31,487 nucleotides of DNA from positions 1 to 31,487 of the IMG/VR virus record IMGVR_UViG_3300017967_000115; one strand, given 5' to 3'. The stretch comes from a virus. Numbering within the stretch: position 1 is the stretch's first letter; each line of letters begins with the position of its first letter. Positions 1 to 31,487 of this stretch are shown here, one piece after another. The notes under the pieces are model-generated. The model saw nothing but the letters and a program-made list of their open reading frames with translations, did no database searches and was not told the origin of the DNA. Made by a program: the position numbers and the translations under genes.

Positions 1-554
1 ACTTCGGCTAGGTAGCCGTCAAGTCGCATTCCACCTGCATATTCACCGATAGTGTGAGCGTAAGTGCTATTGATTGCAGTATCAGCATTTTGTGTGTAAT
101 CAGCACGAGAATCTGCGCTAAACGCAGTTACTTCTTCACCATTAACATATAGCTTTAATCTGTCACTAGCGGTTGCTTGTGTTGCATCTGATTTAACAAC
201 AATGTGATACCACGCAGATACGTCACGATATACAGCAGATGTTTCAATTCGTTTTGTAGAGCCTTGTGCTGTACGCCATTGAACATTGATGTTGTCACTA
301 GCGTCAAAAATAATAAGAAGCCTGTTGTACGAATCAATAGAACATCCAAACAAAGCTAAATCAGTACCGGTAAGATTTCCACGCTTAACCCAACCACTCC
401 AAGTCCACGTCTTACGATTACCTGCGGATGCCGGAGTCCATGAGAGGTATGCACTATCGTCATCGTTGAAGCGTAGTGACTGACTAATCTCGGTGTCGTA
501 GAAGCCGCCACTACTTTGTCCACTTGATCCGGCAATAAGGCTGTTGTTAAACAT
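1..554 (-). CDS. LamG-like tail protein, 3' end cut by the window edge
   Basis: The reading frame starts at the ATG at 552-554, in a TAATG overlap with the stop of the preceding gene, and is still open at base 1 (184 codons visible). The translation begins MFNNSLIAGSSGQSSGGFYD. It contains SLRFNDDDSAYLSWTP, WTWSGWVKRG, WYHIVVKSD and KLYVNGEEV, the pattern of a LamG or concanavalin-like jelly roll. Such domains are common in marine phage tail fibres and probably bind host glycans. It is the last gene of the tail-fibre run visible here. The fold is inferred from motifs, and the missing 3' part could carry further domains. Confidence 0.75.
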   Translation of the reverse strand, partial: MFNNSLIAGSSGQSSGGFYDTEISQSLRFNDDDSAYLSWTPASAGNRKTWTWSGWVKRGNLTGTDLALFGCSIDSYNRLLIIFDASDNINVQWRTAQGSTKRIETSAVYRDVSAWYHIVVKSDATQATASDRLKLYVNGEEVTAFSADSRADYTQNADTAINSTYAHTIGEYAGGMRLDGYLAE

Positions 555-958
555 TAGCTGTAGTTCGCTGTAAATACAGTGTGGATTGAAGAAGCGGTGC
601 GCACGATGTAATCAATGCGGTCCACCGCCGCTGCCGTGGTGGTTAAGGTTGGCGCGGTGCCTGCTGGGAAATCCCAATAGCTGCCAAAAGACAAGGTGCG
701 CGATCCGGTACCATCTTGAACAATAAAGATAGACCCTGTTTGACCGACCACCATGTTGCTTGGGTTTGCCAAGGTACGGTTACCGCCCAATGTAACAGTG
801 AAGTTTTGATTAGCACCAAAGTCTGGGGTGATTGTCGCGCCATCTGTCAATGTCGCAATTTCAACCGCATAACGACCTTCGAGCTGATCGGATGAAGTAG
901 TTTCACCAAGGCCGGTTACGCTAGACCCTGAATATATTGATTTAACGAGCTTAGCCAT
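554..958 (-). CDS. small tail-fibre-like structural protein
   Basis: The product has 134 residues. It is rich in Thr, Gly and Ser and has no membrane segment. The core GQTGSIFIVQDGTGSRTLSF followed by WDFPAGTAPTLTTTAAAVD and RIDYIVRTASSIHTVF is a beta-rich module that I recognise from tail-fibre and baseplate proteins of marine phages. The N-terminus is short and lacks the larger domains of a full fibre, so it may be an accessory tip or a trimerising cap. It sits 7 bases after its upstream neighbour and overlaps the next start, so the genes are probably translated together. The assignment to the tail rests mainly on this neighbourhood. Confidence 0.6.
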   Translation of the reverse strand: MAKLVKSIYSGSSVTGLGETTSSDQLEGRYAVEIATLTDGATITPDFGANQNFTVTLGGNRTLANPSNMVVGQTGSIFIVQDGTGSRTLSFGSYWDFPAGTAPTLTTTAAAVDRIDYIVRTASSIHTVFTANYS

Positions 959-965
959 GATGTCC

Positions 966-1382
966 TCAATTCGTCAGATAAAAGTTAGAGCTGCTACCGT
1001 CAGCCTTTGTAAACGGGATTTTCTGCCCGGTTGTCAAAGGAATAGTCACTGCGGTTCCATCAGCTTGTGTGAAACCGAGCTTCAGCGTATTCGTGTAGTC
1101 AGACAAATCACCTAATGAAAATATATCATATGCGATGATTTCGACAAGATCCGCAGCTGTTGCTCCCGTGGTTAAAACTATCGACGTGCCAGTGCTTGCA
1201 GCGTAATCCGTACCGCCCACCAGCAAAACACCGTTCAGATAGACGTCGGTATATTTACCGTCCTGATATGCCAGTGTCTCACCATTATCGTCAACACCTG
1301 AAAAACTCGTCTGGCTGGCGGTAGCTGTATAGATATACCGACCACGTATCGCGAACCCCGGTGCTTTGCCTATATATGCCAT
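966..1382 (-). CDS. tail fibre attachment-type protein
   Basis: The product has 138 residues and begins MAYIGKAPGFAIRGRYIYTA. The segment TSFSGVDDNGETLAY, then DVYLNGVLLVGGTDY and VLTTGATAADLVEIIAYD, matches a beta-sandwich module found at the N-termini of phage fibres that attach the fibre to the virion. A related arrangement occurs in the N-terminal third of the protein at 2614-4032 (FNGDGSTVAFTLS, VEVFVNNVQQEP, IYVVHR). The C-terminus has a short degenerate repeat (GFTQADGTAVTIPL, then IPFTKADGSS). It may be a stand-alone adaptor for the fibres on either side. The exact role is inferred. Confidence 0.6.
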   Translation of the reverse strand: MAYIGKAPGFAIRGRYIYTATASQTSFSGVDDNGETLAYQDGKYTDVYLNGVLLVGGTDYAASTGTSIVLTTGATAADLVEIIAYDIFSLGDLSDYTNTLKLGFTQADGTAVTIPLTTGQKIPFTKADGSSSNFYLTN

Positions 1383-1391
1383 GTGTGTTCC

Positions 1392-2426
1392 TTAAGCTGT
1401 GTAAGAGCCAGAAGATGTAAAAGTTAAAATTGTGTCAGTACCATCTGTGGTGACTGTTGGTGAGCCTGAAGTGGCGCCTGAGTATTTAGCAGTAGGCATA
1501 CGCAAGATAACTACGCCAGAGCCACCTGCGCCAGAAGTAGCATCAGCTCCACCGCCGCCACCGCCTGAGCCAGTATTGATAGAACCTGCTGAACCCGCAG
1601 ATGCAACGCCGCCACCATTGCCACCGCCACCAGAGCCACCAGAGCCACCTGTACCTGAGCCTGAATAACGGATACCTCCGCCTCCACCACCTGCTCTAGT
1701 TACAGCAGAGCCCGTGATAGATGACGAAGCACCATTACCGCCATTACCGCCGCTTGCGTTAGGGTAGCTTCCTGTCGGGTCAGAACCTGCTACTGAAGCA
1801 CCACCTCCGCCTGCACCGGCACCGTTAGCACCTACTACACCAGAGCCGCCATCGTAACCTTCTACTGGCGTATAACCGCCTATGTTACCTGAGCCACCCG
1901 CAGCTCCAGATTGCTCTGAACCACCACCACCTGAGCCGCCGTCTTTACCGGGCTTATTACTGTTCCAACCACCGCCACCGCCACCGGATGCGTTAATGGT
2001 TGCAAAGGTAGAAGTATTGCCGTTATTACCACGGTCTGATTGTATTGATGATCCACCTGCACCAATAGTAACTGTGTATGCAGTGCTTGGTGTTAGTGTA
2101 AAGGTAGATGTACGATAACCTCCGGCACCGCCACCGCCGCCACCATCGTATACTGATGATGTACCACCACCGCCGCCAGAAGCACCACCTGCGATAACTA
2201 AGTAAGTAACATCGTAAGGAGCGTAAATACTACCAGTGCCGTCACCTGCGTTAATCCAAGTGTTAGCATCAGTAGTTGCATCGGTACATACAAACACCTC
2301 ACCTGATGTTGTGTTTACATACACGTCACCTAATGCGCCATTAGTTGTAGTCGTTGGGTCAGATGCAGACTTAGTTATTAACGCGCCGTCTGCAATACCG
2401 CCTGCGGGAATCTTACTGATTGCCAT
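1392..2426 (-). CDS. poly-glycine tail adhesin (glycine-rich domain protein)
   Basis: The product has 344 residues. The N-terminal part of about 70 residues (MAISKIPAGGIADGALITKS, then GDVYVNTTSGEVFVCTD) looks like a fibre attachment segment. From YLVIAGGASGGGGG to about residue 310 it is dominated by glycine runs split by short serine, asparagine and alanine segments. It ends GGSGVVILRMP and ILTFTSSGSYTA, the usual closing sequence of glycine-rich domains of phage tails. Related glycine-rich tips such as T-even gp38 adhesins form polyglycine II helices and bind host surface proteins, so a receptor-binding role is likely. The ATG overlaps the preceding stop (TAATG). Confidence 0.75.
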   Translation of the reverse strand: MAISKIPAGGIADGALITKSASDPTTTTNGALGDVYVNTTSGEVFVCTDATTDANTWINAGDGTGSIYAPYDVTYLVIAGGASGGGGGTSSVYDGGGGGGAGGYRTSTFTLTPSTAYTVTIGAGGSSIQSDRGNNGNTSTFATINASGGGGGGWNSNKPGKDGGSGGGGSEQSGAAGGSGNIGGYTPVEGYDGGSGVVGANGAGAGGGGASVAGSDPTGSYPNASGGNGGNGASSSITGSAVTRAGGGGGGIRYSGSGTGGSGGSGGGGNGGGVASAGSAGSINTGSGGGGGGADATSGAGGSGVVILRMPTAKYSGATSGSPTVTTDGTDTILTFTSSGSYTA

Positions 2427-2611
2427 TATTCAGCCTCCGCAATCGTTAGTGTACCTGCCTCTACCTGACGCAGTATCTCAGCGTAGTGGCGGTTAGCAGG
2501 GTCTAGTGGGACTGACATTTCAATGCCGTCAATGGTTGCTCTGATTGTTACATTAGTCGCATCAAGCTCGTCTACTGCGTATTGTGCAGATTCAATATTT
2601 ATTTCATTCAT
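2426..2611 (-). CDS. small conserved protein between fibre genes
   Basis: The product has 61 residues, is acidic and has no membrane segment. The middle reads NVTIRATIDGIEMSVPLD and the C-terminal part ANRHYAEILRQVEAGTLTIA. The NRHYAEI-RQ-EAG-L-I pattern is one I recognise from small proteins lying beside tail-fibre genes in marine phages, with no known function. It lies 2 bases after the fibre gene at 2614 and overlaps the poly-glycine adhesin start. It could be a fibre chaperone or a small virion part. Neither is shown by the sequence. Confidence 0.65.
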   Translation of the reverse strand: MNEINIESAQYAVDELDATNVTIRATIDGIEMSVPLDPANRHYAEILRQVEAGTLTIAEAE

Positions 2612-2613
2612 GA

Positions 2614-4032
2614 CTATAGCTCCGCATCAAAAGTAATATCATTTGCCGTTGGGTTTGAAGTACTAATAGTATCAGCAGGTGTGCTTTGGAAATAAGTGGA
2701 CGTTACGCCTATATTAGTTGCGCTAGTTGTTGATCCACTATCCGGATCCCATGTGTATGACAAAGTAGGAGTTGATCGCATTTCTACTGGGTAGAATAAG
2801 GTTGCAAAACGATAGTTATCAGGGCGCAATATACCAGTTCTAAGAGCAGGATTATTTGTGTTTTTGTTAAAGTCGTAGTAGTACCGCTGACACAACGCCA
2901 GTTCTTCACCATAGCTACGGTGTTCAAATGGGGTTGCTACTGAGCCTACTTCGAGTTGGACTCCGGTGATGTCGAAGGTGGCGCCGGTGGTTCCACCCCA
3001 TGTATTAGTGTAATCAGGGGTTCGAGTTGATCCTAAATACGTCGCCCAAGTATCTACAGAAACACCAGAGTCGGTATAATTTGTCCCATAGAATGGTGAA
3101 ACAACCAACCGCAAACCTTCCCCGTTGTCACTATTTACTGTAAGGTTTGAGTTCCCGGGAATAGTTTTGGTAATTTTTGTCCAAGTACTTGCCGATAGCG
3201 TACCAAGAGAAAACGGATATTTGTATTCAGTCCCATCTGACGTTAGAAGATAGGCGTAGTATTCCTGCTCAACACTTGCTCGGACCCAAAAAGAAACCGT
3301 GACGTAACTAGTAGAGCTGGTGTAATTCCAACCAGATTGTGCAATAGTTTGCGCCTCTAGTTTTGTCGCGATCTGCCGTAAAGTAGTAGTACTAGTAGAT
3401 GCAGTAGTATTAGCAATCCTTAAAAAATATCGAAAACCTTCATTATACGGACTACCTGAAGTAAGGGTTTCTTGGGTTTGAGTTTGAGCGCCAGTTACGA
3501 AAGCCGGTTGAAAACGATCAACAGTTCCATAAGTACCAAGAGTACTGCTCGTACCCCTCTGAGCCACCTGCATAGCACCATTAATAATCAGGTTGCGTCT
3601 GCCCGTAGCGCCTGTGAGCCAACTAGCTGAAGTGCCGTTTGTAACTAAAACGCTACCGCTATTTCCAGACTGTGAAGGCAATGAGCCGTCACCGCTAATC
3701 GTTCCAGATACCGTCAGATTACCTGTAAAAGTACCATTAGTAGCTTGCAGCGCTGCACCCGGTGGATGCGTAATGGTAGAAACCGGAGAATTACGATGCA
3801 CCACATAAATGTTGCCTGTACCGGTAGACGGAGCCGCAGTAAAGGTTAGCGTAGTACCCGAAATTGAATAAGCCGTAGTAGGCTCTTGTTGTACGTTATT
3901 GACAAACACCTCTACACCATTAGTGCTAGACGTGCGACTTAACGTAAACGCAACAGTAGAACCATCGCCGTTAAACGTGTCCTTTGTTACTGCGGTAAAA
4001 CGCTCCGCTGGGGTGTTGCCAAGAAAGCCCAT
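2614..4032 (-). CDS. multidomain tail fibre or receptor-binding protein
   Basis: The product has 472 residues. Residues 1-80 form a fibre N-terminal module (FNGDGSTVAFTLS, VEVFVNNVQQ, NIYVVHR). A short linker with GNLTVSGTISGDG follows. From about residue 150 it has NLIINGAMQVAQRGTS and VDRFQP, then a carbohydrate-binding-like jelly roll (SFWVRASVEQEYYAYL). It reaches FDITGVQLEVGSVATPFEHR, SYGEELALCQRYYYDF, a stretch typical of phage fibres. The C-terminal 80 residues are Thr and Ser rich. It is probably the main receptor-binding fibre of this cluster. The start overlaps the previous stop (TAATG). Confidence 0.8.
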   Translation of the reverse strand: MGFLGNTPAERFTAVTKDTFNGDGSTVAFTLSRTSSTNGVEVFVNNVQQEPTTAYSISGTTLTFTAAPSTGTGNIYVVHRNSPVSTITHPPGAALQATNGTFTGNLTVSGTISGDGSLPSQSGNSGSVLVTNGTSASWLTGATGRRNLIINGAMQVAQRGTSSTLGTYGTVDRFQPAFVTGAQTQTQETLTSGSPYNEGFRYFLRIANTTASTSTTTLRQIATKLEAQTIAQSGWNYTSSTSYVTVSFWVRASVEQEYYAYLLTSDGTEYKYPFSLGTLSASTWTKITKTIPGNSNLTVNSDNGEGLRLVVSPFYGTNYTDSGVSVDTWATYLGSTRTPDYTNTWGGTTGATFDITGVQLEVGSVATPFEHRSYGEELALCQRYYYDFNKNTNNPALRTGILRPDNYRFATLFYPVEMRSTPTLSYTWDPDSGSTTSATNIGVTSTYFQSTPADTISTSNPTANDITFDAEL

Positions 4033-4364
4033 TAGGTGATCTCCAGAATACTCATAATCGCATCAATAGAAGACGCCGTGTCTGATGTGACTTTAATACT
4101 GTCATTTGTTGTTAAAACAACTTTCTGATCGCCACCCACAACAACCAAAGACGAACCTGCTGGAATAGGCGCGTCTTTAACCATGTACGTGTCGTTTGAA
4201 CCATCGTTTAACGTAACGTCAGCCAACACCTGAGAACCGGTGCGATTAGCTAGAGTCAGTCCAATAACCGTTGTTTGTGTTGAAGCTCCAACCGTATACG
4301 AACCTACAGCGGTTGCTGACGTGCCGATACTGCGAGATAACTTTCGTGTAAATGTATTTGCCAT
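4032..4364 (-). CDS. small beta-rich virion protein
   Basis: The product has 110 residues. It begins MANTFTRKLSRSIGTSATAV and continues with VIGLTLANRTGSQVLADVTL, IPAGSSLVVVGGDQKVVL and IDAIMSILEI. I recognise this layout from small structural proteins that are widespread in marine phages and usually lie beside tail genes. No catalytic motif, signal peptide or membrane segment is seen. It is probably a neck or tail decoration protein, judged from fold and context. It lies 3 bases from its upstream neighbour and overlaps the next start, so it belongs to the tail operon. Confidence 0.7.
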   Translation of the reverse strand: MANTFTRKLSRSIGTSATAVGSYTVGASTQTTVIGLTLANRTGSQVLADVTLNDGSNDTYMVKDAPIPAGSSLVVVGGDQKVVLTTNDSIKVTSDTASSIDAIMSILEIT

Positions 4365-4367
4365 GAT

Positions 4368-4949
4368 TTACCCCAGTGCAATAGCCAACGCCACTGCTGT
4401 ACCAGCAGGCTCGCCGCCTAAGTTTGTTAAAGCCTGAGACGCGGTACTTGCACCTGTACCCCCGTCAGCTATAGCTATGTCTGTAATCCCTGAAACGGTA
4501 CCGCCGGTAATGTTGACCGAAGATGAAGCAAGATTTGCAGTGAAATCTGTAACAGCTGCCGCGGCTCCCGCTCCGTCGCAATAAATAATCTTGGTATCGC
4601 CGTTGCCAATGCTTACGTTTGAGCCGGAACCTTGAGAGAAGGTACACGTCTGACCTGAGCTATTTACAACGTAAAAAACTTTATCTTGATCGTTAGGCGA
4701 AACAGTGATGGTGCAGCCGGTTGTTGCACCCGTTAACACCAACACTTTATACATGCCGTCACTTAACGTACCGTCAGAAGTGGTTAAAGTGTGGGTAGAA
4801 CCAGAGCTCGAAAGATCAATCGTACCGACACCATTGAGTGTACGGTCAATAATCTGTAAGTTTGTGTTGGTCGTTGTACCCCAAGTACCAGACTGTTCGC
4901 CTGTAGCGATCAGCTCTATACCGGTATTATTTGTGTATGTACTTGGCAT
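4368..4949 (-). CDS. tail fibre-like protein
   Basis: The product has 193 residues. The N-terminus (MPSTYTNNTGIELIATGEQS, then GTWGTTTNTNLQIIDRTLNG) is a motif I know from marine phage fibre proteins. The central part is beta-rich (MYKVLVLTGATTGCTITVSP, VFYVVNSSGQTCTF). The C-terminal part has IADGGTGASTASQALTNLG, a fibre-associated segment found close to trimerisation or chaperone regions in other phage fibres. It lies between the large repeat fibre and the small virion protein. Its place in the tail is well supported, its exact role is not. Confidence 0.7.
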   Translation of the reverse strand: MPSTYTNNTGIELIATGEQSGTWGTTTNTNLQIIDRTLNGVGTIDLSSSGSTHTLTTSDGTLSDGMYKVLVLTGATTGCTITVSPNDQDKVFYVVNSSGQTCTFSQGSGSNVSIGNGDTKIIYCDGAGAAAAVTDFTANLASSSVNITGGTVSGITDIAIADGGTGASTASQALTNLGGEPAGTAVALAIALG

Positions 4950-4958
4950 ATATCACTC

Positions 4959-6746
4959 CTACGCCGCAATGTCTTTCCAATCAGGTGTTTGCGATGGGTT
5001 AACAGTAGTCCATGAAGGGCTCTGCGCGGGCGTGACACCAGACCATCCCGGCGATTGATTCGGAGTAACTTGACCCCAGACAAAGACCGTTCCGAGCTGT
5101 CCCGAAGCAGATACCCCAGTTTGAGTAATTGTAGCACCTGCTGCAACCGTGACAGTACCAGTTTGCGTCGATGCAGGCAATCCAGTAGTTGGTACAATTA
5201 TCTCAATTTTAATATCTGGCGAACCAAGCTCGATGTCACCCAGAACACTGGTTGGGAATACACTTGCTCCGCCGGTTGCCGTTACTGCCTCAACAAAGCC
5301 ATCATTTGTAAAGGTAGTCGAACCGTTTGCCCCATCAAAATGTAGTAAGACGGGAGTGTTGTCGTCCGCTGTATATGCGGAGGTAGGCGGAGTAAAATTG
5401 GTATCCCCATACCGATCCACACTAGATACGCGAAGCTCGTCTATATACCCAGCCCAATTATTCAAGCCGTTAAAGTCAGAGCCAAGGTGTATGGTTGCGG
5501 CAGACGCTGTTACGCCAAAAAGAGTGCTACCTTCTTCAACGCCGTTTACAAAAACTCTAAAGTTGTTTCCGAACGGGTCTCCCCTAGTGACAGCAATGTG
5601 AACCCAAGTATCTGCCGAAAACACGCTATTTATGTTGAATAGCGTCCCGTTACCTCGAAGAACCAATAAGTTGTCCGATGCCTGTCTAAGAGCTATTGCA
5701 TCGTTAGACGTAGAATCTCTGCCGTCAAAGAAAATTGCGTCTTGAGTACCGTTAGCGGGTCTTACCCACATATCTATAGTAAGCGGATCACTAGAGAAGT
5801 CGTATGTTCCCTGAGACTCCAGATAATCTCCAGAGCCGTCCAAGAGCAAACTTGCCCCGCCAAACTTTGACTGAGCCGTAGATATTTGAGCGTCCCCGAC
5901 CCCCGAAAAAGCAATAGGCGCAAGCAGAGACGCGCTGGCACTTACGCCGCTTGTTTGAACATTCGCCGCACCCGAAATAGCCGCATCGCCAACAGACCCC
6001 GTAGCCGAAGCGCCTGTTGGGTAAACATTTGCTGTACCAACAACAGAGACAGATCCCGTAGCCGTACCCGCAGAAATACCGGTAGGTGGAACAACCGCAT
6101 TACCAATAGCTGTCGGAGAACCAGTAGCCCCTGTCACTTCGGACCCTGTCGGATAGACATTCGCCGTACCAACAACAGTTACAGATCCGGTAGACAATCC
6201 CGCGGAGATGCCGGTAGGTGGTACAACCGCATTACCAATAACGGTTGGAGAACCGGTAGCACCAGTAGCTTCTAAGCCTGTCGGATAGACATTTGCCGCG
6301 CCAGTAGCCGTTAAGCTTCCAGTTGCTGGAGTTAGTTCAGATCCTGTCGGATAGACATTCGCCGTACCTGTAGCCGTTAAGCTTCCAGTTGCTGGAGTTA
6401 ATTCAGATCCTGTCGGGTAGACATTTGCTGTACCCACAACCGTGACAGAGCCGGTAGTAGACCCGGCAGAGATGCCGGTAGGTGGGATATTAGCCGTTCC
6501 GGTAGCTGTGCTGGTGCCAGTTGCTCCAGTTGCAGAAACGCCACTAAGTGCAAGATTAGCCGCACCAATAACCGTGACAGAGCCTGTGTTGGAAGAGAGC
6601 TCTACCCCGGACGCAGCAACATTTATAGAGATCGCAACCGAAACTGAGCCAACTGAGGTAGTACCTGAAACACCTGTGACACCGACCGAAACCGAAGTTC
6701 CGCCCCAAATATCACTACTCCAAGTACCTCTACCCCAGCCGCTCAC
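4959..6746 (-). CDS. large repetitive tail fibre with LamG domain
   Basis: The product has 595 residues and starts MSGWGRGTWSSDIWGGTSVS. Residues of about 18 to 285 consist of about twelve 22-residue repeats with core ANVYPTG and TGSVTVVGT. A LamG domain follows at about 290-470 (SKFGGASLLLDGSGDYLE, LTIDMWVRP, WVHIAVTRG, FRVFVNGVEEG, GYIDELRVS, LLHFDG). After two or three more degenerate repeats the C-terminus has three W-x-x-V-x-P-x-Q-x-P units (residues of about 560-592). The repeats probably form an extended stalk and LamG a glycan-binding head. Function is inferred, gene reality is firm. Confidence 0.8.
   Translation of the reverse strand: MSGWGRGTWSSDIWGGTSVSVGVTGVSGTTSVGSVSVAISINVAASGVELSSNTGSVTVIGAANLALSGVSATGATGTSTATGTANIPPTGISAGSTTGSVTVVGTANVYPTGSELTPATGSLTATGTANVYPTGSELTPATGSLTATGAANVYPTGLEATGATGSPTVIGNAVVPPTGISAGLSTGSVTVVGTANVYPTGSEVTGATGSPTAIGNAVVPPTGISAGTATGSVSVVGTANVYPTGASATGSVGDAAISGAANVQTSGVSASASLLAPIAFSGVGDAQISTAQSKFGGASLLLDGSGDYLESQGTYDFSSDPLTIDMWVRPANGTQDAIFFDGRDSTSNDAIALRQASDNLLVLRGNGTLFNINSVFSADTWVHIAVTRGDPFGNNFRVFVNGVEEGSTLFGVTASAATIHLGSDFNGLNNWAGYIDELRVSSVDRYGDTNFTPPTSAYTADDNTPVLLHFDGANGSTTFTNDGFVEAVTATGGASVFPTSVLGDIELGSPDIKIEIIVPTTGLPASTQTGTVTVAAGATITQTGVSASGQLGTVFVWGQVTPNQSPGWSGVTPAQSPSWTTVNPSQTPDWKDIAA
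5891..6695 (-). repeat. tandem 66-bp (22-residue) coding repeats
   Basis: About twelve tandem units of 66 bases lie inside the large fibre gene. Two neighbouring units (about 6298-6429) are almost identical at the DNA level and both encode ANVYPTGSELTPATGSLTAT. Two versions alternate elsewhere (ANVYPTG and AVVPPTG). The near-identity of neighbours suggests recent duplication or conversion, and copy number could change the stalk length. Confidence 0.85.
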
Positions 6747-6771
6747 GGTAAGCCCCCTACATCGCGGCTAG

Positions 6772-7215
6772 TTATGCAATACGGATAATAGCGTTTGAAG
6801 CGTCCGCAGTTGGGAATTGAATAGTGAAAGTACCCGCTGTTGAGGTCTTATCACCACCAAACGCTAGAACCGCTACTGCTTCAGTAGTAGTTGAGCCACC
6901 GCCAAAAGTTGTGTTGTAGATCAATGCGCCATTTGCAGTAATTGTTGCGGTAGACCACGAAGCGTCCGCAAAATCACAAACCGCAGTGTCACCGCTCAAT
7001 ACAGGCGTTACTGAAGTCAATGCCTCACCGCCAGCAGTATAACCGGTGCCAGATACTTCACCTGAAGTGGTGTAGTCAGTGGTAGATTTGCTCAAAGTAG
7101 CCGACGACGTGTACAAGGCAATATTGAAAGTATGCCCAGACGATGCGGTGAAGTCGTGCTTACCCTGAAGCAGCTCTGTTTTAAAGCTGTTACACAGCGC
7201 TTGAGTAATTGCCAT
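6772..7215 (-). CDS. conserved marine phage structural protein
   Basis: The product has 147 residues. It begins MAITQALCNSFKTELLQGKH and continues with FNIALYTSSATLSKSTTDYT, TGYTAGGEALTSVTPVLSGD, DASWSTATITANGALIYN and AVLAFGGDKTSTAGTFTIQF. This is a very common protein of marine tailed phages, found next to tail genes and taken to be a virion component, with no proven function. It has no signal peptide or membrane segment. The start overlaps the stop of the previous gene by one base. Confidence 0.75.
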   Translation of the reverse strand: MAITQALCNSFKTELLQGKHDFTASSGHTFNIALYTSSATLSKSTTDYTTSGEVSGTGYTAGGEALTSVTPVLSGDTAVCDFADASWSTATITANGALIYNTTFGGGSTTTEAVAVLAFGGDKTSTAGTFTIQFPTADASNAIIRIA

Positions 7216-7511
7216 TACAGTCTCCTTATGGCTTTTGCTAGTTCTGGATGACCTGCATCCACCAAAGCGTTATATATGGTGACTCGATCAGAACTAATCG
7301 CCTCTCGCATATAAAACGAAATTAACATGTGCATTTGCTTACGAAATGCGTGAGCTTGGTCGCGAATAAGCGGGTTAGCGCTATCCGAAACCGAAATCAG
7401 TTTGTCCACACAACGCTCTGCAACCTCTTCCGGTGTAAAACCACGGTGGTCCGTAGTGTGCACCTTCACAAGCGGTGTTTCTGGAATATCCATACTTAAC
7501 GGCTGAAACAT
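7215..7511 (-). CDS. small helical phage protein of unknown function
   Basis: The product has 98 residues and is mostly helical. It contains RGFTPEEVAERCVDKLISVS, then NPLIRDQAHAFRKQMHMLIS and GHPELAKAIRRL. I recognise the ADSANP-like loop plus Q-A-F-R pattern from small proteins in the tail region of podovirus-like marine phages. A second in-frame Met at residue 7 could be the start. It overlaps both neighbours by one base, so it is translated with the adaptor and tail genes. No function is assigned. Confidence 0.65.
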   Translation of the reverse strand: MFQPLSMDIPETPLVKVHTTDHRGFTPEEVAERCVDKLISVSDSANPLIRDQAHAFRKQMHMLISFYMREAISSDRVTIYNALVDAGHPELAKAIRRL

Positions 7512-8158
7512 TATACCGGATCTCTCCTAATCAGTCCTGCTCGGTACGCATCAGAATCTTCGATAGCTTCACCGAAGTTTTTCAAACGCCCGATAGATTC
7601 AACGAATTGTTGGGTGTAGTTTTGGATTACATCCGTCTCACCCTTCATGTAAGTGTATGCTTCTATTAGGGATCCGTACAGCATTGCCAGCGGCGCATTG
7701 ACGCTTAGCCACGTAGTTCCCGCGTCTGCTTGCGCGGTTAAGCTGCTAGGACGGTAGAAATAATGTAGCTCTACGACATAGTTAGCATCGGGTGTCGGCG
7801 CTACCATGAAATTACTAATATCGTAGAACGAGTAATATTTTGGCGTGTCTTTTGCAGTTACATCTGGGTGATATTCCTGCAAGAAATTGACATCCTTGTA
7901 GAGTAAAAACTCTTTATTGCCACTATTGGTGACCGACAAAGAATACGGTGCCAAGAAGTCTGAAGGACAGTTAAGGTACGGATTACCATCCGTCAGTGTA
8001 CCGGTTTGGTTACGACGGAAGAAATTAAGCTGGACACTTTTAAAAATGCGTTCTTCTGCACCTAAAATAAAGTTATTCAGGTTGTTTACGAAAGACGTTT
8101 CTGCATTTTCAGTGTAATCCTGAATAGCCTGACGTAATTGTGCCTTGGTATAACTCAT
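7511..8158 (-). CDS. head-to-tail adaptor-like protein
   Basis: The product has 215 residues. It begins with a helix (MSYTKAQLRQAIQDYTENAE) and has FILGAEERIFKSVQLNFFRR, then YLNCPSDFLAPYSLSV, VELHYFYRPSSL and a C-terminal helix with LYGSLIEAYTYMKGETDVI and YTQQFVESIGRLK. This layout matches adaptor proteins of short-tailed phages that dock on the portal. It is separated by one small gene from a second adaptor-like protein at 8454-9113. A podovirus-like tail is inferred from the pair. Confidence 0.7.
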   Translation of the reverse strand: MSYTKAQLRQAIQDYTENAETSFVNNLNNFILGAEERIFKSVQLNFFRRNQTGTLTDGNPYLNCPSDFLAPYSLSVTNSGNKEFLLYKDVNFLQEYHPDVTAKDTPKYYSFYDISNFMVAPTPDANYVVELHYFYRPSSLTAQADAGTTWLSVNAPLAMLYGSLIEAYTYMKGETDVIQNYTQQFVESIGRLKNFGEAIEDSDAYRAGLIRRDPV

Positions 8159-8454
8159 GAAATCACCACTGTAACTGTTCCAACACGAGTCATGGCTTTA
8201 ACGGCAATGCCTCGGTTCGGATAACCGCCAGCCCCAACAGGCACGGTTAACGCTTCTTTTATGTCTGGACGCGGATCTTTTAGCGCTTCAGAATCTGTCA
8301 CGGATCTAGGCGTCAGCTGTGGGTGTTTAGCTTCCCACTCGTCTTTGCCCACAAGCAAACCGTTCCACTCACGCTTCATTTCGCTAAGCGGATAACGGAA
8401 ACCTGAGCGATCTGAAATCCCCCAAGCGTGTTTACCTGCTGCAAACTTGCCCAT
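8155..8454 (-). CDS. conserved virion-associated protein
   Basis: The product has 99 residues. The N-terminal part KFAAGKHAWGISDRSGFRYP is followed by LSEMKREWNGLLVGKDEWEA and KHPQLTPRSVTDSEALKDPR. The D-R-S-G-F-x-Y-P and W-N-G-L-L-V-G motifs occur in small structural proteins placed among head-tail joining genes of other phages. The C-terminus is a short beta-rich tail (MTRVGTVTVVIS). It overlaps the next gene by 4 bases (ATGA). The structural role comes from context only. Confidence 0.6.
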   Translation of the reverse strand: MGKFAAGKHAWGISDRSGFRYPLSEMKREWNGLLVGKDEWEAKHPQLTPRSVTDSEALKDPRPDIKEALTVPVGAGGYPNRGIAVKAMTRVGTVTVVIS

Positions 8455-9113
8455 TATCGATAACCTATGGCAGGTTGAACATTAAACGAAGCACGATCAC
8501 GGTCCTCATCCAATGCGCGCTGGAACTCTTCCTCATAAATAGCTTTAAGCATCTGAGTCTTCTGCGGAATGCGCTTAATTGAAATGTAGTATGCCAAGCC
8601 TGCTGCTAAGCAAGGATACAAACGGAATGGAACGTCCATTGTATTTTTAGCTGTATCGGCATCCTGAATACGGGTCAACGCATCGTAATAGATAACGTCG
8701 GTGCTATTCTCAGGGGCAGGCCAGATCTTTAAGTTCGGTGTAATCTGACGGTCCAAAAAATACTGGCTAGGTCTAGCCGTCGTCGTTTTGTTTGGAATCG
8801 TAATGTAATCATTACGGCTGATACGTTCCATTGAATAGTCCGTACCATTACGTCTAACAACAACATTCAAGACGTCAATAACGTCAGTACCTAAGTCGTA
8901 TTCACCGTCAGAGGTTGTCAAAGATAAGGTGCGCTGCTTAATCGTCCACTGGTTTAAACCACGGTTTGCCCACTCTGCCAGCATCAGGTTAAGCGAGCGC
9001 TTAGCTGTTTTCAGGTCGTAACCTGTTTTAACCTCTAAGCCACAACGCTCAAACGCCTCTTCAATGTAATCAGAGACGTCTAATTCAAAATTGGTACTGG
9101 CGGAAGTAGTCAT
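8454..9113 (-). CDS. P22 gp4-like tail adaptor
   Basis: The product has 219 residues. It opens with VSDYIEEAFERCGLEVKTGY, has LKTAKRSLNLMLAEWANRGL, then LWTIKQ-like and DGEYDLGTDVIDVLNVVVRR strands. It ends with a helical part (FRLYPCLAAGLAYYISIKRI, then YEEEFQRALDEDRDRASF). P22 gp4 and related adaptors form the ring just below the portal and share this arrangement of N-terminal helices, a beta domain and a C-terminal helix. The family call is by pattern, at good but not certain confidence. Its start overlaps the stop of the gene at 9110 (ATGA). Confidence 0.75.
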   Translation of the reverse strand: MTTSASTNFELDVSDYIEEAFERCGLEVKTGYDLKTAKRSLNLMLAEWANRGLNQWTIKQRTLSLTTSDGEYDLGTDVIDVLNVVVRRNGTDYSMERISRNDYITIPNKTTTARPSQYFLDRQITPNLKIWPAPENSTDVIYYDALTRIQDADTAKNTMDVPFRLYPCLAAGLAYYISIKRIPQKTQMLKAIYEEEFQRALDEDRDRASFNVQPAIGYR

Positions 9114-9277
9114 GCTTTAGATCTCTTTTTCTTAGCTGTTTTTGCAGCCGCCTTAAAATCTGACGCTTTAGGCGCACCTTTAGAACCCGGCTTACGCATT
9201 TTCTCACCGCTACCCGCAGCAATGCGTGCCCTCTTACGGCGAATACTTTCGTATAAACCCGGCTTCTTCTTAGCCAT
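9110..9277 (-). CDS. very basic 55-residue protein
   Basis: Translation gives MAKKKPGLYESIRRKRARIA and then GEKMRKPGSKGAPKASDFKA, ending KKKRSKA. About one third of residues are Lys or Arg. Its ATG overlaps the preceding stop (TAATG) and its stop overlaps the gp4-like start (ATGA), a tight coupling that supports a real gene despite its size. Small KPGSKGAPKASDF-type proteins occur in the same place in other marine phages. It may bind DNA or be packed in the virion, but the sequence does not settle this. Confidence 0.7.
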   Translation of the reverse strand: MAKKKPGLYESIRRKRARIAAGSGEKMRKPGSKGAPKASDFKAAAKTAKKKRSKA

Positions 9278-9483
9278 TACGCACCCCAGAGTTTAGAAAG
9301 ATGTGGCGCAATAAGGACTAAAACTACTAAAGCCCAAAGACGATTATCTAACTTCTTTATGTCGTCTTTAATCCCGTCAATATCTTTCTTGACGTGATCC
9401 ATATTGTCCGACATACGTGCTTCATGCGCCTGTACTGCTGCCAACAACTCTTTAGTTGTAGGCGCTGCGCCTTTACCATTCAT
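9277..9483 (-). CDS. small membrane protein with helix plus C-terminal anchor (XhlA-like)
   Basis: The product has 68 residues when started at the ATG at 9483, which avoids overlap with the gene at 9518-9802. A longer open frame upstream only reads that gene out of frame. The middle is an amphipathic helix (MSDNMDHVKKDIDGIKDDIK, then KLDNRL). It is followed by a membrane segment WALVVLVLIAPHL and a short tail. The same plan, a charged helix and then one C-terminal membrane helix, is seen in XhlA or hemolysin-type phage proteins that assist holins. The likeness is structural, and a lysis role is only possible. Confidence 0.6.
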   Translation of the reverse strand: MNGKGAAPTTKELLAAVQAHEARMSDNMDHVKKDIDGIKDDIKKLDNRLWALVVLVLIAPHLSKLWGA

Positions 9484-9517
9484 CACTTTTCTAGCTGCTC
9501 TTTTCTTAGTTACTTTC

Positions 9518-9802
9518 TTACCAAGCTTTGCAGCTCCAGTATCTTGCGCTGAACTTGTCTTTCGCTGTGTCACAAGAATGCCTCGCTCTAAAGTTTTTAC
9601 GACGACTTGGTTGGTCCTTCTTGATAGACATGTTCGGATCACCGAATCTAACCAGCTTGACCTCATCGCCTTTTTTAGCCAAAACGGCGCTTTTCTTAGA
9701 TTTACCGGGAGTTCTCTTTGGCTTGTTATAACCTGCAAAAGTCTCTCCTCGATATTCCAATCGACCCGAAGGTAACCGTTTAACGTTCTTAGTGGTAGCC
9801 AT
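9518..9802 (-). CDS. conserved small phage protein with Cys-containing C-terminus
   Basis: The product has 94 residues and is basic. It reads TKNVKRLPSGRLEYRGETFA, then GKSKKSAVLAKKGDEVKLVR, FGDPNMSIKKDQPSRRKNFR and ARHSCDTAKDKFSARYWSCK. The FGDPNM-I-D-P-RR-FRARH-C-AKDK-ARYWSC signature is one I know from many marine and enteric phages, near head or tail genes. The two cysteines and the histidine could bind a metal. Its role is unknown to me. It overlaps the next upstream gene by one base. Confidence 0.75.
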   Translation of the reverse strand: MATTKNVKRLPSGRLEYRGETFAGYNKPKRTPGKSKKSAVLAKKGDEVKLVRFGDPNMSIKKDQPSRRKNFRARHSCDTAKDKFSARYWSCKAW

Positions 9803-10077
9803 TAACGCATCTTGGTTTTTTTGAAACCTTTAACACATGCGCCATAACCTGCCGCACCACCCATCTTCATTTTTCTAACCGCACCACCGCAAGCATACGT
9901 ACGCTCAGGATTCAGTGTTTCACCGGTAACCTCTTCGTACTTGTCTTCCGCAGTGTTGAAATACTCGTCATCCCATTGCTGTGTCGCAATACGACGAGCA
10001 TCTTGACTAGACATGTTCGCGTTTGCTGCAATTTCTGCGGCTACACGATCAACATAAGCTTTTTTAGATTCCGCCAT
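9802..10077 (-). CDS. conserved small phage protein
   Basis: The product has 91 residues. The first 60 are acidic and helical (KKAYVDRVAAEIAANANMSS, DARRIATQQWDDEYF, EDKYEEVTGETLNP). The last 30 are basic and glycine-rich with two cysteines (YACGGAVRKMKMGGAAGYGA, then CVKGFKKTKMR). This two-part charge pattern is seen in small proteins beside head genes of marine phages. No motif gives a function. It overlaps both neighbours by one base, so it is made together with them. Confidence 0.65.
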   Translation of the reverse strand: MAESKKAYVDRVAAEIAANANMSSQDARRIATQQWDDEYFNTAEDKYEEVTGETLNPERTYACGGAVRKMKMGGAAGYGACVKGFKKTKMR

Positions 10078-10814
10078 TAGAGCGTCTCCTTAACCAAAAT
10101 ACCTTCAAATGTAGCTGCCACCGCGTTATTTTGGTTTTTGCTACAAATAGCACGGACCTCGATGTCCGTCTTTTCTGTAATTTTAAGCGGCTGCTCAAAA
10201 TCAAACTGCATGTTTCCACCGATCAAATCGATCTTAGTGGCTGTTCTAAATACGCTACCTTGAGCGCGAACCACAAAGCGGATAGTCATGTAAGCACCGC
10301 TAGTGTCCGTACCATGAGTGGCGGTACCTTTACTGATATATAAAGAATGACCTGCGGGTACGGTATATACCGCCATCAAGGTTTGGTTCTCACCCGCAGT
10401 AATTTGCGCATGGGTTGTAGCACCAATCTTGAAAGTGATATTACCTGCCGGAGCTGTCGCGCCTGTGATGTACGCGCGGTATACACGTAAAAACGTCTGC
10501 GTAGTGGTATATGTACCGGAGCCATCTAACGTAAAATCTTCTGATACTTCGTTGTAATCAGTATCAAGACCAACAACCGTCCCAGTAACACCCGAATCGG
10601 TTGCACCGGAGGCAGAAGCCACGGTTAACGCCGCTGCACTAGAGGGGTAGGTGTATAAGCCACCACCGTCCCAAATAGTCTCGTTGACGTTGATGATAAG
10701 AGGATTGTAGCCATACTTAAATAAAGGGGTATGCCATGCAATCTGACCACGGGAAATTTGAAGCTCAAATGGCTCTGTTGTACCAACTCTGGATATTGAA
10801 CTTACTTCAGCCAT
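10077..10814 (-). CDS. conserved marine phage structural protein
   Basis: The product has 245 residues. It has SRGQIAWHTPLFKYGYNP near the N-terminus, then NETIWDGGGLYTYPSSAAAL, a beta-rich middle (FLRVYRAYITGATAPAGNIT) and a C-terminal EVRAICSKNQNNAVAATFEG. I recognise the ISRGQI-HTPLFKYGYNP and ETIWDGGG-YTY motifs from a very common virion protein of cyanophages and other marine phages. It is probably a head or neck protein. It has no signal peptide or membrane segment. Confidence 0.75.
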   Translation of the reverse strand: MAEVSSISRVGTTEPFELQISRGQIAWHTPLFKYGYNPLIINVNETIWDGGGLYTYPSSAAALTVASASGATDSGVTGTVVGLDTDYNEVSEDFTLDGSGTYTTTQTFLRVYRAYITGATAPAGNITFKIGATTHAQITAGENQTLMAVYTVPAGHSLYISKGTATHGTDTSGAYMTIRFVVRAQGSVFRTATKIDLIGGNMQFDFEQPLKITEKTDIEVRAICSKNQNNAVAATFEGILVKETL

Positions 10815-10826
10815 CTGAGCCTCGTC

Positions 10827-11105
10827 TTAGTTATAAAAAACTGTTAACGACGTAATGTCGTCAATAGTTGCTACATAAACATCGGATGCTGCTACGACGC
10901 CTTCAGAAGGAATGTTTACGGAAAACACGTCTCCTGCGATAAGGTCTAAGTGTAGCAAGGTCGCTCCGCCATTACCGTCTGTAATTTTTAGCTCTGGAGT
11001 ACCAGAAGCTGCGGTGGTTACAGTAATCTGACGGATACGACTTCTGCCTACAGAAGCCGCACCTGTCCCGGTAAGTCTGACGGTTTTTACATCAGAACCT
11101 GCCAT
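10827..11105 (-). CDS. small beta-rich virion protein
   Basis: The product has 92 residues. It begins MAGSDVKTVRLTGTGAASVG, then has RSRIRQITVTTAASGTPELK, LLHLDLIAGDVFSVNIPSEG and a terminal TSLTVFYN. The alternating hydrophobic strands and lack of any exported or catalytic motif suit a small head or neck decoration protein, like its neighbours. It lies two bases after the gene at 11108. Assignment depends on its place in the structural operon. Confidence 0.65.
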   Translation of the reverse strand: MAGSDVKTVRLTGTGAASVGRSRIRQITVTTAASGTPELKITDGNGGATLLHLDLIAGDVFSVNIPSEGVVAASDVYVATIDDITSLTVFYN

Positions 11106-11107
11106 GA

Positions 11108-11260
11108 TTACTCTCCTTCAGCTGGAGTTTCTTCCGCTTCAGACTCAGCTGGGGTTTCTTCAACCACCACTTCTTCAACTGGAGCTGGCTCAACTGGAGC
11201 TGAACCAATACCGCGTGCGGCTAATTCTTCTGCACTTGCAGGCTTAAAACGTGAACTCAT
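11108..11260 (-). CDS. acidic 50-residue protein
   Basis: The ATG at 11260 is chosen because an AAGGGG ribosome binding site lies just before it. An earlier start would read through the neighbouring gene. The translation begins MSSRFKPASAEELAARGIGS and becomes a low-complexity acidic tail rich in Glu, Pro, Val and Ala. Such tails are typical of disordered phage head proteins. No function is recognised. Confidence 0.6.
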   Translation of the reverse strand: MSSRFKPASAEELAARGIGSAPVEPAPVEEVVVEETPAESEAEETPAEGE

Positions 11261-11270
11261 AAAGCACCCC

Positions 11271-11495
11271 TTATGCCGCTGCGATTGTGGCGCCAGTATC
11301 TGAACGCTTCCAGTTAGTACCGTCAGAAAACGCCAAAATAGCTGAACCTGCCGCACCGTTAGAAACGTAGATAATTGTGCCTGCGCCAGCTGATGAAGCT
11401 GAAGGTGCTGAAGCTACAGTGTAAGTAGGAACTTTGATGTCCCCAACGAAGCCGTCAGTTGAAGTAACTGGGCCAGAAAAAGTTGTGCTTGCCAT
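11271..11495 (-). CDS. small head-associated protein
   Basis: The product has 74 residues: MASTTFSGPVTSTDGFVGDI, then KVPTYTVASAPSASSAGAGT and YVSNGAAGSAILAFSDGTNW ending in KRSDTGATIAAA. The sequence F-S-G-P-V-S-GF-G-D at the start and V-SNGA-G-AFSDGTNWKR at the end is a pattern I know from small structural proteins beside phage capsid genes. It follows the capsid terminator by about 115 bases and opens the next group of virion genes. Confidence 0.7.
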   Translation of the reverse strand: MASTTFSGPVTSTDGFVGDIKVPTYTVASAPSASSAGAGTIIYVSNGAAGSAILAFSDGTNWKRSDTGATIAAA

Positions 11496-11612
11496 GAGTC
11501 AATCTCCGTGTTGCAGCACTCACCGTATCGTCTCTGCAAAGTCCGCTGGGTCGGTCGATACGGCTGGAATATCCCAGAACCTAGAGTGTTTTTAGCATAG
11601 TTTTGGACAAAT

Positions 11613-11636
11613 AAAAAGGGCTCCCGAAGGAGCCCT
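11613..11636 (-). terminator. strong intrinsic terminator after the capsid gene
   Basis: On the minus strand an 8-bp stem (AGGGCTCC / GGAGCCCT) closes a TTCG loop, a C(UUCG)G tetraloop, and is followed directly by TTTTTAT. It lies 24 bases beyond the major capsid stop and before the next structural gene, so it probably trims read-through between them. Confidence 0.9.
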
Positions 11637-11659
11637 CTCAAATTAGCTAACTTAGCTAA

Positions 11660-12568
11660 TTATGCCGCGCCGGGGCTGCCAAATACTGCACGCCAATCCG
11701 AAACGCCGAAGCTGTAACGCTCACGCGCTTTGAAGCGCATGTTTCCGGTGTCAAAGTCACCTTCCATCGCAGTTTTGATTGGAGAACGGTTGAAGTATTT
11801 GAAGCCGTTAGGCGCATCAGTCATCACGAAGAACGCATCTGTATCCGTCAAGAAATGGTTTACGACGGCACCCTGAGGAACCATACCCATGTTCTTGATA
11901 GCATTTGCATCGTTGTCAGCAGTGCCAACACGCAAGTTTGAGTTCAATACTCGCTCTGCGATGAACTGAAGTTCCTTAGGAATGATCAGTTTGGTACCAC
12001 GAACAGCGATCTTCAGACCACGCTCGTCAGTCAAACCAGCAATGTCGATCAGAGCTTGCTCAAGAGAAGTCTCGTTCAAGTCCGCAGCAGTAGCCAGCTG
12101 GTTGCGCTGGTTACCTGACAATGATGGGTGAGCTGATGAACATAGTGCTGCACCGTCACCTACAGGTGAGCCAGCGCTGAACGCGTTGTTCAAGATTGAT
12201 GCAGCTTTGATTTGCTTGGTTTGAGCCATTGAGCGAGCCAAAGCTTTGGTGTAACGAGACGCTAGACGATCATAAAGATTGTCTTCGATAGCTTCCTCAG
12301 TAATTGAGAATGCTAATGCGATTGTCTCGTGAGTGTAGCGAGAGGTGTAAGTCTCTTGTGCGTCGTCAAACGAAATTGAGCCGCCTTCTGACTTAGTTGG
12401 CGCAGTGCCAAAACCACCTAACATTACCTCTTCTTCGAACGCGCGGTCAGAAGATTCTTCTGTGAAGATCTCTGCGTGCTCGTTCTCATAACGAGAGTAT
12501 TCCATACCGAACAAAGCATTTAGTCCGGGTTCCAGTTCTTTAGCTAACTGGGCGCGAGAAATAGCCAT
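11660..12568 (-). CDS. major capsid protein (HK97-like fold)
   Basis: The product has 302 residues. It begins MAISRAQLAKELEPGLNALF and contains SFDDAQETYTSRYTHETIAL, AFSITEEAIEDNLYD, KQIKAASILNNAF and GLKIAVRGTKLIIPKELQFI. It ends with FMVMTDAPNG-like (FFVMTDAPNGFKYF) and RERYSFGVSDWRAVFG. This order, with an early loop and a late DWRAVFG tail, matches Mu gpT-like and other HK97-fold major capsid proteins. It lies downstream of scaffold and decoration genes and has its own strong terminator, as expected for the most abundant virion protein. Confidence 0.88.
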   Translation of the reverse strand: MAISRAQLAKELEPGLNALFGMEYSRYENEHAEIFTEESSDRAFEEEVMLGGFGTAPTKSEGGSISFDDAQETYTSRYTHETIALAFSITEEAIEDNLYDRLASRYTKALARSMAQTKQIKAASILNNAFSAGSPVGDGAALCSSAHPSLSGNQRNQLATAADLNETSLEQALIDIAGLTDERGLKIAVRGTKLIIPKELQFIAERVLNSNLRVGTADNDANAIKNMGMVPQGAVVNHFLTDTDAFFVMTDAPNGFKYFNRSPIKTAMEGDFDTGNMRFKARERYSFGVSDWRAVFGSPGAA

Positions 12569-12583
12569 TGATATTCTCCCCTA

Positions 12584-13216
12584 TTAAATGCCAGTTGTAG
12601 CCACGGTGCCTACAGCAGCGCCGAGACCGGTGTTGAAAGAATGCAACAAACGAACTTTGTACTGCGCATAAGCTGCTGACCAGTCGCTGTTCGCTGCGTC
12701 TTCGTACAAGCCAACGATACGTACATCTAAAGTGGCAGTAGTAGCCGCAGTAGAAATATCGAGCATGTCAGAAGCACGACCTGTGTTGGTGCTACCGCCA
12801 TTCAAAGACGCCATTGAAGCGTTTGAGAACACGTCAGCCAACGCAGTTGCGCGGTTAGTATTGCCTTCGTCTGCAACAACTACATAAAGCTGCATTGGAT
12901 CGTCAAAGACGTATGCAACGATAGGGTAGTTTGTATCTACAGATACGTTGTTAGAACCGGGCCAGTAATTGCTCCAGACTTTTTTCTTGGTTGCAGAATC
13001 TACATATTCACAACCGTTGAATACACCTAGAGGTGCAACAGCGCCGTCAGCAATATCAATTGTACCGTCTGCGGTAGGGATTACGATGCCGCCTTGGTAG
13101 ATAACGCTAGTTTGAGTAGCTGAAATCTCGTAAGCAGTTGCAGCGCTGTTATCAGCAGCGCCGCCAGTCTTCCCAATAGGACGCAGACCGTAGCCACCAG
13201 TAAGTTGGTTTGCCAT
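12584..13216 (-). CDS. head decoration or capsid-stabilising protein
   Basis: The product has 210 residues. It starts MANQLTGGYGLRPIGKTGGA and is followed by ISATQTSVIYQGGIVIPTAD, PLGVFNGCEYVDSATKKKVW and YPIVAYVFDDPMQLYVVVAD. The C-terminal part has LDVRIVGLYEDAANSDW and YKVRLLHSFN. The GLRPIGK start and VFDDP-QLYVVQAD-like centre are typical of a protein that lies just before the major capsid gene in marine podoviruses. It is likely a capsid protein rather than an enzyme. It is separated from the capsid gene by 15 bases. Confidence 0.7.
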   Translation of the reverse strand: MANQLTGGYGLRPIGKTGGAADNSAATAYEISATQTSVIYQGGIVIPTADGTIDIADGAVAPLGVFNGCEYVDSATKKKVWSNYWPGSNNVSVDTNYPIVAYVFDDPMQLYVVVADEGNTNRATALADVFSNASMASLNGGSTNTGRASDMLDISTAATTATLDVRIVGLYEDAANSDWSAAYAQYKVRLLHSFNTGLGAAVGTVATTGI

Positions 13217-13245
13217 TAGTCAAATCTCCTAATTAGGTAGCCCAT

Positions 13246-13722
13246 TTATTTACGTGGGCCACCGAAGGTTACACGTTGTTGCCGATCAGGGTTACTGATC
13301 CGCATGGTAGAGTGTGAGTTCTCACGCATAAGGTCAGAATCGACTGCTTCGATCTGGTCTGCATTTCGACCTGCGAAATACGCCGTTCTCTCGGCAATTG
13401 TCTCTTCTGGAATGCGAGCTAACATCAAGCCGCCTACGCCAAAAACACCTTCGTATTTACCTGAATCAATTACTGGCGCTTCAAAATCAGGATATTCGTC
13501 CGAACGAACCAATTCCCAACCTTCACGCATTTTCGCACTTACATTCTTGCGGTCATCAAAACCACGAGTTTCAGCACGAATCCAGCGGTGTTTGAAACCG
13601 TCTGGTGCAGGTGGTGCCTCTAACATAGAGGGTGGAGCCCACGGCTTACGCCTAGCCGTCTTTGCTCTAGTTGTACTTGCGCGAGAGGAGCGCTTGATCG
13701 AACCATTGTTTTCTTCAGTCAT
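13246..13722 (-). CDS. conserved head-region protein
   Basis: The product has 158 residues. The first 30 residues are basic (SSRASTTRAKTARRKPWAPP). The rest is acidic and ordered (HRWIRAETRGFDDRKNVSAK, REGWELVRSDEYPDFEAPVI, GVFGVGGLMLARIPEETIAE). A GGL-LAR-P-E centre with REGWE-V-EYPDF before it recurs in proteins beside scaffold genes of marine phages. No enzyme motif is visible. It lies between scaffold and decoration genes, so a head assembly role is likely but unproven. Confidence 0.65.
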   Translation of the reverse strand: MTEENNGSIKRSSRASTTRAKTARRKPWAPPSMLEAPPAPDGFKHRWIRAETRGFDDRKNVSAKMREGWELVRSDEYPDFEAPVIDSGKYEGVFGVGGLMLARIPEETIAERTAYFAGRNADQIEAVDSDLMRENSHSTMRISNPDRQQRVTFGGPRK

Positions 13723-13732
13723 CGCTATTCTC

Positions 13733-14650
13733 CTACTTCACGTATTTCGCGTATTCTTCAAGTGGCACACCCAATTTCTTAGCTATCGCAATTTGGCTTG
13801 GGTTGAGTTTAACCTTGTTGCCATTTCTGGCGCGCCCAGTGTTTCCGCGGGATACCCCAGCAACCGTCTGGGCTGGACGGCGACTGTCACCCGAATTTTG
13901 TTTAGCAAACTTATGTGGAAATTCTTCCGCCATACGTTTGTCAAGCTCATCATAGTATTCATCTGACTTCGGGTCAAACTGCTCTTGTTCGACCAAACGC
14001 TTGTGAATACCAAATGCAGCATACGTCATTGCTTCGTCTGAACCAAACCACGAATTGCGCTCTGCCCAGTCTTCTGCTTTTGGGTCAGGGCGACGAGGCT
14101 GCTGCTGTGGCATAGGGTTTTGAACCTGCTGCGTACGCTGAGCCTCCACCTGCTGGTTATAACGCTCTTGCTGGATTTTAGCCTGCTGAGCGCGGTCATT
14201 TTCAATCGCTAGGCGAGTGATTCGACGCTGTGCGTCTACAACCGCTGCGGTATCACCAAGATCCATCGCACGAGCCAAATCTGACTCGGCAGTCTGCATC
14301 TCTTTCTCTACACGACCGCTATATTCGGTCACGTAGCTATTGCTCATACCGTCATATTTAGACTGCAAATCTTCTTTTTGCTGTTGCACGGCTTGTGCAT
14401 AACGCAAGGCTTCTTCTGCCTGACGCTCCGCTTCGCGCATCTTTTTGGTCAAGCGGTCAATACGCTTTTGAGTCGCATTTTGTGCTTTGTCAAAATTATC
14501 CTCAGAATCGTCAGATTGGTCAGATTCTGCTTCAGCACGACGCTCTGGCGCCGAACCTGTTTCTTCTTGATCGTCAGATGCTAGTTCAACCTCAGTTTCC
14601 TGAGCATCACCTACATCTAACTCAATGGTCTTGTCGTCATCGTCAGACAT
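13733..14650 (-). CDS. scaffolding protein
   Basis: The product has 305 residues. The first 70 are very acidic (ETEVELASDDQEETGSAPER). Residues of about 75 to 185 form a long coiled-coil (KRIDRLTKKMREAERQAEEA, then LRYAQAVQQQKEDLQSKYDG). After a Gln and Pro rich linker it ends with a basic helical tail KVKLNPSQIAIAKKLGVPLE. Acidic head, coiled coil and basic C-terminal helix are the usual plan of phage scaffolds, whose tail binds the capsid protein inside the procapsid. The position before the capsid genes supports the call. Confidence 0.82.
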   Translation of the reverse strand: MSDDDDKTIELDVGDAQETEVELASDDQEETGSAPERRAEAESDQSDDSEDNFDKAQNATQKRIDRLTKKMREAERQAEEALRYAQAVQQQKEDLQSKYDGMSNSYVTEYSGRVEKEMQTAESDLARAMDLGDTAAVVDAQRRITRLAIENDRAQQAKIQQERYNQQVEAQRTQQVQNPMPQQQPRRPDPKAEDWAERNSWFGSDEAMTYAAFGIHKRLVEQEQFDPKSDEYYDELDKRMAEEFPHKFAKQNSGDSRRPAQTVAGVSRGNTGRARNGNKVKLNPSQIAIAKKLGVPLEEYAKYVK

Positions 14651-14661
14651 TTCTTACCCTC

Positions 14662-15114
14662 TTAGAAATTAATAATATCTTCTGGATTAGAGATTCGAGC
14701 GAGAACCTCGTCATCATTCAAAATACGCACTTCGCCACCGTCAATATTGAAGCGAGAGCCTGAATAACGGGCAAACATCACCCATTCACGCTCTTGACAC
14801 CACGGTCCGTCTGGAAACTTTTCGGTGTCTTTGTAAGCTAGTGGACCCACCTTTAAGACATAACCCACCTGCGTAGACACCTGCTGTTGCTCCAAAGTGG
14901 AGTCAGCCAAGATAATTCCGCCAGCGGTCTTTTCTTTGCCTTTAAATGGGAGGATCAAAATGCGCCATCCAGTAGGACTCGGCATTCTTTCTAAGAGGGA
15001 ATCCCCGATCTTCTCGGGATCTAATACTCGTTTTTCAGACGGTTCTACGTACGCGTCTTTGAGGGTTGCGGCATCCTCTGTAGTATCAGTAACCGCTGCT
15101 GCGCTATCAGTCAT
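14662..15114 (-). CDS. GroES-like co-chaperonin
   Basis: The product has 150 residues, longer than bacterial GroES (about 97). An extra N-terminal segment of 45 residues is present (MTDSAAAVTDTTEDAATLKD). From about residue 46 it has the GroES beta barrel: PTGWRILILPFKGKEKTAGG, then IILADSTLEQQQ, VGYVLKVGPLAY, WVMFARYSGSRFNIDGGEVR and DEVLARI. The stretch TAGGIILADS corresponds to the GroES mobile loop with its hydrophobic triplet, which contacts GroEL. Phages use such proteins to adapt host GroEL for folding capsid proteins, and this gene sits just before the scaffold. Confidence 0.88.
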   Translation of the reverse strand: MTDSAAAVTDTTEDAATLKDAYVEPSEKRVLDPEKIGDSLLERMPSPTGWRILILPFKGKEKTAGGIILADSTLEQQQVSTQVGYVLKVGPLAYKDTEKFPDGPWCQEREWVMFARYSGSRFNIDGGEVRILNDDEVLARISNPEDIINF

Positions 15115-15304
15115 CTAATTGCTCCTGTTTATCTAGCAGGCTCTTGAGTTCCTGTTCCACGTGAGTAATGGCATTTAGCATTCCCATTAGCTCACGATAA
15201 CTTTCCATCGACTTCACACCGTCATATTGCAAGCAATCGACAATGGTCTGTCGCTGTTCACGGCAAATGCGGAAAACCGCTTCTGCCAAATGTAGTTCAT
15301 TCAT
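15107..15304 (-). CDS. small helical protein before the co-chaperonin
   Basis: The product has 65 residues, almost all predicted helical: MNELHLAEAVFRICREQRQT, then IVDCLQYDGVKSMESYRELM and a charged end HVEQELKSLLDKQEQLDD. It overlaps the co-chaperonin start by 8 bases and is the first gene after the promoter-like region at 15328-15363. I do not recognise a family. It could be a small assembly cofactor, but the sequence only shows a helical, soluble protein. Confidence 0.65.
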   Translation of the reverse strand: MNELHLAEAVFRICREQRQTIVDCLQYDGVKSMESYRELMGMLNAITHVEQELKSLLDKQEQLDD

Positions 15305-15327
15305 ACGTTGCGTATCTCCCTATTGCG

Positions 15328-15363
15328 GGATTAATCCTAGCATATCCTATATGGGACATGCTA
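15328..15363 (-). promoter_or_regulatory. inverted repeats before the morphogenesis operon
   Basis: The gap of 82 bases between the lysozyme and the next gene holds a 10-base palindrome GGATTAATCC (15328-15337). It is followed by a 10-base inverted repeat (TAGCATATCC, loop TATATG, GGACATGCTA; 9 of 10 pairs). The plus strand here includes TATATGGGA, the half-site also found in the early promoters. An operator or promoter for the capsid assembly genes is likely. Confidence 0.55.
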
Positions 15364-15386
15364 AGAAAATATGCAACTTATCCCAG

Positions 15387-15935
15387 TTATTTGTACTGTC
15401 CAGTTTCCATCATTTCAGACAAGACTAAACAACGTGTGTTGGTTTGATCGCACCACTTACTCATCCGCATCTCGCGAGCAGCTAATGGGTAATCGCGGCG
15501 ATCTAACGCTTTGAACATTTCCTTAAACGTACTTAATTTTTCAATGCCAAGGTTATAAGCCATAGAAATTAAGACCGCGCGTCGTGGATTAGTTAATTCT
15601 TCAAAAACAGAATACTTTTTAGTCAGCGCTGCGGTAACCCGATCAATGTCATTACGAAGTAAATAAAGGGCTTCTTCTTTTGTCACACCGTTAGTCACTA
15701 AGTTACGACCATAGCCTATGGATAACGAACCATTATCTTCATAAATCGTCGGCATAAACCCTTCTTGAGTTTTCAGCATCTGTTCAAGTTCAGCTTGAAC
15801 CTGTTGCTTACCCTTCGTGATGTCTATACACACGTAATCTGCGTCAGGTGGACATCCTTGCTCTTCTTGCTTTGGCGACAGTAGCGAACAGCCAGCTATC
15901 GTCAAAACAATCACTAAAACGCTTAATCGCTTCAT
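15387..15935 (-). CDS. T4-type lysozyme (GH24) with lipoprotein signal
   Basis: The product has 182 residues. It cleaves the peptidoglycan glycan strand and is the endolysin. Residues 1-16 are a signal ending in the lipobox TIAGC, with Cys16. The GH24 domain starts near residue 50: Glu58 in TQEGFMPTIYEDNG, Asp67 and Ser72 in SIGYGRN align with the T4 catalytic triad Glu11, Asp20, Thr26, so Ser replaces Thr. The rest (RRAVLISMAYNLGIEKLSTF, MRMSKWCDQTNTRCLVLSEM) fits the helical lobe. Lipid attachment of an endolysin is unusual. It might instead be a signal-anchor form held at the membrane until lysis. Confidence 0.88.
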   Translation of the reverse strand: MKRLSVLVIVLTIAGCSLLSPKQEEQGCPPDADYVCIDITKGKQQVQAELEQMLKTQEGFMPTIYEDNGSLSIGYGRNLVTNGVTKEEALYLLRNDIDRVTAALTKKYSVFEELTNPRRAVLISMAYNLGIEKLSTFKEMFKALDRRDYPLAAREMRMSKWCDQTNTRCLVLSEMMETGQYK

Positions 15936-16393
15936 TAACTCTTGCCTAGATAAAAGCTACCAGCCGCTAAAATTGAGATTTTTAACCATTCAAAAGCAAC
16001 AATGGCATTCTCTAAACGAACAAACTCAGTAGTTGTCCCAGTAGTATCAATCAAGCCAAGCAGGTTAAATCCAGTTTGCTTCTCAATTGGTACAACAATA
16101 TCCAAGCCCGTCAATGAGCCCATCATCGCCCAAGCGCCAAGACCAATCATCGAAAGTACAAAGATTCGACGCGTCATCTTGGCAAACGGATCATTACCAA
16201 CGCGAGCCGCAGCAGCATCAGCAGCTTTGGTTGCTCGCTCAGAGGAGGCGTCGGCTTCTTCAGTCTTAGCCTTCATCATTTGCATCATCATCTCATTCTG
16301 CGCTTTCTTCGCTTCCTGAGCTTTGTCGATCATTTTAAAAATCCCACCAAGGGTCGCTCCACCAGCCATGGTCAGCAGTTCTACAGGTATCAA
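15935..16393 (-). CDS. membrane protein, possible holin
   Basis: The frame starts with TTG at 16391-16393 and has a strong GGAGGG ribosome site 8 bases before it. The TTG overlaps the stop of the small gene upstream. The product has 152 residues: a helical N-terminal part rich in Met, Lys and Ala (MMMQMMKAKTEEADASSERA). Two membrane segments follow, at about 76-96 (RIFVLSMIGLGAWAMMGSL) and 134-150 (WLKISILAAGSFYLG). It lies one base from the lysozyme gene. This neighbourhood suggests a holin or lysis regulator. The sequence does not match a named holin family that I can confirm. Confidence 0.65.
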   Translation of the reverse strand: MIPVELLTMAGGATLGGIFKMIDKAQEAKKAQNEMMMQMMKAKTEEADASSERATKAADAAAARVGNDPFAKMTRRIFVLSMIGLGAWAMMGSLTGLDIVVPIEKQTGFNLLGLIDTTGTTTEFVRLENAIVAFEWLKISILAAGSFYLGKS

Positions 16394-16509
16394 GGCTTAT
16401 CCCTCCACGATTGATAAAAACGTACAAATACATCGTGTACATAAAAGACGGCTGGAATAGCCGCCATAACTAAAAACAATTCAATAATTGAATCTTGTGC
16501 AAGGCTCAC
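16390..16509 (-). CDS. 39-residue single-pass membrane protein
   Basis: The frame starts with GTG at 16507-16509, overlapping the preceding stop (GTGA), and ends by overlapping the TTG of the next gene. Translation: MSLAQDSIIELFLVMAAIPA, then VFYVHDVFVRFYQSWRDKP. A hydrophobic helix covers residues 8-24 and is followed by a polar, basic tail. The tight overlap on both sides supports translation. It is a candidate antiholin, holin subunit or other small membrane regulator, but no family is recognised. Confidence 0.6.
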   Translation of the reverse strand: MSLAQDSIIELFLVMAAIPAVFYVHDVFVRFYQSWRDKP

Positions 16510-16844
16510 TTATCACCACCTTTGTCTTCCTTCTTGCCTTTGCCTTTGACGTAAGCATCAGCCCCAAAGAAGGCGCCTACGACAACGGATACTGACATGA
16601 AGTACGTTGGAGCCATGTCGCCTATCACGCCAGACGCATTGGCGAATCCAAGTGCCTCAGTGCCAAATACAAACAGTGGATACAGCAACATGCCAAGCAA
16701 GGCAAACCAAACCATCTTTCGCTGCTGATCTCGTTTAGCATCTTCATCCTCCATCTCTCGACGTAGTTTTTCGATGTAAATCGCGTGTTCTTCGCTAGTT
16801 ACAATGCCGTCGCCATCTAAATCTGCTGAGCCTAAATCTGTCAT
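16506..16844 (-). CDS. EF-hand membrane protein
   Basis: The product has 112 residues. Residues 8-19 (DLDGDGIVTSEE) are a complete EF-hand calcium loop: acidic or polar ligands at loop positions 1, 3 and 5, Gly at 6, a hydrophobic residue at 8 and Glu at 12. A charged helix follows (AIYIEKLRREMEDEDAKRDQ). Two membrane segments lie at about 44-63 (MVWFALLGMLLYPLFVFG) and 79-98 (TYFMSVSVVVGAFFGADAYV), and the C-terminal end is lysine-rich. The topology is compatible with a holin-like protein, and the calcium loop is an unusual addition. Function is unknown. Confidence 0.75.
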   Translation of the reverse strand: MTDLGSADLDGDGIVTSEEHAIYIEKLRREMEDEDAKRDQQRKMVWFALLGMLLYPLFVFGTEALGFANASGVIGDMAPTYFMSVSVVVGAFFGADAYVKGKGKKEDKGGDK

Positions 16845-16845
16845 T

Positions 16846-17280
16846 TTAATTCGCCAATGGGTTGTTTAATGCCTCTTGGATACGTTCTTCTAAATCTGCC
16901 TTTGTCGCATCGACTTTAGATTCGAACTTCTCCATTTTTCCTTCAAAGTAAACTACTTTGTCGTTCACTCGTTTCTCAATATCGTAGGTAAGCTGCTTGG
17001 TATCGCGCAGATTACTCTCTATAGATACCAGTAATTTATCTTGGTTGTCTATTTTTTGGTCAATAAGCTCCATTCTTTGCTCGAACGCGCCAATATCGAG
17101 CGATGCGATTTCTTCGATGCGTTGGTACATAGTGAAACCAGCATAAAGACCACCAATAAGGGTGCTAATAAGACCGAAAGCAAGCCCAAGCTGAGTAGGA
17201 GTGAACCGTAAGCCAAAAAGGCTGAGACGTTTATCAGCCAAGCCTTCAATATCGTCAAGTTTTTCTCCTAAATCTGTCAT
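16846..17280 (-). CDS. membrane-anchored coiled-coil protein
   Basis: The ATG at 17280 is chosen because AGAGG lies 7 bases before it. An upstream TTG has no such site. The product has 144 residues: MTDLGEKLDDIEGLADKRLS, a membrane helix at about 32-52 (GLAFGLISTLIGGLYAGFTM) and a long charged coiled coil to the end (RMELIDQKIDNQDKLLVSIE, then YDIEKRVNDKVVYFEGKMEK). A membrane anchor plus coiled coil resembles inner-membrane spanins, but no lipoprotein partner is clear. Its first 14 coding bases match those of the next gene (ATGACAGATTTAGG). Confidence 0.7.
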   Translation of the reverse strand: MTDLGEKLDDIEGLADKRLSLFGLRFTPTQLGLAFGLISTLIGGLYAGFTMYQRIEEIASLDIGAFEQRMELIDQKIDNQDKLLVSIESNLRDTKQLTYDIEKRVNDKVVYFEGKMEKFESKVDATKADLEERIQEALNNPLAN

Positions 17281-17284
17281 ACAC

Positions 17285-17338
17285 TTACCTCTGGCTAGTA
17301 GGGGAGTCAACTTGACGGTTTCTAGCAGTGCCCGTCAT
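17285..17338 (-). CDS. possible 17-residue leader peptide
   Basis: An ATG with AAGGAC just before it opens the short frame MTGTARNRQVDSPTSQR, which ends 5 bases before the ATG of the coiled-coil protein. The spacing would suit translational coupling. It is too short to judge by composition, and the gap could equally be untranslated. Confidence 0.25.
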   Translation of the reverse strand: MTGTARNRQVDSPTSQR

Positions 17339-17349
17339 GTCCTTACTAG

Positions 17350-17796
17350 CTAATTCTCAAATCCACCCTGTTTCTGCAAATTACGTAGGTTCTCAAGCTC
17401 TTGTTGCAGCTTCATGACTTCAATCCGTCTACGCTGTAATTCTAGCTGATATAAGGTATTACAGTTGATTCGCTCTTTTGGACCGTCCAATGGGATAATA
17501 ATCCGCGCATAAACACCCACATCTTTAGTCGTTGGATTCATGGGGTCTTCAGAATCAAAAGGGCTAACTGCGTTATCAATAATCCCAGTAACCCCAAGCT
17601 CAAAGTTAGTAGCACCACCGATACTATTTTGGCAATCAAGATCGCCCGCTCGAATTGAGTCCGTTCCATAGGTTGCGCCCATGTTAGGTAAAGCTAAGTT
17701 TAGCGAACTACTATCAGCTAACACTTTAGCGCTGCCAATAACCAGCAGCAGCCACCAACCGCTATAGATCAACACATAAAGGATACGCTGCTTCAT
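17350..17796 (-). CDS. exported protein with signal peptide and C-terminal helix
   Basis: The product has 148 residues. The signal peptide (MKQRILYVLIYSGWWLLLVI) ends near Ala27 (AKVLA, then DSSS). The mature part has two or three cysteine-containing segments (GDLDCQNSIGGATNFELGVT, RINCNTLYQLELQRRRIEVM) and VGVYARIIIPLDGP, with a terminal coiled coil. I recognise the GDL-C-SIGG-FE-GVTG and KDVGVYARI-IPLDGP-ERINCN motifs from marine phage proteins without known function. It is expected in the periplasm or outer membrane. It overlaps the next upstream gene by 4 bases. Confidence 0.72.
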   Translation of the reverse strand: MKQRILYVLIYSGWWLLLVIGSAKVLADSSSLNLALPNMGATYGTDSIRAGDLDCQNSIGGATNFELGVTGIIDNAVSPFDSEDPMNPTTKDVGVYARIIIPLDGPKERINCNTLYQLELQRRRIEVMKLQQELENLRNLQKQGGFEN

Positions 17797-18194
17797 GGCT
17801 TAAACCTCGAACAGATTCGAGTGGCTACCATGGTCTTTTGCTCTTTAATTTCTCTTAATTTAGATTTAGAACAGATGTATTCTGCAACGGCGACGTCAGG
17901 TGTGGCGACATACACATCGAACTTAACGTGGCTAAGATACGGCATATTGAACAGCCTGTAACTTGTGACAAAGTTAACGGGCTGCCACTTCTCGTCAAAC
18001 ACACCAATTTCGTACCATTCGACGTCTTTGCGCTTATTGAACATTTCCATCGTAGTCTTCCACACACCTTCCATGTGCGACGGCACCCACTTAGGATAAG
18101 TCGGTGTCATCTCATGCGCCCTAACAGACGACATGAACAGTATTAACAACGCTACCAGAATAGCGAGTAATACATTCTTTATTTGGCTATGCAC
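17793..18194 (-). CDS. exported protein resembling a pilus chaperone domain
   Basis: The start is GTG at 18192-18194 with a weak upstream GGTGG. The product has 133 residues. The signal peptide covers about residues 1-26 (LLAILVALLILFMSSVRA). The mature part PTYPKWVPSHMEGVWKTTME, then FNKRKDVEWYEIGVFDEKWQ, PVNFVTSYRLFNMPYLSHVK and VYVATPDVAVAEYICSKSKL has the layout of the N-terminal Ig domain of PapD-like periplasmic chaperones. The length suits one Ig domain, about half of a usual chaperone. This is a fold-level likeness only. It overlaps its upstream neighbour by 16 bases. Confidence 0.6.
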   Translation of the reverse strand: MHSQIKNVLLAILVALLILFMSSVRAHEMTPTYPKWVPSHMEGVWKTTMEMFNKRKDVEWYEIGVFDEKWQPVNFVTSYRLFNMPYLSHVKFDVYVATPDVAVAEYICSKSKLREIKEQKTMVATRICSRFKP

Positions 18195-18676
18195 TCTGCC
18201 ACCACAATGGCACGATACGTACCGCCCGGAAATGCTTTATCGCCACCATTAGTTGCTGTTGAGCTAGTCTTCAACCAAAGCGAACCGGCTACCGTCAAAT
18301 CATATTGGGTGCTATTACCAAAGGTCGTCTTCGCCGCTTCATAACCCGACATACCCGCATCACCTACAGTTTGTACTTCCGTTGAACCGGTAAACGTTAT
18401 TGTAGCGTTGCTAGAAGGCGCGGTGCTGAAAGCATCTGGGTGAGTTACACGCGCGTAATACGCATCTGCCAACGTCACATCAAAGCGTGTCACCGGCAAT
18501 ACACCGCCGTCAGCTGGCGTGGTAGTCAAGGTATAAGCGTTTGGGTTGCCGTAAACACCCGCCGTATCCGTATCAATCGTACAACGCGACTGGACCGTAC
18601 CGGTAATTGGCACATCGACAGCATGCGCTGCGCCAGAAAAAAGACATAATGCCGTCATTATTTTGACACTATTCAT
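18179..18676 (-). CDS. exported pilin-like protein
   Basis: The ATG at 18676 is chosen because GGGGGAG lies 6 bases before it. The product has 165 residues. The signal peptide MNSVKIMTALCLFSGAAHA is cut near Ala19. The mature protein has VDVPITGTVQSRCTIDTDTA, GVYGNPNAYTLTTTPADGGV, DAFSTAPSSNATITFTGST and ends FPGGTYRAIVVAECIAK. A single N-terminal cysteine and a C-terminal one, with alternating beta strands, are the usual plan of chaperone-usher pilins and spore-coat-U-like proteins. It may form fibres or be a secreted effector. Sequence alone does not decide. Confidence 0.65.
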   Translation of the reverse strand: MNSVKIMTALCLFSGAAHAVDVPITGTVQSRCTIDTDTAGVYGNPNAYTLTTTPADGGVLPVTRFDVTLADAYYARVTHPDAFSTAPSSNATITFTGSTEVQTVGDAGMSGYEAAKTTFGNSTQYDLTVAGSLWLKTSSTATNGGDKAFPGGTYRAIVVAECIAK

Positions 18677-18678
18677 AA

Positions 18679-19536
18679 TTATCTCCCCCATTGTGAGTCA
18701 ACCATCTGGTCGTGTAATCGGTCCTGCCCCAAACTGCGAAGCGCCTTACGATTATCCGGTATATTTTTGTCAATTAAAACAACCGTTTCCTGATAGTTAC
18801 CTCCCTTCAGCTGCATAACATAGTAATTATTCAGGTTTGTGGCGGTATTCATGGCTTTCACAAGCGCCCCTTGTGACACACTGTTTGCGAGGGTTAGCGC
18901 GTTTTCTTGCGCAGCTAAGGCTGTTTCTAACCGGTTATCGTCGCCTTCTTCGTCCTTTTCATCCTTCTCCGCCTCTTCTTTGTCGTAAAGATCCGGATCC
19001 GTAGGCTCTAGCGAGTTGAGGACGTAGATGTCGTTGAGTGAATCGTAAATATCGTAGGTAGGAAGATCAGGGAGTTCCGGTTGCTGCACCCTGTTAGGGT
19101 CAAAACGATAAGAATACAAAACAAGAGGGTCTTCCACACGACCTATGCCCACCTGTTCAATGCTTCCATCGCCCCAATCTCCCACTGGCGAATATGGCAG
19201 CGGTATGAATTTTTGGATTGTTGCACCACGACCCCCCGACCAATCATCTGTTGACCGGAATATATATCCACTTCCATCGGCATTCTCGTTCTGGATACTG
19301 ACGGTATAGGGGTCTGCCGGGTCTTTGACGGCTGTGTATCGGTAGAAGACGCCGTTGATGTCCACACCTTCCAATGCTGGTACAGGAAAAAGAGAACTAG
19401 ACATCCCCCAAGTGCTACCCCCAGCAGCAGCGTTATTGCTGTTTCCAAAGACATAATCAGAATAACAAGGCGGTGCCAAAAATACCGCCGATAATGCCAA
19501 GAGCTTGATTGCGCTTGTCTTCAGCCGTCGGTTCAT
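18679..19536 (-). CDS. exported protein, unknown function
   Basis: Of two in-frame ATGs the one at 19536 has AGAGG 9 bases before it, giving 285 residues. The signal peptide (NRRLKTSAIKLLALSAVFLA, then PPCYS) is followed by VFGNSNNAAAGGSTWGMSS, YRYTAVKDPADPYTVSIQNE and YIFRSTDDWSGG. An acidic linker (KEEAEKDEKDEEGDDN) lies at about 197-212, and a C-terminal helical part ends in DQMVDSQWGR. The signal sequence lies within the 3' end of the preceding gene (overlap of about 80 bases). Its domains suggest a secreted, beta-rich protein with a coiled tail. I know the SIQNENADG-GYIFR-TDDWSGG motif from other marine phages, with no function. Confidence 0.68.
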   Translation of the reverse strand: MNRRLKTSAIKLLALSAVFLAPPCYSDYVFGNSNNAAAGGSTWGMSSSLFPVPALEGVDINGVFYRYTAVKDPADPYTVSIQNENADGSGYIFRSTDDWSGGRGATIQKFIPLPYSPVGDWGDGSIEQVGIGRVEDPLVLYSYRFDPNRVQQPELPDLPTYDIYDSLNDIYVLNSLEPTDPDLYDKEEAEKDEKDEEGDDNRLETALAAQENALTLANSVSQGALVKAMNTATNLNNYYVMQLKGGNYQETVVLIDKNIPDNRKALRSLGQDRLHDQMVDSQWGR

Positions 19537-20041
19537 CTTTGCCATCCTCTTTAGGTACTTCAGTCGTCTTTACCGCCCATGCAGCCTTTGCTTCATTACC
19601 AATCAAGCCGTCAATGGGACAAGGAGTCCCTGCATCCATCATCGCCTGCCAGACGTCCGGGTCTTGGCACATTACCGAAACAGCCGCAACTTTCATGCCA
19701 AACGTATAAAGCTTTGACGCCTTCTTCAAACGCAAGCAGTTTTCTTCGGTAAAGGTTGAGCCGACGGAGATTCCAAGTATCTGAGTCTGAACAGCTCCGC
19801 CAGCTCCGATGGTGCATAAATCTGAGTTATTTCCCGTTGAGAACTGAGGAGCAATTGCTGAAGGCGGAGGGGATTCGACTTTTGTCGTCTGACTGCCATT
19901 TGTCGTCACCGTACTGGTTGATTCGGTAACAATAGGGTCTGCTGCCATGGCTTGTTCAGCCAATGTGATCGCAGCAACAATCGCACCCCCCACAACAAAT
20001 GAGTAGAAGAATAGTTTAACCCTCTGCACACCTGTCATCAT
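19457..20041 (-). CDS. exported conserved protein next to the portal gene
   Basis: The product has 194 residues. AGGGG lies 6 bases before the first of two adjacent ATGs. The signal peptide reaches about residue 33 (FFYSFVVGGAIVAAITLAEQ, then AMA). The mature part has a Ser and Thr rich linker and then LCTIGAGGAVQTQILGISVG, STFTEENCLRLKKASKLYTF, GMKVAAVSVMCQDPDVWQAM and GTPCPIDGLIGNEAKAAW with four or five cysteines. It ends in a second hydrophobic helix (ALGIIGGIFGTALLF). The CLRLKKSKLY-GMKVAAVS-LCQDP motif recurs in marine phages but its role is unknown. It opens the envelope-directed block. Confidence 0.7.
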   Translation of the reverse strand: MMTGVQRVKLFFYSFVVGGAIVAAITLAEQAMAADPIVTESTSTVTTNGSQTTKVESPPPSAIAPQFSTGNNSDLCTIGAGGAVQTQILGISVGSTFTEENCLRLKKASKLYTFGMKVAAVSVMCQDPDVWQAMMDAGTPCPIDGLIGNEAKAAWAVKTTEVPKEDGKDEPTAEDKRNQALGIIGGIFGTALLF

Positions 20042-20054
20042 AAGCGACCCCTAT

Positions 20055-20070
20055 TGTTCCACGTGGAACA
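20055..20070. promoter_or_regulatory. parS-like 16-base palindrome
   Basis: TGTTCCACGTGGAACA is a perfect 16-base palindrome in the 29-base gap between the portal gene and the next gene. Its core GTTCCACGTGGAAC matches the chromosomal parS consensus bound by ParB in Pseudomonas and many other bacteria. A chance 16-base perfect match in a window of this size is very unlikely. No parB gene is seen here, so a host or unseen phage ParB would be needed. Confidence 0.8.
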
Positions 20071-22494
20071 TTATTGCGTTGGCGGATTACCATTTTGTTT
20101 CAGCATCTCACGCACATAACCTGCGTCGATACGCGATGCGGTCTGCTGCTCTTGCGACTGCATACGGTCGTAGAACTGACGGTCGCGCATCTTGAGCGTC
20201 TCTTGATCGAGCTGCAAATCGGCTTGATCTTTCTGCTGGTTGGCTTGCTGCTGCTGAGCCTTGAGTTGCAACTCCTGCTCTTTCAACTGTACCAATGGAT
20301 CTGGCTGACCAGCACCTGACAATTCGCCAGAAAGCTGCTTCACCTGCTGCATGCCTTGTGCAATGAACTGCGCAACCATGGTGTTGTACTGCAAATCCGC
20401 AGACGCTTGGTCCATAGGCTGCTGCTGTGCCATTTGTGACATCTGAACCTTTGCCTGCTCTTCTGCCGCTACCTTAACGTGCTGCATGATGTGCTTCTGA
20501 AGCTCCATCGCAACCGGAGGCAAACCTGCAACCATCGGCGTCGAACCAAAGACCATGTGCGACATAATGTGCGACTGGTGATCCTGTCCTTCAAACGCGG
20601 TCAACGGTGCCATATCTAACGCATCAATATTCTCGCTTGCAGGATCCTTCGGTGCAGGCTCTTCATCGGGTACCGTCTTCATCAAACGGTCCACATCTTT
20701 CACGCCTAACGCGTCGTACATATCACGATAAACTTCGTGCATGTTATGCAGCTCAGGAGCGGCACCTGCTAACTGCAACTTAGTCTGCGCCAATGCAATA
20801 CGCTGCGCCTGACTAAACATGTTGGGATCTGACACCGGCAGAATGTCCACACGACTGTCAAAATCCTGCGCCATGATCGATGCGTCAGCACCCTCAACCG
20901 CATACGGATACTCTTGCGGCAAAAACTCACCCATTACACGCGCCAGAATCTTAAATTCTTGCTTCATCGCATAATGCAAGCGCTTATGAATTGCGCTCAT
21001 GACCCGTGAGCCTTGTTCCAACAAAGCGATTGTCGTGCCCACAGCGGCGTTTTGATTGCCATCACCAACTTGCATATTGGTTATGGTCGCAAAGCGCTGT
21101 CCGGCGTCTACAACGAATCCTAGCAGCTGAAATAACGTCTGATCAGGACCTTTGAACGGCAACGGCATCAACGCGTCACGAATCGCGCCACCCGGTGCGT
21201 CAACATCACGGAATTCACCCGGCTGCAAAGGCTCTTCGTCATCACGAATACGCATGCCGCGTGCTTTAAAACCTGCTGGCAGGTTAGATAAAGTGCCAGC
21301 ATCAATTAGCTGGCGTAATGCCGCCGTCGCAGTACGCGACAAACCACCAATCGTATGGATCAAACCCAAGCCATAGAAACCAAAGCCCGGTAAGAATTTG
21401 TAATGCACGAAATAACGGATCTTGGACCGTGTTTCGTCGTCCTCGCGATAGTTACGACGAATCGCTAAGATTTCACCATTGTCATAACTGAGCGTCACAA
21501 TGTACGGTAACTTTATACCGGTAGGCTCGCCGTCTTCATCAAGGTCTTCGTAACCTTCCAGATCTAACTCAACGTGGCACTCTAACAAGGTACAGTCATA
21601 ATCAATGTGTGATGCCGATGATCCGTTAATATCATCCAACTCATCACTGATTGACGTCGCTTCTTTCTGCGAAGGTAATACCTCCACATCTAAATACTGA
21701 CCTGCAATCTGCATCTTGCGCACGTCGTTAAGCGACATACGCACAACCTGCGTAATGTTAGGGCACGTCTCAAGGTCAGAAGTCTCGTAAGGAACCACCA
21801 ACTGCTCAGCAGGAACAAACTTGCTCACTGCACGGCCCATGGCATCGTCAAAGTAAACTTTCTTGAATGTTGAACCTGCCAGAGGCAATGAGAACAACAT
21901 CTGATCCATGTCCGGTGTGTATTCCTCCATCACGCAAGTGATGTAGTAGTTCATAAATTGACGGACACGCTTAGATTGCGACTGCTTTTCACGAGTTTCC
22001 TGACCCATAATCGCCGTGCGAACAGGACCAGAAGCCGGTAATAACTCGTTAAAAGCCTGCGCCTGAAACTGTGTGGCAGCTTCAGCAAGCAAAGGGTGCG
22101 TTACACCCGTTGCTCCTCGGAAAGGTTCCGTACGCTCTTCATAGTTAAAGCCCAATAACTCCAGACCATTAGCGTAAGATTCTTCCCAATCCGATCTTGC
22201 AGCCTTGTTAGCATCATATTCGTCTAACAACATGTTAGCGATACGACCTAATTCACGCTGTGGCATATATTCCGCTAAGTTATCGCCGAAGTCTTCGTCG
22301 CCTTCGTTACGCTCACCCGCTTCAAAATCAATTTCAACACCACCATCGTCGGTCTCAGTGATCGAAACGTTATCCACGTCACCTTCAGCCAACATCATGT
22401 TGACATCGTTCATAGAATCCGGAATCTCAATCTCCAACTCGGCGCGGAGATCCTCTTCGTCCAACTGGGTAGGGACGTTCTTTTCAATCGCCAT
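20071..22494 (-). CDS. portal protein (P22-like)
   Basis: The product has 807 residues, long as in P22-type portals. It forms the ring at one capsid vertex through which DNA enters. The first 75 residues are acidic. The region of about 100-170 (WEESYANGLELLGFNYEERT, PFRGATGVTHPLLAEAATQF) and SLPLAGSTFKKVYFDDAMGR are typical of this family. The middle has YKFLPGFGFYGLGLIHTIGG and AALRQLIDAGTLSNLPAGFK. The last 120 residues are a Gln-rich helix (LKEQELQLKAQQQQANQQKD) like the P22 barrel. It follows the terminase with one gene between and overlaps that gene's stop (TAATG). Confidence 0.87.
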   Translation of the reverse strand: MAIEKNVPTQLDEEDLRAELEIEIPDSMNDVNMMLAEGDVDNVSITETDDGGVEIDFEAGERNEGDEDFGDNLAEYMPQRELGRIANMLLDEYDANKAARSDWEESYANGLELLGFNYEERTEPFRGATGVTHPLLAEAATQFQAQAFNELLPASGPVRTAIMGQETREKQSQSKRVRQFMNYYITCVMEEYTPDMDQMLFSLPLAGSTFKKVYFDDAMGRAVSKFVPAEQLVVPYETSDLETCPNITQVVRMSLNDVRKMQIAGQYLDVEVLPSQKEATSISDELDDINGSSASHIDYDCTLLECHVELDLEGYEDLDEDGEPTGIKLPYIVTLSYDNGEILAIRRNYREDDETRSKIRYFVHYKFLPGFGFYGLGLIHTIGGLSRTATAALRQLIDAGTLSNLPAGFKARGMRIRDDEEPLQPGEFRDVDAPGGAIRDALMPLPFKGPDQTLFQLLGFVVDAGQRFATITNMQVGDGNQNAAVGTTIALLEQGSRVMSAIHKRLHYAMKQEFKILARVMGEFLPQEYPYAVEGADASIMAQDFDSRVDILPVSDPNMFSQAQRIALAQTKLQLAGAAPELHNMHEVYRDMYDALGVKDVDRLMKTVPDEEPAPKDPASENIDALDMAPLTAFEGQDHQSHIMSHMVFGSTPMVAGLPPVAMELQKHIMQHVKVAAEEQAKVQMSQMAQQQPMDQASADLQYNTMVAQFIAQGMQQVKQLSGELSGAGQPDPLVQLKEQELQLKAQQQQANQQKDQADLQLDQETLKMRDRQFYDRMQSQEQQTASRIDAGYVREMLKQNGNPPTQ

Positions 22495-23549
22495 TACTTA
22501 GCTCCTAAATATGGCACATACCCCATAATGCCCCGTGGGCGGCGGGTCATGTTTCGGGCGGTGTCAAGTAATGATACTACACCACCTTCGGCGAAGTTAG
22601 AATCATCTATATCTTTAAGAACCTCTAATAAATCGTCTTCAAGCCTAGAACCATCACCGCGTGCCTGCATATCTCTTATAGCCTTAGAACCCGCCATTTG
22701 TGCCTGCATATTTGCAATAGCGGGGTTTATTGAAGATTGGTCTAATAACTCTTTTCCAAGCTTAGAACCCGCCATCTGTGCTTGCATATTTGCAATAGCG
22801 GGGTTTACTGAGGCTTGATCTAATAGCTCTTTTCCAAGCTTAGAACCCGCCATCTGTGCTTGCATATTTGCAATAGCGGGGTTTACTGAGGCTTGATCTA
22901 ATAGCTCTCTTCCAATCTTAGAACCCGCCATTTGTGCCTGCATATTTGCAATAGCGGGGTTGTCCGGCATAAAGCCGCCTGCACGCAAAGTTCCTTCAAC
23001 CGTCTGATCAGTCATCGATGCCGAATTCATATTCGCAATCCGATTCCTAACATCAACCAACTCCGCATGCTTTTCAGGATTAACTTTCGCCAATTCCTCC
23101 ATCGGATCGGTCATCAAACCGCGCTCGTTAGGTACAGATTTTGGCAAAAGCGCCTTCAACTCATCCTCACGGTCCTTCAAACTGTGCATCGCGTTAGATA
23201 CTTCATCACCAAGCTTGGTAATGGAAGGCAACAAGCGCCGTGCGCCGCGGGTCACCATGCCTAAACCGGGGATCGCGCCTAAAATACCCAAACCGCCCTC
23301 AAAATAATCGCCCTTTTGAAACGCTTCAATGCCCGCTTCGCCCGAACGGTACTCCCCGGTTCCCGGCGACATGTCCAAACCGAGTTCAAACAGCGCATTA
23401 AGGTAATTTTCTTGGGACTGCGGGTCGAGTTCTATGCCAGACATGCTGACATCTAAAGGATCCACAGAATTATCCACAGAATTATCCACAGGATTGTAGT
23501 TCTCTACCGCAGTTTTATCGTCCATACCCCAGTGATCTCGGCTTGTCAA
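22494..23549 (-). CDS. repeat protein between terminase and portal
   Basis: The frame opens at TTG (23547-23549), which overlaps the terminase stop. An ATG at 23525 is a possible start with a poorly placed GGGG. The product has 351 or 343 residues. It has the segment PVDNSVDNSVDPLDVSMSG, a middle with YLNALFELGLDMSPGTGEYR and GLGILGAIPGLGMVTRGARR, then four 26-residue repeats (NPAIANMQAQMAGSK, at residues 197, 223, 249 and 275). It closes with FAEGGVVSLLDTARNMTRRP and GYVPYLG. I know the EGGVVSL-D tail from marine phages. It may assist portal or DNA entry, since it lies between those genes. Function is unknown. Confidence 0.7.
   Translation of the reverse strand: MTSRDHWGMDDKTAVENYNPVDNSVDNSVDPLDVSMSGIELDPQSQENYLNALFELGLDMSPGTGEYRSGEAGIEAFQKGDYFEGGLGILGAIPGLGMVTRGARRLLPSITKLGDEVSNAMHSLKDREDELKALLPKSVPNERGLMTDPMEELAKVNPEKHAELVDVRNRIANMNSASMTDQTVEGTLRAGGFMPDNPAIANMQAQMAGSKIGRELLDQASVNPAIANMQAQMAGSKLGKELLDQASVNPAIANMQAQMAGSKLGKELLDQSSINPAIANMQAQMAGSKAIRDMQARGDGSRLEDDLLEVLKDIDDSNFAEGGVVSLLDTARNMTRRPRGIMGYVPYLGAK
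22683..22961 (-). repeat. four tandem 78-bp coding repeats
   Basis: Four units of 78 bases each encode NPAIANMQAQMAGSK followed by a variable 11-residue linker such as LGKELLDQASV. The middle two are almost identical at the DNA level, and the last unit has a different ending. The helical character of the units suggests a helical array. Their near-identity suggests recent duplication. Confidence 0.85.
23458..23490. promoter_or_regulatory. two perfect DnaA boxes (third degenerate) in a 12-bp repeat
   Basis: TTATCCACA occurs at 23470-23478 and 23482-23490 in the same orientation, 12 bases apart. GGATCCACA at 23458-23466 differs from the box in its first two bases. All lie inside the coding segment that gives the repeated NSVDNSVD of the neighbouring protein. 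Two perfect boxes could bind host DnaA, but the coding repeat could also produce them by chance. Confidence 0.5.
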
Positions 23550-25012
23550 TAATAAAGCCTGACTTTAGCAGACTCTTGCTCGTCTTCCCAATCATCTGTT
23601 GGCAAAATCACGAAATTACCCTGACGGTACCTCATCAATGCCTGTGTCATCGAGTCAACCAAGTCGTCGTGCTCACCATTGGGAAACGCCGCAACCTCCT
23701 CAATTAACTCATCGGCCCACGTCTCGTCCGGCGCCCATACCATCCCAGCCTCAAACAAGGGCGATACACTATGTACCCGCGTTACCTTGTCATTGCCCCG
23801 TGATGGCGTGAAATTGACCACCGGAATCCCCTGATTTCGCAATTCATGCGTCAATGGCATACCGCTCGCCTTCGCCTCCACGATGACGGTGTCGGGGTCC
23901 CAGTACTTCCACTGCTCTAACGCCACCGCTTTCAACTCCGGAAAATCCCACCGACCCTTCTTCGAATCCAAAAGAATCAAATTGGGACCCGAACCACCCT
24001 CGTTAGGATAAAAAACACCCCACGTCGTGATCGCACTAAAGTCCGCCGTCTCACGCTTACTAAACGCCGTATCGTACGACTGAATCACATACTGCAACTG
24101 CGGAACAGATCCACGCTCCCAACGTCGCCACCACTCCCGCTTAATAATCGCATTCTCTTCACCTGTAGGATTTTGCTGATACTGAGCGTTCCACTTGCTA
24201 GGAGGTATCGACGCGCGGACCGCGCTCAAATCATGGAGGCTCCAGAACTCAGGCCAACAAGGAACCTCGTCGGGGGTCCCTTCGTCAAAAATAGCCGGTA
24301 ACTCCACTACCTCCCACTGATCCGCCTTCTCATCTTTCGACATCGCCTTGATCAACTGACCGGTCATATCCTTCTCAGACCACCGCGTCTGAACCAAAAC
24401 AATCGAACCGCCCGGCTGCAAACGCTGACGAGGACCACCCGTGTACCAATCCCACGCATCCTCAAAACCCGTATTCGACATCGCGGTCTGCTCCGAGTGC
24501 GGATCGTCAATGATTACCAAGTCACCACCACGACCCGCCAAGTTCGAACCAACGCCCACGGCGTAGTACATGCCACCTTTGTTCGTGTCCCACCGACCAG
24601 ACGCCTTCGAGTCAGCCGCTAACTTAACTTCAGGAAAAATATCCTTGTACGTATCCGACTCAATCAAGTTCTTTGTCTTTCGACCAAAGTTAACCGCAAG
24701 CTCCGTGGTGTGCGTTGCCTGAATGATCTTCTTGTTAGGCTGCCTACCCATAAACCAAGCAGGAAACAAAAATGACGCAAACTCGGACTTGGTATGTCGA
24801 GGAGCCATATTGATGATCAGACGCTTGAGCTCGCCACGCGCAACACGTTCTAACTTCTCCGCAATGATTCTATGGTGCCGCCCTGCAATGAACTCGGGCC
24901 ACACGGCTTTTACGAAGTCCAAAAAATTATTTTGGCAGGCTTCCGTCTTCTCTAATTGAGCCAAACGTAAACGTAATTTGAGCTCTTTTTCGGACAGGTG
25001 TTCTTCGATCAA
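23546..25012 (-). CDS. terminase large subunit
   Basis: The product has 488 residues. It opens at TTG (25010-25012) with GGAG upstream, and no ATG lies nearby. It cuts and pumps DNA into the head. The ATPase half has a deviant Walker A MAPRHTKSE (69-77), Walker B LVIIDDP (165-171) and coupling motif VLVQTRW (205-211). The nuclease half has acidic residues in SYDTAF (Asp314), EAKASG (Glu379) and HDDLVDSM (Asp449, Asp450, Asp453). All motors and metal ligands are present. It is separated from the small subunit by about 5.8 kb of small genes. A promoter and a 600-base gap lie upstream. Confidence 0.92.
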   Translation of the reverse strand: MIEEHLSEKELKLRLRLAQLEKTEACQNNFLDFVKAVWPEFIAGRHHRIIAEKLERVARGELKRLIINMAPRHTKSEFASFLFPAWFMGRQPNKKIIQATHTTELAVNFGRKTKNLIESDTYKDIFPEVKLAADSKASGRWDTNKGGMYYAVGVGSNLAGRGGDLVIIDDPHSEQTAMSNTGFEDAWDWYTGGPRQRLQPGGSIVLVQTRWSEKDMTGQLIKAMSKDEKADQWEVVELPAIFDEGTPDEVPCWPEFWSLHDLSAVRASIPPSKWNAQYQQNPTGEENAIIKREWWRRWERGSVPQLQYVIQSYDTAFSKRETADFSAITTWGVFYPNEGGSGPNLILLDSKKGRWDFPELKAVALEQWKYWDPDTVIVEAKASGMPLTHELRNQGIPVVNFTPSRGNDKVTRVHSVSPLFEAGMVWAPDETWADELIEEVAAFPNGEHDDLVDSMTQALMRYRQGNFVILPTDDWEDEQESAKVRLYY

Positions 25013-25044
25013 AGTTTGTCTCCGGGGGACCCTAAATATATGGG

Positions 25045-25072
25045 ATTTTATCGGCTTTTATGCGGTAGTAAA
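25045..25072 (-). promoter_or_regulatory. possible promoter of the terminase-portal operon
   Basis: On the minus strand, TTTACT (25067-25072) and TAAAAT (25045-25050) are spaced by 16 bases. The plus-strand motif TATATGGGA lies just downstream (25037-25045), as in the early cassettes. A GGAG and TTG start follow. Moderately convincing. Confidence 0.5.
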
Positions 25073-25560
25073 GACCATATCATTTTTCTGCTGATTATTT
25101 GTGAAAAACATGGCCCATGATGCCGTGCCCAGCGATGCGCCGCCGCGAATTTCGGATCGCGATAAGTGTTTGATTTTAAACGATTTAGCCTCGATTCTCA
25201 AAGGATCCTAGAAAAAGTACCGCGAACCACGCGCCGCGGTTTTAATTGCGGATTAATTAATAATTTGCTGCGTGATCGATGCAGCGGATCGCCGCCCCAG
25301 TGCCGCGGATCGCGCCCCTCGATGAACATCGAGCGCGCCCTGTACGTCAAAAAAATAACGTACATAAAATAATCACGAACAAACAAACACGCACCACGAA
25401 CCGCGCACCAAGAGCCCTGGTCTCGCGCTGGACAACCTCGCCCGCAACCCTTGCTATTGCTGCGTTTTTAAATCGCTTTTTGTACAAAAAATCGCAATCC
25501 GTAGGTTTCGAGCCGTGATCGAGCGCCCGCGCCCCGCTTGTATTACTACCGAGCACGCAT
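25073..25560. other. noncoding region rich in dyads and GATC
   Basis: No reading frame here has a convincing start, ribosome site or recognisable product. The region holds several dyads: CTCGATG-AA-CATCGAG (25318-25333), TGTACGT and ACGTACA with a 10-base loop (25341-25364), a 14-base palindrome TTTTTGTACAAAAA (25477-25490) and GCTGC with GCAGC around ATCGAT (about 25267-25285). CGGATCGC recurs three times (near 25153, 25286 and 25307). It could contain a replication origin, a packaging site or regulatory sites. Confidence 0.6.
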
Positions 25561-25561
25561 G

Positions 25562-25585
25562 AAAAAGCCCGCTCGATGGCGGGCT
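25562..25585 (-). terminator. intrinsic terminator of the zinc-ribbon unit
   Basis: On the minus strand the 7-bp stem AGCCCGC / GCGGGCT closes a CATCGA loop and runs into TTTTTC. It lies 24 bases after the stop of the gene at 25609 and matches the terminators of the neighbouring units. Confidence 0.85.
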
Positions 25586-25608
25586 ACTGGGTGACAAGAT
25601 CGAGGGCT

Positions 25609-25923
25609 TTAGATCAGCGCCTCGCACGATGGACAATTGATCCGATCAGGCGGAACCAGTGCGCCACAATCGCAACGGGCGCATTGAATAACTGGCGGCG
25701 ATAATCTGGGCGCGTCGCGGGTATCCACCAAAATAGGCGGGCGATATTTTACAGTGGGGCGCTTGTGAATTAAGCCCGCTAGATGTTCGGCGCTCTCTAT
25801 CGCTTTTTCTGCGCAATCGTAAATCCCAAAGCCAGTCCCAAAGGGCTCGCTTGGTCTATGCCACGATAACTCCCATTGATTATTACGGCGCTCAATCCGC
25901 AAATAGTGGTTTTGTAAATTCAT
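25609..25923 (-). CDS. small zinc-ribbon-like protein
   Basis: The product has 104 residues. The N-terminal part (HYLRIERRNNQWELSWHRPS, then FGIYDCAEKAIESAEHLAGL) is followed by a linker. The C-terminal part has CARCDCGALVPPDRINCPSC. The C-x-x-C-x-C, then C-x-x-C arrangement is that of a zinc ribbon with one extra cysteine, so it probably binds zinc and may bind nucleic acid or protein. It is the only gene in its unit, with its own promoter-leader and terminator. No known phage function is assigned. Confidence 0.65.
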   Translation of the reverse strand: MNLQNHYLRIERRNNQWELSWHRPSEPFGTGFGIYDCAEKAIESAEHLAGLIHKRPTVKYRPPILVDTRDAPRLSPPVIQCARCDCGALVPPDRINCPSCEALI

Positions 25924-25996
25924 GGTTTAAATCCCCGTTTTAATCGAGCGGAATAGCTCAGCGCTAATTATGGGATCGATCCCATATAAAAAGCAA
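25924..25996 (-). promoter_or_regulatory. promoter-operator-leader unit 1
   Basis: -35 TTGCTT (25991-25996) and -10 CATAAT (25967-25972) are 18 bases apart. A perfect 18-base palindrome TATGGGATCGATCCCATA (25969-25986) overlaps the -10 and spacer. A leader hairpin GAGC-TATTCC-GCTC (25946-25959) begins within 7 bases of the -10. A GGGGATTT ribosome site then leads into the ATG of the zinc-ribbon gene. Confidence 0.8.
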
Positions 25997-26000
25997 GCAA

Positions 26001-26025
26001 CAAAAAGCCCGCACGATGGCGGGCT
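26001..26025 (-). terminator. intrinsic terminator of the 26048-26776 unit
   Basis: AGCCCGC / GCGGGCT stem (26006-26025) with CATCGT loop, followed by TTTTTG on the minus strand. It lies 22 bases after the stop of the 50-residue gene and just before the next promoter. Confidence 0.85.
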
Positions 26026-26047
26026 GTTAAGGTGACAAGATCGAGCG

Positions 26048-26200
26048 CTAATCGGCAGGGCTAAACAACCAAGCGCCTAATCCAAGATATGCAGCAATTA
26101 AACCGCCCGCGAGAAAGAGCTCATCGAAAGTGACAAGCGCCAGAACAAAAGCCGCCATTGCTAAACCGAAAAGCCCGTGGGCAAGATTAACTAAACGCAT
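26048..26200 (-). CDS. 50-residue membrane protein
   Basis: Its ATG overlaps the preceding stop (TGATG). Translation MRLVNLAHGLFGLAMAAFVL, then ALVTFDELFLAGGLIAAYLG and LGAWLFSPAD. Two hydrophobic helices (about 5-23 and 30-46) meet at the acidic turn TFDE. It is the last gene of a three-gene unit and is followed by a terminator. A two-helix membrane protein of this size could alter the host membrane or be a holin-like factor. No family is recognised. Confidence 0.65.
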   Translation of the reverse strand: MRLVNLAHGLFGLAMAAFVLALVTFDELFLAGGLIAAYLGLGAWLFSPAD

Positions 26201-26388
26201 CACTCATCCCCCGAAACAGGCTCGCAACCGCGCTCCAATATTGCCAGTGTCCGATTGGCAATGTCACGGCGGTCTTTCCATTGATCGGTTGACTCAGCGG
26301 CAGCCCATAAAGCCTGCAAGATATTATTCAGATCCGCGCCCTCGATCTCATAAACAACGTTATCTTTAAAAATTGGTGAATAGTACAT
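26200..26388 (-). CDS. small conserved early protein
   Basis: The product has 62 residues: MYYSPIFKDNVVYEIEGADL, then NNILQALWAAAESTDQWKDR and NRTLAILERGCEPVSGDE. It is acidic with a helical centre. It lies one base after the gene at 26390 and overlaps the membrane protein start, so the three are one operon. I do not recognise its function. Confidence 0.6.
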   Translation of the reverse strand: MYYSPIFKDNVVYEIEGADLNNILQALWAAAESTDQWKDRRDIANRTLAILERGCEPVSGDE

Positions 26389-26389
26389 A

Positions 26390-26776
26390 TCAAGCTCCCT
26401 CTTTCTCTAGATCTAGTTCGAGCTGTTCGATCAATCGCTGCGCTTCATGATATTCAGCAACTGGGAAGCCGTAATGATCTGTAGAGCTGATCCCGAAAAC
26501 GTCACCGGATTTTAAGCTAAGCAAACAGGGCTCATAGTCGCGCTGCACCACTCGAACATCGATGTTCGCAAGATCGAGCACGCCATTAATCCGCTCGCGG
26601 GTTGTTGGAGTATTCCAACCGGCAAGGGTGATCGTTAAGACCTCGTTATCGTCTGCCCATTTGGCGATTAAATTACCGTGCAAATATAGCTCCTTGCCAT
26701 TGGTGAAAGTATTACCCATCGAAAAGGCGCGATGATCTACAAAAGCGCCCGCGGTTTTTTCTGTAATTTTTCTCAT
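26390..26776 (-). CDS. conserved early phage protein with LHGNLIA and TTRERING motifs
   Basis: The start at 26776 follows an AAGGAAA ribosome site. An upstream in-frame start lies inside the promoter. The product has 128 residues: MRKITEKTAGAFVDHRAFSM, then GNTFTNGKELYLHGNLIAKW, LTITLAGWNTPTTRERINGV and a charged C-terminal helix. Proteins with N-T-x-V-x-LYLHGN-IA, then GW-T-TTRERLNG are widespread in phages and plasmids, all of unknown function. It is the first gene after promoter unit 2. Confidence 0.72.
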   Translation of the reverse strand: MRKITEKTAGAFVDHRAFSMGNTFTNGKELYLHGNLIAKWADDNEVLTITLAGWNTPTTRERINGVLDLANIDVRVVQRDYEPCLLSLKSGDVFGISSTDHYGFPVAEYHEAQRLIEQLELDLEKEGA

Positions 26777-26849
26777 TTGGAAATTTTCCTTTTTTAATCG
26801 TGCGGAATTGCACGCTCTTATTATGGGACTAGTCCCATATAAAACGCAA
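26777..26849 (-). promoter_or_regulatory. promoter-operator-leader unit 2
   Basis: -35 TTGCGT (26844-26849) and -10 CATAAT (26820-26825) are 18 bases apart. A perfect 18-base palindrome TATGGGACTAGTCCCATA (26822-26839) lies over them. The leader hairpin has a 5-bp stem with the loop AATTCC (26799-26814). Its ribosome site is AAGGAAA instead of GGGGATTT. Confidence 0.8.
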
Positions 26850-26854
26850 GCCAC

Positions 26855-26879
26855 AAAAAAGCCCGCACGATGGCGGGCT
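26855..26879 (-). terminator. intrinsic terminator of the 26901 unit
   Basis: GCCCGC / GCGGGC stem with CATCGT loop (26860-26879), followed by TTTTTT on the minus strand, 21 bases after the coding end. Same design as its neighbours. Confidence 0.85.
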
Positions 26880-26900
26880 AAATAGATCCAGATCGAGCGC

Positions 26901-27416
26901 TTAAAAATCTAAGCGAATAGTCGCGCTTTCTAATGCGCTTTTAATCTCGCTAGCGATGGTTTCTGTTAAGCCATCAAGATCGGCATTATCGAGCGCCTCG
27001 CCCAGCTCATCAGATAAGACCTCGCGCGCCAGCTCTTTTACCACGTCACCCGCGCCGCCATAGCTGAGCTCGCTTTGCAGCTCATCAGCAACCGCCTGTT
27101 CTACTGATTTTTGCACGCGATCCTCAATCCGCTCATCGAACAATCCCTGATCGATCAACGCAACAATCGCTTTCTCGAAAGGTAGATAAACCGCATCAGC
27201 TCGGGCGATACGATCACGCACCAAACGATCAGCCGTGTCTTTGTCGATCATCATTTTAGTGATCTGTTGGTTTTGTTCGTGAATGCGATTGCTTTTCTCA
27301 GCAATCTCAGCGCGTAGCTTGCCGATCTCAGCGTGCGCGCTTTCAAGATCTGTAAAGCCATCGTCGATGATGCGATTAGCTGCGAATTCTACGTTGTTGT
27401 TTACGTCATTGATCAT
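26901..27416 (-). CDS. coiled-coil early protein
   Basis: The ATG at 27416 is chosen over an in-frame start inside the leader. A GGGGATTT site precedes it. The product has 171 residues. The coiled coil covers about residues 18-60 (HAEIGKLRAEIAEKSNRIHE), then a helical part (LPFEKAIVALIDQGLFDERI). It ends in acidic helices (VKELAREVLSDELGEALDNA). There are no cysteines and no membrane segment. It is the only gene in its unit. Its DNA has 13 GATC sites in about 540 bases, more than elsewhere in the window. Function unknown. Confidence 0.65.
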   Translation of the reverse strand: MINDVNNNVEFAANRIIDDGFTDLESAHAEIGKLRAEIAEKSNRIHEQNQQITKMMIDKDTADRLVRDRIARADAVYLPFEKAIVALIDQGLFDERIEDRVQKSVEQAVADELQSELSYGGAGDVVKELAREVLSDELGEALDNADLDGLTETIASEIKSALESATIRLDF

Positions 27417-27489
27417 TTTAAAAATCCCCGTTTTAATCGAGCGGAAGTGCTCGCCCATAAGTATAGGATAAATCTCATATAAAAATCCA
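27417..27489 (-). promoter_or_regulatory. promoter-operator-leader unit 3
   Basis: -10 TATACT (27460-27465) and a weak -35 TGGATT (27484-27489) are 18 bases apart. The operator palindrome is degenerate (TATATGAGAT and ATCCTATA halves). The leader hairpin CGAGC-ACTTCC-GCTCG (27438-27453) has a 5-bp stem. The ribosome site is GGGGATTT. Confidence 0.72.
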
Positions 27490-27494
27490 GAAAT

Positions 27495-27519
27495 AAAAAA
27501 GCCCGCACAAAGGCGGGCT
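27495..27519 (-). terminator. intrinsic terminator of the DUF932 unit
   Basis: GCCCGC / GCGGGC stem (27500-27519) with a CTTTGT loop, followed by TTTTTTATTT on the minus strand, 24 bases after the DUF932 stop. Confidence 0.85.
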
Positions 27520-27543
27520 AAACGGGGTTTAAAGCTCAGGCGC

Positions 27544-28734
27544 TTATGCGACTTTATCCAATAGCTTACCGGCTAAACGCTCAACCTCGATGCGGTTATC
27601 TTGATGCGGAATATCACGCGCTATAGCTGTAATACCCTGCACCGCGTCCCATACGTTTTCGATAGGGCGCTGCTCTTCCTTCATGTGGCGCTGCATTGCC
27701 GCATTAGCCATACGCTTAGATAACCCCGCGCGCTTGGTTAAAAACTCTAAGCGCTTTTCGTCGGTGCTCTCGATCTTAGCTTGCTTAGCTGCTTGTACGC
27801 CCTCGATGAAAGATCCGGTGCTACCTTGTGCGAATGACTGCAAAGCCGGACGCGCTTCAGTAGCGAAACGATCTGGGGCAAATTTAGTGTGGCGAATCTT
27901 AATTTCCTGAAAATTCTCAACGCCCCATAGATTGCGATTCATACAAACGCCGCGCAGATACATAGCAGCAATGCCCGCTGTCTTACTGCCCGTTTCACTA
28001 TTCCAAGCGTAAAAACCTCTAAACATCAGATCCGGCTCGCCATTGGCTAACTTACCGACTTCAATGGGGTTGCGATCATCGACTAAGAAAACAAACACGT
28101 CACGATCAGACGCAAACAACGTTGTGGTATCCATAGTCACCGGTACTTCTGGATCATAAACCGACAGACCATTATTGCCGCCCACAATCGCCCCGGGAAT
28201 TTTCCAACGCCCATTCGATCCATCAACCAAGTCTTTAATTGGACGTAAGATTTCATGGTCATAAATACGCCCATAGTCAGCGCCAGTAGCTGCACGCAAC
28301 TGCTGCGATTCGCCATTTGAATAAACCTTGATCAGATCGCGAGAGCGATTGTGCTGCAAACCCCATTGCAAACAATCCGCGACTAATGGTGCGGGTAGAT
28401 CTTTAAGGTAGCCCGCAGGCGCCCCAGATAACTGCGCCATCTGCCCAAATGACCAGTTAGTGGGCATATCCATTGCCTCGCGTCCATTCTCATCAGTGTA
28501 CTCAACCATGATATCGCCCATCGATGGGTTTTCTTCATCAACCGTGCCGATAATATTCATCTTATGGGTATCGACAATGCGGCTAGTCATTTCGCGAGCA
28601 TCTGCAAGCTTGAATTGCAACATATCATCGAGCGAGGTAAAGCGCTCATCCTCAGGGCGGTTAGCCCAGTTAGATGCAAGCGCGTTATGTTTAGAAATGC
28701 CATGGGTAAAAGCATCAGTGTTATAGGTAGTCAT
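27544..28734 (-). CDS. DUF932 (phage/plasmid-like TIGR03299) protein
   Basis: The product has 396 residues. Features of this family appear in order: MPTNWSFGQMAQLSGAPAGY, LRAATGADYGRIYDHEILRP, FASDRDVFVFLVDDRNPIEV, FRGFYAWNSETGSKTAGIAA and MYLRGVCMNRNLWGVENFQE. The C-terminal part has LTKRAGLSKRMANAAMQRHM. Proteins of this family are found on phages and plasmids and have no proven function. A role in DNA metabolism or defence against host systems has been suggested only loosely. It is a single-gene unit with promoter unit 4 and its own terminator. Confidence 0.85.
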   Translation of the reverse strand: MTTYNTDAFTHGISKHNALASNWANRPEDERFTSLDDMLQFKLADAREMTSRIVDTHKMNIIGTVDEENPSMGDIMVEYTDENGREAMDMPTNWSFGQMAQLSGAPAGYLKDLPAPLVADCLQWGLQHNRSRDLIKVYSNGESQQLRAATGADYGRIYDHEILRPIKDLVDGSNGRWKIPGAIVGGNNGLSVYDPEVPVTMDTTTLFASDRDVFVFLVDDRNPIEVGKLANGEPDLMFRGFYAWNSETGSKTAGIAAMYLRGVCMNRNLWGVENFQEIKIRHTKFAPDRFATEARPALQSFAQGSTGSFIEGVQAAKQAKIESTDEKRLEFLTKRAGLSKRMANAAMQRHMKEEQRPIENVWDAVQGITAIARDIPHQDNRIEVERLAGKLLDKVA

Positions 28735-28809
28735 AAGTAAATCCCCGTTGGATTAATTCGAGCGATATTGCTCAACAATTAGTATCGGATAAATCGCATA
28801 CAAAAACAA
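28735..28809 (-). promoter_or_regulatory. promoter-operator-leader unit 4
   Basis: -35 TTGTTT (28804-28809) and -10 GATACT (28781-28786) are 17 bases apart. An imperfect inverted repeat GTATCGGATAAATCGCATAC covers 28782-28801. The leader hairpin GAGC-AATATC-GCTC lies at 28760-28773. GGGGATTT precedes the ATG of DUF932. Confidence 0.75.
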
Positions 28810-28820
28810 GCTAATTTTCC

Positions 28821-28848
28821 AAAAAATAAACCCGCCTCGATGGGCGGG
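28821..28848 (-). terminator. intrinsic terminator ending the small-gene operon
   Basis: CCCGCC / GGCGGG stem (28831-28848) with CATCGA loop, followed by TTTATTTTTT on the minus strand. It closes the unit of genes from 30395 to about 28856. Confidence 0.85.
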
Positions 28849-28855
28849 TGTTAAA

Positions 28856-28942
28856 TCAGCGTCTGGATCTGTATCGGGGTTTTCTACGTTGCGGTTGTTT
28901 CATTCCCTTTTCCCATGCCTCTTTTCCATAAATTAAACACAT
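28856..28942 (-). CDS. possible 28-residue basic peptide
   Basis: Translation MCLIYGKEAWEKGMKQPQRR, then KPRYRSRR. It starts 20 bases after the stop at 28963 and ends 8 bases before the terminator stem. Upstream TGGGT is a weak ribosome site. The C-terminal third is Arg and Lys rich. The size is at the limit for a gene, so translation is uncertain. Confidence 0.4.
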   Translation of the reverse strand: MCLIYGKEAWEKGMKQPQRRKPRYRSRR

Positions 28943-28962
28943 TACCCATTTGATTAAAAACA

Positions 28963-29448
28963 TCAGCGCCAAACCATCCCATCTTCAGTAAATTCATAAC
29001 CATCAAACTCGCATCGCTCGATAAAACATTCCTTACCGCTATGCCATTCAATATCCGATTGAGCATTGCGAAAGCCTGTATCTAAGCAGTCTTTTAAAAC
29101 ATCGAGATAGTCAGCATCGGTTTTCTTACTAACCCATTCGCGCAACGGGTGCAGAAAATCCTCGTCAAACGTAGTACCAGAAAAAGGACAATCTTTCGGT
29201 TGATACTCGATCACGTTGCCATGCTCGATGTCGGGATACTCAGCGCTAAACCAATAGCCATAAGAATCTAACTCATAATCGCGCAATCGAATGTGCGTCA
29301 AATCAGCAAAGCCCTTTAACGCTTCGCGCCATTCATCAACCCAGTGCCATTCATCACCGCCTTGATGTACCCAATCCATATAAGCCCGCTCTTTAGCCTG
29401 CTCGCTCAGCTCATCATAGGTAAATACTTTGGTTATCACTTCACGCAT
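28963..29448 (-). CDS. protein with YDELSEQAKERA N-terminal motif
   Basis: The product has 161 residues. It begins MREVITKVFTYDELSEQAKE, then RAYMDWVHQGGDEWHWVDEW and LKGFADLTHIRLRDYELDSY, with YGYWFSAEYPDIEHGNV. The YTFDELSEEAKEKA-like start and the later G-YW-S-Y pattern belong to a phage protein family often labelled as antitoxin-like in databases. I see no toxin partner here, so no toxin-antitoxin role is claimed. Its start overlaps the stop of the gene at 29441. It is rich in Trp, Asp and Glu. Confidence 0.65.
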   Translation of the reverse strand: MREVITKVFTYDELSEQAKERAYMDWVHQGGDEWHWVDEWREALKGFADLTHIRLRDYELDSYGYWFSAEYPDIEHGNVIEYQPKDCPFSGTTFDEDFLHPLREWVSKKTDADYLDVLKDCLDTGFRNAQSDIEWHSGKECFIERCEFDGYEFTEDGMVWR

Positions 29449-29620
29449 TCTTCACCTCTCGATCAAAACAAATTTCAACAAATGCCACGCGACTCGAATC
29501 GCTGCTTAAAACATGACTAACCCACGGATTCCAAAAATGTTCGGTATCTTCAGACCAAACAACAACCTCTGCATCTAGCGGGACGCCATCTAATTCAGCT
29601 AATAGCTCACTTACTTGCAT
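29441..29620 (-). CDS. 59-residue acidic protein
   Basis: Translation MQVSELLAELDGVPLDAEVV, then VWSEDTEHFWNPWVSHVLSS and FVEICFDREVKNA. The N-terminal LLAELDGVPLDAEVVVW resembles small phage proteins with D-G-x-x-DAEV-V strands. Its start lies 14 bases inside the preceding gene's end and its stop overlaps the next start by 8 bases. This arrangement supports a real gene that is too short to be listed by length cut-offs. No function is known. Confidence 0.65.
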   Translation of the reverse strand: MQVSELLAELDGVPLDAEVVVWSEDTEHFWNPWVSHVLSSDSSRVAFVEICFDREVKNA

Positions 29621-29789
29621 CAGATACCTCAGTAGCCGTTAGCTTTGCTAAATAATTCCAAGTCATTCCCATGACGGTATAAAGATGCGATTGCTCTTCC
29701 TTCGGGTGTTTAGCAATCCACGCCGTAATAACGTCCATTGATTCAGGCGTTGCAAAGAAAGTGTTTTCAGCAATTACAGATTTTTTCAT
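29607..29789 (-). CDS. 60-residue early protein
   Basis: Translation MKKSVIAENTFFATPESMDV, then ITAWIAKHPKEEQSHLYTVM and GMTWNYLAKLTATEVSDASK. It appears mixed helical and soluble. Its start overlaps the upstream stop (ATGA) and its end overlaps the next gene by 14 bases. A short phage protein of unknown role in the small-gene operon. Confidence 0.65.
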   Translation of the reverse strand: MKKSVIAENTFFATPESMDVITAWIAKHPKEEQSHLYTVMGMTWNYLAKLTATEVSDASK

Positions 29790-30001
29790 TTGGTTATCTC
29801 CCGTGCAGTTAGCTCAATATCAGATTCTTCAAGTAAGGGATCGAGGTCTACAACCACGTCTGCAATACCGATGTCGCTACCATATTTAGCGATGTATTTT
29901 TCCATCGCTTTACAAGCTAGATCTGAAGCAGTTTGCTCATCTGGCGCCTCAACGTAGTAATTAAACGAATCAAGGTCGATATATACACTGTACTTATTCA
30001 T
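29786..30001 (-). CDS. 71-residue early protein
   Basis: Translation MNKYSVYIDLDSFNYYVEAP, then DEQTASDLACKAMEKYIAKY and GIADVVVDLDPLLEESDIEL. Small beta-alpha pattern (YSVYIDLDSFNYYVEA, DEQTASDLACKAME) seen in single-domain phage proteins. Overlaps both neighbours by 4 bases. Function not recognised. Confidence 0.65.
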   Translation of the reverse strand: MNKYSVYIDLDSFNYYVEAPDEQTASDLACKAMEKYIAKYGSDIGIADVVVDLDPLLEESDIELTAREITK

Positions 30002-30183
30002 TCGTTATCCCCTTCGATGATGTCGCTCAGGTCTATCAGAATTGCATCTTCAAACTCCCAGTCGCCACTCATGTGTTTATAGTAAATAACAACCATCAAG
30101 CCACCTCTAGTGTTGGTTTTCACTTCAGCCATATAGTTGCCGTTGTCGAATTCCTTACTTATGTAAAACTCACCAGTTTTCAT
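29998..30183 (-). CDS. 61-residue early protein
   Basis: Translation MKTGEFYISKEFDNGNYMAE, then VKTNTRGGLMVVIYYKHMSG and DWEFEDAILIDLSDIIEGDN. It looks like a small beta-rich soluble domain. It is linked by 4-base overlaps to both neighbours, so it is co-translated with them. Function not recognised. Confidence 0.65.
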   Translation of the reverse strand: MKTGEFYISKEFDNGNYMAEVKTNTRGGLMVVIYYKHMSGDWEFEDAILIDLSDIIEGDNE

Positions 30184-30395
30184 GCGCCTTCCACCTCAAA
30201 AGCCCTGCCCAAATCCTGAGCTAATGCCTCGATGGCAAATAGCACGTCATCAGCCGCCCAGTTTTCCAAAGGCTCCCACGCATAAGCGTGCATAAAATCG
30301 AATAGCTCTTTATCTTCGAGCTCCATCCAATTATCAGGTAAAGGTCTGGTAAGGAAATGTGCGCTGACCCGCACAACCAATTCGCTATATTTCAT
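30180..30395 (-). CDS. 71-residue first gene of the small-gene operon
   Basis: Translation MKYSELVVRVSAHFLTRPLP, then DNWMELEDKELFDFMHAYAW and EPLENWAADDVLFAIEALAQ. It is acidic and helical. It starts 9 bases after the GGGGATTT of promoter unit 5, so its product should be among the earliest and most abundant of this operon. No family is recognised. Confidence 0.65.
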   Translation of the reverse strand: MKYSELVVRVSAHFLTRPLPDNWMELEDKELFDFMHAYAWEPLENWAADDVLFAIEALAQDLGRAFEVEGA

Positions 30396-30462
30396 TTAAA
30401 AATCCCCATAGTTAGGCTTCATTGCCTTATGGGAGTATATGCGACTATATAGGACTAATCAA
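30396..30462 (-). promoter_or_regulatory. promoter-leader unit 5
   Basis: -35 TTGATT (30457-30462) and -10 TATACT (30434-30439) are 17 bases apart, close to sigma70 consensus. The -35 lies inside the end of the nuclease gene. The leader hairpin AGGC-AATGAA-GCCT (30414-30427) and GGGGATTT before the ATG match the other units. The plus strand has TATGGGA at 30429-30435. Confidence 0.78.
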
Positions 30463-30873
30463 GGAAAAAACTTTCGCCCAATCAAAAGGCGCTTCGCAGG
30501 TATATAAGGGCTCGACTTTAGATAGCCCTTCAGTCTTTAAATCAATAGCGTCACTTGCCGGATATAAATACAGCGCTGCTTTCTCGGTGCTGCTTTTCTG
30601 CTGCTTTATCAAAACCCAAGAGCTCGATTTACTATGCGTTGTTAGCCAACTAACTTGGTGCGGTCGCAGGTCAACCGAATTGCCCTTGGTATATTTCAAT
30701 TCCACCATGTGAAATTTACCTGATTCATCGCATATCAATAAATCAGGTACACCGGGCATAGCCCACGTTTCAAGCCTAGTCAGGATCAATGATCTCTTCG
30801 ATCTCTTCACCGCTTCCTTCAGGTTGTTGTAAAAGGCGCTCTCTGGTTTTTTTCCGGTTTGATTTGTTTTCAT
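30445..30873 (-). CDS. VRR-NUC-type nuclease
   Basis: The product has 142 residues. The motif TWAMPGVPDLLICD (Asp44), then GKFHMVELKYTKG (Glu58, Lys60) and LRPHQVSWL (Gln73) is the PD-(D/E)xK core of VRR-NUC nucleases. Stand-alone phage forms act on branched or nicked DNA, for example in replication or before packaging. The N-terminus ESAFYNNLKEAVKRSKRSL is typical of the family, so the start is within the small terminase gene. The overlap with that gene, in another frame, is 98 bases. Confidence 0.85.
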   Translation of the reverse strand: MKTNQTGKKPESAFYNNLKEAVKRSKRSLILTRLETWAMPGVPDLLICDESGKFHMVELKYTKGNSVDLRPHQVSWLTTHSKSSSWVLIKQQKSSTEKAALYLYPASDAIDLKTEGLSKVEPLYTCEAPFDWAKVFSLISPI

Positions 30874-31384
30874 CTTTTGGCGTTATATCGATAGTGACTG
30901 GGGCATATTGGCTTTTCATCTCTTCGAGGGCTTTCATCACCTCTTCTTTGCTCATCGAATCAATACTGCCATGACGGATCTCGCTCTTACTAACGTAAAT
31001 GTCGCCTTGCGCCTGACCTCGACGATACTCTGCTTGAACAGCAGCACTGTAAGCGCCATTCTGCAAAGCCGCATCTCGAATCAATTGAAGATCTCGCAGG
31101 TGACGCTGATAGGTCACCCCGTATTTAGCGTCTAGCTCATCTCGATACTCTTTAATCGCCTTACAGACATGAGGGCTCATCAGAGGGTTAGTTAGCTCGT
31201 GCGCTCGAACGTGAGCAGACCCAGCAGGATAACCGGCGTTAATCGCCGCTTCCTTCAAAGTTATCTGACCATCTTGGCTAACCAGTTCCTTAACGAATAG
31301 CTCTTGGCGGCGGGTTAGCTTTTGATTCAGCTTTTTCTTATAGCGTGCAGGTTCAAGATAGGGATCAACCTTAGTTGCGGGCAT
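30776..31384 (-). CDS. terminase small subunit
   Basis: The product has 202 residues. The N-terminal part has KLNQKLTRRQELFVKELVSQ, then TLKEAAINAGYPAGSAHVRA and NPLMSPHVCKAIKEYRDELD. This is the helix-turn-helix of the Terminase_2 family, which binds the packaging site and loads the large subunit. The middle is a helical part (AALQNGAYSAAVQAEYRRGQ). The C-terminal 30 residues are charged (KSNRKKTRERLLQQPEGSGE) and encoded by DNA shared with the nuclease. GGAGATAAAG precedes the ATG. The large subunit lies 5.8 kb downstream. Confidence 0.85.
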   Translation of the reverse strand: MPATKVDPYLEPARYKKKLNQKLTRRQELFVKELVSQDGQITLKEAAINAGYPAGSAHVRAHELTNPLMSPHVCKAIKEYRDELDAKYGVTYQRHLRDLQLIRDAALQNGAYSAAVQAEYRRGQAQGDIYVSKSEIRHGSIDSMSKEEVMKALEEMKSQYAPVTIDITPKDENKSNRKKTRERLLQQPEGSGEEIEEIIDPD

Positions 31385-31437
31385 CTTTATCTCCGGTAGT
31401 GATCAAACGTAACATTTCGTTAATTCTAACCTTCCCT

Positions 31438-31466
31438 TATATATAGAGCAAAAATTACAGTTACAA
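31438..31466 (-). promoter_or_regulatory. promoter for the terminase small subunit
   Basis: TTGTAA (31461-31466) and TATATA (31438-31443) on the minus strand are 17 bases apart. A GGAG ribosome site and the ATG at 31384 follow after a leader of about 50 bases. AT-rich sequence surrounds it. The rest of the right edge holds nothing else I can support. Confidence 0.6.
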
Positions 31467-31487
31467 TTTTTCCAAAAAAAATCTCGG

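Follow-up and report, generated by a model that had tools for sequence, protein, structure and literature searches.

Bacterial ParABS partition systems use parS, a centromere-like 16-bp palindrome of the class TGTTNCACGTGNAACA, which on the chromosome lies near oriC. ParB loads on parS and then slides as a CTP clamp (PMC12704722), and in P. aeruginosa it binds the half-sites GTTCCAC and GTTTCAC (PMC10419367). The same two half-site types make up the phage parS sequences described here. P1 and the extrachromosomal mycobacteriophages, which are plasmid-like prophages, carry a partition site on the phage genome, and these prophages encode partition proteins of their own that use cognate sites. 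The chromosome of phage phi29 is reported, in a paper citing Meijer et al. 2005, to be entrapped in spores by Spo0J, the ParB of its host (PMC9437464). Within its 19.3 kb (NC_011048.1; our locus L579), phi29, a small member of the Picovirinae with a spore-forming host, has perfect parS (TGTTTCACGTGGAACA) at four positions, 10445, 15903, 17243 and 18760. The third begins one base past the stop codon of gene 16 and just before annotated terminators. In our literature search, which did not extend to the Livny 2007 survey or the original phi29 paper, phi29 and Spo0J were the only described case of parS in a ParB-less phage.

Here we analyze a perfect parS in a marine phage contig (IMG/VR record IMGVR_UViG_3300017967_000115; the 31,487-nt stretch analyzed is hereafter called the window). 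The window resembles phi29 in pairing a perfect parS with the absence of parB matches and in having a site that abuts a stop codon. However, the window comes from an unrelated phage that has terminase and portal genes, and it has one site rather than four; nothing about its known relatives, which infect Roseobacter, Pelagibacter and gammaproteobacteria, hints at sporulation. Its partition site lies on a phage genome, as in P1 and the extrachromosomal mycobacteriophages, but the window has no match to parA, parB or an integrase, and unlike chromosomal parS the site sits in a packaging and head gene cluster. As far as we found, parS is new for this phage family, and it is conceptually related to phi29.

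Results

A perfect parS palindrome abuts the portal gene

The 16-mer TGTTCCACGTGGAACA at positions 20055–20070 of the window is a perfect palindrome of the parS class with zero mismatches to the consensus, as the initial annotation had read it. It is the sole match in the window even when up to three mismatches are allowed (mean at three mismatches in shuffled windows, 0.12), and a Markov model predicts the exact 16-mer about 0.2 times per Gb. The site fills 16 of the 29 bases of the minus-strand junction at 20042–20070 between the portal stop codon and the next ATG. Its first base directly adjoins the portal stop codon (TAA at 20071–20073 in plus-strand numbering), with no gap, and 13 nt separate it from the ATG of a 194-aa gene on the minus strand. 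The junction also contains the ribosome-site region of that gene, with GGGG upstream of the ATG. The portal gene (20071–22494, minus strand) was assigned through PHROG 1216 (E = 6e-52), and the 194-aa downstream gene (19457–20041, minus strand) belongs to phrog_20531, with its function unassigned. The large terminase subunit gene, terL (23546–25012, minus strand; PHROG 38, E = 2e-114), is the first gene of the packaging and head cluster. An RNA hairpin at the window site was considered and rejected, as folding of the window RNA was no better than that of shuffled sequences.

A near-identical contig (L407) from another sample, assembled independently and 99.99% identical over 9 kb, contains the same portal/parS junction; the window site is therefore not an assembly slip. 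The alignment of the two contigs also revealed local repeats around 22761–22961. Between terL and the portal gene, a 351-aa gene (22494–23549) had no tblastn match in any of the related loci examined, and the region before terL (27544–28734) encodes a protein matching DUF932 (Pfam PF06067) and PHROG 1362. Because relatives reach 54–58 kb, the 31.5-kb window is probably about half of a genome, and the missing half could contain more parS sites or a ParB gene.

No partition-gene matches accompany the site

Consistent with the initial annotation, which had seen neither parB nor parA, the window has no match to TIGR00180, PF02195 or PF13614. ParB profiles (TIGR00180, PF02195) found nothing in the window and 31 relatives, including records of 54 and 58 kb, and ParA (PF13614) and integrase (PF00589) profiles found nothing in 23 family records, the window among them. 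Searches for partner genes in the family reached relatives of up to 58–78 kb; some of the records searched for ParB and ParA may be fragments, so that absence from them is not proof. Neither the chromosomal arrangement, in which parS lies near oriC or parAB, nor a P1-like set of phage-encoded ParA and ParB was found in the window or its relatives. The arrangement is that of phi29, a parB-less genome with a perfect parS, and by analogy with its relatives the missing half of the window genome would presumably also be free of parB. Among 50 other parS-bearing viral records, one matched TIGR00180 above the cut-off and three more matched weakly. A control motif read backward was absent from all 50 of these records.

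Relatives concentrate parS in the terminase leader

We compared loci with a related portal gene (80 fetched) and loci with a related TerL gene (80 fetched), using terL as the anchor. The pattern GTTNCACGTGNAAC is present in 41 of 84 distinct terL upstream regions, whereas the commonest other palindrome of the same form is present in 4 of 84. The site usually lies 40–140 nt ahead of terL. In many members the leader pairs one TGTTCCACGTGGAACA with one TGTTTCACGTGAAACA at a spacing of 24 bp. Across 52 leader sites, 13 of 16 positions are invariant; variation occurs only at positions 1, 5 and 12, that is, at the tolerated N positions of parS plus position 1, and the flanking columns vary freely. 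Asymmetric forms with a C..A mismatch (TGTTCCACGTGAAACA) also occur in these leaders. The large family records contain either a perfect site or nothing nearer than two mismatches. This leader pattern is far beyond chance, indicating that the family sites are not random 16-mers. A recognizable site is missing from about half of the family, so parS is not essential. In several dissimilar leaders, parS lies 0–18 nt downstream of a −10-like hexamer, although such consensus promoter matches are weak evidence.

Site position turns over within the family

The precise position of the window site is not conserved beyond L407. Among the portal relatives fetched, parS directly after the portal gene was absent from all but this near-identical contig, and none of 51 other loci with homologs of the 194-aa downstream gene has parS next to that gene; the idea that parS travels together with the 194-aa gene was rejected on this count. 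Among cultured phages, the nearest have Roseobacter, Pelagibacter and one gammaproteobacterium as hosts, and those closest to the window (DSL-LC04 and CRP-901) have no parS within two mismatches in the portions examined.

The terL leader of the window aligns with those of several relatives (L124, L129, L362, L365, L366 and others) through a shared block, GGGCCATGTTT...CAAATAAT...AAAAATGATATGG, at 25116–25074 on the minus strand. The window lacks parS exactly where the aligned relatives have it, directly after this block. A homologous leader without the site, together with a site after the portal gene, indicates that parS has shifted by about 5 kb. Of the 46 parS carriers in the family, 41 have the site in the terL leader and five, including the window, have it elsewhere: it lies 1,048 nt upstream of terL in L388, L389 and L391 and 6.7 kb upstream in L390. 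In L374 parS occurs a second time, at +1468, roughly where terL ends. On a TerL tree, presence and absence of parS require 15 changes, gains and losses together, and presence is clustered relative to shuffles. The closest TerL branch to the window, L144, has no parS in its available sequence. L390 and L395 have nearly identical TerL proteins and only L390 has parS, a contrast that probably reflects a very recent gain or loss. Because most family sites lie in the leader of the terminase operon and some lie at other places, we conclude that their position turns over and that the feature is not spurious.

parS recurs in unrelated viruses

The exact parS 16-mer occurs in at least 120 IMG/VR stretches, whereas two palindromes matched to it in composition occur in 8 and 0, and tandem parS pairs occur in at least 120 viral contigs of the same database. 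A third, AT-rich control (TGTTTCATATGAAACA), which is expected 7–9 times more often than the parS 16-mer, also occurs in at least 120 stretches, so the IMG/VR counts alone are not the main evidence. Among the matches listed, 107 of 120 for TGTTTCATATGAAACA lie in coding DNA and none forms a tandem pair; for parS the corresponding figures are 70 of 120, with tandem pairs in five records. In the fetched viral loci taken together, 232 of the 390 parS sites are intergenic, against an expectation of 13%. Outside the family of the window, those neighboring genes to which a function is assigned encode head, connector or tail proteins or act in DNA replication. The sites lie at ordinary gene junctions, including one between DNA polymerase and ssb, mostly within co-directional gene pairs. 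One viral record has up to nine parS sites. Preferential abutment to stop codons was rejected (14 of 60 sites within 0–2 nt, 13.9 expected); the raw proximity to stop codons results from gap size and ribosome-site spacing.

In cultured-phage records, two 30-nt parS queries matched 331 and 131 records, counts that are inflated by near-duplicate and contaminated records, and a matched control matched 8. Carriers include Lactobacillus phage LpeD, Ruegeria phage V10 and Listeria phage P100, as well as Glutamicibacter phage Voltaire, which has tandem parS, and Pseudomonas phage KPP25, in which parS is flanked by ORF018, on the portal side, and the major head gene. Matches in Listeria phages LM 4-11-1 and 4-14-1 and in Acinetobacter phage MD-2021a were set aside, as these records look like host contamination.

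Several further placements were observed. In several cultured phages, parS or a near-parS falls within annotated terminal repeats or no more than a few hundred bases from the record start. Examples are phiPsa315 (H239), Vibrio phage phi 3 (H209) and Stenotrophomonas phage Salva (H283), as well as H238, H235 and H244, whose sites are near record ends; such sites would possibly mark the DNA that is injected first. Many Microbacterium phages (H167–H172) have a parS-like match within an annotated helix-turn-helix DNA-binding protein gene. The small genomes of single-stranded DNA Microviridae (H8, H29, H142 and H144) also match parS or near-parS, in some cases within gaps that lack annotation; examples of this type are bajarodino virus, Microviridae phi-CA82 and Spiroplasma phage 4.

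Discussion

Our preferred explanation, to which we assign a probability of roughly 0.55, is that positions 20055–20070 are a genuine parS and a putative loading site for host chromosomal ParB, which would make the phage a client of the host partition and SMC machinery. A perfect parS in this phage, with the same site elsewhere in the genomes of its relatives, suggests that it was probably placed by selection to borrow host machinery, and the window site is a real, host-type parS that is probably functional. The initial annotation had suggested such borrowing by a phage without its own parB. Constraint on the site, its recurrence in relatives and in unrelated phages, the lack of matches to ParB or ParA and the precedent of phi29 support this suggestion well. 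Conservation at the same place in related genomes, which the initial annotation had proposed as a check, is limited to L407; on the terms of that annotation this resembles a refutation, but turnover of the position accounts for it. The more specific idea that ParB spreading would regulate the portal and envelope genes found no support.

Because parS in the family is concentrated in the terL leader, ParB-dependent timing of late genes stays the main rival and a serious one, although we consider it improbable. Host ParB bound at a putative operator would repress or time the late packaging and head operon, and with a finite pool of host ParB this repression would be relieved as the phage copy number rises, amounting to a copy-number timer. 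The placement of 41 of 46 sites in the leader fits local regulation better than a loading site that is free to lie anywhere. Regulation is also favored by the −10-like hexamers a few bases before parS in several unrelated leaders, and the window site is still within the same head cluster. Yet the homologous leader of the window has no site, its parS lies 5 kb farther downstream and lacks an adjacent promoter-like match, and other relatives have theirs 1–6.7 kb upstream of terL. Unrelated phages have parS at ordinary junctions such as DNA polymerase/ssb, and in P. aeruginosa ParB at half-sites barely affects local transcription (PMC10419367). It is a good deal less likely that the site is a decoy, whereby replicating phage copies would titrate ParB off the host chromosome and disturb segregation or condensation to the gain of the phage. 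The four sites of phi29, the up to nine sites in one viral record and the tandem pairs would suit a sink, but the single site of the window and many relatives would make a weak one at low copy, and no specific sequence feature points to titration.

Two readings leave ParB aside. A perfect palindrome would suit a dimeric regulator encoded by the phage, or an RNA hairpin, and in relatives the site lies within a transcribed leader. We think this very unlikely: many unrelated phages share the identical 16-mer, with the same few positions being variable, and the C..A-mismatched forms would be disfavored in a hairpin. Slightly less likely still is a chance 16-mer. Reading a very large number of windows could yield any one exact match at random, half of the relatives are site-less, and the position is common only to a near-identical contig; against this stand the Markov expectation and the pattern across relatives, which contradicts chance for the family as a whole.

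Loading of host ParB, with positioning or retention of phage DNA as the benefit, is preferred because parS survives relocation from the late promoter and sits at ordinary junctions in unrelated phages. After injection, host ParB–CTP clamps would load at the phage parS and slide over adjacent phage DNA, and the genome would become a client of host ParA, ParB and SMC. It could thereby take up a place on or close to the nucleoid and be kept or segregated before replication or during a carrier or slow infection; SMC-driven compaction may be a further benefit. In its broadest form, which we put forward tentatively and at less than even odds, acquisition of a host parS for the loading of host ParB clamps and SMC would be a widespread trait of parB-less phages. 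In the marine family the site would move repeatedly between the terminase-operon promoter and other junctions, and it may serve as a timer, set by ParB titration, that links late expression or packaging to copy number.

If host ParB does load at these sites, a 16-bp site would suffice for many phages outside the spore-formers to exploit bacterial partition and condensin machinery, a cheap means of placing and keeping their DNA in the cell. Dependence of late-gene timing or pseudolysogeny on host ParB would then become testable and, because phi29, Pseudomonas phage KPP25 and Ruegeria phage V10 bear the site and infect culturable hosts, the idea can be tested without the marine host.
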